64,000 nt of DNA. It comes from Rhizobiaceae bacterium MnEN-MB40S (GTDB lineage: Bacteria; Pseudomonadota; Alphaproteobacteria; Rhizobiales; Rhizobiaceae). This document shows positions 1 through 64,000 of this stretch, piece by piece. Position 1 is the stretch's first letter; every line of letters begins with the position of its first letter. The stretch is taken from assembly GCA_024343425.1 (NCBI GenBank), contig BRLC01000025.1, forward strand, positions 372,001-436,000, given 5' to 3'. The notes under the pieces were generated by a model. The model was not told the DNA's origin, made no database searches, and worked only from the letters and a program-made list of their open reading frames with translations. Position numbers and translations under genes: made by a program.

Positions 1-207
1 CAGCGATTTTTCCATTCCGGCGTACCGCTCTGACTGGGCGGTTCGACGCCGGCCATAGGGCGTGCGTTCGAGCACGACGGGTCGGCGTTCGCCCAGCGGT
101 CCGTAGACATCCGCGGTCAACAGAGTCCCGTCACGCATCGGCGTGGAAAAGACGCAGCACGGAGCTGCGTCCTTCATTCCTTCTATCGTTCCGTCGTGAA
201 CGGTCAT
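1..207 (-). CDS. CocE/NonD (S15) family hydrolase, N-terminal part only
   Basis: Only the first 69 codons lie in the window; the gene continues past base 1. Reading from ATG at 207 the product runs MTVHDGTIEGMKDAAPCC, then a region containing MRDGTLLTADVY and VVLERTPYGRR. That is the N-terminal signature of X-Pro dipeptidyl-peptidase S15 / CocE-like serine hydrolases, which cleave esters, amides or acyl-peptides. The catalytic Ser is outside the window. The start overlaps the stop of the upstream binding-protein gene (ATGA), so the two are probably translationally coupled and the hydrolase may act on the imported compound. The family call is good; the substrate is unknown. Confidence 0.75.
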   Translation of the reverse strand, partial: MTVHDGTIEGMKDAAPCCVFSTPMRDGTLLTADVYGPLGERRPVVLERTPYGRRRTAQSERYAGMEKSL

Positions 208-1781
208 TGCTGCCTGGAAAGTCCATAGGCCAGCGTCATCTGGTCCTGCCGCGGCTCGTATTCGAAGCCTTCCTTCGACGCCCAGACATTCATCTGGTAG
301 TGCATCGGGATGATCGCGAAGTCTCGGAAAGCCACCCCGGCCGCCTCCGCCGAGAGGCGCGCGGCCTCATCGACATCGAAGGTCGACATGGATTCGATCG
401 TCAGCCTGTCGACTTCCGGATTGGAATAGCGACCGCGATTGGACGGGCCATATCCTTTCTCCTTGTCGTAGGTCATCAGGACGCCGCGCAGACCATGCCA
501 GGCAGTGCCCTGCGCCGATCCCCATGCGAGGAAGAAGATCGAAAATTCACGATTGCTGCCGCGCGGAAAGAAGACGTTGGCGGGCATCGTCTCGACTTCG
601 GTGGCAACGCCAATGCGCTCGAACATCTGCGCCAGGGCCTGAACGATCTGGGCGTCAGCGACATAGCGATTGTTCGGCCCGTGCAGGGTAATCTTGAAGC
701 CGTCTTCATAACCGGCCTCTTTCAACAAGGCCTTGGCTTTTTCCGGATCGTAGGCTCCTGGTTCGATGTCCGGATTGAAACCGGTCATAGTCGGCCCCGC
801 CAGCTGGCCCGCCGGCTGCGCCAGACCGTTCATCAGACGATCGATGATCGCCTGGCGGTTTATTGCAAGCGAAAGCGCCTCGCGAACCTTCGGATTAAGC
901 AGTGGGTTCTTGATTTCCGAGCCGTCCTTGGCCGTGATGAACGGCGAGACTTCGCGATCGGTGTCCATGTGCAGATAGGCGGTGTAGACGTCCGGCGTCT
1001 TCCAGATCTCCAGACCGTCGTCCTTTTCCAGTGTCTCGTAGCTCTCGGGCGGAACTGAATCGATCAGATCGACATCGCCCGACAAAAGCGCCGCGACGCG
1101 GCTGGCGTCGTTCGGCATGGCGACGATTTCGATGTTTTCGAATTCCGACGGCCCTGCCCAATAGTCATCATTCCGGACGAGCTTGAGCGTTCCGCCCGGC
1201 TGCCAGGACACGAATTTGAACGGCCCCGTGCCGATGGTCGACTTGCCATCGTTGTAGTCCGCCGTTGTCGCCCCCTCGCCGGCGTGTTTCGAGATGATTG
1301 GCACTTCGGCGAGATCAAAGAGAATCTGTGGCGAAGGGTTTCGCGTCGTGATGTGAATCGTGTGGTCGTCGACTGCCTTGGCCTCCGAAATCTGCGAAAG
1401 GAACTGGCCAAAAGGCGCAGGACTGTTTGGGACATTCGGCGCCCTCTCGAAAGTAAACAGCACGTCCTCGGCTGTGAACGGTTCGCCGTCGTGCCACTTC
1501 ACTCCTTCGCGGAGCTTCAACTCCCAGACGCCATCGCCGATATGCTCCCAGGATGTCGCGAGCGCCGGCGTCAGCTGCAGATCCTTGTTGCGCATGATAA
1601 GCGTATCAAAGATATTCGTGACCGCTGCCTTGCTGGTCGCCACATAGGAAAAGTGCGGATCGACCGAAGCTGCTTCCGTGCGCACCCCGATGACCACGTC
1701 TTCGGCGACCGAAACCACCGGCGACAGGCTGACGGCCATGACGGCCAGACCTGCGGCCGCCACGATTGACTTCATTTTCAT
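204..1781 (-). CDS. ABC transporter substrate-binding protein, family 5 (peptide/opine type)
   Basis: A 525-residue periplasmic binding protein. It begins MKMKSIVAAAGLAVMAV, a Sec signal peptide with likely cleavage after SVA near residue 25. The family-5 features follow: a segment near residue 35 containing SVDPHF, then LATSWE and LREGVKWHDGEPFTAEDV, typical of DppA/OppA. I chose ATG at 1781 over an upstream in-frame codon because GGGAGGAAC sits 3-11 bases before it. No permease genes sit beside it; the dpp-like permeases at 6.1-10 kb have their own binding protein, so this one may share them or be an orphan. Its stop overlaps the downstream CocE-like gene. The ligand cannot be told from sequence. 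Confidence 0.88.
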   Translation of the reverse strand: MKMKSIVAAAGLAVMAVSLSPVVSVAEDVVIGVRTEAASVDPHFSYVATSKAAVTNIFDTLIMRNKDLQLTPALATSWEHIGDGVWELKLREGVKWHDGEPFTAEDVLFTFERAPNVPNSPAPFGQFLSQISEAKAVDDHTIHITTRNPSPQILFDLAEVPIISKHAGEGATTADYNDGKSTIGTGPFKFVSWQPGGTLKLVRNDDYWAGPSEFENIEIVAMPNDASRVAALLSGDVDLIDSVPPESYETLEKDDGLEIWKTPDVYTAYLHMDTDREVSPFITAKDGSEIKNPLLNPKVREALSLAINRQAIIDRLMNGLAQPAGQLAGPTMTGFNPDIEPGAYDPEKAKALLKEAGYEDGFKITLHGPNNRYVADAQIVQALAQMFERIGVATEVETMPANVFFPRGSNREFSIFFLAWGSAQGTAWHGLRGVLMTYDKEKGYGPSNRGRYSNPEVDRLTIESMSTFDVDEAARLSAEAAGVAFRDFAIIPMHYQMNVWASKEGFEYEPRQDQMTLAYGLSRQQ

Positions 1782-1817
1782 GATGTTCCTCCCTTTCAAT
1801 ATCAAATCAAGTGAATG

Positions 1818-2501
1818 CTATTCGTCCTCGACAAGCGTTTCCGCGCCTGCCGCCTCGAACCTTTTCTTGCCGGCGCGCACATGCGCTTCGCCAAGTTCGC
1901 GGGCCTTTTCCGCGTCTCCCTGAATGATCGCGTCCAGGATCGCCCGATGCTCCCGGTTTGACTGCGCCATATCCGGATGGCTCCGCAAAGAGACCTGCCG
2001 ATAGAGATGCATCTCGTTGACAAGTGAATCGATCATCGTCCTGAGCCGCGAACTGCCGGCCATATCGACCAGGCATTCGTGGAACTTCAGATTGAGCGTG
2101 TAGTACTTGTCCGCCTTGTTGCTGTCGGCCGCCTTTTCCATCCGATCGTGAAGGTCATTGAGCGGCCCCGCGTCGCCTCCGGCCTTGAGCGCCGCCAGAT
2201 GGCAGGCCTGACCGGTCAACACGGCGCGCAGGTCATAGATCTCCAGCAATTCCGCGCGGCTGATCTTGCGCACGAAAGCGCCGCGAAAGGCGATGAACTC
2301 CACCAGCCCCCTGCTGGTCAGCAACATCGAAGCTTCCCGCACGGGACCGCGGCTTACGCCAAGCTCCTTGGCGAGAACGGCTTCATTGATCCGTTCGCCG
2401 GCCGCAAGTTGGCCGCTCAGGATCAGCTTTTCCATCTTGTCTGCGACCAGTTCCGAAAGCGTGCTGCTTTGTCGAAGGGCCAGGAGATCGATGTCGGACA
2501 T
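1818..2501 (-). CDS. GntR-family transcriptional regulator, FCD (FadR-like) subfamily
   Basis: A 227-residue regulator. The N-terminal winged helix-turn-helix (about residues 15-75) contains NEAVLAKELGVSRGPVREA, the GntR recognition region. The C-terminal half is an all-helical FCD ligand domain with YDLRAVL, KFHECLV, EHRAIL and GEAHVRAGKKR, which supply the Asp and His residues that usually bind a metal in this family. It lies just upstream of the binding-protein gene at 1781 on the same strand and divergent to the MmgE/PrpD gene at 2616, so it probably controls both. An inverted repeat at 2553-2564 in the divergent gap is a candidate operator. The effector is unknown; organic acids are common for FCD proteins. 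Confidence 0.9.
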   Translation of the reverse strand: MSDIDLLALRQSSTLSELVADKMEKLILSGQLAAGERINEAVLAKELGVSRGPVREASMLLTSRGLVEFIAFRGAFVRKISRAELLEIYDLRAVLTGQACHLAALKAGGDAGPLNDLHDRMEKAADSNKADKYYTLNLKFHECLVDMAGSSRLRTMIDSLVNEMHLYRQVSLRSHPDMAQSNREHRAILDAIIQGDAEKARELGEAHVRAGKKRFEAAGAETLVEDE

Positions 2502-2552
2502 CAGTCAGAATTCCTCGTATTCGTCTTGCATATCGTCAAATAATGATCCAAG

Positions 2553-2564
2553 ATTGTCAACAAT
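2553..2564. promoter_or_regulatory. Inverted repeat, candidate GntR operator
   Basis: ATTGT-CA-ACAAT is a perfect 5-bp inverted repeat in the AT-rich gap between the divergent GntR and MmgE/PrpD genes. Its half-sites resemble the GT...AC core of FadR-type GntR operators, but the spacer is one base shorter than the usual three. The operator role is inferred. Confidence 0.4.
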
Positions 2565-2615
2565 TTAATATTTGAAAACACAGACACCTGTGCGCAGTCG
2601 AGAGGAAACGCGGTA

Positions 2616-4055
2616 GTGACAATCGAGAAAAAACAAGATTTTCAGTCATTTGACACCAATGTTACGCAACAGGCTGTTAGCTTTTCGCTGTCCACCGGAT
2701 TCGCCGATGTTCCAGCTGAAGCTCTCGAAATTGCGAAAAGGTGCATGCTCGACACGGTCGGGCTTTATGTTGCGGGTCTGAGTGACGAGGCCACCCGCAT
2801 CGTTGTCTCGATGGCTGCTTCCGACGGCGGGCGCGAGGACGCCTTTCTGCTGGGAGCCGGGCAGAGAAAGGTCCCTGCTCAGGTTGCAGCGCGCGCATTC
2901 GGCATATCCGCCCATGCGCACGATTTTGACGACACGCAGGTAAGCCATGACCCAAACCATGTTTACGGATTACTGACGCACCCGACGACCGCCCCCCTCT
3001 CCTCAGCGCTTTCCGTTTCGCAGATGTTGGGGCATGTGGACGGCGATCGGTTTCTCGCCGCCTTCAACATTGGTTTCGAGGTTTCCTGCAAGATCTCGGA
3101 ATGGCTGAAGCCCGAGCATTATCTGCGCGGGCATCATTCCTCAGGCACCGTGGCGACCTTCGGCGCTGCGACAGCGGCCGCCTGGCTTCTGGAACTCAAC
3201 GAAACGGAGATGCGCCACGCGCTTGGCCTTGCCGCAAGCATGGCCGCAGGTGTGAGATGCAGCTTCGGCACGATGGCCAAACCGTGGCATGTCGGACGCG
3301 CATCGGAAAACGGAGTCCTGGCCGCCTTGATGGCGAAGCGCGGCTTCACCGCCGATCCGGAAGCTCTGGACGGCAAATGGGGTTTCGCAGCTGTGCTCGC
3401 CAACGGCTTTTCGCTTGAAAAACTGGATCAGGGGATGGGACGGACCTGGTCGATTCTCGATCCCGGCGTCAGCATCAAGCCCTACCCCAGCGGGATCCTC
3501 ACCCACCAGGCCATGGACATGGTCCGCAAGCTTGTCATCGACAATGACGTCTCGCCCGAAAACGTCGACAGGATCGAATTCTTCGCCGGCGACAACATCC
3601 TGAATCCGATCCGCTACGCCGTCGCAAAAAATGGCCTCCAGGCGAAATTTTCAATGGCCGCGTTGATTTCAATGCTGGTTCTGCACCGAAACGCCGGCCT
3701 TCCGGAATTCGAGGACGATGTCGTCTGCGCGCCAGCCTTCCAGGAGATGCAAAAACGGATATCAACAGCGGTCGATCCGCAAATCAACGCCAGGGGCTTT
3801 GATCTGATTCGTTCTCGGGTCGTGTTCCATCTGAAGGATGGAGGACGCCTGGAAGCGGAGGCCGACACGCGCTATCGCGGCGGACCGCTGCTCCCCATGA
3901 GCGACGCCGATCTCGAAGAAAAATTCCGCGCGTGTTGCGCAGTTCTCGATGTCGAGAGCCAGGACCGGCTGATCGCTTCCGTGCGCGCCATCGGCCAGCC
4001 GGACGGTCCTCGCCGGCTTGCCGAAACGCTCACGGAAATCCCGGCGGTCGTCTGA
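2616..4055 (+). CDS. MmgE/PrpD family protein
   Basis: A 479-residue protein of the MmgE/PrpD superfamily, whose members include 2-methylcitrate dehydratase, cis-aconitate decarboxylase and many uncharacterised lyases or isomerases. Characteristic segments are AKRCMLDTVGLYVAGL near residue 42, AHDFDDTQVSHDPNHVYG near residue 110, a glycine/serine stretch around GHHSSGTVATFGAA, and a C-terminal YRGGPLLPMSDADLEEKF. The start is GTG at 2616 with AGAGGAAACG about 8 bases upstream. It is divergent from the GntR gene and ends two bases from the convergent M42 peptidase gene. No other methylcitrate-cycle genes are present, so PrpD activity is unlikely; the substrate is unknown. Confidence 0.85.
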   Translation: MTIEKKQDFQSFDTNVTQQAVSFSLSTGFADVPAEALEIAKRCMLDTVGLYVAGLSDEATRIVVSMAASDGGREDAFLLGAGQRKVPAQVAARAFGISAHAHDFDDTQVSHDPNHVYGLLTHPTTAPLSSALSVSQMLGHVDGDRFLAAFNIGFEVSCKISEWLKPEHYLRGHHSSGTVATFGAATAAAWLLELNETEMRHALGLAASMAAGVRCSFGTMAKPWHVGRASENGVLAALMAKRGFTADPEALDGKWGFAAVLANGFSLEKLDQGMGRTWSILDPGVSIKPYPSGILTHQAMDMVRKLVIDNDVSPENVDRIEFFAGDNILNPIRYAVAKNGLQAKFSMAALISMLVLHRNAGLPEFEDDVVCAPAFQEMQKRISTAVDPQINARGFDLIRSRVVFHLKDGGRLEAEADTRYRGGPLLPMSDADLEEKFRACCAVLDVESQDRLIASVRAIGQPDGPRRLAETLTEIPAVV

Positions 4056-4057
4056 CG

Positions 4058-5227
4058 TCAGGTCTGTGCGCCGAGTTCCTCTTCCTCGACGTCGACGGAC
4101 AGTTCCTGTTCTGCTTCCCCGGTTGACTGACGGGTAAATCCGTCGAGTTCTCCGTGCTCTTCGAAGTCCCGCTTGATCTTGACCGGGCTCGACACGTAGG
4201 CCGTCACCAGTTCTGCAAGCGATCTCAACGCATGCAGATGGATGCGCTCGTAACCGTGCGATGCATCGATGCCGAATGTAATGAGCGAGGTGCGCACGTC
4301 CGCGCCCGCCTCGATGGCGCTGGCTGAATCAGATCGGTAATATTTGAATATATCCTTTTGATAACGAATATCATTCTTCTGACAGAGCTCGGCCATCTTT
4401 TTGGTCAAGTGGTAGTCGAACGGTCCGGTCTGATCCGCCATGGCGATCGTGACGCCGAATTCGTCGGAGTTCTGGCCAGGCGCGGTCGTGCCATTGTCGA
4501 TGGCGATCATCGAAGCGACGTTGGGCGACACGATCGAGGCTGCGCCGACACCGACCTCCTCCGCGATGGAAAACAGGAAATGAATGTCGACAGGCGTCTT
4601 GAGTTTCTGATCCTGCATGGCCTTGAGAGACGCAAGCATGACCGCCACGCCGGCCTTGTTGTCGAGGTGTCGTGAAACGATATAGCCATTGTCGAGAAAT
4701 TCCGGCTGCGGATCGATCGCTACAATGTCTCCGATCTCGATGCCGAGGCGATCCAGATGCTCCTCGTTGCGAGACATGGCGTCTATGCGCATCTCGACGT
4801 TCTCCCACGCCACCGGCAGAGTGTCGATTTCCTCATTGAAGGTGTGTCCCGACGCCTTGATGGGCAGGATCGTGCCGCGATAGCCGCCCTTGGAACTGAA
4901 CACGGTCGCCCGCGCGCCTTCAGCGAAGCGCGACGACCAGTGCCCGATCGGCACCAGCGAAACCCGACCGTTGCTCTTGAGAAACTTGACCTGGGCGCCG
5001 AGCGTGTCGAGATGGGACACGATCGCGCGGGCGCCTTCCGGCCGCTTGCCTCGACGAACAGCCTTGATCGCGCCCCTGCGCGTCAGCTCCACCTGAAGCC
5101 CGAGTTCGATCAGCTGCTTCGAGACGAACCGGACGATGTTGTCCGTGTATCCGGTAGGGCTTGGAATATGCAGAAGTTTATCCAGCATGTCCGCCAGATA
5201 CTCACTGTCGATATTCAGGCGTGGCAT
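4058..5227 (-). CDS. M42-family metallopeptidase of the NAGGN osmoprotectant type
   Basis: A 389-residue di-zinc aminopeptidase-like protein. Metal and catalytic positions are visible: SHLDTLGA (H72, D74), HLDNKAG (D189), the acid pair AEEVGVG (E223, E224), AIDNG (D244) and SHGYERIH near residue 320. The overall pattern matches the subgroup annotated as osmoprotectant NAGGN system M42 family peptidase, normally encoded beside asnO and ngg. Here those genes lie 8 kb away at 13688-17247. ATG at 5227 is chosen because GGAGGAGAA precedes it directly; an upstream in-frame codon at 5299 lacks a ribosome site. It may trim or recycle NAGGN or a related peptide amide. The role within the NAGGN system is inferred from the family. 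Confidence 0.85.
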   Translation of the reverse strand: MPRLNIDSEYLADMLDKLLHIPSPTGYTDNIVRFVSKQLIELGLQVELTRRGAIKAVRRGKRPEGARAIVSHLDTLGAQVKFLKSNGRVSLVPIGHWSSRFAEGARATVFSSKGGYRGTILPIKASGHTFNEEIDTLPVAWENVEMRIDAMSRNEEHLDRLGIEIGDIVAIDPQPEFLDNGYIVSRHLDNKAGVAVMLASLKAMQDQKLKTPVDIHFLFSIAEEVGVGAASIVSPNVASMIAIDNGTTAPGQNSDEFGVTIAMADQTGPFDYHLTKKMAELCQKNDIRYQKDIFKYYRSDSASAIEAGADVRTSLITFGIDASHGYERIHLHALRSLAELVTAYVSSPVKIKRDFEEHGELDGFTRQSTGEAEQELSVDVEEEELGAQT

Positions 5228-5260
5228 TTCTCCTCCGTAATCTTTCTTTGCGAATTCGTG

Positions 5261-5271
5261 TTGTATAATAC
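5261..5271. promoter_or_regulatory. Candidate GntR operator upstream of the M42 gene
   Basis: TTGTATAATAC contains the palindrome GTAT-A-ATAC and lies about 35 bases upstream of the M42 start. It shares TTGTATAA with the operator-like site at 11721-11735, so one FCD regulator, most simply that at 5339-6121, could bind both. This is inference. Confidence 0.35.
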
Positions 5272-5338
5272 GGGATAGTGCGGGGCGACATTCTTGCAAA
5301 TTGCTCGGAGACTGTCAGCCCCGGTCGTCCCGGAAGTC

Positions 5339-6121
5339 TCAGTCGTCTTCTCCGGGCGCCCGGATGGCGGCCATTTCGAGCATATATTTCTCGGCTTCCA
5401 CCATATGGACATACATGATCTCGCGCGCCTTGTCGGCATGTCCCGCATTGATGGCCCGCAAAAGTCTGATCTGATAATGCAGACCGGTCTCGCGAAGTTC
5501 CGAATTGGGTTCCCGGTAGATCTCGCGGCAGACCGTCATGTCTCTCAGAAGGCTCACCAGAAATCGGCACATGAAACCGAGCAGCATGTTGTCGCAATGG
5601 CTTGCGAGTTCGGCATGAAAATCCAGTTCAGCGAGGCGCTGGCTGTATTCCTCTTCGGCCGTTTTAGGCTCTTTCTCGTAAAGGCGAATGGTGTTTTGAA
5701 GCGCCGCCATTGCCTGCTCCGAAAGATGGCCCGCCACTGACGCCGCCAGTTCCGGCTCGAGTTTCTTGCGAATGGCGTAGATGTCCGCAATCGTCGGCGC
5801 CTTGAACAAAAACAGATTGTCCAGCATCTGGATCGCGTCGACCGGGCGAACCTCGCATATGAAGACGCCGCCGCCGGGACCGGTCTTGCTGGTGATCAAG
5901 CCCTGATACTCGAGCACCTTAAGCGCTTCGCGAACAGTTCCACGCGAGACACCGAGCGTTTGCGGCGTCAGCCAATCCGCTGGTATCCGGTCGCCGGGCC
6001 GCATATGGGCGCCAATGATTCTCTCGCGGATCATATCGGCCACGAGATCCGGCCGCTTTCGCTTTCGGACAACCGCGTCGCGCCCGGTTATTGATAGGAC
6101 GGCGTCCTTGAGTTCAGCCAT
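5339..6121 (-). CDS. GntR-family transcriptional regulator, FCD subfamily
   Basis: A 260-residue regulator. The N-terminal HTH region includes LVADMIRERIIGAHMRPGDR and TLGVSRGTVREALKVLEYQG, followed by a glycine-rich wing GPGGGVFI. The C-terminal FCD domain contains IRKKLEPELA, LDFHAELASH and HMVEAEKYML. ATG at 6121 is supported by overlap with the stop of the peptide ABC ATPase gene (ATGGCTGA), making this the last cistron of the transporter operon; an ORF extension back to 6463 is antisense noise. It probably regulates the peptide transporter and the M42 peptidase just downstream. The ligand is unknown. Confidence 0.88.
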   Translation of the reverse strand: MAELKDAVLSITGRDAVVRKRKRPDLVADMIRERIIGAHMRPGDRIPADWLTPQTLGVSRGTVREALKVLEYQGLITSKTGPGGGVFICEVRPVDAIQMLDNLFLFKAPTIADIYAIRKKLEPELAASVAGHLSEQAMAALQNTIRLYEKEPKTAEEEYSQRLAELDFHAELASHCDNMLLGFMCRFLVSLLRDMTVCREIYREPNSELRETGLHYQIRLLRAINAGHADKAREIMYVHMVEAEKYMLEMAAIRAPGEDD

Positions 6122-7103
6122 CAGCGTATCGCCCGTGTGGATGATGGCAGGCGGCAAAATGCTTGCTATCGATTGGCGACGGCTCCAGCGGCGGCTCGCT
6201 CTGAAGACAAATGTCGCTTCTTCGGGGACATCGCGCGTGAAAGGCGCAACCGGGCGGCGGATTATACGGATCGGGCAACTCGGTTTCGGCGTACTCAACT
6301 GCGGTGGGTTTACGACCCGGAGCCGGCGCTGATTCCAGCAGAAGATGCGTGTAAGGGTGACGCGGCGCCGAAAACACCGAGCGGGCCGGCCCGACTTCGG
6401 CGAGCTTGCCGAAATAGAGAACCGCCACACGGTCGCTGACGCTTTCCACCACTGAAAGATCATGGCTGATGAACAGGTAGGTCAGGTTGAAGCGCTGCTT
6501 GAGGTCATCAAGAATATTGAGAACCTGCGCCTGCACGGAAACGTCCAGCGCGGACACCGGCTCATCGAGCACAATCAATTCCGGGTCGGCCGCGAGCGCT
6601 CGCGCAATGCCGATGCGCTGCGCCTGACCGCCTGAAAACTCGTGCGGGTAGCGCTCCAGAAATTCCGGAGCAAGATTGACCGCCTGCATGAGTTCTTCCA
6701 GCCGCGCCTGGCGCGCAGGCTTGTCCATGCCGAGCAGATGGACGAGAGGCGCTTCCAGAATGGCGCGAATCGTCTTGCGCGGGTTGAGCGAGGCAAGCGG
6801 ATCCTGAAAAACATACTGGATCTTGCGCGCCAATTGTCTTCCATCCGCGCGCGCCATGGCGGAAATATCCTGCCCGTCAAAAGTGATCGCGCCGCCAGTC
6901 GGCTGATCAAGTCCCACCAGCATGCGCGCGAGCGTGGACTTGCCGCATCCGGATTCCCCGACAATACCCAGCGTCTCTCCCCTCTGCACCTCGATGCTCA
7001 CGCCTCTGAGGGCATGCACAGCAGGCAACGGGCTGCCGAACAGGGTTTTCCCGCCGCCGAATATCCGTTCGGCCGCATCGATTTTCAGAAGCGCCTCGCT
7101 CAC
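6114..7103 (-). CDS. Peptide ABC transporter ATP-binding protein, DppF/OppF type
   Basis: A 329-residue cytoplasmic ATPase. Visible are the Walker A motif GESGCGKST, the ABC signature FSGGQAQR, Walker B ELIVLDEPVSALDV, the H-loop FISHDLSVV, and the C-terminal oligopeptide-transporter extension with GCAFHARCPRR, whose Cys residues are typical of this subfamily. I chose GTG at 7103, whose GTGA overlaps the stop of the upstream permease-ATPase gene; this gives the usual length, while ATG at 7139 would add 12 residues inside that gene. It pairs with the ATPase domain of the DppC-DppD fusion to power peptide import. Confidence 0.9.
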   Translation of the reverse strand: MSEALLKIDAAERIFGGGKTLFGSPLPAVHALRGVSIEVQRGETLGIVGESGCGKSTLARMLVGLDQPTGGAITFDGQDISAMARADGRQLARKIQYVFQDPLASLNPRKTIRAILEAPLVHLLGMDKPARQARLEELMQAVNLAPEFLERYPHEFSGGQAQRIGIARALAADPELIVLDEPVSALDVSVQAQVLNILDDLKQRFNLTYLFISHDLSVVESVSDRVAVLYFGKLAEVGPARSVFSAPRHPYTHLLLESAPAPGRKPTAVEYAETELPDPYNPPPGCAFHARCPRRSDICLQSEPPLEPSPIDSKHFAACHHPHGRYADG

Positions 7104-9043
7104 GCCGCAGCCTCCCTTGCCGAAAGCGGATGAATGCATCGCACGGCGCGCCCCTCGGACAGGTCCGTCATTGCGATCTCCTTTTGGCGGCAGTCGTCAG
7201 TGGCCTTGTGACAGCGCGGCGCAAAGGCGCAACCATCCGGCAACCTGTTGACGACCGGAGGGCGACCGGAAATCGCTCCGAGACGCCGCTCGGGTTCGCC
7301 GAGCACAGGCACGCACTCAATCAGCTTCGCCGTATAGGGGTGCGCGGGTTGAGACAGGATCTCCTCGGTCGCGCCGGTTTCGACCACCTTGCCCGCATAC
7401 ATGACGGCGACCCGGTCGCAAATCGCCGAGACCACGCCGAAATCGTGCGTGATGAAAAGGATGCCGGTGTCGTTGTCCTTTCGCAGTCGGTCGAGCAGCG
7501 ACAGGATCTGGGCCTGGACGGTGACGTCGAGCGCCGTCGTCGGTTCGTCAGCGATTATGACGTCCGCGTCGTTGGCGAGCGCCATAGCGATGCAGACACG
7601 CTGGCGCATGCCGCCCGACAGTTCATGAGGATAGGCTTTCAGCCGTTCCGCCGGGTTGGGAATGCGCACCATACGCAACAGGGCTTCCGCCTTCTTGCGC
7701 GCCTCAGAGCCGGTCATCCGGCTGTGCGCCTGTATCGCTTCGACGAGCTGATTGCCCACCGTGAAAAGCGGATGCAATGTCGAAAGCGGATCCTGAAATA
7801 CATGTGAAACAGATAGCCCGCGCAGCATGCGAATTCGTTCGTCCGAGGCCGCGAACAGATCTTCACCGTTGAGCAGGGCCACCCCACCGACAATCCGGCC
7901 GGGCGGAGTGGGCGCCAGCCCCATGATCGACATGGCCGAAACCGACTTTCCAGACCCCGATTCTCCGACAACCCCCAGGCATTCGCCCTTGCCGACCCTC
8001 AGATCGACGCCGCCGACGGCCTTGTACACTTCGCCGCCGATCCGGAATTCGGTTCGCAGGTCCCTGACATCCAGAATGGCGTCGCGATGCGGCGTCAGAT
8101 CACCGGGCGCGGCCGCGCGTTCGACTGCAGTCCTGGCGACGGGACGTGTCAGCGAACCCGACTTCAGTCGTGGATCAAGCACGTCGCGCACGCCGTCGCC
8201 CAGAAGATTGATGCTCATGACAAGCACGAAAATCATCAGACCGGGAATGATCGAGACGTGCGGGTTGGTGAACAGCACCTTGCGCCCCTGCCCCAACATC
8301 GAGCCGAGATCGGCCTGCGGCGGTTGCGCCCCGAGCCCGAGGAACGAGAGCCCCGCCGTTTCAAGGATCATCCAGCCAATCGTCGTCGACATGGTTATGA
8401 TGATGACGGGCAGAACGTTCGGAAGCACTTCGCCGAACAGGATGCGCATATGCGACATGCCGGAAAGGCGCGCGGCGTCGACGAATTCGCGGCGCGACAG
8501 GCCGAGCGCCATGCCGCGAATATTGCGCGCGAAGAACGGAATGTTGACCACCGCGATGGCGTAGAGGGCGTTCAGAAGACCCGGCCCTAAAACGGCGACA
8601 ATCGCCAAAGCCAGCAGGATGTATGGAAACGCCATAACCATATCCACGCCGCGCATCAATATGGCGTCCGTCCGGCCGCCGGCATAGCCGGCGACGAGCC
8701 CGATGAGCGAGCCGAAGAACGCTGCGATGACGGTCGCCGACAGGCCGACGGCCAGCGACACCCTTGTGCCCCAGATCAGCCTGGACAGGAGATCGCGTCC
8801 CAGTTCATCGGTTCCAAGCAGATGCCCTTCTGAAAACGCCGGCAACAGACGGTTTGCCGGATCAGTGACGTCGGGATCGGCAAGCGGCAGGATCGGCGCA
8901 GCCAGCGCAATCAGCACGACGACCACCAGAATTACGAGCCCGCCGGCGGCGAGCCGGTTGTTCAGCAGCAGGCGCAAATTGCTCTGCCGGTTGCTCACGG
9001 AGCGCTTCGAGGCGGGTGAAACAGCAGCGGTTTCAGCCATCAT
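7100..9043 (-). CDS. Fused peptide ABC transporter permease (DppC) and ATPase (DppD)
   Basis: A 647-residue fusion. Residues 1-295 are a DppC-type permease: N-terminal membrane helix, [20 protein letters not shown], the EAA loop around [16 protein letters not shown], ending [10 protein letters not shown] linker of about 25 residues rich in Arg, Ala and Pro joins it in frame to a DppD-type ATPase with [34 protein letters not shown] and a Cys-containing C-terminus ([14 protein letters not shown]). ATG at 9043 overlaps the dppB stop (ATGA). An open frame extends upstream to 10024, but that part is antisense to dppB and not credible. Such fusions are known in the family. Between them, 6114-9984 encode all membrane and ATPase parts. 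Confidence 0.9.
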
Positions 9044-9984
9044 CGCAACCTCGGATCGATCATCGTCTGAACGACGTCGGCTGCAAGATTGAACAGAACA
9101 TACGCGGCCGCAACCACAAGAACGCCTCCCTGCACCAGCAGCAGATCGCGTGTGGAGATCGCCTTGACCAGCATGGAGCCAATCCCCGGCCACTGGAACA
9201 CGGTCTCGATGTAAACGGCGCCGCCCAGCACGAAGCCGGCCTGGATGCCGATAACCGGAATGACTGAGACGAGCGCCGCCTTGAAGGCGTGCTTCATGAT
9301 GACCTTGCATTCGGGAAGCCCCTTGGCGCGGGCGGTGCGTATGAAATCCTGCCGGAGCACTTCCAGCATGGCGGTGCGGGTGAGCCGGGCGATCACGCCG
9401 GTCGCGACGACCGCGAGCGTGGAGGCCGGCAAGATCAGATGGCGCAGCAGATCCGGCAGATCGCCGCCGCCGTAGATCGCCCACATGCCGCTCGCCGGCA
9501 GCCACTGGAGCTTGACGGCGAAGACCAGGATCAGCAGCAATCCGAGAAAGAAACTGGGCGTCGAGATGCCGACGAGAACGACAAGCGTCACGATCCTGTC
9601 CGTCCAGCCGAACTGCCGCACCGCCGATATGACGCCAGCCAGAAGCCCAAGAACGGAACACAGAACCAGCGCCGTTCCGGCGAGGATCAATGTCGCGGAG
9701 AAGCGTTCCAGAACCTCGTCGAGCACTGGACGGTTGAGAGCGAAGGAACGGCCGAAATCGCCATGGAGCAGATTGCCCAGCCAGATGAAATATTGCTGGA
9801 CCAGCGGCTTGTCGAGGCCCAGGTCGCGGTTGAGCTTCTCGACATTTTCCGGCGTCGCATAGGTGCCGAGAATGGCGGTCGCCGGATCGCCGGGAATCAT
9901 CGCCATGATGAAGAAGACGATGACCGTCAGTCCGAGAAGCACGGGAATCGCAGCCAGCAGTCGCTTGGCGATGTATGAGGCCAT
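9040..9984 (-). CDS. Peptide ABC transporter permease, DppB type
   Basis: A 314-residue inner-membrane permease. It begins MASYIAKRLLAAIPVLLGLT, the usual first helix of DppB/GsiC proteins, followed by FFIMAMIPGDPA and the periplasmic stretch LGLDKPLVQQYFIWLGNLLHGDFGRS (given here only as its landmark). The cytoplasmic EAA loop is around RTARAKGLPECKV, and the end is TMIDPRLR. The stop overlaps the fused permease-ATPase start by four bases. Its partner binding protein lies 98 bases upstream, separated by a hairpin at 10044-10061. Confidence 0.93.
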   Translation of the reverse strand: MASYIAKRLLAAIPVLLGLTVIVFFIMAMIPGDPATAILGTYATPENVEKLNRDLGLDKPLVQQYFIWLGNLLHGDFGRSFALNRPVLDEVLERFSATLILAGTALVLCSVLGLLAGVISAVRQFGWTDRIVTLVVLVGISTPSFFLGLLLILVFAVKLQWLPASGMWAIYGGGDLPDLLRHLILPASTLAVVATGVIARLTRTAMLEVLRQDFIRTARAKGLPECKVIMKHAFKAALVSVIPVIGIQAGFVLGGAVYIETVFQWPGIGSMLVKAISTRDLLLVQGGVLVVAAAYVLFNLAADVVQTMIDPRLR

Positions 9985-10043
9985 GAATTCTCTTTCCTGA
10001 TGACGGCCGACTGGCGGCCGCCACGGGTTTCTTTCAACCGGCC

Positions 10044-10061
10044 CCGGCGCGACGGCGCCGG
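10044..10061 (-). other. Intercistronic hairpin between binding-protein and permease genes
   Basis: CCGGCGC-GACG-GCGCCGG is a perfect 7-bp GC stem with a four-base loop in the 98-base gap downstream of the binding-protein gene. No T-run follows on the minus strand, so it is not a standard terminator. In binding-protein operons such a hairpin commonly stabilises the upstream mRNA and lowers permease expression; that role is inferred here. Confidence 0.55.
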
Positions 10062-10081
10062 TGCGGATTCGAAGTCACAGC

Positions 10082-11641
10082 CTATTGCGGCTTGGAGACT
10101 TTCTGCAACATCAGGAAGAAGGATGGCTGCAGCTTGAAGTCCTCGACGCCCGATTTCGTCACCGCGTTCTGCTTCCAGTTCGCGACGAACACCCAGGGCG
10201 CGTCTTCCTGAACGATGGTCTGCATTTCCTGGTAGAGTTTCGCGCGCTCCGCCTGATCGGTCGATTTGCGGGCGTTGTTCAGGAGTTCATCGACTTTCGG
10301 ATTGGAATAGTAGCCCGAATTGAAGCCGCCCTTGTCCGGCCAGGCTTCGCTGCGCAAGGCAAGAAACGGCAGCGTATCCGGATCATTGGTCATCCAGGCC
10401 ATTTCCGCCATGTCAGCCTTGCCTTCAAGTCCAGGGTTAACCTTGCCGAGGAAAGTGTTCCACTCGTAGGTTTCGACGTTGACCTTCATACCGACGGCTT
10501 CCAGATCGGCCTGGATGGCGGTTCCCATGGCGACCGGATCGAGCATGCCGGAGCCGCCGTCCGTCACGTAGAAGGTAACTTCTTCGCCATCGTAACCGGC
10601 TTCAGCGAGCAGGGCTTTGGCCTTTTCCGGGTCATAAGGGTATGGCTCCAGAGCGTCATTATAGGCCCAGGCGAAGGCCGGCGGCGTTGGTCCTGCCGCA
10701 ACCTGCGCCGTGCCCTGCAGGATGTTTTCGACAAGCGCCTTCTTGTTGATGGCGTAGTTGGCGGCCTGACGAACCTTCTTCTCGGCGAAGGGCCCTTCCT
10801 TGAGGTTCAGAATGAGGAACCAGAGATGCGGACCGGCCTGTTCCACGACCTTGTAACTGTCATTGTCGCGAAACTGGGCAAGGCTGTCCGGAGGAACCTC
10901 CACCATGATGTCGAGGCCGCCTGAGAGCATCTCGGCGATGCGCGTATTGGCGTCCGTGATCGGCCGGTAGATAACAGCCTCCAGTGGCGGGGCGCCGTCC
11001 CAGTAGTCTTCGTTGCGCACGATGACGACCTTGGAGTTCGCCTCCCATTCCGCAAATTTGAACGCGCCTGTGCCTGACGGGTTGCGGCCGAAATCCTTGC
11101 CTTGCGCCTCCACCGCCGCAGGAGAGACCATCAGACCCGGCGTGTAGGCGAGGTTCGACAGAAACGGCGCATAGGGAGCGTTCAGCTTGAACTCGATTGT
11201 AAGAGGGTCGACGACGTTCACTTCCTCTACCGACGAGAAGTAGAAAGAAAGCGGAAACGGCCCGGTGTCGTGGAACGGGTGGTTCTCGTCCAGAATCCGG
11301 TCAAAGTTGAATTTGACGGCTTCGGCGTTGAAGTCGGTTCCATCGTGAAATTTGACGCCTTCGCGAAGCTTGAACGTATAGACAGTTCCATCGTCGGAGA
11401 TTGTCCAGCTTTCGGCAAGCGACGGCTCCACCTCCAGCGTCCCGTCCTTGTAACGGACGAGACCGTCATACACGTTCATCAGAATCCGGAAGTCGTTGAC
11501 GGCCGTGACCGTCGCCGGATCCATGGATTTCGGTTCCGCGATCTGCCCGACGACAAGAACGTTCGGCGGGGTCTGCGAGAAGGCGGCTTGTGAGAACATC
11601 AAACTTAGCGCCGCGACGGCGGCGGCCAGAAGCCTTTTCAT
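10082..11641 (-). CDS. ABC transporter substrate-binding protein, family 5 (peptide type)
   Basis: A 519-residue periplasmic protein with a signal peptide (MKRLLAAAVAALSLMFSQAAF, cleavage probably after AFS) followed by the family-5 core: EPKSMDPATV, PSLAESWTIS, KLREGVKFHDG and ending LMLQKVSKPQ. It heads the operon with the DppB, DppC-DppD and DppF-type genes and so is the best candidate for their ligand receptor. The start is supported by GAGGGAGAATG at the 5' end. The neighbouring M42 peptidase and M20 amidohydrolase suggest a peptide, amide or N-carbamoyl ligand, but this is context only. Confidence 0.92.
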   Translation of the reverse strand: MKRLLAAAVAALSLMFSQAAFSQTPPNVLVVGQIAEPKSMDPATVTAVNDFRILMNVYDGLVRYKDGTLEVEPSLAESWTISDDGTVYTFKLREGVKFHDGTDFNAEAVKFNFDRILDENHPFHDTGPFPLSFYFSSVEEVNVVDPLTIEFKLNAPYAPFLSNLAYTPGLMVSPAAVEAQGKDFGRNPSGTGAFKFAEWEANSKVVIVRNEDYWDGAPPLEAVIYRPITDANTRIAEMLSGGLDIMVEVPPDSLAQFRDNDSYKVVEQAGPHLWFLILNLKEGPFAEKKVRQAANYAINKKALVENILQGTAQVAAGPTPPAFAWAYNDALEPYPYDPEKAKALLAEAGYDGEEVTFYVTDGGSGMLDPVAMGTAIQADLEAVGMKVNVETYEWNTFLGKVNPGLEGKADMAEMAWMTNDPDTLPFLALRSEAWPDKGGFNSGYYSNPKVDELLNNARKSTDQAERAKLYQEMQTIVQEDAPWVFVANWKQNAVTKSGVEDFKLQPSFFLMLQKVSKPQ

Positions 11642-11720
11642 CGGGTCATTCTCCCTCTGTTGCGATGGCGGGTATTAAACATAAAAATTTTGGCATTTTG
11701 CAATGATTTTTCATGATAAA

Positions 11721-11735
11721 TTTTGTATAACAAAA
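11721..11735. promoter_or_regulatory. Candidate FCD/GntR operator in the divergent gap
   Basis: TTTTGT-ATA-ACAAAA is a perfect 6-bp inverted repeat with a three-base spacer. It fits the FadR-type consensus T-N-G-T-N3-A-C-N-A exactly. It sits between the divergent binding-protein gene (start 11641) and the M20 hydrolase gene (start 11787). It shares TTGTATAA with 5261-5268, so I infer joint control by the GntR protein at 5339-6121. Confidence 0.55.
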
Positions 11736-11786
11736 AATCAGGGACGAAATGCTTCACAACTGACTGAAAACAAAACACAATTGGAT

Positions 11787-13037
11787 ATGCCTAAAAAACC
11801 GGCAATCAACTCGAAACGCCTAAAATCCTTGCTCGATGCAGTCAACAGCTTCGGCGGGAACCCGCAAACCGGAGGGTTCAACCGGATCGGATACAGCGAT
11901 CCGGACATGCGCGTCCGGCGCTGGTTCGCCGACACATTGCGCGCGGAAGGCCTGTCAGTGTCACAGGACGGCGTCGCCAACGTCTTCGGACGCTTCGGCC
12001 CCGCGGAAGGCCCCTGCATCATGGCGGGATCGCATCTCGACACAGTTCCGGAGGGCGGTGCCTTCGATGGAGCGCTCGGCGTTTGCGCCGCGCTCGAATG
12101 CGTTCTCGCCATGAAGGATGCGGGATACGCGCCGGACATCGCCATCGAAGTGGTGGCGACCGCGGAGGAAGAAGGCCGTTTCGGCGGCATGCTCGGGTCG
12201 CAGGCGATCTCCGGGCAAATCCGGAAAACCTGGATCGACCAGGCGGTCGACGCCGATGGTTTGACGCTGGTCGACGCCATGGCGCAACAAGGCCTCGATG
12301 CCTACAGCGCCTTGTCTTGCGCCCGCGCGCGCGGAACCATAAAGGCGTTTCTGGAACTGCATGTTGAACAGGGCCCGGTCCTCGAAAGCCGAAACATCGC
12401 CATCGGCGTAGCGGACTGCGTTTCCGGCGTGGTCAATCTGGGCGTTCGACTGGAAGGACGCGCCAACCACTCCGGCACAACGCCGATGGATTTGCGCGCG
12501 GACGCCTTTGCAGGCCTCGCGGAACTGGGAGCCGCCCTGCCCTCGATCATCGAAGAGCATGGAGATAAACAGACCCGCGTGACGATCGGCAAGGTGGAAC
12601 TCCAGCCGAATTTCCCGCACACCATCCCCGGCCTCGCCGACTTTTCGATCGTCATCCGAGACAGCGAAGCCGCGGTGCTGCAACGCGTGGTCGAGGCAGT
12701 GTGCGATCAGATTGGCGTCATTTCCTCCAGACACGGCCTTGCCGCAACGATCGATGAACGGAGCCGGCTTGCGCCCGTAGAACTCGACGCATCGCTGGTT
12801 GCGCTACTGCGTGAAGAATCAGAACGGCTCGGCTATTCCTCCCTCGTCATGCCGTCCGGCGCCGGCCACGACGCCCAGACCATGCAGGCGCAGTGCCCGT
12901 CCGCCCTCATCTTCCTGCCAAGCAGAGGTGGCGTCAGCCATGCGCCCGAAGAATGGACAGAATGGAGCGCAATCGAAAAAGGGGCAAATCTGATGCTCGC
13001 GGCGCTCATTCGCCTTTCCCGCGCAGGGACTGCATAA
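11787..13037 (+). CDS. M20-family amidohydrolase (hydantoinase/carbamoylase, allantoate amidohydrolase type)
   Basis: A 416-residue metal-dependent hydrolase that would cleave N-carbamoyl or ureido C-N bonds. Metal ligands are visible in MAGSHLDTVPEGGAFDGALG (His, Asp), the acid pair in ATAEEEGRFGG, His in LELHVEQGPVLE, and a C-terminal SGAGHDAQTM. The middle holds the dimerisation lid with ANHSGTTPMDLRADA. I chose ATG at 11787 (MPKKPAINS), which removes a 28-residue non-conserved extension; no strong ribosome site is visible, so the start is uncertain. It is divergent from the peptide transporter operon across a shared candidate operator, suggesting it processes the same imported substrate. 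Confidence 0.88.
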   Translation: MPKKPAINSKRLKSLLDAVNSFGGNPQTGGFNRIGYSDPDMRVRRWFADTLRAEGLSVSQDGVANVFGRFGPAEGPCIMAGSHLDTVPEGGAFDGALGVCAALECVLAMKDAGYAPDIAIEVVATAEEEGRFGGMLGSQAISGQIRKTWIDQAVDADGLTLVDAMAQQGLDAYSALSCARARGTIKAFLELHVEQGPVLESRNIAIGVADCVSGVVNLGVRLEGRANHSGTTPMDLRADAFAGLAELGAALPSIIEEHGDKQTRVTIGKVELQPNFPHTIPGLADFSIVIRDSEAAVLQRVVEAVCDQIGVISSRHGLAATIDERSRLAPVELDASLVALLREESERLGYSSLVMPSGAGHDAQTMQAQCPSALIFLPSRGGVSHAPEEWTEWSAIEKGANLMLAALIRLSRAGTA

Positions 13038-13069
13038 ATTTGGGGAACTTTTGCCAGCTGTCCGCGTTA

Positions 13070-13606
13070 CTAGTGCCTGTCGGATCTTAACCGGTTCACT
13101 GGTTGGATTGCGACTGCTGCAATGTCGTCGTCATTTTCTGCAATCCGGGATTGATCGTGCAATTCGGCCACACTTGTTTCACAAAGCTCGGCCACGGTCT
13201 CGAAACTACTGACGATCTCGCTTCTGCGTTCGGCTGGAAATGTCAGGAAAGCATCATCGAACAAAACCCCAATCGGAGATGGCGCATGATCGAGAGCCAA
13301 TATGCCACGCTCTGTGAGGATCGTGTGGACGATGCGTCGGTCGCTCTCGGACCTGTATCGTTCGATCATGCCTTTGAGTTCGAGCTTGTCGAGTATGCCG
13401 ACCACTGTCGGCGGACTGAGACTGGCCTCCTTGGAGATCGCCCGGCTCGTCACCTCCCCGAGATCACGGACGCATTGCAGGACAACGAGTTGCGGAAGGG
13501 TCAGACCGACTGTTCGATCAATTCTGCGGGAGTGGACATCCTGCGCCCGGATGATCCGGCGCAAGGCCTTTTGCAGCGACTTCAGTTCATCGGCCGGCAT
13601 TCTCAT
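13070..13606 (-). CDS. MarR-family transcriptional regulator of the NAGGN genes
   Basis: A 178-residue winged-helix regulator. The recognition region is SRAISKEASLSPPTVVGILDKLELKG, and the wing is marked by RYRSESDRRIVHTILTERG, the DxR motif typical of MarR proteins. It is divergent from asnO at 13688, with an 81-base gap that holds an inverted repeat overlapping a promoter (13613-13643). MarR regulators commonly sit at this position beside NAGGN genes, so osmotic or stress control of asnO-ngg is the natural guess. The signal it senses is not evident. Confidence 0.88.
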   Translation of the reverse strand: MRMPADELKSLQKALRRIIRAQDVHSRRIDRTVGLTLPQLVVLQCVRDLGEVTSRAISKEASLSPPTVVGILDKLELKGMIERYRSESDRRIVHTILTERGILALDHAPSPIGVLFDDAFLTFPAERRSEIVSSFETVAELCETSVAELHDQSRIAENDDDIAAVAIQPVNRLRSDRH

Positions 13607-13612
13607 GACCTA

Positions 13613-13643
13613 TTGGTTGAACAAAAACCATTAGTGTTATAAT
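13613..13643 (+). promoter_or_regulatory. Promoter of asnO-ngg with overlapping MarR operator candidate
   Basis: A -10 box TATAAT lies at 13638-13643, with either TTGAAC (13617-13622, spacer 15) or TTGGTT (13613-13618, spacer 19) as the -35. The inverted repeat TGGTT-(7)-AACCA at 13614-13630 overlaps both -35 candidates, the expected place for a repressor. Start of asnO is 45 bases downstream. Sequence elements are seen; function is inferred. Confidence 0.5.
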
Positions 13644-13687
13644 CATTTGCCGTCAAACGAAAAGAAAACAAAGGACAACAGAACCAT

Positions 13688-15463
13688 ATGTGTGGAATTT
13701 GTGGCGAAATCACCTTCGACGGACAAATGGCGTCCGCGTCGCGCATTGAAAACATGGCCAACGCCATGGCTCCGCGCGGACCGGACGGCGCCGGCGTCAT
13801 GGTGCGCGGCCGCGTCGGATTCGGCCATAGACGCCTCAAGATCATCGACCTGTCGGAAGCCGCCGCCCAGCCCTTCGTCGACACCTATCTCGGCTACGCG
13901 ATCGCCTTCAATGGCTGTATCTACAACTATCCGGAGCTGAAGGCCGAACTGGAAAGCAGGGGGCACAGATTCGCTTCCACCGGAGATACGGAAGTTATCC
14001 TCAAGGCCTGGGCCGAATGGGGGCCCGAGGCCGTCGGCAGGCTGCAGGGCATGTTCGCCTTCGCAATCCACGAGCGCGAAACCGACAGGGTCATCCTGGT
14101 GCGCGACCGCTTCGGCATCAAGCCGCTGTACCTGGCCGAAACCCGGGGCGCGCTGCGTTTCGCCTCCACCCTGCCCGCGCTTGTGAAAAGCGGCGGCCTC
14201 GACACGTCCATCGACCGGATCGCCCTGCAGCACTACATGAGCTGGCACGCAGTGGTTCCGGCGCCAAGGACAATCCTGGCCGGCGTGCGCAAATTGCCGC
14301 CGGCGACCATACGCGTCATCGAGCCTGACGGGACCTCCAAGGACACGGTGTACTGGAAGCCGGACTATACGCGCTCGGCGGAAGACGTGCGCCGCGATCC
14401 GGAAGAATGGACCGACATGCTGCTTGAGGCGCTGCGCACCGCCGTTCGCCGCCGCATGGTGGCGGACGTGCCGGTTGGCGTGCTGTTGTCGGGCGGCGTT
14501 GACAGTTCGCTGATCGTCGGCCTGCTCGCCGAACAGGGCCAGGAGCACCTGGCGACTTATTCCATCGGTTTTGAGGAAGCGCACGGCGAAAAGGGTGACG
14601 AATTCAAATATTCCGACCTGATCGCCCATCACTACGACACCAACCATCACAAGATCTTCATTCCGTCCGAGGAAATGCGCGCCAACCTGCCGGCGACGAT
14701 CCGGGCGATGTCGGAGCCGATGGTGTCATACGACAATGTCGGATTTTTCCTGCTGAGCCGCGAGGTCGCCAAAACGATCAAGGTGGTCCAGTCCGGCCAG
14801 GGCGCCGACGAGGTTTTCGCCGGCTATCACTGGTATCCGCCGCTCGCAAATTCCAACGATCCAGTGCGGGACTACGCCGCGGCGTTCTTCGATCGCAGCC
14901 ATCAGAAGCTCGGCGAGCATCTCTCGCAGGATTACATGGCCGATACGGATGAATGCATCGCGTTCGTCCGGGAACATTTCGCCCGCTCGGGCGCCGACGA
15001 TCCTGTCGACAAGGCCCTGCGTCTCGACACGAACGTCATGCTGGTCGACGACCCGGTCAAGCGCGTCGACAACATGACCATGTCCTGGGGGCTGGAAGCA
15101 CGCGTACCCTTCCTTGATCACGAGCTGGTCGAACTGGCCAACCGGGCGCCGTCCGGGCTCAAGCTGGCGCAGGGCGGCAAAGGCATCCTCAAGGATGTCG
15201 CGCGCAGGATCATCCCGAGCGAAGTCATCGACCGGCCGAAGGGGTATTTTCCGGTGCCGGCGCTCAAATATATAGACGGCCCCTATCTCGACATGGTGCG
15301 AGACGCGCTCGGCTCGCAGTGCGCGCGGGACCGCGGCCTCTTCCGGCAGGACTATCTTGAAGCCCTGTTCGACGCCCCGGCCGAGCACATCACGCCTTTG
15401 AGAGGGTCCGAACTCTGGCAGGTGTCGCTGCTTGAGATGTGGCTTCAGGAACAAGGAATCTGA
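13688..15463 (+). CDS. asnO: N-acetylglutaminylglutamine amidotransferase (asparagine synthase-like)
   Basis: A 591-residue class II amidotransferase that would amidate the C-terminus of N-acetylglutaminylglutamine to give the osmolyte NAGGN. It starts MCGICGE, so Cys2 becomes the N-terminal nucleophile of the glutaminase domain; ARPRGPDG-like MAPRGPDGAG and GHRRLKIIDLS complete that domain. The synthetase half has the ATP-pyrophosphatase loop VLLSGGVDSSLIVG and the SGQGADEVFAGYHWY region. AAGGA lies 13 bases before ATG. It overlaps or abuts ngg (next gene), the standard pair. The assignment rests on the pair with ngg; on its own it would be called asparagine synthase B-like. Confidence 0.92.
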   Translation: MCGICGEITFDGQMASASRIENMANAMAPRGPDGAGVMVRGRVGFGHRRLKIIDLSEAAAQPFVDTYLGYAIAFNGCIYNYPELKAELESRGHRFASTGDTEVILKAWAEWGPEAVGRLQGMFAFAIHERETDRVILVRDRFGIKPLYLAETRGALRFASTLPALVKSGGLDTSIDRIALQHYMSWHAVVPAPRTILAGVRKLPPATIRVIEPDGTSKDTVYWKPDYTRSAEDVRRDPEEWTDMLLEALRTAVRRRMVADVPVGVLLSGGVDSSLIVGLLAEQGQEHLATYSIGFEEAHGEKGDEFKYSDLIAHHYDTNHHKIFIPSEEMRANLPATIRAMSEPMVSYDNVGFFLLSREVAKTIKVVQSGQGADEVFAGYHWYPPLANSNDPVRDYAAAFFDRSHQKLGEHLSQDYMADTDECIAFVREHFARSGADDPVDKALRLDTNVMLVDDPVKRVDNMTMSWGLEARVPFLDHELVELANRAPSGLKLAQGGKGILKDVARRIIPSEVIDRPKGYFPVPALKYIDGPYLDMVRDALGSQCARDRGLFRQDYLEALFDAPAEHITPLRGSELWQVSLLEMWLQEQGI

Positions 15464-15468
15464 GCACA

Positions 15469-17247
15469 GTGACTGCCAGGGAAAAGCCCCGCCCGCGCGG
15501 CGCCACGGACCATCGCCTCAAACGCATGCGGGAGGCGAATTTGCGTCCGCAGAGCGCGGGCTCGTCCCAGCGCACGGCGCAGTCGATCGTTGATTGCGGC
15601 TGGGGAAGGCTGATCTTCGCCAACACGTTCCTCGACACAGAATCGATAACCGCGGCCCTTCGCCGCGAGCGTCCAGACCGGCGCGATATCGCCTTCTATG
15701 TTCAGGAACCGCAAGTCGCCGTGGCGCTTGCGCCGCAGGAGCTCTTCCTTGATCCCTCCCTCACCTACCGCCTCGACCTGACCAGCTACCGCCCTGCCCG
15801 CCGCAGGAAACACGCATTTTTCATACGTCGCCTGACAACGGTGAGCGACGCGGAGGCGGTGAACGTCATCTATTCCGAACTTGGCATGGTCCAGGTGCCG
15901 CTGGACTTTTTCTGGGAACATCGCGATGCGCGAAAACTGACGGTCCTGGTGGCCGAGGATACGGAATCCGGCGCGATCATGGGCTCGGTCATGGGTGTCG
16001 ATCACACCCGCGCCTTCAACGATCCCGAGCGCGGCTCGTCGCTGTGGTGTCTGGCCGTGTCGCCGAAGGCGCCCTACGCCGGCATTGGTGAGTCGCTGGT
16101 GCGGCGCCTGGCTGAACATTTCCAGGCGCGCGAGGCGGCCTATATGGATCTGTCGGTTCTGCACGACAACACGCCGGCCATCGGTCTTTACGAAAAACTC
16201 GGGTTTCGCCGGGTGCCGGTGTTCGCGGTCAAGCGCAAGAACCCGATCAATGAGAAACTGTTCGTCGGCCAACAGCCAGACGCGGATCTCAATCCCTATG
16301 CGAAAATCGTCGTCAACGAAGCGCGCCGCCGCGGCATTGCGGTCGAAATCGTCGACGCAGAGGGCGGCTTCTTCCGTCTGTCTCACGGAGGCCGCTCGAT
16401 CCTGTGCCGCGAGGCGCTGAGCGAACTGACGACGGCCGTCGCCATGTCGATCTGCGACGACAAGCGGGTGACCCGACGGATTGTGGAAAAGGCCGGCGTC
16501 AAGGTGCCGGCGCAACTGACTGACGACAACGCCAACGCGCGAGCGGAATTTCTGGCTGCGCATGGCAGCGTGGTGGTCAAGCCGGCGCGCGGCGAACAGG
16601 GCATGGGCGTCGCCGTAGGTCTTACAGACGCGGAGGAGATGGAAGCCGCCGTCGATTACGCGAGATCCCTCTGCCCGGATATCGTCATCGAAGAATGTTT
16701 TGAAGGCAGCGACCTCAGGCTGGTCGTCATAGACTACAAGGTTGTCGCAGCCGCAATCCGAAAACCGGCCCGCATCGTTGGCGACGGCGTGAACGACGTA
16801 CGGAAGCTCATCGAGGTCCAAAGCCGCAGGCGGGCGAGCGCGACCGGCGGCGAAAGCACCATCCCGATAGACGCGGAGACCGAACGCTGCCTTGCCAACG
16901 CCGGTTTGGGCTGGGAGGACGTTCCGGACCAGGGACGCGAGATCCTGGTCCGCAAGACCGCCAACCTGCACACCGGCGGCACGATCGAGGACGTCACCGC
17001 CGAGACCCACCCCGCCCTGATCGAAGCGGCCGTCGCCGCCGCGCGCGCGATCCAGATCCCGGTAACCGGCATCGACCTGATGGTGCGCAGCCCGCGCGAA
17101 CCCGACTACGTCTTCATAGAAGCCAATGAAAGGCCTGGGCTCGCCAACCACGAACCGCAGCCGACGGCCGAGCGCTATGTCGACCTGATGTTCCCGTTTT
17201 CAGCCGCCAATAAAAATCGCAAACCGGACGACGAAACCGAAGAATAG
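15469..17247 (+). CDS. ngg: N-acetylglutaminylglutamine synthetase (GNAT plus ATP-grasp)
   Basis: A roughly 592-residue two-domain enzyme. Residues about 90-250 form a GNAT acetyltransferase (LAVSPKAPYAGIGESLVRRL, then NTPAIGLYEKLGFRRVPVF). The C-terminal half is ATP-grasp, with VVVKPARGEQGMGVAVGL, a YKVVAAAIRKPARIVGDG segment and FIEANERPGLANHEPQP. It would acetylate glutamine and ligate a second glutamine, supplying the substrate for the asnO product. GTG at 15469, six bases after the asnO stop, is my preferred start (VTAREKPRPRG); another GTG at 15439 lies inside asnO. The stop directly abuts the dusA stop on the other strand. Confidence 0.92.
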   Translation: MTAREKPRPRGATDHRLKRMREANLRPQSAGSSQRTAQSIVDCGWGRLIFANTFLDTESITAALRRERPDRRDIAFYVQEPQVAVALAPQELFLDPSLTYRLDLTSYRPARRRKHAFFIRRLTTVSDAEAVNVIYSELGMVQVPLDFFWEHRDARKLTVLVAEDTESGAIMGSVMGVDHTRAFNDPERGSSLWCLAVSPKAPYAGIGESLVRRLAEHFQAREAAYMDLSVLHDNTPAIGLYEKLGFRRVPVFAVKRKNPINEKLFVGQQPDADLNPYAKIVVNEARRRGIAVEIVDAEGGFFRLSHGGRSILCREALSELTTAVAMSICDDKRVTRRIVEKAGVKVPAQLTDDNANARAEFLAAHGSVVVKPARGEQGMGVAVGLTDAEEMEAAVDYARSLCPDIVIEECFEGSDLRLVVIDYKVVAAAIRKPARIVGDGVNDVRKLIEVQSRRRASATGGESTIPIDAETERCLANAGLGWEDVPDQGREILVRKTANLHTGGTIEDVTAETHPALIEAAVAAARAIQIPVTGIDLMVRSPREPDYVFIEANERPGLANHEPQPTAERYVDLMFPFSAANKNRKPDDETEE

Positions 17248-18261
17248 TCAGGCGACAAGCTGCTCGCCAAAGCGAACAGCGTCGAAAGCCTCGGCGATCA
17301 CTTCCGGACCGGCGTCGGCGGCGGGCCCCTTCACCGACAGGATCTGACGATAGCGCTTCGCGCCTGGCATGCCGTGGAACAAACCCACCATGTGGCGGGT
17401 GATGTGAACCATCCGCCCGCCGCCGGCGATATGCAGGGCGGCGTGCTCCATCATGGCGTCACGGACCGTCATCCAGTCGACCGGCAGAGAGCCATCGCCG
17501 AAAAACCGCCGATCGACATCAACCAGAAGGCCGGCATTGTGGTAGGCCGCGCGGCCAAGCATGACGCCGTCTGTGCTGGCCAGGAGGTCCAAGGCCTGAT
17601 TCAAATCCTCAATGCCGCCGTTGATCCCTATGAATCGATTCGACAATCTCCGCTTCAGACGGGACACCCGATCGTAATCAAGCGGGGGAATATCCCGGTT
17701 TTCCTTCGGACTCAGCCCCTCAAGCCAGGCCTTGCGCGCATGCACCCACAGCGCATCGCTGCCGGCAGCAAATGTGGCGTCGGCCATCGTGTCGAGAGCG
17801 GTTTCGATGTCCTGATCATCCACGCCAAGACGGCATTTGACGGTGACGGGCGCCGAAATGGCCTGTTTCATCGCCGACACGCATTCCGCCACAAGGTCGG
17901 GTTCCTGCATCAGGCAGGCGCCGAAACGGCCGGATTGAACCCTGTCGGACGGACAGCCGACATTCATGTTGATTTCGTCGTAACCCATATCGGCGGCGAT
18001 GCGCGCCGCCTCGGCCATCCTTGAAGGCTCCGACCCGCCGAGCTGCAGGGCGACCGGATGCTCGGCCGGGTCGTACCCGATCAGTCGCTCGCGGTCGCCA
18101 TGGATCACCGCGTCGGCGGTCACCATCTCGGTGTAGAGAAGCGCATGCCGGGTCAATTGCCGGTGCAGAAAACGACAATGCCTGTCCGTCCAGTCCATCA
18201 TCGGTGCGATGGAGAAGACAGGAATGCTGTATTCCTGGGCTTTTTCATATAATTTCAACAT
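17248..18261 (-). CDS. dusA: tRNA-dihydrouridine(20/20a) synthase DusA
   Basis: A 337-residue FMN enzyme that reduces uridine 20/20a in the tRNA D-loop. Signature segments are APMMDWTDRHCRFLHRQL, EMVTADAVIHGD, INMNVGCPSDRVQSGRFGA (catalytic Cys in VGCPS), the RKAWLEGLSPKENR loop, and INGGIEDL. The first 15 or so residues (MLKLYEKAQEYSIPV) come from AT-rich DNA unlike the rest, and an integrase gene lies just outside, as expected when an element has integrated into the 5' end of dusA and supplied a new start codon. The gene is otherwise intact and converges tail-to-tail with ngg. Confidence 0.95.
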   Translation of the reverse strand: MLKLYEKAQEYSIPVFSIAPMMDWTDRHCRFLHRQLTRHALLYTEMVTADAVIHGDRERLIGYDPAEHPVALQLGGSEPSRMAEAARIAADMGYDEINMNVGCPSDRVQSGRFGACLMQEPDLVAECVSAMKQAISAPVTVKCRLGVDDQDIETALDTMADATFAAGSDALWVHARKAWLEGLSPKENRDIPPLDYDRVSRLKRRLSNRFIGINGGIEDLNQALDLLASTDGVMLGRAAYHNAGLLVDVDRRFFGDGSLPVDWMTVRDAMMEHAALHIAGGGRMVHITRHMVGLFHGMPGAKRYRQILSVKGPAADAGPEVIAEAFDAVRFGEQLVA

Positions 18262-18295
18262 ACTATGCGTATTTTTATTTTTCCTGTTATGTCAC

Positions 18296-18349
18296 GTACT
18301 TTCCCACTGTTGTACCTTTTTTCAATATGCAGTACTACATTGTCGTACT
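18296..18349. repeat. Cluster of four GTAC motifs upstream of the integrase
   Basis: GTACT or GTACC occurs at 18296, 18312, 18332 and 18345, all within 54 bases between dusA and the integrase start and mostly followed by a T-rich tract. Short repeats beside an integrase gene may be arm-type integrase sites or repressor half-sites. No function is shown. Confidence 0.4.
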
Positions 18350-18370
18350 TTCAAGCGAGGATGTCGCACC

Positions 18371-19468
18371 ATGGGAACCATCGTAGCACGCAAGCGACGT
18401 GACGGGACTACAGGTTACACAGCACAAATAGTCAAGAAGCGCCACGGCGAGACGATTTGGCGCGAGGCGAAAACCTTCAGCAAGCGACGTGAGGCGGCAG
18501 CATGGGCGGCATGGCGTGAAAAGGAGCTCGATAAACCTGGCGTCATTGAGCATTTGAATCGACCGGCTGCAACACTCGCTGATGCTATCGACCGATACGT
18601 TGCCGAGAAGAGATCGATCGGAAGAACCAAGGCGCAGGTCCTAAAGAGCATCAAAAAATACAAGATAGCTGCGATGGATAGCGCCAGTATCAAGAGCGCG
18701 GACATAGTTTCGTTTGCGGATGAGCTGGCAAGCGGTGACCGTCAGCCCCAAACTATCGGAAATTATATTTCTCATCTGGCCGCCATCTTTCGTGATGCAA
18801 AAGCAGCGTGGGGCATACCGCTCGACTATGCCGAGATGCAGGCTGCGCAGGCGGTGCTTACGCGACACGAGAAGGTCGCCAAGTCGTCAAAACGAGACAG
18901 ACGCCCTACCCTCGATGAATTGGACCACCTGTTGACGTTCTTTGTAGAGCGCCGGCAACATTCGCCACGTTCTACGCCCTATGCGAAAGTTATAGTGTTT
19001 GCCCTGTTCTCGACGCGACGACAGGAGGAGATCACGCGGCTTGAATGGGAGGATTTGGACGTTGAACATTCGCGGATTCTGGTGCGCGACATGAAGCACC
19101 CCGGCCAGAAAAAAGGAAATGATGTATGGGTTGATATCCCGCCTGAAGCCATGCTGTTAATTCAATCGATGCCGCGCACCGGTAAATTCATCTTTCCGTA
19201 CAACTCAAAGACCGTCAGCAACATCTTCACCCGCGCCTGCAAGGTGCTCGGCATCGAGGATCTGCGATTCCATGATCTTCGACATGAAGGCCTTTCACGA
19301 TTGTTCGAAATGGGAAAAACGATTCCGCAAGCTGCCGCGGTCTCGGGCCACCGCTCTTGGGCGTCGCTCCAAAGATACTCGCACCTAAGGCAAACAGGTG
19401 ACAAGTACGATGACTGGAAATGGCTAAAGACTGTCTGCCGCGCGCGAACATTAGAAGAACAAACTTGA
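18371..19468 (+). CDS. Tyrosine recombinase/integrase (dusA-associated)
   Basis: A 365-residue site-specific recombinase. The N-terminal part MGTIVARKRRDGTTGYTAQI is an arm-binding domain; the core-binding domain spans about residues 75-170. Catalytic residues are visible: Arg in FSTRRQEEITRLEW, HDLRHEGLSRLF, and GHRSWASLQRYSHLR with the nucleophile Tyr. ATG at 18371 is chosen because it gives the usual start of these proteins; the open frame back to 18209 crosses the dusA 5' end. Located directly next to dusA and pointing away from it, it probably catalysed insertion of the island there. It looks intact. Confidence 0.92.
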   Translation: MGTIVARKRRDGTTGYTAQIVKKRHGETIWREAKTFSKRREAAAWAAWREKELDKPGVIEHLNRPAATLADAIDRYVAEKRSIGRTKAQVLKSIKKYKIAAMDSASIKSADIVSFADELASGDRQPQTIGNYISHLAAIFRDAKAAWGIPLDYAEMQAAQAVLTRHEKVAKSSKRDRRPTLDELDHLLTFFVERRQHSPRSTPYAKVIVFALFSTRRQEEITRLEWEDLDVEHSRILVRDMKHPGQKKGNDVWVDIPPEAMLLIQSMPRTGKFIFPYNSKTVSNIFTRACKVLGIEDLRFHDLRHEGLSRLFEMGKTIPQAAAVSGHRSWASLQRYSHLRQTGDKYDDWKWLKTVCRARTLEEQT

Positions 19469-19539
19469 CTTTTTTGGAAAAATTCTACTAATATGGGAAT
19501 CTGCTTCACAATAATCTGCAGTTGTCAAGGGGATTCTAT

Positions 19540-19761
19540 ATGGGGAACTACACTACGAGAGAGGCCGCACCAAAAATTGGAAAGTCCGTTAGCTGGCTAA
19601 ATAAAAGTCGGATGAATGGAACAGGCCCAAAATACCTGAAAATCGGTGGAGGCGTCATTTATACCGACGAGCATCTGGTCGAATTCAAAAGGCAATGTAC
19701 CCGCACCGCAGTCTACGACTTCGCGAACGATAATTCGCCACATTCCGCCCGCGCCGCATAG
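19540..19761 (+). CDS. AlpA-like small DNA-binding protein (possible excisionase)
   Basis: A 73-residue protein with a helix-turn-helix of the MerR/AlpA type: YTTREAAPKIGKSVSWLNKS, then a GPKYLKIGGGVIYTDEHLVE wing. ATG at 19540 follows AAGGGGAT at 19527-19534, a good ribosome site. Proteins of this kind, just downstream of an integrase, serve as excisionases or activators of element genes (AlpA). The C-terminal 20 residues are low in conserved features. Function is inferred from fold and position. Confidence 0.75.
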   Translation: MGNYTTREAAPKIGKSVSWLNKSRMNGTGPKYLKIGGGVIYTDEHLVEFKRQCTRTAVYDFANDNSPHSARAA

Positions 19762-19819
19762 CACTGCACACCGGCGTCGCCTTCAGCGGCGCCATCAATC
19801 ACACCCGAAGGGGGAGCCA

Positions 19820-20081
19820 ATGAAGGTTCTGGACGTCAGTCCGCCAGCCCCTGCCGACGGCAAAGACACTATTGCGATTTTTTAATGCGCAGCTCACCGA
19901 CGCCATAAGGATATATGGGCTGCGGCTATTCAAAGGGCCGGCCAAGCGGATTCTCACGTATTCTCCTCAGCGCGGCAAACGGCGAGCAGCAATGTTCACG
20001 CCAAAGATCGCAAATGAAATCACAGCAGCCGCGATTGCTGCGTGGGAGACGGAAACAGTCAATGACATCACAGACAGATAA
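19820..20081 (+). pseudogene. Small conserved element protein interrupted by a +1 frame change at a T6 run
   Basis: ATG at 19820, preceded by AAGGGGGAG, opens MKVLDVSPPAPADGKDTIAIF and stops at TAA 19883-19885 right after a run of six T. The next reading frame continues NAQLTDAIRIYGLRLFKGPA and on to TVNDITDR, stop at 20081. Removing one T joins the halves into an 86-residue protein that resembles small hypothetical proteins found beside DUF3987 genes in rhizobial elements (from memory). Either it is a real frameshift, a sequencing error in the T run, or ribosomal/transcriptional slippage. Its end overlaps the DUF3987 start by 20 bases, as in a coupled operon. Confidence 0.6.
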
Positions 20082-21753
20082 CCTGACACTTGCCGATATC
20101 AAAAAAAAGCTCGGAGGCACGATTGCCAAGAGCGGTGACTACATTGACGACGCCAACGTCGCAGGCGCAGATGTCAGAATCAGAAAATCACCGCTAAGAT
20201 ATTTTTACGTAAGCTCATCCTCTCGCGACAAATATTCCCGCGAAGAGTATCAGCGCTTTTTCGAAATGACGTTTGGCATCAAGAGCGCTGCGAACGACAA
20301 TAATGCTCTCGTTGATCCATGGGCCCAGGCCGCGCACCCTCCGATGCCAAGCGGCCTGCTTCCTCCAGTCATTGAGAAATTCGCTGGCGTCAACGCTGAG
20401 ATGATGGGCGCCGATCCGGCTGGGTTCGTAATGACATCGCTCGCCGCCTGCGGAGCAGCTATCCCGGATAAGGTGAACATTCAGCCGAAAAAAAATGACA
20501 CAGAATGGACCGAATCCGCTCGCTTGTGGGTGATGCAGGTTGCCGAGCCGAGCGCGAAGAAAACTCCCATAACGAACGCGGCAACATCTCCGCTAAAGAA
20601 AATCGATGCTGAGATGTTCAATGAGTATCAGAAAAGTTTATCCGAGTACCTGCGGCTGGAGAAAAAGGAGCGCGACGCGATTTCGCCGCCGAAACAAGAG
20701 CGGCTAGTGCTCTCCGACACAACGATCGAAGCTGCACAAGAGATTCTGAAGGATAGCCCGAATGGCGTGCTAATGCCCTTCGATGAATTGTCTTCATGGT
20801 TCGCGTCTCTTGGAAAATACAGCGGCAAGGCCGACGCTGACAGGGGCTTCTACCTGCAGGCTTTCAACGGCGGCTCGTATATCGTCAATCGCATCGGTCG
20901 CGGCTCATCCATTATCCCGAATCTGTCGGCATCTATAGTCGGCAATATCCAGCCGGAGGTCATCCGGAAGCTCGCAAAGGACTCGGCAGATGACGGGCTG
21001 TTGCAGCGCTTTCTACCCGTACTGCTGAAGCCGGCAGGCGTCGGCAGGGACTCTCCGACTCCTGACGTGAATAAGGAATTCGGGCAGCTCATACGGCGGC
21101 TGACTGACATTCGGCGGCCACTCCAGGGTGGCATGCGTGAAATGCCATTCCGGTTTTCCGAGGGGGGGCAAAAGATTTGGGAGGATGTCGTTAACCGGAA
21201 TCATCAGGCGGTCGCCGAGTGGGAGAGCATCAACCGCAAATTTGCGTCTCACGTTGCGAAATATGACGGGCTATTCGCTCGGATGTGTTTGCTCTGGCAC
21301 TGCATTGAAGCGGAGGACAACCGGCCGCCGGCCATGATCGAGGCCGATCTCGCATTCCGCGTGAGCGAATTCATGCAAGGGTTTGTGCAGCCGCACGGCT
21401 TGGCCTTTTATCAGAACGTGCTCGGGCTGTCCGATCGGCAAGACGCTTTGCTGGCAGCAGCCGGATGGATCCTTGCCCACAAGCCTGAGGCATTCACCGG
21501 GCGCGATGTCGCTCGCGGCGATGGCGTTATGCGTGGGTTGACGAAAGAGAATGTCGACAGAGTCATGGAACATCTCGATGCCTATGGCTGGCTGGAACCC
21601 GTGCCCGTTGTTCGCACCGACAGCCGCAAATGGAGGGTTCGGCCAGAAGTGTACAGTGTTTTTGCTGACCGCGCGCTGAAAGAGACGGTACGGCGGGAGT
21701 CGGTTCGAGACACTATTGCATCTGCTGCCGGACAACATTCGGCAGCTGCATAG
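20062..21753 (+). CDS. DUF3987 family protein (helicase/primase-like, island replication)
   Basis: A 563-residue protein with the DUF3987 pattern: a region around NAEMMGADPAGFVMTSLAAC near residue 120, LWVMQVAEPSAKKTP (in place of the canonical Walker A loop), LMPFDELSSWFASLGKYSG as Walker-B-like segment, RGFYLQAFNGG, and SIVGNIQPEVIRKLAKD followed by DDGLLQRFLPVLLKP. The C-terminal region resembles a winged helix. ATG at 20062 has GGAGA upstream; longer frames run through the preceding small gene. Proteins of this family are found on integrative elements and phages beside primase genes and are thought to take part in replication, but the function is not established. Confidence 0.8.
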   Translation: MTSQTDNLTLADIKKKLGGTIAKSGDYIDDANVAGADVRIRKSPLRYFYVSSSSRDKYSREEYQRFFEMTFGIKSAANDNNALVDPWAQAAHPPMPSGLLPPVIEKFAGVNAEMMGADPAGFVMTSLAACGAAIPDKVNIQPKKNDTEWTESARLWVMQVAEPSAKKTPITNAATSPLKKIDAEMFNEYQKSLSEYLRLEKKERDAISPPKQERLVLSDTTIEAAQEILKDSPNGVLMPFDELSSWFASLGKYSGKADADRGFYLQAFNGGSYIVNRIGRGSSIIPNLSASIVGNIQPEVIRKLAKDSADDGLLQRFLPVLLKPAGVGRDSPTPDVNKEFGQLIRRLTDIRRPLQGGMREMPFRFSEGGQKIWEDVVNRNHQAVAEWESINRKFASHVAKYDGLFARMCLLWHCIEAEDNRPPAMIEADLAFRVSEFMQGFVQPHGLAFYQNVLGLSDRQDALLAAAGWILAHKPEAFTGRDVARGDGVMRGLTKENVDRVMEHLDAYGWLEPVPVVRTDSRKWRVRPEVYSVFADRALKETVRRESVRDTIASAAGQHSAAA

Positions 21754-22127
21754 GGAAGTGTCCGAAGTGTCCCTTGCGCACGCGAAAGAATATTTTGAAC
21801 CCTCTCTCTTTCTATAAATGACTCGCACGCAGAAGGGACACTCTGTGACACTTGCAAAAGCCTTTCGAAGCGCTCCACCGAGAAACCGAGGAAGGGATTG
21901 AATTAGCAGAAATAGGGACGTGCTTCCCTAAGATGTTTTCGATTTTAGGTTAGCCGTATCCCGTTTTGATGTCCTACCGAAGATGCACCACCAGGGGGGG
22001 GGCAAATCTCTGTTGATTACCAAGTATCGGAGCGGCGCGGGCCCAAAGCGCACATTTTTCCAATTCAAAATATGCCCCCCCCTGTGGAGTTCGCCCCTGG
22101 GAGTGGACACTGATCAGGCTGCTGTGG
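21754..22127. other. Non-coding gap with an IS21-type end remnant
   Basis: I see no gene in these 374 bases. At 22086-22109 lies a 24-base sequence that matches, inverted and with one mismatch, the terminal sequence of the IS21 remnant at 58141-58164. It looks like an isolated left end of the same type of element; no IstA or IstB coding sequence follows it. Confidence 0.5.
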
Positions 22128-22154
22128 TGATCTTGCCCCCGTTTCACCGGACAC

Positions 22155-22986
22155 CTAGGCGGTTTCGGCTTTGGCCCTGATGAACTCGTGTGGCGAGCGC
22201 CACTTCAGGCCGGAATGAGGATGGTTTTCGTTATAAACTTCGATCCAGTCTCCTATCAATGTGAGGACGGTTTCTGCATCAGGCAGCGGATTGACGCGGA
22301 CATAGTCGCGCTTGAATGTTTTGACGAAAGCCTCCGACATACCGTTTGATTGCGGGCTCTTGACCGGCGTAAAGCACGACTTCATGCCCAGCTGGCGAGC
22401 GAAGATGCGCGCTTCCCTCGCCGTATAGGCGCTGCCATTTTCGGACAGGATTTCTACGATCTGTGGCGCGGCATGCGCCGAAGCGCTTTTCAACGGCCTC
22501 CAGCAGCATGTCGCGTACATCCGAACCGCTGATCCCCGCATTGACCACCGCCCGCCAGGCGATGATTTCCCGGTCGTGGGCATCGATCAGGAAAGCGGCC
22601 CGGATAACGTCGCCATTCCAGCAGGCGAACTCCAGGCCATCGGAACACCAGCGCAGGTTGGAGCGCATCATGACCACCTTGCCGTCATGGGCGCGTTCGC
22701 ATCGTTCGAAGCCACTGCGTTCCAGCAGCAAATTACTGGCCTTCATGATGCGGTAGACGCGCTTGTGGATGACGGGGTCGAGGCCTCCGGCCTGCAAGTC
22801 CCGGTTCAGGACGGCGGTCATCCGGCGGTAGCCATAGGTCGGGCGTTTGGCCACCAGTGCCCGGATGCGCGGCAGAAGCGCCGCGTCCTGAGCCTTGTGA
22901 TAGCCCCGACGCGGCTTCGAGGTTCCTTTCAGCCGCTCGTGCAGATTGGACCGCGACACGCCGAGCGTTTCGGCGACCGCCTTCAT
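22155..22986 (-). pseudogene. IS3-family transposase OrfB, frameshifted
   Basis: The DDE transposase of the IS element. From ATG 22986 the frame reads KAVAETLGVSRSNLHERLKG, includes KRPTYGYRRMTAVLNR and the first catalytic region LRWCSDGLEFACWNGDV and LIDAHDREIIAW, then runs off frame near 22480 after EAVEKRFGA. The remainder continues in the next frame: PQIVEILSENGSAYT, FTPVKSPQSNGMSEAFVKTF and HPHSGLKWRSPHEFI, ending at 22155. The second catalytic Asp of the usual SDNGS motif is Glu here (SENGS). Frameshift and substitution together indicate loss of activity. Confidence 0.88.
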
Positions 22987-23360
22987 GGCAAATCGTCCCG
23001 TTTGAGTGACCCGGCAAGCAAGGTCGGTTTTTTTGAGCGGCTTTTGTCAAGAGCCTCCTTGAGGATCTCATTCTCCAGCGTCTTCCTGCCGAGCTGGCGT
23101 TCGAGTTCCCGGATGCGCGCCTCCATCTCGCGGACGGTCTTGTTGCTGGTCACGCTGTCGTCCCCCGTCACGGCAATCGATCCTCCTTCCAGCATCAGTT
23201 TGCGCCAACGATACAGCAGATTCGGCGCAACGCCATTGCGGCGGGCGACCGCGGAGATGCTCTCGCCCTCATAAAGCGTTTCTTCCACGATCCGAAGTTT
23301 CTCGGATGACGATCACCGGCGACGGCGGCCGCCCTCGGTGATGATTTCAATCTCGGACAT
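22983..23360 (-). pseudogene. IS3-family OrfA with premature stop
   Basis: From ATG 23360 the frame reads MSEIEIITEGGRRRR, then TGA at 23313-23315 where relatives have Trp (TGG), then SSSEKLRIVEETLYEGESIS and the HTH and leucine-zipper parts of OrfA: ARRNGVAPNLLYRWRKLM and ELERQLGRKTLENEILKEAL. The stop overlaps the orfB start (ATGA). The single-base nonsense change removes the N-terminal start from the DNA-binding domain, although internal restart near 23288 is possible. Confidence 0.85.
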
Positions 23361-23619
23361 AAGCACATGCTTAAGGTTATCCCTAAGCCTCCCTGGTCAA
23401 GCCAGGGTGTTCGGTCAAAATAGGGGCCAGTTCACTAGCACCTTGAAGGCTGAATCGACTGGAAACTGAAACAAAGCCTCCGTTATGAAAACCGCCCGAG
23501 TCTCCGAAAACATCTGACAACGGACATATTCAAGGGAGCACGTCAGTGGTGGCATCCACCGCATCAGTTTAAGGTGCTGACCCTAATTTGGCACAGCAGT
23601 GCTAACCTTATGTGATGGT

Positions 23620-25515
23620 CTAACTCACGCGCACATTTTCTCTAGATGGTATAACTATCGTACATAAAAGCGCAACAACTCCTAGTATTGCAGTCCATAT
23701 AAAAATTGCACCCCCAAGTGTTGCGACGAAGCACAATGCACAGAAGACGGCAAGCCCGCGCTGCCAGTATCTCAATGGCTTGTAGAGCCAGCCGACGGAC
23801 GCCGCACAGCTGAACACGATCGTCAGCAGGGTGATCAGCAAGGCCACCAGGATTTCCGTGGGCGTGCCGCGCAGGAGCATTGCAGGACGCAGGATCATGA
23901 CCACCGGTATCAGCATGACGGGCGCCGCTAGCCTGAAGGCCGCCCACCCAACCTCGCCGGGTGGTGACTTGGAGATGGTGGCAGCCGCGTAGGCGCTCAA
24001 CGCAATCGGCGGCGTCACCATCGCCAGGATGGCGAAATAGAACACCAGCATGTGTGAGGCGAGCGGATCAAATCCAAGCTGGATCAGGGCGGGCGCAAGC
24101 AGGATCGCGGACATGATGTAGGCAGAAGTCGTGGGCATGCCCATGCCCATGAGGATCGTGCCCATGATTGTCAGCACAAGGGCGAGTACTACCGACGCAT
24201 CGGAAACGTCCACAATGATCGATGTCAGCTTGTTGCCAAGCCCGGTATAGGACACCACGCCAACGATAACGCCCGCCAGCGCGCAGGCGAGCGCCACCGG
24301 CATGGCGCGGACTCCGACTTCGGCGGCTCCCAGAAGCAGATCCCTCAACGATATCCTTGTGTGCGGAAACAGCGTGCCCACAACGATGACCCCGATTATG
24401 CTTTCCACGCAACTGTATGGAATTGGATAACCGAAACTGATCCTTCCCGCGAGCCAACCAAGAGGCAGCAACAGGTGGCCGCGATGCCTGAGCACCTGCC
24501 AGGGACTGTCGATGTCGGTCGGGTCAGTTGCGCCGATACCGGACGCTCTGGCCTGAAAGTGCACGGTCAGGAACATCGCAAAGAAGTAGAAGAAGGCCGG
24601 GAAAATGGCGGCGACCACGATCTCGCGATACGGCATTTGCAGAAAGTCGGCCATGATGAACGCCGCCGCGCCCATGACGGGCGGCACAAGCTGTCCGCCG
24701 GTCGACACCACAGCTTCAATGGCCGCGGCGATTTTCGGCTGGTACTTGCCGCGGATCATCAGCGGAATCGTGAACATGCCGGAGGTCATGACGTTGGCGA
24801 CGGCGCTGCCCGACACTAAACCGGTCACGGCAGATCCGACAACTGCGGCTTTTGCCGGACCGCCGGCGTAACGCCCGGTCAAGGCGAGCGCCAGCTGGAT
24901 GATCATGCGGCTGCCGCCGTAGACCTCGAATATGGTCGCGAACAGGATGAAGTAGAAAATGATGTTCACGGACACGCCGAGCGGAATTCCCAGCAACCCG
25001 TCTATGGTCAAAAACTGCTGGTCGACAAAGCCCGTCAAGTCGGTCTGTTTATGACCGAAGGGACGCGGCAAAAGACCGCCCGCCAGCTGGTAGGCGACAA
25101 AGGCGCCAACCACGACCACCATTCCGACGCCCAGTTTCTTGATGGTCGCAAACAGAAGCAGCGTTCCGAGAATGATCGCAACAGTGATATCCGCGAATTC
25201 CAGGTCCGCGAGACCTGCGTAGCGGGTAACCAGACGCTCTTGCTCGATCTGGTATATTATGACCGGCACCGCAGACATGATAATGCCCGCGATGCCGATG
25301 ATGCGGTTAAGGGCTGATTTGCTATTGGTAAAAAGTGCGAAAAACGTCGCGAGTCCGAAACACGCGTGTCCTGCGCGAATGACATAGATGCTGGTTTCGG
25401 GACGCAGCCAGACCGTGATCTGAAACGCAATCCACAAGAGGCCTATGACGGCGACGGGCGAACGCAATGATTGAATAGTGTCGTCTGATTCAGTGCGTGT
25501 GTCGGTGGTCGCCAT
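23620..25515 (-). CDS. TRAP transporter fused permease (4TM/12TM), TAXI type
   Basis: A 631-residue inner-membrane protein with about 16-17 hydrophobic segments. The N-terminal third corresponds to the small permease and the rest to the large DctM-like permease, with GSAVTGLVSGSAVANVMTSG, the STGGQLVPPVMGAAAF region and MGMGMPTTSAYIMSAILLAP, which are typical of TAXI-TRAP fused permeases. It imports an organic anion with sodium, using the TAXI binding protein encoded 37 bases upstream (25553-26551). The C-terminus carries two or three extra hydrophobic segments beyond the DctM core. The pair is probably co-transcribed; the substrate is unknown. Confidence 0.92.
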   Translation of the reverse strand: MATTDTRTESDDTIQSLRSPVAVIGLLWIAFQITVWLRPETSIYVIRAGHACFGLATFFALFTNSKSALNRIIGIAGIIMSAVPVIIYQIEQERLVTRYAGLADLEFADITVAIILGTLLLFATIKKLGVGMVVVVGAFVAYQLAGGLLPRPFGHKQTDLTGFVDQQFLTIDGLLGIPLGVSVNIIFYFILFATIFEVYGGSRMIIQLALALTGRYAGGPAKAAVVGSAVTGLVSGSAVANVMTSGMFTIPLMIRGKYQPKIAAAIEAVVSTGGQLVPPVMGAAAFIMADFLQMPYREIVVAAIFPAFFYFFAMFLTVHFQARASGIGATDPTDIDSPWQVLRHRGHLLLPLGWLAGRISFGYPIPYSCVESIIGVIVVGTLFPHTRISLRDLLLGAAEVGVRAMPVALACALAGVIVGVVSYTGLGNKLTSIIVDVSDASVVLALVLTIMGTILMGMGMPTTSAYIMSAILLAPALIQLGFDPLASHMLVFYFAILAMVTPPIALSAYAAATISKSPPGEVGWAAFRLAAPVMLIPVVMILRPAMLLRGTPTEILVALLITLLTIVFSCAASVGWLYKPLRYWQRGLAVFCALCFVATLGGAIFIWTAILGVVALLCTIVIPSRENVRVS

Positions 25516-25552
25516 CGTTCTTCAGCTTTTCCGCATATCTTCTTCGGTACAG

Positions 25553-26551
25553 TTATTTCAGCCAGCCGCGCTCGCGGTAGTACTTCTCCGCACCCGGATG
25601 CAGCGGCAGGTTCACGACTTCCGGCTGCCAGCCTTTGGTCGGATCGAACCCCGCCAGCGCCTGATGCGCTGCGGCCAGTTTGTCGGCGTTTTCCACGATC
25701 GCCTTGGTTATCGTGTAGGCGAGATCGTCCGACATTTCCTCACTCACGATTACAGTGGTGGACGTGGTCGGCAGTTTCACATCCACCGACTGCCCCCTGA
25801 AACTGTCGGCCGGAAGCGTGCCCAGGTCGAAACCGTATGTGCTTCTCATGGTTTCCAGCACGTCGTCTTCCGGTTGGAGAATCGTCACGCTGTTATTTTC
25901 GGATATTTCGGTTATCGCGGGATGTCCGCGCGTAATGATCTGCGGCGTGGCGTCGACAACGCCAGTCGGAAAGCTGTCCTTGATGGTGCCAAGTGGCATG
26001 GACAGGTAGGCGCCGCCACGTTCTTCCACCTCTTCTTCCGAAGCATTGGCGGCCGTCAACATGAGCTTGCCGGCAAAAGTGGCTACGCTGCCGCCGGGAT
26101 TGGCGCCGATCTTGGCGTCGGGATTGACGGTTTCGAAATATTCTCGAAGACCTGTCCCGGGCTCTGCGTCAACCGCGGTTACTGTGAGGTAATAGGTGTC
26201 CAGTCCGCCAACCAGCGCGCGGGTCGTCGTGACCGGCGCTTCATAGGCCACAGTTCCATTCGTCGCCCATTTGTTGGTCATTGCGTGGCTCAGGGCAATC
26301 TGCGCCTTGTCGGCGTCGATGAGCAAAGAATTGACGACTCCGCCGCCCAGTGGCGTAGCGTCGACATTGGAGCCTTTCGGCAAAACATCACGCAGAAATT
26401 CCGCGATGGTGGAGGCGTACACATACCAGCTTCCGCCAACAGAGAAGGACGCAAAGGTCAGGTCGACTTCTTCTTGCGCCGACGCTGGCGTCAGCAAGCT
26501 CGCGCCAGCAAATATCGTGGCGGCAAACAATCGTTTGGATTTGGAAATCAT
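25553..26551 (-). CDS. TAXI-family TRAP transporter substrate-binding protein
   Basis: A 332-residue periplasmic protein with a signal peptide (MISKSKRLFAATIFAGASLL, cleavage after ASA). The TAXI motifs are ASFSVGGSWYVYASTIAEFL near residue 35, where the first helix follows the signal, and a PLGGGVVNSLLID segment. It delivers ligand to the fused permease encoded directly downstream. It is divergent from the DUF2848 gene at 26693, and the 141-base gap presumably holds promoters for both. Confidence 0.9.
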   Translation of the reverse strand: MISKSKRLFAATIFAGASLLTPASAQEEVDLTFASFSVGGSWYVYASTIAEFLRDVLPKGSNVDATPLGGGVVNSLLIDADKAQIALSHAMTNKWATNGTVAYEAPVTTTRALVGGLDTYYLTVTAVDAEPGTGLREYFETVNPDAKIGANPGGSVATFAGKLMLTAANASEEEVEERGGAYLSMPLGTIKDSFPTGVVDATPQIITRGHPAITEISENNSVTILQPEDDVLETMRSTYGFDLGTLPADSFRGQSVDVKLPTTSTTVIVSEEMSDDLAYTITKAIVENADKLAAAHQALAGFDPTKGWQPEVVNLPLHPGAEKYYRERGWLK

Positions 26552-26692
26552 CGCATTTCTCCGGTTTCAGACGCTTGATCATCGCATCTCTACTGAAATT
26601 TCACAATACTTTCTTTATAACTTCACTTATGCTACTAGAGCGAAGAGGCTGGGGTTGTCCAGCCTGGATCCCAAAACATGCACGAGTAGCAA

Positions 26693-27439
26693 ATGCAGAA
26701 TGCAGAGACAGAACTTCACCAAACCACTGCTCCAGCGGAGCGCGCATCTCCTCCAATCCAGTTCCGGCTCCAGCAAAGCCAGGGAGAGGCTTTGCGCGAA
26801 TTTTTGCCAAACCGCGTCTTGATTGCAGGATTTGCAGGCAGAGATAGAAAAGCCACCCAGCACCACATTGATGAACTCATTGATATCGGCGTTGCGCCAC
26901 CATCCCGCATACCGATGTTTTATGAAGTATCTCCTTCGCGCCTGACCCAGTTTTCGACCGTCGACATGATCGGCGGCAGTTCCAGCGGCGAAGTCGAGTG
27001 TGTGCTTATCATGGATGGCAACGAGCTATTTGTCAGTGTGGGCTCCGATCATACGGACCGTGATCTGGAAGCTTTCGGGATCATGCAATCCAAGCAACTC
27101 TGCGACAAGCCGATTGCAAGCCGGCTGTGGTCCTACAAGGACGTACAGGACCATTGGGATCAGCTTGTCATGCGGTGCTGGGCGAATTTCGGTGGAGAGG
27201 ATTTCGAAATGTACCAAGAAGGTGCTATGAGCGATCTGATGTCTCCGGAGACTCTGCTCGCAGAACGGGAGACTCGTGGGGATCCGATGCGCAATGGTGA
27301 TTGGATGTTTTGCGGCACGTTCGGCGCTATAGGCGGCATCCGCCCTGCAACTTCATATCGGCTTGAAATCGAGGATCCCGTCCTTGATCGGAAACTTGGT
27401 CACACTTATAGCGTTTCGGAAATTGAATTGAGATCCTAG
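26693..27439 (+). CDS. DUF2848 domain-containing protein
   Basis: A 248-residue protein of the DUF2848 family, distantly related to fumarylacetoacetate hydrolase-fold proteins. Recognisable segments are GFAGRDRKATQHHIDELIDI near residue 46, PSRIPMFYEVSPSRLTQ, SSGEVECVLI, FVSVGSDHTDRDLE and MFCGTFGAIGGIRPA. It has no assigned activity; its fold suggests a hydrolase or decarboxylase for an organic acid. It overlaps the GntR gene by one base (TAGTG) and diverges from the TAXI-TRAP genes, so all four may handle the same compound. The start is uncertain, since the N-terminal 30 residues are not conserved in feature. Confidence 0.8.
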   Translation: MQNAETELHQTTAPAERASPPIQFRLQQSQGEALREFLPNRVLIAGFAGRDRKATQHHIDELIDIGVAPPSRIPMFYEVSPSRLTQFSTVDMIGGSSSGEVECVLIMDGNELFVSVGSDHTDRDLEAFGIMQSKQLCDKPIASRLWSYKDVQDHWDQLVMRCWANFGGEDFEMYQEGAMSDLMSPETLLAERETRGDPMRNGDWMFCGTFGAIGGIRPATSYRLEIEDPVLDRKLGHTYSVSEIELRS

Positions 27440-28149
27440 TGAGTAAAACAACTTCATCTGCTTCGGCAGCAAAGAAAAAATCGACACCAATCGAGTTGCG
27501 TCCCGCAAGTCGCTCTGGGGAAACGTCGCTGAATGACCAGGCTTATGAAATCGTGAAGCACAAGGTCATTACTTGCGCATACCAGCCTGGCCAGTACATC
27601 AATGAAACACTAGTATGTAATGATCTGGGATTAAGCCGTACACCGGTTCATAACGCGTTTAACAGACTCAAGATAGAGGGGCTTATCGAGATGATTCCGC
27701 GTAAGGGAATCATCATCAAGCCCGTCTCGATGAATGAAATATCCGACGTGGCCGAAGCCCGTCAGGTCAACGAAACGTGCTGTGCAGCGCTGGCTGCGGA
27801 TCGAGCTACCCGCGAACAGATCGAACGCATGAAGCAGTTGCTGCAGTTATCGGAACAAGCGGCGCAGGACCGTGACGTCGAGCAGCTGATGCTGCTGGAC
27901 CGCGATTTTCATTCTGAGATCGCTGCAGCCACCCAAAACCGCATACTCGCCGATGTGTCCAGACAACTTCAGGAAAAATCCCTGCGCGTCTGGTTCATTT
28001 CCTTGAACAATATCGAACAGTTGCGGCGCGTTCAGTCCGAACATGAAGCGATATGCGAGGCGATCGCCGGGCGCGACGTCGAAGCAGCGCGCACGGCGAT
28101 GGAAGGCCACATTTCATCCTTCCTATCGAATATTTCAAAGAGTATTTGA
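27439..28149 (+). CDS. GntR-family transcriptional regulator, FCD subfamily
   Basis: A 236-residue regulator with GTG start overlapping the DUF2848 stop. The HTH region holds VKHKVITCAYQPGQYINETL and NDLGLSRTPVHNAFNRLKIE, with wing EMIPRKGIIIKP. The FCD domain includes VNETCCAALAA, LLDRDFHSEIAAAT and SEHEAICEAIAGRDV. The N-terminal 25 residues are rich in Lys, Ser and Ala. It converges with the amidase gene (three bases apart). It probably controls DUF2848, the TAXI transporter and perhaps the amidase-to-TPP operon. Confidence 0.88.
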   Translation: MSKTTSSASAAKKKSTPIELRPASRSGETSLNDQAYEIVKHKVITCAYQPGQYINETLVCNDLGLSRTPVHNAFNRLKIEGLIEMIPRKGIIIKPVSMNEISDVAEARQVNETCCAALAADRATREQIERMKQLLQLSEQAAQDRDVEQLMLLDRDFHSEIAAATQNRILADVSRQLQEKSLRVWFISLNNIEQLRRVQSEHEAICEAIAGRDVEAARTAMEGHISSFLSNISKSI

Positions 28150-28152
28150 GTC

Positions 28153-29535
28153 CTATCGAGGCGAACCGAATCCATTGACAAGGGCTTCGGCCCTCGCAGC
28201 CACCGCAATCAGCCGCGCGTCTTGGCCACGCGGCGCCGCAATGGTCAGGCCGACCGGCGCGTTTCCCTTCTCGTGAATCGGAATGGAGATCGCACATCCG
28301 TCGACGAGATTAATCAATGTCGAGTTGCGCAGGAACAGAAGATTGACCCTGCCGTATTCTTCCTCATCCGAAAGGTCGGACAAGGCAGGGGCAATATCGG
28401 GCACGGTGGGATAAACAACGGCATCCAAGTCAGTAATCAGCGAATTAAAGTTTTTGATCAGCCTTGTCCTCGCCGTCTTCAGCATTACGCGGTCGGTGTC
28501 GTCCTGCGCTTTTCCCCTTTCGATGCGTGATTTCACCCGCGGATCGAACACTTCCCCTTTTTTCTTCAACAAGGCGGCGAAATGGGCATAGGCCTCACCC
28601 GCTGGAAAACCGCCCTTGCTGGACAGGTCGCCAGCATTTGCGAATAGCGAAGTTGGCGCGTTCCGAATGGAGAATCCACCGACCTCGAGGGTCTTCATGG
28701 CCTTGTCAAAGCAAGCCATGACGTAGTCCGACACCTGATCGAATGCGATGCTTTCAGGCACAACCAGGCGAATCTCGCCAATGGCTTCCTCTTTCTCAGT
28801 AAGCGCCTTGCCAGTCGTGAATTCTGTCGCAATTCTGCAGCATTCGACGGAATTGGCCATACAGCCTACCGTATCTAGGGTCGGCGACAGCGGTACCATA
28901 TCAGCCAGCAGACTCATGTCCTGGGTGGGCTTGAATCCGACAACGCCGCAGAGGGCAGCGGGAATTCTGCATGAGCCGCCGGTATCTGATCCGAGACCCA
29001 TCAGCGCCATATCATCCGTTACCGAGACGACCGCGCCCGAACTCGAGCCTCCGGGGATGCGGCCTGTTTCTCTGTCGTATGGATTGAGGGGCGTGCCGAA
29101 ATGCGGATTCATGCCAAGCCCGGAATAGGCAAGCTCGGTCATGTTTGTCCGGCCCATCACAATGAAGCCGGCCTTGCGCAACCTTTCGACAGCAATGTTG
29201 GTTCGGCCGGCGACCGGATTGTCCGACATGACTTTCGATCCGGCGCGTGTCGTATAGCCGGCGTCATCAAACAGGTCCTTGATCGAAATGGGCGCACCGG
29301 CAAACGGGGACGGCAGGCGGCCTGCCTTGCGCTGGGCGTCCCAGTAGTCCGCGGATCTGCGAGCCTCGTCTTCGTATAGCTCCACAAATACACGGGCGCC
29401 TTCGCCGTCCGGTCGGTGAATGTTGGATAGCGCCTCCTCGACAAGGTTACGCGCTGTAGTGTCAGCGTTCGACAATTGGTTTGCGGCTTCATGCAAAGAA
29501 CGTGGAAATTTGCGTCCATTCATGTCGTTGGTCAC
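28153..29535 (-). CDS. Amidase (amidase signature family)
   Basis: A 460-residue hydrolase with the Ser-cisSer-Lys triad: Lys in GAPISIKDLFDDAG near residue 84, the glycine/serine motif PGGSSSGAVVSV near 158, and GLGSDTGGSCRIPAALCGVV near 182. It would hydrolyse an amide to a carboxylate and ammonia. GTG at 29535 overlaps the cupin stop (GTGA), so this is the last gene of the long operon coming from 37.9 kb. ATG at 29523 is an alternative start. The product composition is usual for the family; the substrate is not evident. Confidence 0.9.
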   Translation of the reverse strand: MTNDMNGRKFPRSLHEAANQLSNADTTARNLVEEALSNIHRPDGEGARVFVELYEDEARRSADYWDAQRKAGRLPSPFAGAPISIKDLFDDAGYTTRAGSKVMSDNPVAGRTNIAVERLRKAGFIVMGRTNMTELAYSGLGMNPHFGTPLNPYDRETGRIPGGSSSGAVVSVTDDMALMGLGSDTGGSCRIPAALCGVVGFKPTQDMSLLADMVPLSPTLDTVGCMANSVECCRIATEFTTGKALTEKEEAIGEIRLVVPESIAFDQVSDYVMACFDKAMKTLEVGGFSIRNAPTSLFANAGDLSSKGGFPAGEAYAHFAALLKKKGEVFDPRVKSRIERGKAQDDTDRVMLKTARTRLIKNFNSLITDLDAVVYPTVPDIAPALSDLSDEEEYGRVNLLFLRNSTLINLVDGCAISIPIHEKGNAPVGLTIAAPRGQDARLIAVAARAEALVNGFGSPR

Positions 29536-29912
29536 ACAGGATCAAAGTAATGTATTTCGAAGAGCAGGCAGCCCTTTTCGGATTTGAACGGACCATGATA
29601 AGCGCCCGGCGGCCGGCAGGCGTATGTAAATGGCTTGAAGGCCTCGCCGCCTTCTCCGTTTTCATCGTTTCCAACCGTGAGGTCGCCGCTGATGAGAAAT
29701 ACCTCTTCCCAGTATGGGTGTACAAAGGGAGCGGTGGTGAATACGCCGGGATCAAAGCGAAGCAAACGCGATCTGCTGCCGCGTTCGCCGTCCTCATCCA
29801 GCGAACCGGAAAGTATTTTCTGTTGAATACCCGTCGGATAGCCAGCAGGCACTTCCCAACCGTCGTCCATGTGCAGGCCGGTGAATTCGAGGTGCAGTTT
29901 GTTGACAGGCAT
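29532..29912 (-). CDS. Cupin-domain protein
   Basis: A 126-residue single-domain protein. The cupin motif 1 is PFVHPYWEEVFLISGDLTVG, with His, Glu and a Gly-rich turn; motif 2 is CRPPGAYHGPF, ending with GCLLFEIHYFDPV. Such small cupins bind a metal and act as dioxygenases, isomerases or ligand sensors. Its stop overlaps the amidase start, and an upstream FAD monooxygenase ends 17 bases away. In this context it may open or rearrange an oxidised intermediate. Confidence 0.85.
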   Translation of the reverse strand: MPVNKLHLEFTGLHMDDGWEVPAGYPTGIQQKILSGSLDEDGERGSRSRLLRFDPGVFTTAPFVHPYWEEVFLISGDLTVGNDENGEGGEAFKPFTYACRPPGAYHGPFKSEKGCLLFEIHYFDPV

Positions 29913-29929
29913 GTGAGCCTCCTTGGCAT

Positions 29930-31129
29930 TTATATTCTGGACGCCTGATCGAGGCTTTCGATCAGCGAGGTGCGCAGCAGATGCGCTCGGGTTTTTTCGA
30001 TATCAGAGGTAATGTTTTCCAGTTCCTCCCGATAGGCTTTTCGGGCCTCCGGGCTGGAAGCTTCCAGACGTTTCTTGTTTTCCGCCGACTGTTTGTTCAC
30101 GTGTTCGATGGAAACCATCCGGCGCTGGTTGGAATAGGTGTCGAGCAATGTTTCGTCCGCAGATCCCTCGAGCACCGCCAGCAACTTATTCTTAAGGTTG
30201 TAGGCATCGTGAACGCCGCTGTTGAGCCCCATCCCGCCCAGCGGATTGTTTGCGTGGGCAGCGTCGCCCACCAGGATCACCCGACCCCGACGATAAGTTT
30301 CTGCTACGCGCTGCTGCACGCGGTACAGGGTGCGATGCCGAACCTCATAATCTTCGCCCAGCCGGTAAAATCCCTGCAAGCGGCCCTGTGTGGCCTCGTC
30401 CGACAATGTCTGTTTTTCATCTTCGTCCGGCGGCACGGGAAACATTAGGCGCCATAATTCGGGCGTGCGCAGCATCAGGCACCACTCCCTCGGATCGGCG
30501 ATGTATGTGACGTAGGACAGGTCACTCAAATTTTCCTCGAAGCGAAACGGCGTGCTCATTGAAAAAAACCGTTCGGGATAGGTGAAGCCTTCATATTCGA
30601 TTTCGGCATTGGTGCGTACTGCAGATCCTACGCCATCGGCTCCGACCAGGAACTTCGAGGAAATGATGACAGGTCCGTCCGGCCCCTCGGCAGTTGTGAC
30701 AACGCCCGTGCTTTTTGCTTCATGCAAAGTGTAGCTGGTGGAAAATAAAAGCCGATTGTTGGGCAGGTTTTCGAGATACGCCGCCAGCAGAGGGGTGAGC
30801 TTGTGCTGTTCAAACTGGAGGCGGTACGGGTGCTTGGTGCGATCGGAAATTAGTTCAAACTGAAAATCCGCCAATATCTCGAGTCCCTGTCGGTCCCTTA
30901 TCTGGTAGTTGGGCACGACAACGCCTTCGCGTTTCATGCTCTCCACCACGCCAAGTTCATCAAGCATATCCAGCGTGGACGGGTGGAAAGTAGATGCACG
31001 CAGATCCAGCGCCAGACTGTCGTTACGTTCGATGCATATTGTCTCAATCCCCTGAGCAGACAACCAGGCCGCTAGGGACAGGCCCGCCGGACCCGCTCCG
31101 ACAATACATACGTCACATTCAAGAGTCAT
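29930..31129 (-). CDS. FAD-dependent monooxygenase (PHBH-type hydroxylase)
   Basis: A 399-residue flavoprotein. It has the dinucleotide-binding VCIVGAGPAGLSLAAWL at the N-terminus, the DG motif LVGADGVGSAVR near residue 165, and the GD motif RVILVGDAAHANNPLGGMGL near 280, the standard set of class A flavin hydroxylases. It would hydroxylate an aromatic or ring substrate with NAD(P)H and oxygen. I chose ATG at 31129, preceded by GGGGG at five bases; another ATG at 31144 directly follows the DctM stop. The tail is rich in charged residues. Confidence 0.88.
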   Translation of the reverse strand: MTLECDVCIVGAGPAGLSLAAWLSAQGIETICIERNDSLALDLRASTFHPSTLDMLDELGVVESMKREGVVVPNYQIRDRQGLEILADFQFELISDRTKHPYRLQFEQHKLTPLLAAYLENLPNNRLLFSTSYTLHEAKSTGVVTTAEGPDGPVIISSKFLVGADGVGSAVRTNAEIEYEGFTYPERFFSMSTPFRFEENLSDLSYVTYIADPREWCLMLRTPELWRLMFPVPPDEDEKQTLSDEATQGRLQGFYRLGEDYEVRHRTLYRVQQRVAETYRRGRVILVGDAAHANNPLGGMGLNSGVHDAYNLKNKLLAVLEGSADETLLDTYSNQRRMVSIEHVNKQSAENKKRLEASSPEARKAYREELENITSDIEKTRAHLLRTSLIESLDQASRI

Positions 31130-31144
31130 AACGCCCCCACACAT

Positions 31145-32455
31145 TTAAAGGTAACTTGGTAAAAATGTTACAATGTTCGGAATCAACAAAAGTACCGCAA
31201 GAACAATCAGTTCAAGAAGCACAAACGGAAACGCGGCAGCATAAATAGTCCGAATTCCGTAGCTATCGCCTACTACGCCCTTCATCACAAATATCAGTAG
31301 ACCAAAAGGCGGTGTAATAAGCCCCAGCTCGATAGCGATGAGCATCATTACACCGAGCCATATAGCGTTTACGCCAAGTGCATCAGCCATTGGCAAGAAA
31401 AATGGTAACGTAATCAACATCATGCTGATCTGATCAACAAAGCACCCAAGAAAAACAAGCACCATCATCATGACGGCCATCGCCACTAGCGGGGTCATTT
31501 CGCGCTGGAGGATTAGTGTTAGAGCGCCATCAGTTGCGCCAGAAAAAGCAAGGATCTGAGAAAACGTGGTCGAACAGGCAACGATGAATAATATCATCAC
31601 TGACGTTTTACCGGTTTCTTCAATGGCCATCCACAAAGAGCGCCAACTCAATTTTCGATAGAACGCCGCCAACAACAAGGCACTGAGCGCGCCCAATGCA
31701 GCAGACTCAGTTGGCGATGCAATTCCGGCAAAGATGCTGCCTAACACCGATATAAACACTAAGGATAAAGGCAGTACGTCAGTAAGAAACGGAACAATCC
31801 GCTCACCCCAAGTGAATTTTTGCATGTCATAAGTAGGTGCTAGCCGAGGATTGAGTGAACTTCGCACCACAACATAGCTAATAAACAGGCAGGCCATTAA
31901 GAGACCTGGTATAATCCCCCCGGCCAAGAGTTCCGCGACCGGCATGCGCGCCAGACTTGCCAACAGAACCGCCAATGCGCTTGGTGGAATCAACATCGCA
32001 ATTCCACCCACCGCCATAATCGGCCCCATGGACAAAGCTGGGCTGTATCCACGTTTCTGCATTTCAGGGAGCATTACCCCGCCCAACATGGCGGTATTCG
32101 CTATTGTTGACCCTGATAGAGCCGAAAAAACGGTTCCTCCACCCAAAGCAACGATCGACAGACGACCAGGAACCTTGCTTATAAGCCTATCAACAGCGTT
32201 GATAGCCGAATAAGCTACACCAGTACGAAAAAGTATCTCTCCCATGAAAATAAATAGTGGAATTGGTGCAAGATTGTAGTTGGCAACTGAACTGATCATC
32301 CCACGCACAAAGGACACCAAGCCCGCACTGCCGCCGAGAAACAGAACGGCGCCGAGAATATTCGCTGATAAAAAAGCAAAAGCAACGGGCACGCTGAGGA
32401 ACATGAGAAAACCCACAGTGCCGAGCATTACTAGGAGTGCATAACCCCACTCCAT
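31145..32455 (-). CDS. TRAP transporter large permease (DctM family)
   Basis: A 436-residue membrane protein with about 12 hydrophobic segments. Family landmarks are GSTIANTAMLGGVMLPEMQK, the PPSALAVLLASLA stretch, ASPTESAALGALSALL and LITPPFGLLIFVMKG. I chose ATG at 32455 (MEWGYALLVMLG), two bases past the DctQ stop; the longer frame to 32539 lies inside dctQ. With the DctQ and DctP genes upstream it forms a sodium-dependent organic-anion importer. Its DNA looks AT-richer than the flanking operon genes. Confidence 0.93.
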   Translation of the reverse strand: MEWGYALLVMLGTVGFLMFLSVPVAFAFLSANILGAVLFLGGSAGLVSFVRGMISSVANYNLAPIPLFIFMGEILFRTGVAYSAINAVDRLISKVPGRLSIVALGGGTVFSALSGSTIANTAMLGGVMLPEMQKRGYSPALSMGPIMAVGGIAMLIPPSALAVLLASLARMPVAELLAGGIIPGLLMACLFISYVVVRSSLNPRLAPTYDMQKFTWGERIVPFLTDVLPLSLVFISVLGSIFAGIASPTESAALGALSALLLAAFYRKLSWRSLWMAIEETGKTSVMILFIVACSTTFSQILAFSGATDGALTLILQREMTPLVAMAVMMMVLVFLGCFVDQISMMLITLPFFLPMADALGVNAIWLGVMMLIAIELGLITPPFGLLIFVMKGVVGDSYGIRTIYAAAFPFVLLELIVLAVLLLIPNIVTFLPSYL

Positions 32456-32456
32456 C

Positions 32457-32999
32457 TCAAAGACCCGTAGTAGTGACGGCTTCTTTGTCAGAACATAAAA
32501 ATAGCCGTGAAAGGAATTGAAGGCAAAGGACGAAACCACATACCGGGATCGGTAAAAGCAGCAACCATTCCGGATATGTCAAACTTTTATACGCAAATAG
32601 ATGTTCCTGCCACGCATTGTGAGCCGCAATATATCCATACACCATGAGTATAGCAGACACGAATATGCCGATTAGCGAAACCACTGCATCAACAAAGCGG
32701 CGCGTATGGCTATTTAGCTTGGTTAGCATGGCGTCCATACGAACATGACCATGTTTTCGCAGCACCCAGGGCGCACCGACAAAAGTTGCAGCGTAGATGA
32801 TATACTCGACGATCTCGACTGCCCACGGCATTGCCCCAAGCTTCAAGTAACGCACTGCTATATCGAGTGCGATCAGCACCGTGACAGCACTGATCGCTAG
32901 AGCAGAAGTCATACCCAAACCATTGACAAGATAGCCAAGCCAATGGTCGAATTTGACCATGATTGCCCGCCAAAAACAGTTGTTGGTGTAGTCGCTCAC
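32457..32999 (-). CDS. TRAP transporter small permease (DctQ family)
   Basis: A membrane protein of about 180 residues with four hydrophobic segments: AISAVTVLIALDIAVRY, IIYAATFVGAPWVLRKHGHV (the RKHGHVRMD turn is typical of DctQ), a central VVSLIGIFVSAILMVYGYI, and WLLLLPIPVCGFVLCLQF. GTG at 32999 overlaps the DctP stop (GTGA); ATG at 32960 (MVKFDHWLG) is an alternative giving 167 residues. It links the binding protein to the large permease. Confidence 0.88.
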   Translation of the reverse strand: MSDYTNNCFWRAIMVKFDHWLGYLVNGLGMTSALAISAVTVLIALDIAVRYLKLGAMPWAVEIVEYIIYAATFVGAPWVLRKHGHVRMDAMLTKLNSHTRRFVDAVVSLIGIFVSAILMVYGYIAAHNAWQEHLFAYKSLTYPEWLLLLPIPVCGFVLCLQFLSRLFLCSDKEAVTTTGL

Positions 33000-33967
33000 T
33001 TGGAGAACAGTTCTTTCAAGCGAGGTCCGTACTCGGGACTTTTCTCGATAATATCGTCCCACGCAGCATTGTAGGCAGTTTCTAAAAAGACAGCTTTCGC
33101 ATCTGACGCAAATTCGATCACCTCGATACCAGCTTCAGCCTGCATTTCCTTTTGTTCTGTAGCGTATTCTGCTTCTTTGGCGTCCTCCGCCTCTAGTTCA
33201 AGCATCACATCGTTTAGGATCGCTTGCTGTTCCTCAGTAAGCCTTGACCAAACATCCTTGCCAACGAGGATATTGATCTCAGTCTGATAGAATCCTGGAT
33301 CCACACGGTATTTAATGACATCTTCCCAACTGAAGTCGAATATGCCAGCTGACGGCCACCCAAGCCCGTCAACTGTGCCTCGCTCCAGCATGGTATATAC
33401 GTCCGATGGCGGTGCAGTAACCGCAGTCCCGCCCAGCGCTTCCACCAGTTTACGATAAACAGAACTCACCCGAATTTTGAGTCCTGAAAGATCTGGCTTA
33501 TCAATTTCTTTAGTAAGGTAAATGTGGAACTGTGCATGGCTGTTTACTAGTCCCAAATAGTGAGCGTTCATCTTTTCGAGATGTATTTCATCGAGCAACG
33601 CCATACCGCCATTTTGGCGCAACTCTGAAACTGGAACCTCAATCATCTTCAATGAATCCGCTTCCGGCACCACATTCAAGTAAAATCCCAGAGTGCAGCC
33701 GATTATGTCGACAATTCCATCTTTGAGGTTTTTACCTACCTCTAGTGTTGCCATGACCTTGGGTGCGCCACCAAGATAATCGATCTTGATAAGCCCCTCT
33801 CCACGTTCATTAACCTTCTCAATATAATTCTCGAATCGCTGGGAGTAGTATGTGCCTTCGGGAAAGCAGCTTACTCCCCGCAATGTCGTCTCTTGTGCGA
33901 CGCCAGGTGTACACAAAGTCGCTAACATCACCCCGATCGTCGCAATTCTGATCTTCGTACTAGTCAT
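32996..33967 (-). CDS. TRAP transporter substrate-binding protein (DctP family)
   Basis: A 323-residue periplasmic protein. The signal peptide is MTSTKIRIATIGVMLATLCT, cleaved near VAQ. Family features are a LKIRVSSVYRKLVEALGGT segment with the Arg that usually pairs with the ligand carboxylate, the PSDVYTMLERGTVDGLGWP region and a C-terminal helix rich in Glu and Ala. It is the receptor for the DctQ-DctM permease; the ligand is presumably a carboxylate that the surrounding oxidoreductases degrade. Confidence 0.92.
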   Translation of the reverse strand: MTSTKIRIATIGVMLATLCTPGVAQETTLRGVSCFPEGTYYSQRFENYIEKVNERGEGLIKIDYLGGAPKVMATLEVGKNLKDGIVDIIGCTLGFYLNVVPEADSLKMIEVPVSELRQNGGMALLDEIHLEKMNAHYLGLVNSHAQFHIYLTKEIDKPDLSGLKIRVSSVYRKLVEALGGTAVTAPPSDVYTMLERGTVDGLGWPSAGIFDFSWEDVIKYRVDPGFYQTEINILVGKDVWSRLTEEQQAILNDVMLELEAEDAKEAEYATEQKEMQAEAGIEVIEFASDAKAVFLETAYNAAWDDIIEKSPEYGPRLKELFSK

Positions 33968-33980
33968 CTCAGTCTCCTAT

Positions 33981-34721
33981 TTAGTGGAAGTGTCGACCGC
34001 CATCGACCACAAGCGTTTGGCCAGTGATGAAGGATGAGGTTTCGCTGCAAAGGAAGGTTACGGCCCCGGTGATATCTGCCGGATACTGTTCGCGCTTAAT
34101 GGCCCGCGTAGAAATCGCCAGCTTGCTTACTATTTCAAACTTGTGTCTATTTGCTTCAACACCTGTTGAAATTGTAAATCCAGGAGCGATGCAATTTACA
34201 CGAATACCATCGTCACCAAGTTCGTTGGCCAGTGAGCGTGTCATCGACACAATCGCACCTTTGCTAGCGACATAGTGAAGGAGGTTTGGCAATCCGGTAA
34301 AAGCAACACCGGAACCGATCATAACGATCGAACCGCCACCGTTCTTTCTAAGCAGAGGAACAACAGCCTTACACATGTTAAACGTGCCAACAACGTTCAC
34401 GTCCAGAACCCGATGCCAATCTTCGGCTGTTTGTTCAAGAAACGAACCCGGCTCAAGAGTTGCATAAAGCCCGGCATTGTTCACCAAACCAGAAATGGAG
34501 GAAAAATCCTCACACGCTTTGGTCAATGCAAGATTGATACTGTCTGGTGACGTTACATCGCATTTCACGCCATAGCAGCGATCATTCTGCAGTTGATCGG
34601 CTGTTTGCGGAGCGCCAGCGATATCAGCTAGAATGACCTTCTTTCCATCACTCAGAAGCGCCTCAGCTATTGCGCGCCCGATTCCCTTGGCTCCGCCTGT
34701 AACGACTATTGCACCAGTCAC
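33981..34721 (-). CDS. Short-chain dehydrogenase/reductase (SDR)
   Basis: A 246-residue classical SDR. Cofactor site TGGAKGIGRAIAE at the N-terminus, LVNNAGLYA, catalytic Ser in VMIGSGVAF, and the YVASKGA Tyr-Lys pair, ending with TGQTLVVDGGRHFH. It would oxidise an alcohol or reduce a ketone with NAD(P). ATG at 34721 overlaps the aldehyde-dehydrogenase stop (ATGA). Alcohol to aldehyde by this enzyme and aldehyde to acid by the upstream dehydrogenase is a possible order. Confidence 0.92.
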   Translation of the reverse strand: MTGAIVVTGGAKGIGRAIAEALLSDGKKVILADIAGAPQTADQLQNDRCYGVKCDVTSPDSINLALTKACEDFSSISGLVNNAGLYATLEPGSFLEQTAEDWHRVLDVNVVGTFNMCKAVVPLLRKNGGGSIVMIGSGVAFTGLPNLLHYVASKGAIVSMTRSLANELGDDGIRVNCIAPGFTISTGVEANRHKFEIVSKLAISTRAIKREQYPADITGAVTFLCSETSSFITGQTLVVDGGRHFH

Positions 34722-36217
34722 TGCACGGTCTCCACGCCCTGAAACCAGATCGCCTTTGTTTTGAGGTATTTTTCGTAACCCTCTCGGCCGAACTCCTTAC
34801 CGAATCCGGAGCGTTTGAAGCCGCCGAACGGGCTGGACACATCTGCGGTGCGACCAAAATTGTTGATCCAGACAGTGCCGGCTTCGATGCGCCGCGCGGC
34901 AGCCATTGCCCGATCGATGCTGGAGGTATGCACTGAGGCCGTCAAGCCGTAGTCTGGATGATCCGCCAGTCGCAATCCCTCATCGAAGTCGTCGAACCGC
35001 TGAACAGCGAGCACGGGTCCGAACACCTCTTCACTAAAGAGGGCGTCGCTAGTTGGCACATCCATGACGATGGTGGGCTCGAAATACTTGCCGCCGTGCA
35101 GATCGTAACTGTTGCCGCCTGTAAGAGTGTTACGGACGGCGGCATCCGACTGCGACAGAATTCCGAGGATGCGCCTGCGCTGCAGATCCGAGATTATGGG
35201 AGGCATACCGGTTGTCTCCGACCAGGTTGGTCCACTCCTGATGGTATGAAGTTTGCTCAGCACCATCTCAAGCAATCTGTCGGCTACGCCATTCTGAACA
35301 ACGAGGCGGCTCCCGCAAAAGCACAACTGCCCGCTGTTGCGGGTCATGCCCGCTGTGATGGCGTTTGCGACCCGATCCAGATCCGACACGTCATCGAATA
35401 CGATTTGCGGACTTTTGCCGCCGAGCTCCAGGCTGACAGGTTTCGGACCGGAGAGCGCGCAATCGGTCATGATTCTCTGGCCGGTCTTCGTCGAGCCGGT
35501 AAAGGCGACGAAACTGATATCGCGATGGATAACAAGAGGGTGTCCCGTCACTTCGCCAGTTCCCACGAGTACGTTGAACAAGCCCGCCGGCAGGCCCGCC
35601 TCCACCGCCAGTCGGGCGAATGCGATTGCGGAAAAGGGAGTCATTTCCGATGGTTTCAGAACGACCGCATTGCCGGCGGCCAGAGCCGGCGCGAATTTTA
35701 CCGTCGCCAGCAGGATCGGTACGTTCCATGGAGAAATCGCACCAACGATGCCGTAGGGTTCTCGTATGGTCGTGTTGAATATCGCGTTTGCGCTGGCGAA
35801 AGTGTCGCCCGTCATTTTGTCCGTCCATTCGCCATAATACCGGATCATGTCAGCCGAAGCGGGAATGTCGCGATCACGACATTCCTTTATGGGACGCGAC
35901 GAACTCAGGGCTTCCAGTCGGGACAGGTATTCCGCATTCTCGTCGAGAAGCCGCGCCCAGTTCCGCATGATTTCGCCACGGGCGCGTGGCGCAAGTCTGG
36001 CCCAGTTTGAGACCTCCAAAGCCTGTTTGGCGCCCGAAACGGCGCGTTCGACATCCGCAGCGTTTGCCTGGCGAACTGTACCCGCCAGTTTGCCGTCTGA
36101 CGGTCGGAAGATGTCGAGTTCATCTCCTGCACCCTGGATCAGTTCACCGTTGATGAACGAACCCAGTGGAATTTCGACCGCTTCAGGATTGAAATCGCCT
36201 GTACTTATGTACTTCAT
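34718..36217 (-). CDS. NAD(P)-dependent aldehyde dehydrogenase
   Basis: A 499-residue aldehyde dehydrogenase oxidising an aldehyde to the acid. Key parts are GAISPWNVPILLATVKFAPA, VLKPSEMTPFSA, FTGSTKTGQRIM, the general base Glu in SLELGGKSPQIV and the catalytic Cys in NSGQLCFCGSRL. The C-terminal PFGGFKRSGFGKEFGREGYE is standard. It lies between the TPP enzyme (nine bases upstream) and the SDR (overlap), so an aldehyde released by a TPP-dependent decarboxylase would be a natural substrate. Confidence 0.92.
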   Translation of the reverse strand: MKYISTGDFNPEAVEIPLGSFINGELIQGAGDELDIFRPSDGKLAGTVRQANAADVERAVSGAKQALEVSNWARLAPRARGEIMRNWARLLDENAEYLSRLEALSSSRPIKECRDRDIPASADMIRYYGEWTDKMTGDTFASANAIFNTTIREPYGIVGAISPWNVPILLATVKFAPALAAGNAVVLKPSEMTPFSAIAFARLAVEAGLPAGLFNVLVGTGEVTGHPLVIHRDISFVAFTGSTKTGQRIMTDCALSGPKPVSLELGGKSPQIVFDDVSDLDRVANAITAGMTRNSGQLCFCGSRLVVQNGVADRLLEMVLSKLHTIRSGPTWSETTGMPPIISDLQRRRILGILSQSDAAVRNTLTGGNSYDLHGGKYFEPTIVMDVPTSDALFSEEVFGPVLAVQRFDDFDEGLRLADHPDYGLTASVHTSSIDRAMAAARRIEAGTVWINNFGRTADVSSPFGGFKRSGFGKEFGREGYEKYLKTKAIWFQGVETVQ

Positions 36218-36226
36218 GGCCTCATC

Positions 36227-37939
36227 TCAACTTTTCCGCTCAAGAACGGGCTTAACCACGACATTCAAAACGGCTGACCGTTGTTCTTCACGCACGACCC
36301 ACATTGCTTCAGTCAGTTTTGACAAGACGTCGCCGGGTCTGGTGACCTTGGCACCCCATCCGCCACTTACCTTGATCGCCTCTTCGAACGCGGCGTCCTG
36401 ATCGAGTTGCGCCATGGGCGGCTGGTTTGCCTTTGCCGCCGCGCCTGCAGGATACATACCCACGGTCGAGCGGTGGACCGCGAGCCACATTCCATTGTTG
36501 AAGATGACGGTAAGGGTGGGCGCATCATTGATTTTCGCGGAGTAATGCGCCGGAACCGGATTGCCGAACATGTAGGCTCCGTCACCGACTGCAGCTATGA
36601 CGGTTTTTCCCGGCGAGCCCAGCTTGATGCCCTGAGCGGCGCCAAGCGCCCAGCCAAGGCCGCCAGCCGAACTGTGCGAGAAATAACCCGCCGGGTGCGC
36701 ATGGCTCATCATTCCCAGATCGATGGGGTATTCATTCACCAGCACGGTATCGCTGTCGCAAATGGTATCGAGACAATGGCTGACCCAAGATGGGTGGATC
36801 GGTTCCTGCCGGGCAAGGTCTTCAACCTGGGAGGCGCGCGCATCGCGCCGGGCTCGACTTTCTGCGCGCAACGCCTCGAGACGCATCTCTGCGACATCGG
36901 ACACTTCGGGCCAGGCGCTGAGAAGATCCTGCAAGGCGCGCTTGATGTTCGCGCTTACGGCAATATCGGCGCGGAAACCGCGCAACGGATATCGCGAAAA
37001 CAAGGCGTCCGGGGCGATATGCGCGATGACGGCGTTGGGGTCGGGCTCTGCCTGGTGCGGGATCCACGGCACATCCGAGTCAAGAACCAGCACGAAATCA
37101 CTTTGAGCCAATTGCGACGACGCGTCCCAGCCGCCGTGGCATGGATGATCGCCAGCAAGATTGACATATCTGGGCCGGAACTGGACGACAGGGGTACCAG
37201 ACATTTCGGCCAGCCGACCAAGCAAGGCGGGCACTTCAGGGTCGGCGCCGGCTGAAGATGTGACCACCAGGGGGCGCTCGGCGTTCCGCCAGTGCGTGAC
37301 TATTTGTTTACATTCATCTTCGGGCAATCCGGTTGCTTGAAGAGCCGGGAAGGTGGTTTTTGCAACCTGATGAGGCACGGAGGCAGGAAAAGCGAGCAAT
37401 TCACGCGGCAGCACCATGTAAATCGGTCCCTTTGCGTCGCTATTTGCAATCGCCAATCCACGGTCGATCGCCGTTTCAAGTTGATGCGGGTGGCGGAGCT
37501 CGAAATCCCATTTCACGAGTTCTCGCAGCATTCCCGCCTGGTCGAACATCTCCTGCGCCCAATGAATATAATTATCGCGAGCGCCCAGCAGGTCTGACTC
37601 TGTCCAGGGCGTTCTGCCTGCGAGCAGCAAGATCGGAATGTTCTGGCGACACGCGTTGAAGATGCCATTTATGGCGTTTGCCGTTCCTAATCCGACGTGA
37701 ACCATTACGGCTGCCATTCGCCCGGTGGCGAGATAGTAGCCGTGAGCTGCGGCCACGGCGACGTTTTCGTGAGGCACCAGAACCGCGCGCGGTAATTTGC
37801 GTCCCTCTTGCTCGGCTTTTTCGTAGGCCTCTGCTATGGGAGGAAAATCTGTTCCTGCGTTGTAGAACAATACGTCAACGCCGCGATTTGTGAGTTGCGA
37901 CAGGAAAGCGTCGGCGACAGAAAATGATGTTTCAGACAA
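36227..37939 (-). CDS. Thiamine-diphosphate-dependent enzyme (acetolactate synthase/benzoylformate decarboxylase type)
   Basis: A roughly 570-residue ThDP enzyme. The N-terminal pyrimidine-binding domain has the activating Glu in AVLVPHENVAVAAAHGYYLA; the C-terminal PP domain has AAVGDGAYMFGNPVP and VIFNNGMW, the GDG...NN metal/ThDP motif. Start choice: TTG at 37939 (read Met-SETSFSVADAFL) has GAGGTGA five bases upstream; GTG at 37948 and TTG at 37990 are alternatives. It heads the operon running to the amidase at 28153. It may decarboxylate a 2-oxo acid to the aldehyde used by the next gene product. Confidence 0.88.
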   Translation of the reverse strand: MSETSFSVADAFLSQLTNRGVDVLFYNAGTDFPPIAEAYEKAEQEGRKLPRAVLVPHENVAVAAAHGYYLATGRMAAVMVHVGLGTANAINGIFNACRQNIPILLLAGRTPWTESDLLGARDNYIHWAQEMFDQAGMLRELVKWDFELRHPHQLETAIDRGLAIANSDAKGPIYMVLPRELLAFPASVPHQVAKTTFPALQATGLPEDECKQIVTHWRNAERPLVVTSSAGADPEVPALLGRLAEMSGTPVVQFRPRYVNLAGDHPCHGGWDASSQLAQSDFVLVLDSDVPWIPHQAEPDPNAVIAHIAPDALFSRYPLRGFRADIAVSANIKRALQDLLSAWPEVSDVAEMRLEALRAESRARRDARASQVEDLARQEPIHPSWVSHCLDTICDSDTVLVNEYPIDLGMMSHAHPAGYFSHSSAGGLGWALGAAQGIKLGSPGKTVIAAVGDGAYMFGNPVPAHYSAKINDAPTLTVIFNNGMWLAVHRSTVGMYPAGAAAKANQPPMAQLDQDAAFEEAIKVSGGWGAKVTRPGDVLSKLTEAMWVVREEQRSAVLNVVVKPVLERKS

Positions 37940-38045
37940 ATTGATCACCTCACCGAGAGTAGGGATAGCAGAAATATTTCTTTGCTGCAATAGTGAAATT
38001 TCAGTGCATTTTCAACTAGCGCCCTCTTCATCTCATTTTTGTTTT

Positions 38046-38425
38046 TTACTGAGACGGGAACGGCCAGTTGTTGATTTTCACTTCTCTATTGTCTGGAACC
38101 AGGTCGAGCGCCGTCCCCATCTGCGACAGATGACGCGCGTCCTCCTGGTCGGTCTTGGCCCGGGTTCCATTTGCCTGGGCAAAGTGACGCGCCTGCAGTG
38201 GATTGACCTTGACCAGCGGCAATCTCCCGGCAAAGACGCGTTCGAACGCCGAGTGATAGGGGCCGGTTGCTTCATAAACCAGCAGATGGGGTTGCCTGTC
38301 TCCAATCCAGCGCGCCAGTTCCCTGAACCCGGCCGGATTGTTGGTGAACCTGGTCGCTGCGCCGTGGCAGTCCGGTGGGCGTCCAGATGATCTTTCGAGA
38401 TATCGATGCCGATGCTATCTTTCAT
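38046..38425 (-). pseudogene. IS110-family transposase fragment, frameshifted and truncated
   Basis: From ATG 38425 the frame reads MKDSIGIDISKDHLDAHR, the RuvC-like N-terminus of IS110 transposases with the first Asp. After about 15 codons the frame is lost; in the neighbouring frame one can read FRELARWIGDRQPHLLVYEA and then KTDQEDARHLSQMG, with the next acidic residues. It ends at TAA 38046 after about 125 codons, whereas an intact protein has over 300. It is dead. Confidence 0.8.
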
Positions 38426-39096
38426 TGTCTTCGTCATGTCCTATGCTTGTCGTAGAGGGTCTTGCGCCGCTCTGAAACCGTTCAGGCCTCATACGAAGAC
38501 GATGGCTGATCAAACTCTAGCACGGTCCATCACAACCAAGCATTCTACGATCCAGCCATCGTCACTGCGCGCCATCTTGAGGTGGCGCGCAATGACTGCA
38601 TTCTTCGCAGAATGGCCGAACAAAACATAAGACAAGCCTTCCTCTCGCGGCAACGATCGTCACCCGCATAGGCGGAGACTACAGGCTCCGGCGCGTAAAG
38701 CGCGGTAGAGCGTGACCCGAAGGGCGCCGCCCAACCCCACACCATCGGCTATGACCAGCCTGTGACCAATACGACGGACACAAGGCCGACTACATACTCC
38801 GTCTGCTAGTTGTCGTCGCGAATGATGGCCAACTTGAATCATTTATCGAATTATGCGAATTGTTATGATTGCTACTAAACAGATTGCTTAAATTACTGAA
38901 ATATCTATATTATTTCATATACATGGCGGAGTGGGGGTCTGCCATAAATCGGAAGCATCCAGTCTCACTGAGGCTCACGGCTCAATAAAACACCACGTTT
39001 TTTCAATATATTGATTGTTACCTAACTCCTTTTTGGTATCATTCAATCTCAATATATCTCAATGTTTTTGATGGGCTGAATGTGGGTCCAGATCAG
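38426..39096. other. Non-coding AT-rich stretch between IS110 fragment and integrase
   Basis: No gene is visible in about 670 bases. At 38566-38591 is a perfect 9-bp inverted repeat (TGCGCGCCA, eight-base loop, TGGCGCGCA) with no T-run after it. From about 38840 to 39080 the DNA is strongly AT-rich, as at the edge of an integrated element. I looked for a tRNA that a P4-type integrase could target and did not find one. Confidence 0.5.
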
Positions 39097-40311
39097 ATGG
39101 CCAGATTAAACGACGCCAGAGCAAGGAACATAAAGGCTGGGGACAAAGCCATTGCGGATGGCACGGTTCGGGGCCTGTATCTCTTTCCTTCGAGTTCCAG
39201 GGGACATGGCAAATGGATCCTCCGGTTCGTTTCGCCTCTTACGGGCAAGCGCCGCGATATGGGTCTGGGCGCCTATCCCGAAGTGGGAATCGCGCAGGCA
39301 CGAAGAGCGGCGTTCGACGCCAGGGATCTGCTCAGCCGAAAGGTCGATCCGATCGAGGAACGGCGACTTGCGGACGAATCCCTTCGTTTGACACAGACAA
39401 TGCCAACCTTCGAAACCGCAGCACGCGCAGTCCACACGCAGATCAGGGACGGGTTTCGCAACAGGAAGCATTCCGACCAATGGTTAACCACACTCGAGAC
39501 TTATGTCTTTCCCTTTATTGGAAACAAGGCTGTCAATGAATTGAAAGCCAACGATTTCGCTGATGCGCTTCGTCCGATCTGGCTGTCGAAACCGGAAACA
39601 GCATCGAGAGTTCGTCAGCGCTGCGACACGGTCATGAAATGGTGCGCGGCTCAGGACTTCATTATCGCAAGTCCTGTCTCCATCGTCACGCAGCTCCTCC
39701 CGCGTCAACCCGGCAAAACGTCCCGTGTGGTCCATCATCCTGCTGTGCTATGGCGCGATGTTCCCGTGCTCCTCCGCGATCGCATTCGAAGTGGACGTTC
39801 ATCTGTTGGAAAAGCAATGCTCGAGCTTCTGATTTTGACTGCTGCACGGTCGGGTGAGATCAGAGGGATGGCATGGACGGAGGTCAATCTGGAATCGGCG
39901 ATCTGGACCATTCCGGCAATCCGGATGAAAACGAGAACGGAACACCGTGTTCCATTGACGCCGCGATGCAGCGAGATCATTTCGAAACAAATGTCCAGTC
40001 AATATGATGGTGTTTTGGTCTTTCCATCGCGTAACGGAACGATGATTAGTGATATGACGCTGACAAAGCTGCTCAGAGACTGGAATGTTGAAAGTGACGT
40101 CTCCGGCCGAATAGCAACCGCGCACGGTTTCCGGTCGTCTTTCCGGGATTGGGCGTCGGAAAACGGATATCGACGGGAACTGGCCGAGCGGGCTCTTTCA
40201 CATACAATTCCCAATGCCACCGAAGCAGCATACCACCGCAGCGATCTGCTGGATCAACGCCGAGACATGATGATGGCATGGGAAGCGCATGTAATGTCTT
40301 CGTTGAAGTGA
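39097..40311 (+). CDS. P4-type tyrosine integrase (DUF4102 arm domain)
   Basis: A 404-residue site-specific recombinase. The N-terminus (LNDARARNIKAGDKAIADGT, then GKWILRFVSPLTGKRRDMGL and GAYPEVGIAQARRAA) is the DUF4102 arm-binding domain of P4-like integrases. Catalytic residues: Arg in TAARSGEIRGMAW, HGFRSSFRDWA, and Tyr in AAYHRSDLLDQRR. ATG at 39097 (MARLNDAR) is preferred; a GTG at 39082 is also in frame. It points toward the lactone-catabolism array and may mark the left end of the accessory block. Confidence 0.92.
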   Translation: MARLNDARARNIKAGDKAIADGTVRGLYLFPSSSRGHGKWILRFVSPLTGKRRDMGLGAYPEVGIAQARRAAFDARDLLSRKVDPIEERRLADESLRLTQTMPTFETAARAVHTQIRDGFRNRKHSDQWLTTLETYVFPFIGNKAVNELKANDFADALRPIWLSKPETASRVRQRCDTVMKWCAAQDFIIASPVSIVTQLLPRQPGKTSRVVHHPAVLWRDVPVLLRDRIRSGRSSVGKAMLELLILTAARSGEIRGMAWTEVNLESAIWTIPAIRMKTRTEHRVPLTPRCSEIISKQMSSQYDGVLVFPSRNGTMISDMTLTKLLRDWNVESDVSGRIATAHGFRSSFRDWASENGYRRELAERALSHTIPNATEAAYHRSDLLDQRRDMMMAWEAHVMSSLK

Positions 40312-40476
40312 ATGAAAATGCCAATCTGTTCCGGCGAACGCATCTGCCATGGTCGGTAGGTTTAAATCCCTTGCACGCACCGATCTCCAAATTCTTTTCC
40401 AAGCGGCAGCGTGAGCGAGTAATACATGCCTTCGGTGTTTTGGTTGGTTTCCATCACATCGGGAAGCCTTTAGCCG

Positions 40477-41928
40477 TCAGACGCTCATACAAAGATACTT
40501 GATCTCAAGGAAGTCCTCGATGCCGTATTTCGAGCCTTCGCGGCCGAGACCCGAGGACTTGATGCCGCCGAAGGGTGCCTCGGCTGTCGAGACGAGGCCG
40601 GTGTTGATGCCGACCATGCCGCTTTCGATTTCCTCGGCCACCTTCCAGACGGTAGAGATGTCGCGCGCATAGAAGTAGGCGGCGAGGCCAAACTCGGTGT
40701 CGTTGGCGAGCGCGATGCCTTCATCGATCGTGTCGAACGAGATGATCGGCGCAACCGGTCCAAAGGTTTCTTCAGAGAGAACCTTCATCCCCTTGGCCAC
40801 GCCCGTCAGCACCGTCGGCTGGAAGAAAGTGCCGCCCAAGTCCGAGCGCTTACCGCCAACAATCACCCTGGCGCCCTTGCCGACTGCGTCCTTCACATGA
40901 TCTTCGACCTTTTCGAGACCTGCCTCGTCAATCAGCGGACCGATCTGCACGCCGTCGTCCATGCCGTCTCCGACCTTGAGCTTGGCGGTGGCGGCAGCGA
41001 GCTTCTCGGCAAACGCCGCGGCCACGCCGCTCTGCACGAATATGCGGTTGGCGCATACGCAGGTCTGTCCAGAGTTGCGGTACTTGGCGATCATCGCGCC
41101 CTCCACCGCCTTGTCGAGATCGGCATCGTCGAACACCAGGAACGGCGCGTTGCCGCCAAGTTCGAGCGAAAGCTTCTTGATGTCGTGGGCGCACTGCTTC
41201 ATCAGGATGCGACCCACCTCGGTCGAACCGGTGAAAGTGAGCTTGCGCACCTTCGGGTTCGAGCACATTTCGCCGCCAATTCCCTTGGAATCGGTGCCCG
41301 GAATCATCGACAGGACACCTTTGGGGATGCCGGCACGCTCACCGAGCACCGCCATGGCGATGGCTGACAGCGGGGTTTCCTTGGCGGGCCGGGCCACGAA
41401 GGTGCAGCCGGAGGCGAGCGCCGGGGCGACCTTCCGGGCGATCATGGCGTTGGGGAAATTCCACGGCGTTATCGAGGCGACGACCCCGATCGGCTGCTTG
41501 ATGACGACGATGCGCTTGTCCATTTGGTGACCAGGGATGACGTCGCCATAGACGCGGCGGCCTTCTTCGGCAAACCACTGGATGAACGACGCCCCATAAG
41601 CGATCTCGCCCTTGGCTTCCGCAAGGGGCTTGCCCATCTCGGCCGTCAGGATCTTGCCGAGGTCGTCCTGATTTTCCAACATCAAGTCGTTCCACTTCAG
41701 AAGGATCGCGCAACGCTCCTTGGCGGTTCTCGACCGCCATTCCTTCTGCGCCTCATAGGCTACATCGATTGCCTTCCTCGTGTCCTCGGCGGTCAGGTCG
41801 GCGACATCGGCGATCTTTTCTCCGGTTGCCGGATTTGTCACCGCGAAGGTCTTCGATCCCTCGACCCACTCCCCGTAGAGAAAACCGCGGGTTTCGAGCA
41901 GGGACGGATCGGACAAGTTGAGTGTCAT
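40477..41928 (-). CDS. gabD: NAD(P)-dependent succinate-semialdehyde dehydrogenase (GabD/BlcA-like)
   Basis: A 483-residue aldehyde dehydrogenase. Diagnostic parts are ASITPWNFPNAMIARKVAPA, VARPAKETPLSA, LTFTGSTEVGRILMKQ, general base Glu in SLELGGNAPFLVF and catalytic Cys in NSGQTCVCANRIFVQ, with the GabD-like end KSSGLGREGSKYGIEDFLEI. It would oxidise succinate semialdehyde to succinate. Directly upstream is an iron alcohol dehydrogenase that would make succinate semialdehyde from 4-hydroxybutyrate; the pair corresponds to AttK-AttL (BlcA-BlcB) of Agrobacterium. It is the last gene of the 16-kb array. Confidence 0.9.
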   Translation of the reverse strand: MTLNLSDPSLLETRGFLYGEWVEGSKTFAVTNPATGEKIADVADLTAEDTRKAIDVAYEAQKEWRSRTAKERCAILLKWNDLMLENQDDLGKILTAEMGKPLAEAKGEIAYGASFIQWFAEEGRRVYGDVIPGHQMDKRIVVIKQPIGVVASITPWNFPNAMIARKVAPALASGCTFVARPAKETPLSAIAMAVLGERAGIPKGVLSMIPGTDSKGIGGEMCSNPKVRKLTFTGSTEVGRILMKQCAHDIKKLSLELGGNAPFLVFDDADLDKAVEGAMIAKYRNSGQTCVCANRIFVQSGVAAAFAEKLAAATAKLKVGDGMDDGVQIGPLIDEAGLEKVEDHVKDAVGKGARVIVGGKRSDLGGTFFQPTVLTGVAKGMKVLSEETFGPVAPIISFDTIDEGIALANDTEFGLAAYFYARDISTVWKVAEEIESGMVGINTGLVSTAEAPFGGIKSSGLGREGSKYGIEDFLEIKYLCMSV

Positions 41929-41954
41929 GACTGGGTCCTTTCTTCAGCCGTCTG

Positions 41955-43112
41955 TCAGTAGGCGGCGCGGTAAATTGCCAATGCGTCGGCTTCGGTCAAC
42001 GGGCGGGGATTGTTCACCAGAAGCCGGGTCTGGTTCATCGCGTCCGATGCGAGTCTGGGGAGGATATCCTCGGGAATGTTCATAGCCCTTAGATTTGGCT
42101 GAAGGCCGCAATCGCGAGATAGATCCGCTAGCCGGTCACAGAAGGCTGCCGCGCGCTCCTGACCCTCTAATTTTGACAGATCGGGAAAGGCATAGGGTCC
42201 AAGTTCGGCGTAGGGCTGCGGTGATGTGACAACGTTGAAGCGCAGCACATGCGGAAGAACGAGCGCATTCGACAATCCGTGCGGGATATGAAAGTGCCCG
42301 CCCAGCGGATAGGCGAGCGCGTGAACGGCTGCCACCGGAGAATTGGCAAAGGCCTGCCCGGCGAGCATGGAGCCGAGCAGCATGTCCGACCGCGCTTCGG
42401 CGTCCGAACCCTCATGGACCGCCTTGAGAATCGACCGGCCCATCAGCGTCAACGCCTGAGTGGCTAGCATACGTGAAAGAGGGTTGTTATTGGCGCTCGC
42501 GGAGGCAAAAGCCTCAATGGCATGCACCATGGCGTCGATGCCGGTTGCCGCCGTGACGTGGGCCGGCAGTCCGTAAGTGAGTTCGGGATCCAGAAGCGCG
42601 ATATCGGGCAGGATGACTGGCGAGACCACGCCCATTTTCTCGTTAGTTCCGGTCGTAACGATCGAGATTGGCGTGACTTCCGATCCGGTGCCGGATGTGG
42701 TCGGCACCAGGATGAGAGGCAGCCGCGGTCCTTTGGCGTTGCCGACACCGTAGACATCCTTCAGGTTTTCACTGCCGAACGCCAGAAGTGACACGAGCTT
42801 CGCGACGTCCAGCGACGACCCGCCACCCAGACCGATGACCCCGGGGATATCGGCCGCTTTGGCTTGCTCGACCGCCTTCTGGATAACCGCTTCCGGAGGG
42901 TCGGCCTCAACATCCTTGAACAGTTCCACCGAGACGCCAGTAGAAGCGAGAATTTGCAGCGTCCGGTCTATGATGCCGGTCGACATCATGCCGGGGTCAG
43001 TTACCAGCATCACCCGCTCGCCAATTTGCGCCTTGACCAAGTCGCCGATCCTGTTGAGGGCGCCAACGCCGAATTGGATCGACTTCGAAGTGTTGAAAGT
43101 AAATGGGTTCAT
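41955..43112 (-). CDS. Iron-containing alcohol dehydrogenase, probable 4-hydroxybutyrate dehydrogenase (BlcB-like)
   Basis: A 385-residue group III alcohol dehydrogenase. The cofactor region is VIGLGGGSSLDVAKLVSLLA; PTTSGTGSEVTPIS follows. Metal-binding residues appear in GIDAMVHAIEAF (Asp, His) and HALAYPLGGHFHIPHGLSNA (two His). It would oxidise 4-hydroxybutyrate to succinate semialdehyde, which the next gene product (GabD-like) removes. The specific substrate is inferred from the partner gene and the AttM-type lactonase in the same array; other short-chain alcohols are possible. Confidence 0.87.
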   Translation of the reverse strand: MNPFTFNTSKSIQFGVGALNRIGDLVKAQIGERVMLVTDPGMMSTGIIDRTLQILASTGVSVELFKDVEADPPEAVIQKAVEQAKAADIPGVIGLGGGSSLDVAKLVSLLAFGSENLKDVYGVGNAKGPRLPLILVPTTSGTGSEVTPISIVTTGTNEKMGVVSPVILPDIALLDPELTYGLPAHVTAATGIDAMVHAIEAFASASANNNPLSRMLATQALTLMGRSILKAVHEGSDAEARSDMLLGSMLAGQAFANSPVAAVHALAYPLGGHFHIPHGLSNALVLPHVLRFNVVTSPQPYAELGPYAFPDLSKLEGQERAAAFCDRLADLSRDCGLQPNLRAMNIPEDILPRLASDAMNQTRLLVNNPRPLTEADALAIYRAAY

Positions 43113-43136
43113 AGCCTTCTCCCGTGTTGCGGGCCG

Positions 43137-45086
43137 TCAGCCCCCGAAACTGAATGCGATCAAGACCGCCAGCGCAAAGCCGACAGCGCTCGTAAGGATG
43201 AGAGAGCGCAACCGCTCCTGCTCCTCGGCGGACGTGTCCTTCTTCAGACGCAACGGTGGCTCGTAGGGTGGAACGGCGACATGGACGGGGCTCGCCATTT
43301 CCATCTTGTAGGAGAGAAACCAGATCAGCCCAAGACCTGAAACCCAGGCGGCGAGCGACCAGGCCCAGAGCGAGGGCATGCCGAGAAGCCAGATCGGTCC
43401 GCTATCACCCATCACCACGAAGGCGCCATTGCCGAAGATCAATCCCGGACCGACGGCGAGGAAGAACCAGGCGAGCGTTACCGACCAAGCGGTGGACCGC
43501 AATCCCCGCGCCTTGTCCGACGTCGACAGTGGGCCAGAAAAGAGCTGGCGAATTTCACGGGCTTCTGACCCCAGCGCGTTGCGGTTGGTGATCGCGGAGA
43601 TAATCAGGACAGCCGCCACGTTGGCGGCCATGCCCCACAGCGCCGAATGGATCGTCCAAGGCCAGCGCCCCCAGGGTAGTTCGAGCCCGAAGAAGGACAA
43701 AACCTGGTAGCCGAGCGGCTCGGTCAGCAGAACGCCGGCTATGCCGAATCCAACGCCTGTGGCGGCCGCCGGCCGGGTGATCCAAGGCAGCCAAGTTACC
43801 CCGAGGAGCGGGGTCCAAAGCTGGAAGGCCATCGGTAATGCGAGTGCCGCGAGCGCCGACAGCGTCACAGGCGTTAGGTTCTCCATCAGCATGGCAAGCA
43901 CAGCGAGAACCGCAATCGCGATGCGGGTTAGAGTCACCGTGCCCTGCTTGCTCAACCGGGAATGAAAGTACGGCCGGTAAACATGTCGAATCAGCCCCTC
44001 ACCCGCAACGAATAGCGCCAGCCCGGCGAGGAGCTGCACGCCGGCCGCGACCCCGATGAAGATCCAGGCCGCGAACCAGGGCGAACCGGTCTGCAGCGCA
44101 GATAACAAACCGCCGAGCGCGAGGTCGCGATCGACGAGGCCGGCGGCCCCGGTGAGCGCGATGCAGAAGGCGATGATCGCACCGAAGAAGCCGGCCGTCA
44201 CCCATGTCTGACCAGCCGCAATACCGTTGGGGCTGCGAGTGGAGAGGACAAGCTTGATGATAAGCGGGCTTGCCTGGAATCCCATCAAAGCGAAGGCGAA
44301 GCTGAGATTGGCGAGCGCTGTACTGGCGTTCGCCAACTCGCCGCCGCGGCCCAGGCCGGATGTGAATTGGATCACCCTATTGACCGTAAACAGCCGTGCC
44401 GACGGATCACTCGCTGAAAGCTCGAGGAGGCCCGCATTCAGTGCCGCAAAACCACCGCTCCAAATCAGCGCGAAACCGGAAAGCGCGACGATGCCGGCGA
44501 AGGCGAGAACCGTCTGGATCACGCCGAACAGGCCGATCGCGCGCATGCCGCCGATCCCGGCGCCAGCAAACAAGATGAATCCAAGCACGACGCTTGCCGA
44601 CAATCGGCTGACCGCGTCGCCCGTCATCAGTTCGATGAAACCGGCGACGGCCCGAATCTGCAAACCGGCAAAACCCAGCGCGAAGATAAGAGCCACGGCC
44701 ACCGAGACGAAGACGAGGAAAGCGCTGTGATAATAAACGCGAAAGATCTCCGCCTGCGACGAGACGCGCATCCTCTCGGCAATGAACCACAGCCGCTTGA
44801 AGAACAGGGTGCCTGGCAGCGCGAGCAGTACGCCGCCGACGATCAGCACCGGCATCTGGAAACCTTGAGCGGCAATTTGCTGGCTGCCGCCGAGCACGAA
44901 CCATCCGGTCATACTGGCGCCGGCGATGACCAGAGCCGAGATCCACGGCGAGAGAGCATGCCCAGCGGAAAAGAAGCCGTCGCCGTATAACGAGGAGGTC
45001 GACGACACCCGCACCCAGTACAGCATTACCGTGACGTAGAAGAGCCCGAAGAGGGGGAGCCAAATGGATGAAGCCATACCTGTCAT
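43137..45086 (-). CDS. Sodium:solute symporter family protein
   Basis: A 649-residue membrane protein with about 14 hydrophobic segments, of the SSS (LeuT-fold) type. Landmarks: YGDGFFSAGHALSPWISALV near the N-terminus, ASMTGWFVLGGSQQIAAQGF, RMRVSSQAEIFRVYY, and GAGIGGMRAIGLFGVIQTVL. Related proteins import acetate, proline or other small carboxylates with sodium. ATG at 45086 overlaps the stop of the small upstream membrane protein (ATGA), so the two are coupled. A hydroxycarboxylate such as 4-hydroxybutyrate would fit its neighbours. The frame open to 45323 reads through the small gene and was discarded. Confidence 0.88.
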   Translation of the reverse strand: MTGMASSIWLPLFGLFYVTVMLYWVRVSSTSSLYGDGFFSAGHALSPWISALVIAGASMTGWFVLGGSQQIAAQGFQMPVLIVGGVLLALPGTLFFKRLWFIAERMRVSSQAEIFRVYYHSAFLVFVSVAVALIFALGFAGLQIRAVAGFIELMTGDAVSRLSASVVLGFILFAGAGIGGMRAIGLFGVIQTVLAFAGIVALSGFALIWSGGFAALNAGLLELSASDPSARLFTVNRVIQFTSGLGRGGELANASTALANLSFAFALMGFQASPLIIKLVLSTRSPNGIAAGQTWVTAGFFGAIIAFCIALTGAAGLVDRDLALGGLLSALQTGSPWFAAWIFIGVAAGVQLLAGLALFVAGEGLIRHVYRPYFHSRLSKQGTVTLTRIAIAVLAVLAMLMENLTPVTLSALAALALPMAFQLWTPLLGVTWLPWITRPAAATGVGFGIAGVLLTEPLGYQVLSFFGLELPWGRWPWTIHSALWGMAANVAAVLIISAITNRNALGSEAREIRQLFSGPLSTSDKARGLRSTAWSVTLAWFFLAVGPGLIFGNGAFVVMGDSGPIWLLGMPSLWAWSLAAWVSGLGLIWFLSYKMEMASPVHVAVPPYEPPLRLKKDTSAEEQERLRSLILTSAVGFALAVLIAFSFGG

Positions 45087-45508
45087 GCCGCGGGCTTTCC
45101 GTCGTCTGCGTGGCGGACATGGAAGCGCGAGAAAGCGCCCCTCAGGCCGTAGCGAGTGGAAAGATAGGCCGGCAGGCCAACAGCGAGCAGGGCAAAGAGT
45201 GTCAACCCGGACCAATAGTCGGTCTGCGACAGTCCGCCCACCGACCAGCTGGCGATAAAGGCGAGCGCCAGTACTCCGAAAGTCGCTATTCCCAGTGCAG
45301 CTTCCCCGGGGCGGAAACCGCAATCGAACACGCCGTTGACTACGATATGGGCGACGAAACCAGCTACAATCGTCAGCGTGCCCGCTAGCGAAATCATGTA
45401 GGAATCACGCGAGAAGCCTTCGAGGATCAGAGCGAGCCCCCCAAACCCGAGCACGGCCCATATCGAGAAGACAAGCAGATCGCGCTCGACCGTCGCTGAC
45501 TTAGACAT
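45083..45508 (-). CDS. Small four-helix membrane protein, possible symporter partner
   Basis: A 141-residue protein with four hydrophobic segments (LVFSIWAVLGFGGLALIL, ISLAGTLTIVAGFVAHIV, ALGIATFGVLALAFIASW, LTLFALLAVGLPAYL) and a basic C-terminal tail with FSRFHVRHADDGKPAA. I do not recognise the family. Many sodium:solute symporters are preceded by a short membrane protein gene with overlapping stop and start, as here (ATGA at 45083-45086), so an accessory subunit is the simplest idea. Confidence 0.75.
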   Translation of the reverse strand: MSKSATVERDLLVFSIWAVLGFGGLALILEGFSRDSYMISLAGTLTIVAGFVAHIVVNGVFDCGFRPGEAALGIATFGVLALAFIASWSVGGLSQTDYWSGLTLFALLAVGLPAYLSTRYGLRGAFSRFHVRHADDGKPAA

Positions 45509-45566
45509 TCAACGCTCCCCGGTTGGAGACGGCGGGGCCAGCTTGTGTCCCCTCGTCCGGTTAATG

Positions 45567-47273
45567 CTAGGCGGCTGGCGTCTTGCCCTTGCCGCCCGAA
45601 GATCCCTTCGAGGGTTTGGGGTCAGAGGCGTTCGGTTCGGAATAGACCACCTTGGAAAGATCCTGGAGCGTATGGGTGCGGTGGATGTTATCCGCGCTCA
45701 TCCCGATTTCGCCCAGCAGTTGATCGACGAAGGGTGCCTGCGAACGATACCGCAGCGCTGAGGATACAACCTGATCGGCGAGGTTGCCATCACGCGGTCC
45801 CGTATCGTCGCCACCCGAACCATCGTTGGCGCCCGGCCCCGACGAGAAGCCGCCGCTCGAAAAGCCCGGCATGCCGTCGACATGCAGTATCTTGATGCCG
45901 TCGATCTTCTCCATCGGCTTCACGCTCTCGCGGATGATAGCCGGCAGATTCTCGACCAGCGCCTTGTGCAGACCGCTGCGACGGTTGGCGTCCGAGCGCA
46001 TGTTCTCGGCCTCGTTGAGCTTCTGCTTGCCCTCGGCCTCGACCTTGTAACGCTCTGCGAGTGCAGCGACGGCGATCCGGTCGGCTTCCGCGCGATCCTT
46101 TGCTGCTGCCTTTTCGGCCTCGGCGATGATTCGGGTACGTGCGCCTTCGGCCTCCGCCACCTTCTGTGCTTCCAAGAGTTCGATGACCTTTTGGCGATTC
46201 GCGATCTCCGTATCGCGCAGCGTCTGCACTTTCTCCTGCGCTTCGATCATCTTTGCTCGGGCGGCCTCGGCGACCGCCTGGGCCTCGGAGCGTTCTTTCG
46301 ACTTGCCAGCCAGCGCGATTTCGCGCACCTGCTCCTCGAGTTGCAGGGCCTCGCGGCGCTTGATGTCGATGCGCTCGATCTCCTGCTCCATCTCGATGCG
46401 GGCTCGCTCCACCGCCTCGCGTTCCTTCAACTTTATCGATTCAATTTCGCGTTCACGCGCGGCGTTCTCGTTGGCAATCTCGGCCTTTCGCTGGGCGCGC
46501 TGGATGGAGACCTCCGCTTCGTGCGAAAGCTTTGCGTACTCCGTGTCGCGCTGGATTTCGAGCGAGCGCTTCTCAGCTTCAAGGTTCTTGGCGCGAACCG
46601 CGATCATTGTGTCCTTCTCAATGTCGTTACGCTTTTTCTTCCGGCTCTCGATCTGCTCGGTGAGGATCGTCAGGCCTTCAGCGTCGAAGGTGTTGGACGG
46701 GTTGAACAGCGAGATGTCGGTCTGGTCGAGCGAAGTCAGCGAAACTGATTCCAATTCGAGCCCGTCGAGCGCTAGACTCTCGGCCACTTCCTTGCGGACT
46801 TCTTTGACGAAGTCTTGGCGATTCTCATGGATCTGCTCCAGCGTCATCTTCGCGGCAGCGCCGCCCATGGCGTCGACAAACCGACCCTGTATGAGATCCT
46901 TGAGCTGTTCGGCGTGCATGGTGCGATTGCCGAGCGAGCGGGCAGCAGTCGCCACCGCGTTGTCCTCGGGCTGTACGCGAACATAGAACTCCACGGTTAG
47001 CTCGACGCGCATGCGGTCCTTGGTGATCAGGGACTTTTCCCGCGCCCTCAGGATCTCCAACCGCAGGGTGTTCATGTTCACTTCAGTGATATCATGCAGG
47101 ATCGGCAACACGAAGGCGCCGCCCCCCATGACCACTTTCTCGCCCCCGAAACCGGTTCTTACGAAGGAGATGTCCTTCGTTGAGCGGCGATAGAGCCAGT
47201 GCAGCAGGTAGGCGCAGACGGCGATGACGATAGCCGCCAGGATGATGATTGCTATGAAATCTGCACCCTTCAT
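45567..47273 (-). CDS. Flotillin-like SPFH/band 7 protein
   Basis: A 568-residue membrane-anchored scaffold protein. It has one N-terminal helix (FIAIIILAAIVIAVCAYLL), then an SPFH domain (residues about 35-210: VRTGFGGEKVVMGGGAFVLP and TKDRMRVELTVEFYVRV), then about 200 residues of heptad-rich coiled coil (many EAE, AEAA and REIE repeats), and a Gly/Ser-rich low-complexity C-terminus around FSSGGFSSGPGANDGSGG. Flotillins organise membrane microdomains and affect the activity of membrane proteins. It sits between the small membrane protein and the rhodopsin homologue in the same orientation, so it may organise those transporters. Confidence 0.9.
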   Translation of the reverse strand: MKGADFIAIIILAAIVIAVCAYLLHWLYRRSTKDISFVRTGFGGEKVVMGGGAFVLPILHDITEVNMNTLRLEILRAREKSLITKDRMRVELTVEFYVRVQPEDNAVATAARSLGNRTMHAEQLKDLIQGRFVDAMGGAAAKMTLEQIHENRQDFVKEVRKEVAESLALDGLELESVSLTSLDQTDISLFNPSNTFDAEGLTILTEQIESRKKKRNDIEKDTMIAVRAKNLEAEKRSLEIQRDTEYAKLSHEAEVSIQRAQRKAEIANENAAREREIESIKLKEREAVERARIEMEQEIERIDIKRREALQLEEQVREIALAGKSKERSEAQAVAEAARAKMIEAQEKVQTLRDTEIANRQKVIELLEAQKVAEAEGARTRIIAEAEKAAAKDRAEADRIAVAALAERYKVEAEGKQKLNEAENMRSDANRRSGLHKALVENLPAIIRESVKPMEKIDGIKILHVDGMPGFSSGGFSSGPGANDGSGGDDTGPRDGNLADQVVSSALRYRSQAPFVDQLLGEIGMSADNIHRTHTLQDLSKVVYSEPNASDPKPSKGSSGGKGKTPAA

Positions 47274-47342
47274 TGGAATGTCCCTTCACTTTTGAATTTG
47301 GTGTTCCGGATTGCCAATAGGCCTGATAGGCTACGGAGTGCG

Positions 47343-48044
47343 TTAGACATGGCGCTCTCCGTCGCTGTTGAGCATCGCAGTAGCGAGCACCGCTACACCG
47401 AATGCCATCCGGTTGAGAAAATCGGCAATGTTGTAGGCGACCGACAGGGAGCCGTCGTCGACATAGCCGCCGAACGAGGTGATAAAGTTACCGAGCGGGT
47501 AAATCGCCCATCCCACTGTGACGATAAGCCGAAGCCAGAAATAACCACGCTGCACCGGCTCGTTGTTTGAGCCGCGCACGGCTTCATCCATCCTGCCGAA
47601 GAAGAGTTCGCCGAGGATGTAGAGCCAGAAGACCAGACCTATCAGAAAGGCGAGCGTGGCGTGCATGAAGCCCGCTTCGCCCAGATAGCGTACAAAGACC
47701 ATCAGTATTGAGACTACAACCAGCCGCCAGAACAATCCCATGCCAAGCTCGCCGAAGAGGCTTGCGAAGAAGAAGAGCGCCAGTACTTGGAGGGGCATCG
47801 AGACCGCCCAGCCGACATAGTGGTATACGACTGGCACGGAACTGGTCGCTGCCCAGGCCTCCCGAGCCTCGTAAACGGCTCCGACGCCCACAAGAGCGGC
47901 CAACGCACAGAGTGCGACCGGCAGTTTCCAGCCGGTCTTCACCCAGCCTGTTCCGAGAAGCAGAAACACACTGGTTGCGGCGAGCCCCAGCAGAGCCGTC
48001 GAATAACTGGCCGCCGTCAGGTCCGCTGTTTCGAACACTGCCAT
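47343..48044 (-). CDS. Microbial (proteorhodopsin-like) rhodopsin homologue lacking the retinal-binding lysine
   Basis: A 233-residue, seven-helix membrane protein. It matches proteorhodopsin along its length: FVRYLGEAGFMHATLAFLIG in helix 5, VGWAIYPLGNF in helix 6, and YNIADFLNRMAFG in helix 7. But the position of the retinal Schiff-base Lys in helix 7 (VNKILFG in proteorhodopsin) is R212, codon CGG at 47409-47411. In helix 3, YHYVGWAVSMPLQVLA replaces RYIDWLLTVPLLICE: Arg94 is H75, proton acceptor Asp97 is G78, and donor Glu108 is A89. The Asp of helix 7 (D208) stays. The only lysines are K36 and K40, outside helix 7. ATG at 48044 has GGGAGG seven bases upstream. A retinal pump is not expected; role unknown. 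Confidence 0.88.
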   Translation of the reverse strand: MAVFETADLTAASYSTALLGLAATSVFLLLGTGWVKTGWKLPVALCALAALVGVGAVYEAREAWAATSSVPVVYHYVGWAVSMPLQVLALFFFASLFGELGMGLFWRLVVVSILMVFVRYLGEAGFMHATLAFLIGLVFWLYILGELFFGRMDEAVRGSNNEPVQRGYFWLRLIVTVGWAIYPLGNFITSFGGYVDDGSLSVAYNIADFLNRMAFGVAVLATAMLNSDGERHV

Positions 48045-48107
48045 ATCATGTCCTCCCGCCGTCGAATTTGAACCTGAGATACCCAACACTGTTCATGTCT
48101 GACCTTT

Positions 48108-49481
48108 CTAGATTTGCGTCCTGATGTGCGGCGAGCGCGCATACAGCGCCACCATGGGCAGGATCAGCAGACCGAAGATGAATTGCTGCCACTCGAAATC
48201 GAGACCGATACCGATCAGGAAAGAGGATAGGACCTGCAGCACTAGCACACCGATGACGGTAAACCCGTAGCCGCCTTGGCCGCCGAGCAGCGACGTGCCG
48301 CCGACAACCACGGCCGCGAGCGTGAGGAAGAGATACTGATCGCCCACCCCGATGAAACCGCCACCCGACCAGCCGAGCAGCAATCCGCCGGTCAACGCGG
48401 CGAAAAAGCCGGAGATGGCGTACATCATCACCCAGTAAGTGAGTTCCGAGATCATAACCCGCTTGGCCGAGGTCCGGTTGACGCCGAGCGCATACAGATA
48501 GCGACCATAAACAGTCAGTCGCATACCGACGATAAGTACGATGACAATCAGCGCCCAGATGCAGATTACCGGCGGCACCGGAAGTCCGAAGGTTGACCCA
48601 TTCATTGCGGCGAGATTGGAGAGCCAGTCCGGCACGGTGCCGAATACGTTTCCGCCATAAGCAGTTCCAATGGAAGTTACAATCTGGACGCCGCCGGAAA
48701 TGGCGAACCCCGTACCCAGCGTCACAATCAGAGCTTGCCCCTGCAGCTTGTAGCTCAGGAAGCCATTGATGACGCCGAGGATGATGCCGATGACCAACAC
48801 GATCAGCACCGCGAGCCACGGCGGCACACCGAGACCTATAAGGTAGAGAAGACCCACATTGGCCGCGCCAATGATGAACGGGATCGACAAGTCGAGACCT
48901 CCGAGCAGCGCAACCAGCGTCTGTCCGACAGAGGCGATGCCCAGGAAGGCCGCAAACAGCAGCATCGACTTGATGTTGTTGGCCGAGGCGAAACCCTCAA
49001 TGTTCATCGAGCCGATAGAAAACAGGCCTGCGAGCACCATGATGCCGATGAAGGCCGAGCGGTTTTCCTGGAAATGGCGGCCCAACGTTCGGGTGAGCAC
49101 GATAATCGTCAGGATGATCAGCAGCGAGACGACGTTCCAGACGTTGAAAAAACCCTCGATCGTCAGAGACAGGACGAGGAAAAGCGCCAAGATCGCGATC
49201 AACCCAAAAATCGCCGGACGGAACTGCAACCAGACCTTTCGGCCCTCGCTAATCTCGCCCTCCGGGACAGAGTTTGCATCCGAGACGAACTGGCCGAGAA
49301 CAAAGCGCCACCCCCAGACGAAAGCGGCGAGCGTGGCGATGGCCGACAGAATAATCAGTTGAACCGAAAGCCCCTGTAGGAAGCCGAAAACCACACCGAT
49401 TGCCGTGAGAATGATGCCGACGCAGACACCTATGATGGTGGCGGGCAGTCCGAGTTTCGGCGGCTGGGCGAGAGTCGTCAT
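48108..49481 (-). CDS. Sugar-type ABC transporter permease (RbsC-like), N-terminally extended
   Basis: A 457-residue membrane protein. From about residue 110 it is an RbsC/BPD_transp_2 permease: LFAAFLGIASVGQTLVALLG, GGLDLSIPFIIGAANVG, VTLGTGFAISGGVQIVT and VVGGTSLLGGQGGYGFTVIG. The first 110 residues add two hydrophobic segments (ATIIGVCVGIILTAIGVVFG, ILSAIATLAAFVWGWRFV) and an acidic loop not found in the usual 320-residue RbsC. ATG at 49481 overlaps the stop of the second permease (ATGA). The two permeases would form a heterodimer. Confidence 0.9.
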   Translation of the reverse strand: MTTLAQPPKLGLPATIIGVCVGIILTAIGVVFGFLQGLSVQLIILSAIATLAAFVWGWRFVLGQFVSDANSVPEGEISEGRKVWLQFRPAIFGLIAILALFLVLSLTIEGFFNVWNVVSLLIILTIIVLTRTLGRHFQENRSAFIGIMVLAGLFSIGSMNIEGFASANNIKSMLLFAAFLGIASVGQTLVALLGGLDLSIPFIIGAANVGLLYLIGLGVPPWLAVLIVLVIGIILGVINGFLSYKLQGQALIVTLGTGFAISGGVQIVTSIGTAYGGNVFGTVPDWLSNLAAMNGSTFGLPVPPVICIWALIVIVLIVGMRLTVYGRYLYALGVNRTSAKRVMISELTYWVMMYAISGFFAALTGGLLLGWSGGGFIGVGDQYLFLTLAAVVVGGTSLLGGQGGYGFTVIGVLVLQVLSSFLIGIGLDFEWQQFIFGLLILPMVALYARSPHIRTQI

Positions 49482-50905
49482 CGGCTCTCCTCCGTTGCTG
49501 TCGGTTCGGAGTTATTGGGCGCGAACGGCCCCCCGGCACGCATTAGATAGGCCCCGAACAGCACGAGTGCCGCGACTACCACCGCCACTGCAGGCGCGAT
49601 CGTCCGGCGGTTGGACTGGTAGACGGCAATGCGTACAAAAACGGCAATCGCAATCAGCAGCAGTGCTACCAGAACCAGCGGCCCAGCTTCTTGCCTGAGT
49701 TCCTCTTCCATTGCCGTGGGGGCGGCAACCTCGAGGGGACCGACATAGAGTTCTTCCAACGCAATCGGCGCAATCGGCTGCATGACGACGGTATCGTCGA
49801 CTGGTGCCGTGCGGGTACGCGGATCACGATCGTTGGTCGCGTGAAGGATGACACCCATCGCCACGACGCCTAGACCTATGAAATAGAGTAGCGGCGAGAA
49901 ATTGTTGATATGGCGCTGGATGAAGGGGATGATCAGCGTCAACAACAAAGAAATCACCAAGATCGATCCGTAGGCGAGGTTGGTAACGAAGCTCTGAACG
50001 GCGCCAAAGTTAAACGTCGCCAGCACAAACGTGATCAGATAGAGGTTACTCGCTCCGAGGAATGATCCAAACACGCCGCCGCGTCCGCCGGCAAGCGAAG
50101 CGCCGCCGAGAACCAACGCAGTGACGGCGATCAGTGTATAGGTGGTGCCCTGGGAAGGATCACCCGACGAGATCAGCCCAGTGAAGGTTATAGCGGCCAA
50201 CCCGGCGAAGGCGCCCGAGATCAGGTGCGCGCCGATGCGCACAACATAGATTGGCACACCGCTCGTATAGGCCGCCCGCTCGTCCGATCCCATGAGGCGG
50301 AGATGCGTATAAAATGCAGTCCGGGTAAACAGCAGCCAAGCGATGGAGGCGATCACGAGGATAGCAAAGACCGGAGAGAAGATTGAGGTTCCCAGGCCCC
50401 AGTCCGCCATGAACTGTGGAGCCACGCCGCCCGGACGCGGCAGGATGACGAGGTTAATCCCCGACAACGCCAGGTAGCCCGACAGAGAGACAATGATCGG
50501 CTGCACACGGATATAAATCACGATTAGCGAGAACAGGAACTGATAGAGCGCGCCGATAAAAATTGCATAGGCGAAGATGGCGATCGGATTGGTTAGGATG
50601 CCGGCGCCGTAGAGCTGAATCAGCGTGACGTTGATGAAACCGATCAGAGGTCCGATCGACAAATCGACGGTGCCGCGACCGGAGATCACAGAAGCCATCA
50701 GTGCATAGGTGGCCAAGATCAGCGGCGTCGCCACGATGATGGCGCTGCCGATGCCTGCGCTTGACATGAGGCTAGGGGAACGTAGGACTGCGAGGCCGAG
50801 CAGCAGGAAAAACAGCGTTATCGGGACAAGGAGAAACGGATTCGCACGACCACCTTGGGCCAGGCGGACGGAGTCGAGACCGACATTGGCGGGTGCATCG
50901 CTCAT
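49478..50905 (-). CDS. Sugar-type ABC transporter permease (RbsC-like), C-terminally extended
   Basis: A 475-residue membrane protein. Residues about 20-345 form the RbsC-like core: VDLSIGPLIGFINVTLIQLY, ALSGINLVILPRPGGVAPQF, ALVLGGASLAGGRGGVFGSF. The last 110 residues are an acidic linker (DDTVVMQPIAPIALEELYV) and two further hydrophobic segments (LVLVALLLIAIAVFVRIAVY, IAPAVAVVVAALVLFGAYL), then EPTATEESR. Start ATG at 50905 overlaps the stop of the ATPase gene. It partners the permease encoded next. Confidence 0.9.
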   Translation of the reverse strand: MSDAPANVGLDSVRLAQGGRANPFLLVPITLFFLLLGLAVLRSPSLMSSAGIGSAIIVATPLILATYALMASVISGRGTVDLSIGPLIGFINVTLIQLYGAGILTNPIAIFAYAIFIGALYQFLFSLIVIYIRVQPIIVSLSGYLALSGINLVILPRPGGVAPQFMADWGLGTSIFSPVFAILVIASIAWLLFTRTAFYTHLRLMGSDERAAYTSGVPIYVVRIGAHLISGAFAGLAAITFTGLISSGDPSQGTTYTLIAVTALVLGGASLAGGRGGVFGSFLGASNLYLITFVLATFNFGAVQSFVTNLAYGSILVISLLLTLIIPFIQRHINNFSPLLYFIGLGVVAMGVILHATNDRDPRTRTAPVDDTVVMQPIAPIALEELYVGPLEVAAPTAMEEELRQEAGPLVLVALLLIAIAVFVRIAVYQSNRRTIAPAVAVVVAALVLFGAYLMRAGGPFAPNNSEPTATEESR

Positions 50906-52779
50906 TTTCCGCTGCCTCCCGGCCTGATTTCCCGTGCCTCGCCCCTTTCGCGGTCGAACTCGACGATACGTATCGATTTCGGCATAACCGGCACCGCTGA
51001 CCGAGTATGCGTTTGGACGTTGGAAACTGACCGCTCTATTTCCACACGCTCGGTCGCTGGGATAAGCGCGGCCGCGCGGTTGCGGCGCTCCATTGCCTCA
51101 CGGATGTCCTTAGGAACCTCGACGGAGACCTTTACGCCGTCGATTGCGGTTCGGGCGCCGCGCTGCTCGCCGGGCGTGTTGACGTTGCCCGTGACTGGCT
51201 TCAGACCCCAGTGGCTTTCAAGCCCTCTGCCGTCGGTCTGACCGAACATGGCTTCGAGCACCCGCTTGGGATCAAGCGTGCGGCCATCGAAGGCATCGAA
51301 TGGCCTACCATCGCGGAAAACGATCACGCGGGTGGCAAAGCCGATAAATTCCTCGAGCTCGGAGGACATGTAAACCACAGACTTGCCATCGCCGGCAAAG
51401 GTCCGCAGATGTTTGTAGAGTTCAGTCTTGGCGCCGACGTCGATGCCCCGCGCGGGGTCGTTGAGAGCGATCACGTCGGGCCGCATCGCGAAACCGCGAC
51501 CGATCAGCACTTTCTGCTGGTTGCCGCCCGACAGCGAGGTTATGCGGTCTTCGCGCAGTCCGAACTTAATAAGTAAGTTGTCGGCTTCTCGCTTGAAGAT
51601 GGTCCCGAGCGTTGGCCAGTCGATGATCGAGAGGATGCCGCCGCGCTTCTTTTCACGATAGAGCGGCATGACCATGTTCTCGAATATCGACATCGAGGCA
51701 AAGATACCCTCGCGCTTCCGATCGCCGGAGACATAGGAGATTTTAGCTTCGACTGCGTCGGCAAGATTACGCACCGCATGATATTCACCGTGGCGGTCGG
51801 ATACCTGGATTAGCCCCGACCTCGCCGGCTCTACGCCAGCGACAGCTCTGATGAAGGCATCCTGACCCTGGCCATCCAGGCCGGCGATGCCGACGATCTC
51901 GCCGCGCCGGATTTCAAAGTCGAAAGGCTTGGTATCCGGCCACACTGTGACGTTCTCGCCGCGCATGGCGAGACTTGAATCACGTGGCTGCGGCGCTTCA
52001 TGGCTGTGCGACGTACCGGTATTCTCCTCGCCGGTCATCAGCGCCAGCAGGTTCTTCTCGGTAATCTGTTCCTTCTCCAACACACCCACGTCGCGACCGT
52101 CGCGCAACACTGTGGCCCGGTCCGAGATCCGGATCAATTCGGCGATGCGATGGGTAACAATCAAGATGGTCGTCCCATCATCACGCAGGCTGCGCATCTT
52201 GGCGAACAGCCGCTCGGTAGAATCGAAATCAAGCGCAGCGGAGCTTTCGTCGAGGATGAGAATGCGCGGATCGCTAACCAGCGCGCGCGCGATCGTGATC
52301 CACTGTTTGAGGCCGAGCGGCAGCGTGCCGGCGATAGCAAAGGGATCGACCGGTTCGCCAGCCAGTTCTTGCATCAATTCCGCGGTACGGGCGACCTTGT
52401 GCTCCTGCGACATAGATTTCGAAAACAGGGCGTCTGAGCCCATAAAAATGTTATCGACCACGGTGCTCTCGTCAGCCACGAGGACTTCCTGATAGACCGT
52501 GGAAATACCGATGGACTTACTTTCGGCGGGGGTCGAGGGGGTTTCGCCGAGGATGGAAACCGTCCCACCGTCAACCGGCAGGATGCCCGATACCACCTTG
52601 GCCATTGTGCTCTTGCCGCAGCCGTTGCCGCCGACAACCGCATGAATTTCGCCGGCGCGCGCGGTGAAGTTCACGCCGTCGAGCGCACGGGTCGGCCCGA
52701 AGAACTTCTTCACATTGCGCACGATAATCGTCTCGCGACCCTGCGCTGTTTGTGAATTTTCAACGGTTGCGGACGACAT
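50902..52779 (-). CDS. Sugar-type ABC transporter ATPase (RbsA/MglA-like, two ABC domains) with extra C-terminal tail
   Basis: A 625-residue ATPase with two nucleotide-binding domains. Domain 1 has VVGGNGCGKSTMAKVVSG, a LPLGLKQWITIARALVSD signature region and ILILDESSAALDF. Domain 2 has GIAGLDGQGQDAFIRAVAG in place of a canonical Walker A, as in RbsA, then SLSGGNQQKVLIGRGFAMRP and NDPARGIDVGAKTELY. About 100 residues follow the normal end, including VSVEVPKDIREAMERRN and IRIVEFDRERGEAREIRPGG. ATG at 52779 (MSSATVENS) is chosen; the longer frame to 52935 overlaps the binding-protein gene. The tail is unusual. Confidence 0.9.
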   Translation of the reverse strand: MSSATVENSQTAQGRETIIVRNVKKFFGPTRALDGVNFTARAGEIHAVVGGNGCGKSTMAKVVSGILPVDGGTVSILGETPSTPAESKSIGISTVYQEVLVADESTVVDNIFMGSDALFSKSMSQEHKVARTAELMQELAGEPVDPFAIAGTLPLGLKQWITIARALVSDPRILILDESSAALDFDSTERLFAKMRSLRDDGTTILIVTHRIAELIRISDRATVLRDGRDVGVLEKEQITEKNLLALMTGEENTGTSHSHEAPQPRDSSLAMRGENVTVWPDTKPFDFEIRRGEIVGIAGLDGQGQDAFIRAVAGVEPARSGLIQVSDRHGEYHAVRNLADAVEAKISYVSGDRKREGIFASMSIFENMVMPLYREKKRGGILSIIDWPTLGTIFKREADNLLIKFGLREDRITSLSGGNQQKVLIGRGFAMRPDVIALNDPARGIDVGAKTELYKHLRTFAGDGKSVVYMSSELEEFIGFATRVIVFRDGRPFDAFDGRTLDPKRVLEAMFGQTDGRGLESHWGLKPVTGNVNTPGEQRGARTAIDGVKVSVEVPKDIREAMERRNRAAALIPATERVEIERSVSNVQTHTRSAVPVMPKSIRIVEFDRERGEAREIRPGGSGK

Positions 52780-52821
52780 TTTCGGATCGAATCCTAATAA
52801 GATAGGCGCGTTGATGTGTGT

Positions 52822-52848
52822 TTCCGGGCCGCCAATCGGCGACCCGAA
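52822..52848 (-). other. Intercistronic hairpin after the sugar-type binding-protein gene
   Basis: On the minus strand TTCGGGTCGCC, loop GATT, GGCGGCCCGGAA can form an 11-bp stem with one bulge (one G-U pair). It lies in the 86-base gap between the binding-protein stop (52866) and the ATPase start (52779). No T-run follows. Position and form resemble the hairpin at 10044-10061 and suggest mRNA stabilisation of the binding-protein transcript. Confidence 0.5.
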
Positions 52849-52865
52849 GCGATATACTGGTGGAA

Positions 52866-54035
52866 TTACGGCTTGTACTGGGTCGGGTCCGCCGGGTTGA
52901 CGAAGAACTGGTTGAGGTACTCCGTCGAACCCCACATGTCCTGGCCGACATTGTACCAGTTCTGTGCGTTCTCATCGCAATCCTCGGGAAGAATATCCTT
53001 CAGGTCGTCATAGGTGATGACTACCGGATCGACGAGAATCGACTGCACCTTCGGGCCCTGCCCCTGCAGCGTACGCATCATAATGCGCCAGATCAGGTTG
53101 ATGTCGTCGGCGGGCGGCCAGGTCTGGACGGCGGCCGAGATCAGGTCCGGGTTCTTGCGCCAAGTGCAAAGCGCACCCAGTTCGCCACCGACGGCAACCT
53201 TGACGCCTTCGCGACCGGACTGTTTGAGCGCACGCAGCACGCCCATTTCCGCTGCCGACTGGACGACGATGCCGTCAAGCTTACCGGGATGGGTGGCGAG
53301 CCACTTCTGCACTTCACCCTGTGCCACCTGGTCGGTCCACATACCCGCGATCGAGCCGACTACCTTAATACCTGGCGCGGTCGCCAGCCCCGCCTTCACG
53401 CCGCGGTCTTGGCTGTCCGATCCGGACGTGCCGGGGATGCCTTCGACGACCAAAACGTTGCCTTCGCCACCGAGTTCCTCGGCCATGCGCTTTCCGATTT
53501 CGAAGCCAGCAACCTGATAGTTGACCGAGGAGTTTACCGCGGTCGGTGCAGTGAGGTACCCGGTCATTGAGAAGACCGGAACGCCTTTGTCAAAGGCATA
53601 CTGAACGGTCTGGTTGAGCGCCGTCGGGTTCGAGCAGCATACGAAGATAGCGTCGACACCTTGGTCAACTAGCTGCCGCATCTGTTGGATCTGAGTAGAA
53701 TCATTCAGGTTTGACTGAGTGACGATCACTTCGTCGATGAGCCCGAGTTCTTTCCATTTCGGGATGATTTCGTTCTGCAGCGGATCCATGGCGTTGGCAC
53801 GCCAGGTGTTGCCTGCGTAGGACGACGCATAGCCGATCTTCCACGGAGGCGGGTTCTTGGCCTTGAAGTCACGCAAGGGACTCGGCCCAACCGGCTGTGA
53901 CGGATCGAGCATTTCAGGATTGTAGAGACGCTCGGCGACGTCAGGATTGATCTCGTCCACGCCTTCGGCTTGGGCAGTGATCGCGCCGAAGGCAATCACG
54001 CCCGCGGCCAGTATCATTGATTTAAGGTATCTCAT
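52866..54035 (-). CDS. Sugar-type ABC transporter substrate-binding protein (periplasmic binding protein family, RbsB-like)
   Basis: A 389-residue periplasmic protein. Signal peptide MRYLKSMILAAGVIAFGAIT with cleavage after AQA. The RbsB-like fold is marked by IGYASSYAGNTWRANAMDP, a QMRQLVDQGVDAIFVCCSNP segment, KGVPVFSMTGYLT and VVEGIPGTSGSDSQDRGVK. ATG at 54035 is preceded by AGAGGAGACACGAA, a strong ribosome site. It is the receptor of the transporter formed by the ATPase and two permeases just downstream. The adjoining lactonase suggests a lactone, hydroxy acid or sugar acid ligand rather than a plain sugar. Confidence 0.9.
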   Translation of the reverse strand: MRYLKSMILAAGVIAFGAITAQAEGVDEINPDVAERLYNPEMLDPSQPVGPSPLRDFKAKNPPPWKIGYASSYAGNTWRANAMDPLQNEIIPKWKELGLIDEVIVTQSNLNDSTQIQQMRQLVDQGVDAIFVCCSNPTALNQTVQYAFDKGVPVFSMTGYLTAPTAVNSSVNYQVAGFEIGKRMAEELGGEGNVLVVEGIPGTSGSDSQDRGVKAGLATAPGIKVVGSIAGMWTDQVAQGEVQKWLATHPGKLDGIVVQSAAEMGVLRALKQSGREGVKVAVGGELGALCTWRKNPDLISAAVQTWPPADDINLIWRIMMRTLQGQGPKVQSILVDPVVITYDDLKDILPEDCDENAQNWYNVGQDMWGSTEYLNQFFVNPADPTQYKP

Positions 54036-54161
54036 TTCGTGTCTCCTCTTGATGGAAATCCAACATTCAAGCGGCTCGCCGCCGCAGGGCGTTGCAATGT
54101 TGCCGACGCCCGTTCTTCCCACATTCGCCTATCCTCCCCTTTTCGCGGCCCCTCGGGGCAG

Positions 54162-55100
54162 TCAGTCGTAGAAGTCGCCGGGAGCCTTTCGGAAGGTCTC
54201 CCAACTGACCGGATCATGACCGGTCACGATCATGGCATTGGTATCGCTTGCAATGCGCCGTAGCTTGGCGACCGAATTGGCCGCATCGGCAGATGAGACG
54301 ACGAGGCCAGGCAATGCCTTGTTCTCCCAATGATCGAGCGTGTAAGCAGCATCGATGGTCAGAAGCACCGGGCCGGTTCGCGGCAGCGTAACCAGGAAAG
54401 ACTGGTGCCCCGGCGCATGGCCCGGCGTGAAAATCATCCGGATGACGCCATCGCCGAAGAGATCGTAATTGTCGGTGTATTCACCACCGAGAAACTTCCA
54501 GTTCAGGCCCGGCCGGTCGAAGTCAGCACGGATATAGGCGCCGGCAGAGAACCAGTGCGGCTTGAACGCATAGTCGTACTCGGCGCGCTGGCAGATGATC
54601 TGGGCCTTTGGGAAATGGCCGATCGCGCCGGTATGGTCTAGATGAAGGTGGGACTGCAGCAAGTAGCGCACTGACTGCGGTTCCACGCCAACCGATTTCA
54701 GCTGATCGACGCAGTTTTCCGACACCGACATGACCGGATCATAGGCGTCGACGACCGCGCCCCAGTGACCGCGCTTGTCGATCGCTGCCTCGACTGCGTT
54801 GCCACCGTCGATGACAACGTTGCCAGCAGGGTGCTTGATCAGGAACCATGGCACCGGAATCTCGAAATCGCTCTCACCCTGGTTCATCTTGATGTATTTG
54901 ACCTTGGTCTTCAGCGTTCCGGTCTGGAACATGTGAAGCTCGATTCCCGAAGAATTGCCGCGTCTGCGTCGTGTAGGCTCCTCCTGCATAGAGGAAAACC
55001 GGGGGCGCGGCGCCAGATTGCTCGCAACGGAATCGGAGCGAAGCGATTTCGAGTCCGAATCAACGCGTTGCCCCTTGTCGTCAAATTCGATGATCTTCAT
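54162..55100 (-). CDS. AttM/BlcC-type metallo-beta-lactamase lactonase with N-terminal extension
   Basis: A 312-residue zinc hydrolase. From residue 55 on it closely follows AttM/BlcC of Agrobacterium: MFQTGTLKTKVKYIKMNQGE, PVPWFLIKHPAGNVVIDGGN, the metal motif QSHLHLDHTGAIGHFP, FTPGHAPGHQSFLV, LTIDAAYTLDHWENKALPG and VTGHDPVSWETFRKAPGDFY. AttM opens gamma-butyrolactone to 4-hydroxybutyrate and also acyl-homoserine lactones. The first 54 residues, basic and Ser-rich, are extra; ATG at 55100 has GGGGATATTTGA upstream, which supports them. With the two dehydrogenases at 40.5-43.1 kb it gives a full route to succinate. Confidence 0.9.
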   Translation of the reverse strand: MKIIEFDDKGQRVDSDSKSLRSDSVASNLAPRPRFSSMQEEPTRRRRGNSSGIELHMFQTGTLKTKVKYIKMNQGESDFEIPVPWFLIKHPAGNVVIDGGNAVEAAIDKRGHWGAVVDAYDPVMSVSENCVDQLKSVGVEPQSVRYLLQSHLHLDHTGAIGHFPKAQIICQRAEYDYAFKPHWFSAGAYIRADFDRPGLNWKFLGGEYTDNYDLFGDGVIRMIFTPGHAPGHQSFLVTLPRTGPVLLTIDAAYTLDHWENKALPGLVVSSADAANSVAKLRRIASDTNAMIVTGHDPVSWETFRKAPGDFYD

Positions 55101-55144
55101 TCAAATATCCCCGGTTCCCTGATCCCGTATTCCCTCGGCAAGCC

Positions 55145-55993
55145 TCACGTCCGCTCATCGATGAGCCTGAGCGCTTCCTTCAGATACACGGCGAAGAGCG
55201 GATGGTTCTCGGACATCGGGAAGTGGCCGATATCTTCCATTTCGATGTAGATGCCGCCCGGGATCTGCCGGGCCGTGGCCTCGGTTGCTTCCGGCGGTGT
55301 CAGGTAGTCGTAGGTACCGGTCATCATGATAACCGGGCAGCGGCTAGTATCGATGTTGCCGAGCTTGCCGCGCAGATCGTGGTCGACCGAATAGAAATAG
55401 AGATCGCCTTTGAACACTTCCGAACCTTGGGTGTAATAGTGCCAGGTCAGCCAGCGATCCTTGTCCGGGCTCTGCGGAGCCATCAGGTCCCAGACGCCGG
55501 AGCCGCAGACCTGGGCAGCATTGGCATGCGGATGCCGCCACCAGTCGAGAAAGAAACCCGGAGCATGCTCGGCCGCCTCCACCGGAATAACCGCGCGGTA
55601 GCGGTCTGGATAGTGCAGCGCCAGCTGCAGCGCGACGTTGCCGCCGAAGGACGAGCCCATGAAGATTGGGTTTTCAAGTTCCAGCGCATCGCAGAAGGCG
55701 TTGATGAAGTTCATGTAATGCTCGGCAGTCAGCCGATACTCCTCTTTCCACCACTCCTTATTGAGGGGCGGATCTGACTTGCCATGACGGGCAAGGTCGT
55801 ATGCGATAACATCGTAATCGGCGGTAAAGTCGGGATCCTCGAGAAGGTCGCGCCATTGGTGGTTATGGCAACCGGCTGTGTGCTGGCAAACAAGCGGGAT
55901 GCCCTCGCCGTTACGCAGATAGAAAACTTTGTACTCGTAGCCATCGACTTCGATGGTGACATAGCGCCCGATTACCGGCGAATGCTTGGCCAT
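55145..55993 (-). CDS. Alpha/beta hydrolase
   Basis: A 282-residue esterase-like hydrolase. The oxyanion region LVCQHTAGCHNHQWRDLL follows the first strands, the nucleophile elbow is PIFMGSSFGGNVALQL, the acid is probably in MMTGTYDYLTPP, and the catalytic His in MEDIGHFPMSENHPLF. ATG at 55993 begins MAKHSPVIGRYV. It is placed upstream of the lactonase and downstream of the SCP2-like gene; an ester or lactone hydrolase that feeds the lactonase pathway would fit. Substrate unknown. Confidence 0.9.
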   Translation of the reverse strand: MAKHSPVIGRYVTIEVDGYEYKVFYLRNGEGIPLVCQHTAGCHNHQWRDLLEDPDFTADYDVIAYDLARHGKSDPPLNKEWWKEEYRLTAEHYMNFINAFCDALELENPIFMGSSFGGNVALQLALHYPDRYRAVIPVEAAEHAPGFFLDWWRHPHANAAQVCGSGVWDLMAPQSPDKDRWLTWHYYTQGSEVFKGDLYFYSVDHDLRGKLGNIDTSRCPVIMMTGTYDYLTPPEATEATARQIPGGIYIEMEDIGHFPMSENHPLFAVYLKEALRLIDERT

Positions 55994-56054
55994 GGGGAAC
56001 TCCGTGACATTTGCGGGGGCGCCTCATCGGCGCTGGACATTCAAACGCGCCAGA

Positions 56055-56444
56055 TCAGACTGGCACGCCAACCTTGCGAAGCAGTTCGAACTGGACTGTG
56101 AAATTCCGGAGGTTTTGCATCAGGACGAGGTGATTGCCCTCGAGCTTGAGGTCGCGGCGGAAGCTTGCCGACCAAATCCCGTGATACATTGGTTCGGGAA
56201 CGGGCTTTGCGAATCCGCGCCATGTTTCAGGGCTCGCCCGGAGAGCGAAGTCGTAGGAATCCATCGGACCCGGATCGATGTTGATCTCGTGCACTTTGCC
56301 GTCGATCATTCGGACGATAACTTTCGCCAGCCCCATGTCCCACAGATAGGTGCAGGTGAAATAGCGCGCCATCGCGCCTATCGTCGGGTCACGATCAGAG
56401 GCCTCGCTGAACCTGACGGCCCAGTCCCTAACACTCATAACCAT
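56055..56444 (-). CDS. Small protein resembling an SCP2 sterol/lipid-binding domain
   Basis: A 129-residue protein. The pattern of strands and the segments VIVRMIDGKVHEINIDPGP, YDFALRASPETWRGFAKP, SFRRDLKLEGNHLVLM and MQNLRNFTVQFELLRKVG resemble an SCP2 domain, which binds hydrophobic ligands. ATG at 56444 has GGAGGAG four bases upstream. It is the first gene of the minus-strand array, facing the IclR gene across 156 bases. A lipid- or acyl-binding helper for the hydrolases is a guess. Confidence 0.68.
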   Translation of the reverse strand: MVMSVRDWAVRFSEASDRDPTIGAMARYFTCTYLWDMGLAKVIVRMIDGKVHEINIDPGPMDSYDFALRASPETWRGFAKPVPEPMYHGIWSASFRRDLKLEGNHLVLMQNLRNFTVQFELLRKVGVPV

Positions 56445-56509
56445 GCAACTCCTCCCCGGCCGAATGTTTTTGGAGAACTGCGCTTCGCCATAGTCTCAGC
56501 CTTGAAACC

Positions 56510-56555
56510 AATTCAGTTTTCTGGCAGTTGTTCTACATGCTGAACGCAATTCAGT
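56510..56555. promoter_or_regulatory. Direct AATTCAGT repeats and inverted repeat, candidate IclR operator
   Basis: AATTCAGT occurs at 56510-56517 and again at 56548-56555, 38 bases apart. The second copy is part of the inverted repeat CTGAA-(5)-TTCAG at 56540-56554. Both lie in the gap between the divergent SCP2-like and IclR genes, where an IclR-type repressor should bind. Binding is inferred. Confidence 0.42.
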
Positions 56556-56600
56556 ATGCGGAACCGTATCCATGTGAACTCCAGACTGTCAAGGTGATTT

Positions 56601-57422
56601 TTGAAAAAGCTGGCCGATCCCGATACTCAAATAAGACCGTCCGCAACGAAGCTGGTGCCAGCTGTGGAAAGGGCGACGCGAATCCTCGATTATGTTGCGC
56701 GAACAAAAACCTATCCTGGCCTTTCTGATCTGGCCCGAGAACTCGGAGTTGCAAAGAGTTCGGTCCATACTCTATGCCGCACACTTGTCGAGCTCGACCT
56801 TTTGATACGCAGATCGGACCAGACCTACCAGCTCGGACCTCATCTGATGCGTTGGTCAAATGCATTCGCACAACAATCGGACGTTGCAACAGAATTTGCG
56901 TCACTGTGGGACAAGGAAACCGGCATGCCGGGGGCCACGATCACGCTCACTGTTCTGGACGGCGGCGAGGTTGTCTATATCGCAGCCCGCAATTCGGAAG
57001 TCAGCCACTCACTCATAGATTTCCGCGCCGGCATGCGCCTGCCCGCCGCTTTCACGGCGACAGGAAAATCGTTTCTCAGTTTCATGAGCGAGTTCGAGGT
57101 CAAGCGGCTCTATTTAGACGGTCTTCCGCTTCCGCGCACGCCTTATTCTGTGCAATCTATCGACGTTCTCTTGAAGCAACTTCATGAGACCCGTCAGCGC
57201 GGCTACTCGATCGACAATCAGGAGGTCGCGGAAGGAATCATCTGCTTCGGCGCTTCGGTGCTGGATTCTAGGAATATGCCAATCGCGGGCGTCGCCGTTA
57301 GCCTCTTGGCGGAGGAAGTGACCCAAAACGAGCGCGAAGAGATCATTGCCAATATCCGACGGATCGCCACCCGTCTGTCTGCCCGCATGGGCGCAGATCT
57401 GGATCGTGCTAGTTTATCTTGA
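56601..57422 (+). CDS. IclR-family transcriptional regulator
   Basis: A 273-residue regulator with TTG start at 56601 after AAGGTG. The N-terminal HTH domain reads VERATRILDYVARTKTYPGL, DLARELGVAKSSVHTLCRTL and LLIRRSDQTYQLGPHL. The effector domain has GEVVYIAARNS, FTATGKSFLSF and AEGIICFGASVLD, standard IclR features. It is divergent from the 13-gene array, in the same relation as AttJ/BlcR (also IclR family) to the att/blc operon, so a repressor that responds to a 4-hydroxybutyrate-pathway compound is the leading idea. Confidence 0.9.
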   Translation: MKKLADPDTQIRPSATKLVPAVERATRILDYVARTKTYPGLSDLARELGVAKSSVHTLCRTLVELDLLIRRSDQTYQLGPHLMRWSNAFAQQSDVATEFASLWDKETGMPGATITLTVLDGGEVVYIAARNSEVSHSLIDFRAGMRLPAAFTATGKSFLSFMSEFEVKRLYLDGLPLPRTPYSVQSIDVLLKQLHETRQRGYSIDNQEVAEGIICFGASVLDSRNMPIAGVAVSLLAEEVTQNEREEIIANIRRIATRLSARMGADLDRASLS

Positions 57423-57475
57423 CGAGCAAGATCAAGCCCAGCGCTCCCATGTCGGAACAAGAGGTGTGATCAGAA

Positions 57476-58018
57476 AAGGCTCTCGACAGCTTCGACTTCG
57501 ACGCCATCCCGAAGCTGAACAAGATGCAGGTGCTGGAACTGGCGCGCTGTGAATGGATCGAGCGCATGGAGAATACCATCGCGCTCGGCCCCAGCGGCAC
57601 GGGCAAGACCCACGTCGCGCTCGGCCTCGGCTTGGCGGCCTGCCAGAGGGGCCTCTCCGTCGGCTTCACGACGGCGGCCGCACTGGTCAGCGAGATGATG
57701 GAGGCACGTGATGAGCGGCGTCTGCTACGCCTCCAGAAGCAGATGGCCACCTGCCAGTTCCTCATCATCGACGAACTCGGCTTCGTGCCGCTTTCCAAAA
57801 CCGGCGCGGAATTGCTGTTTGAGCTGATCTCGCAGTGTTACGAACGCGGAGCGACTCTGATTACCAGCAATCTGCCCTTTGACGAATGGACGGAAACATT
57901 CGGGTCCGAGCGTCTGACCGGCGCTCTGCTCGACCGCATCACTCACCACGTCAATATCCTCGAAATGAACGGCGAAAGCTACCGCCTCGCTCAAAGCCGC
58001 GCCCGAAAGGCAGGCTGA
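57476..58018 (+). pseudogene. IstB-type ATPase, N-terminally truncated
   Basis: About 180 of the usual 240-270 residues remain. The frame opens KALDSFDFDAIPKLNKMQVL, continues with Walker A TIALGPSGTGKTHVALGLGL, Walker B CQFLIIDELGFVPLSKTGAE and sensor LITSNLPFDEWTETFGSERL, ending RLAQSRARKAG. IstB is the transposition helper of IS21 elements. Without its N-terminus and without IstA the element cannot move by itself. A shorter protein could start at ATG 57524. Confidence 0.85.
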
Positions 58019-58170
58019 AACCCCTCACAAAACGCCGACCCGCAAGCGGGAAACTCTGGCCGTGCTGTGGCGTCGGTGTCTCTTCGTCATGGGGCTCTCC
58101 TTAACAGAACCCCGGCCCGGTCAATATCTCTGTGCTAAACTGTCCACTCCCAGGGGCGCACTCCAACCCT
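57476..58170 (+). mobile_element. IS21-family remnant (3' part of istB plus terminal end)
   Basis: The element begins inside istB near 57476 and ends with the terminal sequence around 58141-58170. No istA gene is present. The terminal 24 bases at 58141-58164 occur again, inverted and with one mismatch, at 22086-22109. It lies only about 50 bases after the IclR gene, so it marks a breakpoint of the accessory block. Confidence 0.78.
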
Positions 58171-58385
58171 GAAGTTTCGGCATTCTTCGCCGCCCACTCA
58201 ATCGCCAAGTCGTCGGCTTGAGTGCGGTAGACGGTTGAGGCGGCCCGCCCGAGGAACGCATTTTCGACGAGCCGCCCGCAGCGCGCCAGATAGGAAAAAC
58301 GCGCTGCCGCTAGGTAGCTGGCGGGCCGGCCAATGGCAACGGCAGCGCCAAACAAAAAGAACGTTTTCGTGGTTTACCGGTACTA
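58171..58385. other. Short stretch between IS21 remnant and IS5-family element
   Basis: No recognisable gene. On the minus strand an open frame reads RPASYLAAARFSYLARCGRL and VYRTQADDLAIEWAAKNAE, which could be a fragment of a host protein cut by both insertion sequences; I do not recognise the family and do not call it a gene. Confidence 0.4.
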
Positions 58386-58453
58386 GGGCGTGGTGACAAT
58401 TTAAGTTTTTGGGATTCCCAAATGTCTGCAAATCAGATTCATATGTGGACGCC

Positions 58454-58686
58454 CCCTATGGCAAGGGTTGATTTTGTCGCGTTGCGTCGATCGGTTGCTT
58501 TCATATGTCCGGCCTGTTTGTGCGGCATTCGCTTGCCGCTGGCCCTGATGGAAATCCGCCGGTGAGGTCCCTGATCAAACTGGCGCGCTTGAGTGGCGCA
58601 TTGAATCAGACGGGTTTGCCTCTCCATTGGCTCGATTGTTACGCATCATCGACTGCCATTGCCAATTCGGTTCGGGCTGCGCGCGG
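58454..58686 (-). ncRNA. Candidate guide RNA (bridge/seekRNA) region of the IS1111-type element
   Basis: IS110-family transposases use an RNA from the element's non-coding end to choose targets, and in the IS1111 group this lies downstream of the transposase gene. Here that end is 233 bases. It contains AAACTGGC (58577-58584) and AATCAGA (58604-58610), identical to the right flank (59786-59793) and left flank (58431-58437) of the insertion. RNA limits and folding were not determined, so this is a candidate only. Confidence 0.45.
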
Positions 58687-59706
58687 TCAGGCGGGCTGCC
58701 CGTAGGGTCTATAGGTCTCTCCGCGGGTGAGGATTGCCCAGGCGATGCGGGCGAGCTTGTTCGCAAGGGCGACGGAGGCGAGCCGGAACGGCTTCTTCTC
58801 CAGTAACCCATTCACCCAGTCTGTCATCGGCGTCGGGTTACGCTTGGCGTGTCTCATGACTGCCGTTGCGCCAACGACGAGCAGTCGCCGCAAATACCTG
58901 TCTCCCCGCTTGGATATGCCACCGAGACGTGTTTTACCTCCTGTCGACTGTTGCTGCGGCGTCAGCCCAAGCCAGGCAGCGAATTGCCTGCCTGATTGGA
59001 ATTGACCGGGGTCTGTCACTGTCGCCGCGATGGCTGTCGCTGTGATCACCCCGACACCCGGGATGGCCGCGAGCCTTCGACTGACCTCGTTCTCGGCATG
59101 CCAGATACGTAATTCCTGATCGAGTTCGCCGATCTCCTCGGTTAACTCGGTGATCCGTCGGATCAAGATCTCAAGCGCTCGATGAGCGTAAGCAGGAAGA
59201 GCTTCATAGGCAAAGGCCCTGTCGGCCAGCTTCATCAGATTGGCGATACCAGGATTGGCGACCAACCCGAATTCGGCCAGGTGCGCGCGCAACGCATTCG
59301 CCGCCATGGTCCGCTGGCGCACAATCAGCGATCGGGTTCGGTGCGCCACCAGAACACTCTGCTGCTCGACTGTCTTTACCGGCACAAACCGCATGGTCGG
59401 ACGTTGCACGGCCTCGCAGATCGCTTCTGCATCAATCGCATCGCTCTTGCCCCACTTGATGTAGCCTTTTACGTAAGACGGCGGCATGATCCTGACGTCA
59501 TGGCCCATGGCGATCAGCGTACGCGCCCAGTGATGCGCCGTCGCGCACGCCTCAACTCCGATCAGACAGGGCGCCAGCTTCGAGAAGAATGGCAGCATTT
59601 GTTTGCGATGCAGCTTCTTCACCAGCACCGTCTTGCCGGATGCATCTATCCCATGCGCCTGGAAAACGCTCTTTGCCAGATCTAGCCCGAGTGTTGTGAT
59701 GTTCAT
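58687..59706 (-). CDS. IS110-family (IS1111-type) transposase
   Basis: A 339-residue RuvC-like recombinase that appears complete. N-terminal DEDD residues: Asp in LGLDLAKSVFQAHGI, Glu in CLIGVEACATAHHWA, and Asp pair in GKSDAIDAEAICEAV. The C-terminal transposase domain has RRLAAIPGVGVITATAIAAT, FAAWLGLTPQQQSTGGKTRL and GISKRGDRYLRRLLVVGA, with the catalytic Ser region STGGK. ATG at 59706 is followed by NITTLGLDL. It is likely still active and guided by RNA from the element. Confidence 0.93.
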   Translation of the reverse strand: MNITTLGLDLAKSVFQAHGIDASGKTVLVKKLHRKQMLPFFSKLAPCLIGVEACATAHHWARTLIAMGHDVRIMPPSYVKGYIKWGKSDAIDAEAICEAVQRPTMRFVPVKTVEQQSVLVAHRTRSLIVRQRTMAANALRAHLAEFGLVANPGIANLMKLADRAFAYEALPAYAHRALEILIRRITELTEEIGELDQELRIWHAENEVSRRLAAIPGVGVITATAIAATVTDPGQFQSGRQFAAWLGLTPQQQSTGGKTRLGGISKRGDRYLRRLLVVGATAVMRHAKRNPTPMTDWVNGLLEKKPFRLASVALANKLARIAWAILTRGETYRPYGQPA

Positions 59707-59808
59707 TGGAACCTTCCTTTCCTGCTTTCGATTCTTTCACAGCATCATACCTGGTGCTGCGCTGGCAGGGGCGTCCACATCATCAAAACTGGCTTTTGGA
59801 GGTCAGTG

Positions 59809-60081
59809 ATGGATTGCGATGCGCTTCGGGATGATCAGTGGGAACGGATCAAGGCCTTTGTGCCCGGCGGAACCAAAGGCAAACGAGGTCCGCGCACGAA
59901 CAACCGGCTTTTCCTTGATGCGCTGTTATGGATGGCCCGGGCGGGCGGGGGCTGGCGTGATCTACCCGAGCGGCTGGGTGATTATCGCTCGGTGAAACGG
60001 TGCTATTACCGCTGGATCGAGATGGGCGTGCTCGACGATATGCTGTCGGTTCTGGCGCGTGAAGCCGACCTCGAGTGGTAA
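59809..60081 (+). CDS. IS5-family transposase, OrfA part
   Basis: About 90 residues: MDCDALRDDQWERIKAFVPG, GKRGPRTNNRLFLDALLWMA, GGGWRDLPERLGDYRSVKRC and YYRWIEMGVLDDML, the DUF4096-type N-terminal domain of IS5-family transposases. Its stop overlaps the next start (TAATG), so OrfB is expected to be expressed by frameshifting or coupling. The ORF itself is undamaged but its partner is not. Confidence 0.85.
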   Translation: MDCDALRDDQWERIKAFVPGGTKGKRGPRTNNRLFLDALLWMARAGGGWRDLPERLGDYRSVKRCYYRWIEMGVLDDMLSVLAREADLEW

Positions 60082-60568
60082 TGATCGACAGCACCATCGT
60101 GCGCGCCCATCAGCATGCGGCCGGCGCTTGTAAGGAAAAAGGTGGGCGGATGCCCAGGGCCTGGGTCGGTCTCGCGGCGGGTTGAGCACGAAAATCCATG
60201 CTGCCACGGAAGCGCTCGGACTGCCGATACGCCCGATCGGCACGCCCGGACAGCGTAACGACATCGCCTTGGCTCACGACCTTGTCGAGGGCATCGAAGC
60301 CGATGCCATGCTGGCCGACAAAGGCTACGATGCCGATCATCTCGTCGCTAGGATCGTAGAAACAGGCATGGAAGTGATCATTCCGCCTAAACGCGATCGC
60401 AAGGCTCAACGTCCATACGACGCCGAACTCTAAAGGGAGCGAAACCGCATCGAGCGCTTCTTCAATAAACTCAAACAATTCCGACGCGTTGCAACCCGAT
60501 ACGACAAGCTCCTCGCCAACTTCATGGGCTTCGTCAAACTTGCCGCTATCGCAATCTGGCTCAAATAG
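60081..60568 (+). pseudogene. IS5-family transposase OrfB, frameshifted and with premature stop
   Basis: From ATG 60081 the frame reads MIDSTIVRAHQHAAGACKEK (first DDE Asp) and is then lost near 60150; the next frame gives GLSTKIHAATEALGLPIRPI, the second Asp region EADAMLADKGYDADHLV, and IIPPKRDRKAQRPYDAEL. TAA at 60431-60433 then replaces the Tyr codon usual before KERN, after which RNRIERFFNKLKQFRRVATR (with the final Glu) continues to TAG at 60568. Two lesions make it inactive. Confidence 0.87.
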
Positions 60569-60730
60569 TTAATTCGTCACCACGCCCTAACACCTCTTTG
60601 TGCGCCCAGACTGGTCATCGAGTAGGACGGCATCTTTTTCTGAAAACAGACATTGCAGTTGCCTGCCCGGAAGGTGAATGTCAGGGCGTTAGGCGCCTGC
60701 GGTTTCTCGTCCGGCCCTTCCTCAGAAAAC

Positions 60731-61375
60731 CTACCAGCTGACGTCGAACTTGTCGGCGATATCCGATACCTGTGTTTGCGTCAGCAATGTCGGTGAAAGT
60801 CCTCGGGACAATAGGGTCAGTTTTGCCGCTTCCTCCATCTCTTCCATCGCATAAACCGCCGCATCGAGATCCTTGCCACAGACCACTGGTCCGTGATTAG
60901 CGAGAAGCACGGCGGAGCGCTTGCCAAGAAGCCCTCGCACGGCCTCCCCCATGGCCGGATCGCCGGGCATGAAATAGGGCAGCAGTTTCACGCGGCCAAG
61001 CTTCATGACGCTGTAAGCGGTGATCGGCGGGATCACATTGTCCGGATCGGTTTCCGGCAGCACCGACAGAACTACAGAGTGGCATGAATGCAGATGCACC
61101 ACGGCTCCCGCGCCATGCCGAGTTTCGTAAAACGCGCTATGCAGCGGAATTTCCTTGGTCGGCGCGTCGCCGCTGACCAACCGCCCCGACCTATCTATGA
61201 GACTAATGCGCGCCGGATCGATGAACCCCATGCTTGATCCGGTCGGCGTCACCAGCAGCCGGCCATCCGACAGGCGCACCGATATGTTGCCGGACGAGCC
61301 GTTGGTCAGACCGCGATCGAACATCGATTTTGCCCAGCGGGCGATCCCGTCGCGTGCCGTGGTTTCCTCGCTCAT
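60731..61375 (-). CDS. otnC: Class II aldolase/adducin protein, probable 3-oxo-tetronate 4-phosphate decarboxylase
   Basis: A 214-residue protein of the class II aldolase fold. Motifs are RGLTNGSSGNISVRLSDGRL, the metal-site AVVHLHSCHSVVLSVLP with two His, PPITAYSVMKLG, and SAVLLANHGPVVCGKDLDAA with the third His. It overlaps the OtnK-type kinase gene by four bases (ATGA). In that pairing OtnC splits 3-oxo-tetronate 4-phosphate to dihydroxyacetone phosphate and CO2. Fuculose-phosphate-aldolase-like enzymes share the fold, so the name depends on the partner. Confidence 0.87.
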   Translation of the reverse strand: MSEETTARDGIARWAKSMFDRGLTNGSSGNISVRLSDGRLLVTPTGSSMGFIDPARISLIDRSGRLVSGDAPTKEIPLHSAFYETRHGAGAVVHLHSCHSVVLSVLPETDPDNVIPPITAYSVMKLGRVKLLPYFMPGDPAMGEAVRGLLGKRSAVLLANHGPVVCGKDLDAAVYAMEEMEEAAKLTLLSRGLSPTLLTQTQVSDIADKFDVSW

Positions 61376-62601
61376 TGATCCCCCGCGAGCCGTGCCATTG
61401 CTGTTGCAAAAAAATCCTTGTCACCAAAATTGCCGGATTTCAGCGCAATCGCCAGCGCCCGGTAGTCGACGCGCAAAGCCGGAACGCCGGCTGCAAGCCG
61501 AATCCCGACGGTCAGTGTTCTGGCCTCTATCCCTTTGACGACGGCTCCGGAAGTTTCACCCCCGGCGGAGACAATACGAGTGATCCCGCGACGTACCAGT
61601 TCCGCGGCGAGGTCATGGAACAGCCGCTCGATCTGCTCAGCCACAACCTCGCCTCCATACCGCTCCTGCGCAGCCTTGACCACCTCTGGCTCAGCCGAGG
61701 TATAGACCAACGGAGCGTCATGTGACTGGGCCATGACCCAGTCCGCGGCACTGCGAGCAGTGTGGATGCCGTTCATAATGTCGTCGGCGGTCAGTTCCAG
61801 CGACGGAGCTAAGTGACTGTAGGTGCTGATTTGCGTCCGTGTGGCCAGCGAGCAGGACCCCGATAGCACAACGCCCTTCCCGGCAATTCCGACCCAGGAC
61901 GGCGAGCCCGGTTGGTAGCCGAAATTGCGCGGCAGGCCCAGCGCGATGCCAGAGCCGCCGCAGAGCAGCTTTCGTCCCTTTGCTGCGGCGCCGATCATAT
62001 AGAGATCATCATTATTGGTGGCGTCGACCACGAACATCCCTCTCTTTGCCTCAAGCGCAGCGGCCACGGCCTCCGCTCCCTTGGACACTGTCCGAAATGG
62101 CACATGCGCCACCGGCCAGCTGGTCTGCCGGCCAAGAACCCGCCTCAGGTCCGGATCGGTCATCGGTGTGAGCGGATGGTTCTGCATACCGCTCTCGCTG
62201 AGCAACTTGTCGGCAACGAACAGATGCCCCTGGTAGACACTGCGCCCATTCTCCGGAAAGGCCGGGCAGACGATCACCGACGTTTCATCCAACCGCTCCG
62301 CCAGGGCTTCAAGCACCGGGCCGATATTGCCCGCATCGGTGGAATCGAAGGTCGAGCAGACCTTGAAGATGATTTGTTCCGCACCTTGCGCACTAAGCCA
62401 GTCACAGCTCTTCAGGGATTGCTCGACCGCCTCGGCCACCGGCGCGGTGCGGGATTTTAGAGAGATCACAGTCGCGTCGCAATCTGGAGATCCCTGCTCC
62501 GGAATCCCGGTCAACAGAAGCGTTTTCATGCCGGCTTCGGCGAGGGTCAATGCAATGTCCGACGCGCCGGTAAAGTCGTCCGCGACAACCCCGATCCTCA
62601 T
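61372..62601 (-). CDS. otnK: Four-carbon acid sugar kinase, probable 3-oxo-tetronate kinase
   Basis: A 409-residue kinase of the DUF1537 (OtnK) family. N-terminal substrate domain: MRIGVVADDFTGASDIALTL, IIFKVCSTFDSTDAGNIGPV and PAFPENGRSVYQGHLFV. The C-terminal nucleotide domain has VLSGSCSLATRTQI and RIVSAGGETSGAVVKGIEAR. It would phosphorylate 3-oxo-tetronate. It overlaps both neighbours by four bases. The tetronate dehydrogenase and isomerase of known pathways are not in the window; they may lie beyond it. Confidence 0.92.
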   Translation of the reverse strand: MRIGVVADDFTGASDIALTLAEAGMKTLLLTGIPEQGSPDCDATVISLKSRTAPVAEAVEQSLKSCDWLSAQGAEQIIFKVCSTFDSTDAGNIGPVLEALAERLDETSVIVCPAFPENGRSVYQGHLFVADKLLSESGMQNHPLTPMTDPDLRRVLGRQTSWPVAHVPFRTVSKGAEAVAAALEAKRGMFVVDATNNDDLYMIGAAAKGRKLLCGGSGIALGLPRNFGYQPGSPSWVGIAGKGVVLSGSCSLATRTQISTYSHLAPSLELTADDIMNGIHTARSAADWVMAQSHDAPLVYTSAEPEVVKAAQERYGGEVVAEQIERLFHDLAAELVRRGITRIVSAGGETSGAVVKGIEARTLTVGIRLAAGVPALRVDYRALAIALKSGNFGDKDFFATAMARLAGDQ

Positions 62602-63392
62602 AGTGTGAACTCCTTCACCGGCCCCCGGTCGAGCCGCACCGCGTAGTCCGGTCCCGCGCGCTCGAACAGGTTCATCACCAGCGGATCGTGACCCGGTATG
62701 ATCAATCTGCGTTGGCTAGCAAGCGCCCGTATCCGGTCAAAGCCATCCATCATGTTCTGCAGGTCGACCACGATGGGAAACGGTTTGCGGGCAAAAACGT
62801 TCTCGTAATAATGCGCAGCGTCCGATGCGAGGCAGAGCCACCCGGACGTAGTACGTACCCGCACCGCCTGCAGCCCGCGCGAATGCCCGCCGATACAATG
62901 CACGGTGACGCCATCAGCCACCTCGCCGTCGCCATCGTGAAAGACCACCCGCCCCGAGTAGACCCTCTTGACCGCCTCGCAGACATGATTGGCTGAGAAT
63001 GGCATCCGCATCGTGTCGTGGCACATGCACGGTCCGGTGGCAAAGGCCATTTCGGCGGCCTGCAGATGAATGGTGGCGTTGGGAAACTGGCCGAGACCAC
63101 CTGCATGATCGTAGTGCAGATGGGTGACGATCAGTGTGGTGATATCTTCAGGCTTGAGACCGACTCCCTGCAATGCTGCAGCCGGTTCGCGAATGATCGG
63201 CCGGTCCCGGCGCCGGGCCTCGGCTTCATCATAGCCGGAGTCGACGAGAATGACTTGATCGCCTGATTTCAGCACCCAGATGAAATAATCCATCTCGTGT
63301 GGCTGATCGTGGTTGTCGTCGAAGATGAAGCTGTCCTTGCGCGTCCGGCTGTTACGGTCGGCATATTTCAACGCATAGACTTCCCAGTTCAT
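62598..63392 (-). CDS. Metallo-beta-lactamase-fold lactonase (N-acyl-homoserine-lactonase-like)
   Basis: A 264-residue zinc hydrolase. The metal motif is LIVTHLHYDHAGGLGQFP; the second His is in CIGGHSRGLQAVRV, and Asp in CLASDAAHYYENVF; it ends near IIPGHDPLVMNLFERAGPDY. It resembles AHL lactonases such as AiiA more than glyoxalase II. It sits between the ABM gene and otnK, overlapping both by four bases. Opening a four-carbon sugar-acid lactone before the kinase step is likelier than signal degradation, but both fit the fold. Confidence 0.87.
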   Translation of the reverse strand: MNWEVYALKYADRNSRTRKDSFIFDDNHDQPHEMDYFIWVLKSGDQVILVDSGYDEAEARRRDRPIIREPAAALQGVGLKPEDITTLIVTHLHYDHAGGLGQFPNATIHLQAAEMAFATGPCMCHDTMRMPFSANHVCEAVKRVYSGRVVFHDGDGEVADGVTVHCIGGHSRGLQAVRVRTTSGWLCLASDAAHYYENVFARKPFPIVVDLQNMMDGFDRIRALASQRRLIIPGHDPLVMNLFERAGPDYAVRLDRGPVKEFTL

Positions 63393-63679
63393 TGATGCAC
63401 CGTGGCAAAGGTCCGCACGTCTTTAGCCTCGATCATCGGACCGCCGTCCGTGCCGAACTGCTGGTAATGCGGCATCCGCTGGTGCGCCTCAAACGCGGCC
63501 AGATTTGAGTAGAGCTCGTAGAGAAACACGCTGTCAGGTTGCGCCTCATCGGTGCAGACATCAAACTGGTGGCAACCGGGTTCGTTACGCAGCGAAGCCC
63601 GGGCATTTTCGAGCATCAGCGGCATGAACTGATTGATCCTGCCAGCCTTAATTTTGAACGTCACAACGACAGCAAACAT
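63389..63679 (-). CDS. Antibiotic biosynthesis monooxygenase (ABM) domain protein
   Basis: A 96-residue ferredoxin-like protein: FAVVVTFKIKAGRINQFMPL, NARASLRNEPGCHQFDVCTD, VFLYELYSNLAAFEAHQRMP and a C-terminal VRTFATVHQ. ABM proteins include small monooxygenases and isomerases such as LsrG-type enzymes. Start at 63679; stop overlaps the lactonase start (ATGA). It follows a TRAP permease by 11 bases in the same operon. Its reaction is not known. Confidence 0.87.
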   Translation of the reverse strand: MFAVVVTFKIKAGRINQFMPLMLENARASLRNEPGCHQFDVCTDEAQPDSVFLYELYSNLAAFEAHQRMPHYQQFGTDGGPMIEAKDVRTFATVHQ

Positions 63680-63690
63680 GACAACCTCTC

Positions 63691-64000
63691 TTAACGGAAC
63701 AGGTGGACCATCGTCATCGATACCGCGGGAACGTAGGTAACCAGCAGCAACGCACAGATGGCGGCGAAATACAGCATGCCCATTCTCCGGGCGATGGAAA
63801 GCACCCCGACACCTGATATTCGCGAGGCGACATAGAGCGTGGCGCCCACGGGCGGCGTGAATAGTCCGACAGCAACATTGCAGGTCATGATCACTCCAAG
63901 GTGGACCGGATCGATACCAAAGGCCAGCGCGGTGGGCAGGAACAGCGGTGCGGTGAGCAGAATCGCCGGAACCGGATCGAGTACCAGACCTAAAACCAGC
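63691..64000 (-). CDS. TRAP transporter large permease (DctM family), C-terminal part only
   Basis: The gene enters from beyond base 64000; 102 codons are visible. The frame reads LVLDPVPAILLTAPLFLPTA, FGIDPVHLGVIMTCNVAVGL, then FTPPVGATLYVASRISGVGV and ends YVPAVSMTMVHLFR. These are the last helices of a DctM permease, with the usual PPVG motif. It heads the visible operon and presumably imports the four-carbon acid sugar handled by OtnK and OtnC. Confidence 0.88.
   Translation of the reverse strand, partial: LVLGLVLDPVPAILLTAPLFLPTALAFGIDPVHLGVIMTCNVAVGLFTPPVGATLYVASRISGVGVLSIARRMGMLYFAAICALLLVTYVPAVSMTMVHLFR

What the first reader, a model, noticed from the sequence alone, without database searches (positions are those of the whole stretch)
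58454..58686. IS1111-type guide-RNA region carries words matching its own insertion flanks
The non-coding end of the intact IS110-type element contains AAACTGGC and AATCAGA, 20 bases apart. The same words flank the insertion on the right and left. By rough estimate both matching by chance in 233 bases is uncommon. This would agree with RNA-guided targeting of the IS5-family end.
Basis: partly seen in the sequence, partly recalled or inferred. Interest (0 to 1): 0.6.

Follow-up and report, generated by a model that had tools for sequence, protein, structure and literature searches.

The report
RNA-guided jumping gene inside another
A bacterial jumping gene (IS1111 type) carries a short RNA whose guide stretches match the place where it has landed, inside another jumping gene; relatives with different guides sit at correspondingly different sites, so the aiming is real, but this kind of mechanism is already known.

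Summary
An intact 1,344-bp IS1111-type element (58442-59785, minus strand; 339-aa transposase, 11-bp subterminal repeats, 7/3-bp extensions) sits without duplication in an IS5-family element. Relatives give the real test. The non-coding end encodes a conserved RNA (14 of 19 pairs change on both sides in 41 elements) with a target loop: its 5' strand TCTGATTCA is the complement of the right target half, its 3' strand CAGTT, just before TGAT, equals the left half. Across relatives both strands follow the element's own flanks: right 7.2/9 versus 4.85 shuffled (20 elements), left 4.48/6 versus 2.02 (25 guide types), 0 of 20000 shuffles each. Another RNA stretch follows the element's own right end. 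This is RNA-guided insertion as published for IS1111 seekRNAs/bridge RNAs: a new member of a known kind. Less ordinary: in this copy the left guide matches 8 nt only one base out of the usual register, and close relatives mostly sit in leaders of IS5/IS630-type elements (19 of 30 scanned).

The parts
58442..59785 (-). IS1111-type insertion sequence (1,344 bp); in IS sense TGATGAT-GTGGACGCCCC ... GGGGCGTCCAC-ATA
   Evidence: sequence; end positions agree with uninterrupted sites in L103 and L002
58687..59706 (-). transposase, 339 aa, DEDD/IS110 type
   Evidence: Pfam, NCBIfam NF033542, solved ISCro4 and IS621 relatives by sequence
59768..59778 (-). left subterminal inverted repeat GTGGACGCCCC (IS sense)
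   Evidence: sequence
58445..58455 (-). right subterminal inverted repeat (perfect 11 bp)
   Evidence: sequence
59779..59785 (-). 7-bp left terminal extension TGATGAT
   Evidence: sequence; conserved among relatives
58442..58444 (-). 3-bp right terminal extension ATA
   Evidence: sequence; conserved or varying with the RNA donor strand
58540..58643 (-). target-binding domain of the guide RNA (covariance model R1)
   Evidence: R1 match 128.7 bits; structure
58602..58610 (-). right-half guide, RNA TCTGATTCA, complement of TGAATCAGA
   Evidence: covariation with right flanks
   Evidence: covariation with left flanks
58500..58508 (-). donor strand of the RNA, ACATATGAA, equal to right end plus core
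   Evidence: covariation with right ends
59786..59793 (-). left half of the target, GCCAGTTT in IS sense
   Evidence: uninterrupted site in L103
58433..58441 (-). right half of the target, TGAATCTGA in IS sense (8 of 9 bases fit the guide)
58386..58441 (+). left tip and leader of the IS5-family element that was hit
   Evidence: tip sequence and its inverted match near 60569-60586; empty relatives
59786..60588 (+). remainder of the IS5-family element (transposase frame interrupted)
   Evidence: Pfam DUF4096 and DDE_Tnp_1, NCBIfam IS5 below its cut-off

Best explanation
This is an IS1111-type insertion sequence whose 3' non-coding end encodes a guide RNA used by its transposase. In the RNA's target loop the 5' strand pairs with the top strand of the right half of the target (TGAATC...), and the 3' strand pairs with the bottom strand of the left half (...CAGNT). 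A further RNA strand pairs with the element's own right end and core. This sent the element into the leader between the left tip and the transposase start of an IS5-family element. Shown here: the anatomy, insertion without duplication, a conserved RNA structure, and covariation of both target guides and of the right-end donor strand with each element's own DNA. Inferred: that the RNA is made and bound in this organism, the order of steps (circle, then insertion), and that the one-base-shifted left match is tolerated, for example by one bulged target base.
For: Right guide versus own flank 7.47/9, shuffled 5.12 (30 guide types); one element per distinct 6-base right flank 7.2 versus 4.85 (n=20); left guide 4.48/6 versus 2.02 (25 guide types), diverged elements only 4.56 versus 1.89 (n=16), close clade 3.76 versus 3.00 (25 distinct pairs); 0 of 20000 shuffles each; still 0 of 20000 without five rows handled by eye. 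Strand order as published for IS1111 seekRNAs. RNA structure: 91.7% of cells paired, covariation 0.401 versus 0.167, 0 of 500. Right-end donor strand 4.96/5 versus 4.06, 0 of 20000. Uninterrupted sites in L103 and, in the same genome, L002.
Against: In the window copy itself the left guide fits only 3 of 6 in the usual register and the right guide has one mismatch in 9. Some relatives fit poorly: right side 5 of 9 in L112, L110, L050 and L132; own right flank is the single best of 20 for only 10 of 20 elements. The left-end donor guide was not established (16 matches versus 12.6, 2881 of 20000 shuffles reach it). Single-sequence folding of the window RNA is no better than shuffles. No expression or transposition data.
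Confidence: 0.92

Rival explanations
1. Guided by the right half and core only: in this copy the 8-nt left match (GCCAGTTT) is largely inherited similarity or chance, and the RNA's left guide played little part.
For: Canonical left fit is 3 of 6, close to the clade's shuffled mean of 3.00. Copies with identical guides sit at left flanks CATCT, CACCT and CGACT (L099, L100, L101). A single flank with an 8-base match in any orientation arises in 545 of 5000 random draws.
Against: Left guides vary with left flanks strongly in diverged elements and weakly but clearly within the clade. L004 shows the same one-base shift with 5 of 6.
Confidence: 0.3
2. The transposase protein, not an RNA, recognises the site, and the RNA resemblance is a by-product.
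For: Close relatives share both transposase and the TGAATC target, so within the clade the two cannot be separated on the right side.
Against: Guide loops follow the flanks across diverged elements with opposite strand sense on the two sides. Published deletion of the non-coding region in ISEc11 abolishes movement.
Confidence: 0.03
3. The word matches are chance; the site was chosen for other reasons.
For: The raw words are matched as well by 104 of 5000 random flank pairs.
Against: The matches lie in fixed loop positions of a conserved RNA and recur with different letters in relatives.
Confidence: 0.02

Closest known systems
IS1111-family seekRNA elements (ISEc11, ISKpn4, ISPa11; Siddiquee et al. 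2024, PMC11187229)
   Same: Downstream non-coding region, subterminal repeats, 7/3-bp extensions, no duplication, guide order top-strand complement then bottom-strand complement (read).
   Different: Other target (IS5-family leader). The left match of this copy is one base out of register. A donor strand following the right end was tested here; in the parts and passages of that paper that I saw it is not described.
Bridge RNAs of the IS110 family including the IS1111 group (Durrant et al. 2024, PMC11208160)
   Same: RNA with target and donor guides; they predict a bridge RNA in the right end of IS1111 elements, 93.0% of those in ISfinder.
   Different: IS621-type bridge RNAs lie at the left end with a simple donor loop. 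Here the RNA is at the right end and only the right-end donor strand is supported.
IS4321/IS5075 (recalled; seen only as a cited title)
   Same: IS1111-family elements that target the ends of other transposable elements (Tn21 terminal repeats).
   Different: Here the target lies 56 bp inside the tip, between tip and transposase start, in IS5- and IS630-type elements.

Membership tests
IS1111 family | DEDD/IS110-type transposase of about 330-350 aa | tested here: met
   339 aa; Pfam and NCBIfam
IS1111 family | Subterminal inverted repeats of 11-13 bp with 7-bp left and 3-bp right extensions | tested here: met
   GTGGACGCCCC, TGATGAT, ATA
IS1111 family | Long non-coding region downstream of the transposase gene | tested here: met
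   58442-58686, 245 bp after the stop codon
IS1111 family | No target duplication | tested here: met
   Uninterrupted sites in related IS5 elements L103 and L002
IS1111 seekRNA | Guide order: complement of top strand, then complement of bottom strand | tested here: met
   order from PMC11187229
IS1111 seekRNA | RNA of about 70-150 nt co-purifies with the transposase and is needed for movement | not testable with these tools
   Needs experiment
Bridge RNA (bispecific) | Guide for the element's own right end | tested here: met
   4.96/5 versus 4.06 shuffled, 25 distinct elements, 0 of 20000
Bridge RNA (bispecific) | Guide for the element's own left end | tested here: inconclusive
   16 matches versus 12.6 shuffled, 22 elements, 2881 of 20000 reach it
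IS110 group (IS621-like) | RNA and long non-coding region upstream of the transposase gene | tested here: not met
   RNA is downstream, at the right end
A named ISfinder element | Nucleotide identity to a catalogued IS | not tested
   ISfinder was not available

The most novel reading that the evidence does not exclude
A lineage of alphaproteobacterial IS1111 elements has become a guided parasite of other insertion sequences. Its right guide stays on a TGAATC motif shared by the leaders of two unrelated IS families (IS5 and IS630 types), while its left guide drifts and tolerates a one-base slip, so one RNA can hit many different IS ends just upstream of their transposase genes. The donor strand of the RNA also reads the first bases of the right flank, so retargeting would need a matched change there.
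Probability: 0.35. Interest if true: 0.55.

Novelty: new member of a known kind. Interest (0 to 1): 0.4.

Why it matters
It gives a natural set of 60 tabulated IS1111 elements in one RNA scaffold with many different guides, from which guide length and register can be read (left about 5 nt, right about 8 nt, donor right end 5 nt plus core). It shows guided insertion aimed at other mobile elements. A tolerated one-base slip and a weak left half would bear on the specificity of IS1111-based gene-insertion tools.

Tried and rejected
Rfam scan of 57400-60600: 0 matches at E up to 1. Single-sequence fold of the window RNA: 56 of 200 shuffles fold at least as well, so comparative folding was used. 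Phage collection: no match to the non-coding end; viral contigs gave one locus. Further copies in the window's own genome (79% complete): none found at E up to 0.001. That the extra T of the left flank arose after insertion was rejected, because the uninterrupted site in L103 already has that spacing. A left-end donor guide was not established. A first regex misplaced the donor strand in several rows and was replaced. In the right-flank table the first right end of L062 was replaced by the last of its four tandem right ends, chosen by eye, and entries of L048 and L115 were mended; the ends of L113 and L114 also had special handling. The tests were repeated without these five. The donor test kept the first right end of L062. 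Literature searches for an IS1111 element aimed at IS5/IS630 ends listed three papers and one paper that I did not open; most subscription papers are not held, so absence from print is not shown.

Full report
Observation. AAACTGGC (58577) and AATCAGA (58604) are in the non-coding end and recur at 59786 and 58431 beside the insertion. Random pairs of 20-base stretches match the 233 bases as well in 104 of 5000 draws in the same orientation, 381 of 5000 in any orientation. The words alone are a hint, not evidence.

Anatomy. In IS sense (minus strand) the element starts TGATGAT-GTGGACGCCCC and ends GGGGCGTCCAC-ATA, 58442-59785. The 339-aa transposase matches DEDD_Tnp_IS110 and Transposase_20, NCBIfam 'IS110 family RNA-guided transposase' and, by sequence, the solved ISCro4 and IS621 transposases. 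It splits an IS5-family element (DUF4096 and DDE_Tnp_1 pieces; tips). Related IS5 elements show the uninterrupted site: L103 (Agrobacterium plasmid) reads CAGTTTTGAATCTGATTTGC in IS1111 sense, and L002, in the window's own genome, CAGTGTTGAATCTGATTTGC. The window's flanks are GCCAGTTT and TGAATCTGATTTGC, so nothing was duplicated. A search of the own genome for CAGNNTTGAATCWGATT found only the L002 site.

RNA. An alignment of 21 non-coding ends, the window's included (transposase identity 67-100% where one was matched), gives a consensus with an internal loop between CCC and GGG around an inner hairpin. [quoted passage not shown] On 41 elements 91.7% of cells pair, 14 of 19 pairs change on both sides, and the covariation score is 0.401 versus 0.167 shuffled, 0 of 500. 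That alignment was fitted to the model, which favours it; slid versions score 0.03-0.08. One outer helix is weak (67.5% of cells). In the window RNA the 5' loop strand holds TCTGATTCA and the 3' strand is CCAGTTTGATCA.

Guides and flanks. Sixty elements were tabulated; 52 have a right flank, 45 a left flank with a guide. The RNA 5' strand was compared with the complement of the first 9 right-flank bases (best of 12 offsets, the same freedom in the shuffles), and the last 6 bases before the conserved TGAT with the last 6 left-flank bases. Right: 7.47 versus 5.12 shuffled over 30 guide types; one element per distinct 6-base right flank, 7.2 versus 4.85, n=20. Left: 4.48 versus 2.02 over 25 guide types; diverged elements only, 4.56 versus 1.89, n=16; close clade, 3.76 versus 3.00, 25 distinct pairs. 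None of 20000 shuffles reached any of these. Without the five rows handled by eye: right 7.0 versus 5.03 (n=17), left 4.27 versus 2.04 (n=22), 0 of 20000 each. Shuffling does not model relatedness; one element per guide type or per flank only reduces that problem. Orientation controls: same-strand right flank 5.2 versus 4.73 (4 of 5000 reach it), complement of the left flank 1.12 versus 1.30 (4344 of 5000). Positions that count are -5 to -1 and about +3 to +8. Examples: L117 RNA TCTGACTCA and CAAAAC, flanks CAAAAC|TGAGTCAGA; L114 RNA CCTGCACCA and TGGTT, flanks TGGTT|TGGTGCAGG; L058 RNA TCTGACGCA and GAGAA, flanks GAGAA|TGCGTCAGA. Poor fits on the right, 5 of 9: L112, L110, L050, L132. The own right flank is the single best of 20 for 10 of 20 elements.

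The window copy. The right guide fits 8 of 9. In the close clade the shifted register is better in 4 of 25 pairs (L001, L004, L022, L095). The uninterrupted sites already have this spacing, and the loops of most close relatives have the same length. A bulged target base, or a left half that matters little here, would explain it; this is inference.

Donor side. RNA ACATATGAA (58500-58508) equals the right end plus core. Relatives with ACACATG, ATAGATG, ATACATG, ACAGAAG, ACAGATG and ATACGTG at the right end carry the same variant in the RNA. Five right-end bases: 4.96 of 5 versus 4.06 shuffled, 0 of 20000, 25 distinct of 32 elements listed; core 1.92 versus 1.78 (67 of 20000); flank positions +3 to +5: 1.52 versus 1.15 (37 of 20000). 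The left-end counterpart was not significant: 16 versus 12.6 matches, 2881 of 20000.

Targets of the clade. Of 37 close-clade loci with a left end, one is the window and 30 of the other 36 had the ORF beside the left flank scanned with Pfam. Eight gave DUF4096 (IS5 type). Eleven gave HTH_Tnp_IS630, HTH_Tnp_Tc3_2 or DDE_3 (IS630 type), five of these (L003, L011, L021, L097, L099) only below Pfam's curated cut-off for those families. So 19 of 30 at E up to 0.001. L015 and L020 gave generic helix-turn-helix or similar families only; L014, L024, L028 and L102 none, though their frames look IS5-like by eye; L101 gave a TrbE family, L023 GmrSD_N; L010, L013 and L094 none. The window itself is IS5 type. 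The loci came from transposase or element searches, not chosen by flank.

Known work. Siddiquee et al. 2024 (PMC11187229; parts 1-3 of 9 and search passages seen) showed that IS1111 seekRNAs guide insertion, with top-strand then bottom-strand complement, 7/3 extensions, no duplication, and natural redirection (ISEc11/ISXne4). Durrant et al. 2024 (PMC11208160; one section and passages seen) predicted bridge RNAs in 93.0% of IS1111 elements, with donor nucleotides often in a multi-loop. The present element fits both.

Noticed in passing
L015, about 3566-3720: An IS5-type element tip interrupts the guide-RNA gene of this IS1111 copy; the intruding element itself carries an uninterrupted target (TCTGATTCAAGACTGC). 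In L057 the guide-RNA sequence also runs into an IS5-like tip.
   Followed up: partly
L062, about 2757-2840: The right end is present as four tandem copies of a 24-bp unit; only the last is followed by a flank that fits the guide.
   Followed up: partly
L120, about 606 and 2012 (IS sense): An inverted copy of the left end lies on the right side, and a stretch like a right target half (TGACCCCCT) lies left of the left flank, suggesting repeated or rearranged insertion.
   Followed up: no
window 59806-60433: The transposase of the interrupted IS5-family element is present only as separate ORF pieces.
   Followed up: no
window 57524-58018: An IS21-type IstB ATPase ORF (164 aa) matching only the C-terminal part of the family lies left of the IS5 element.
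   Followed up: no
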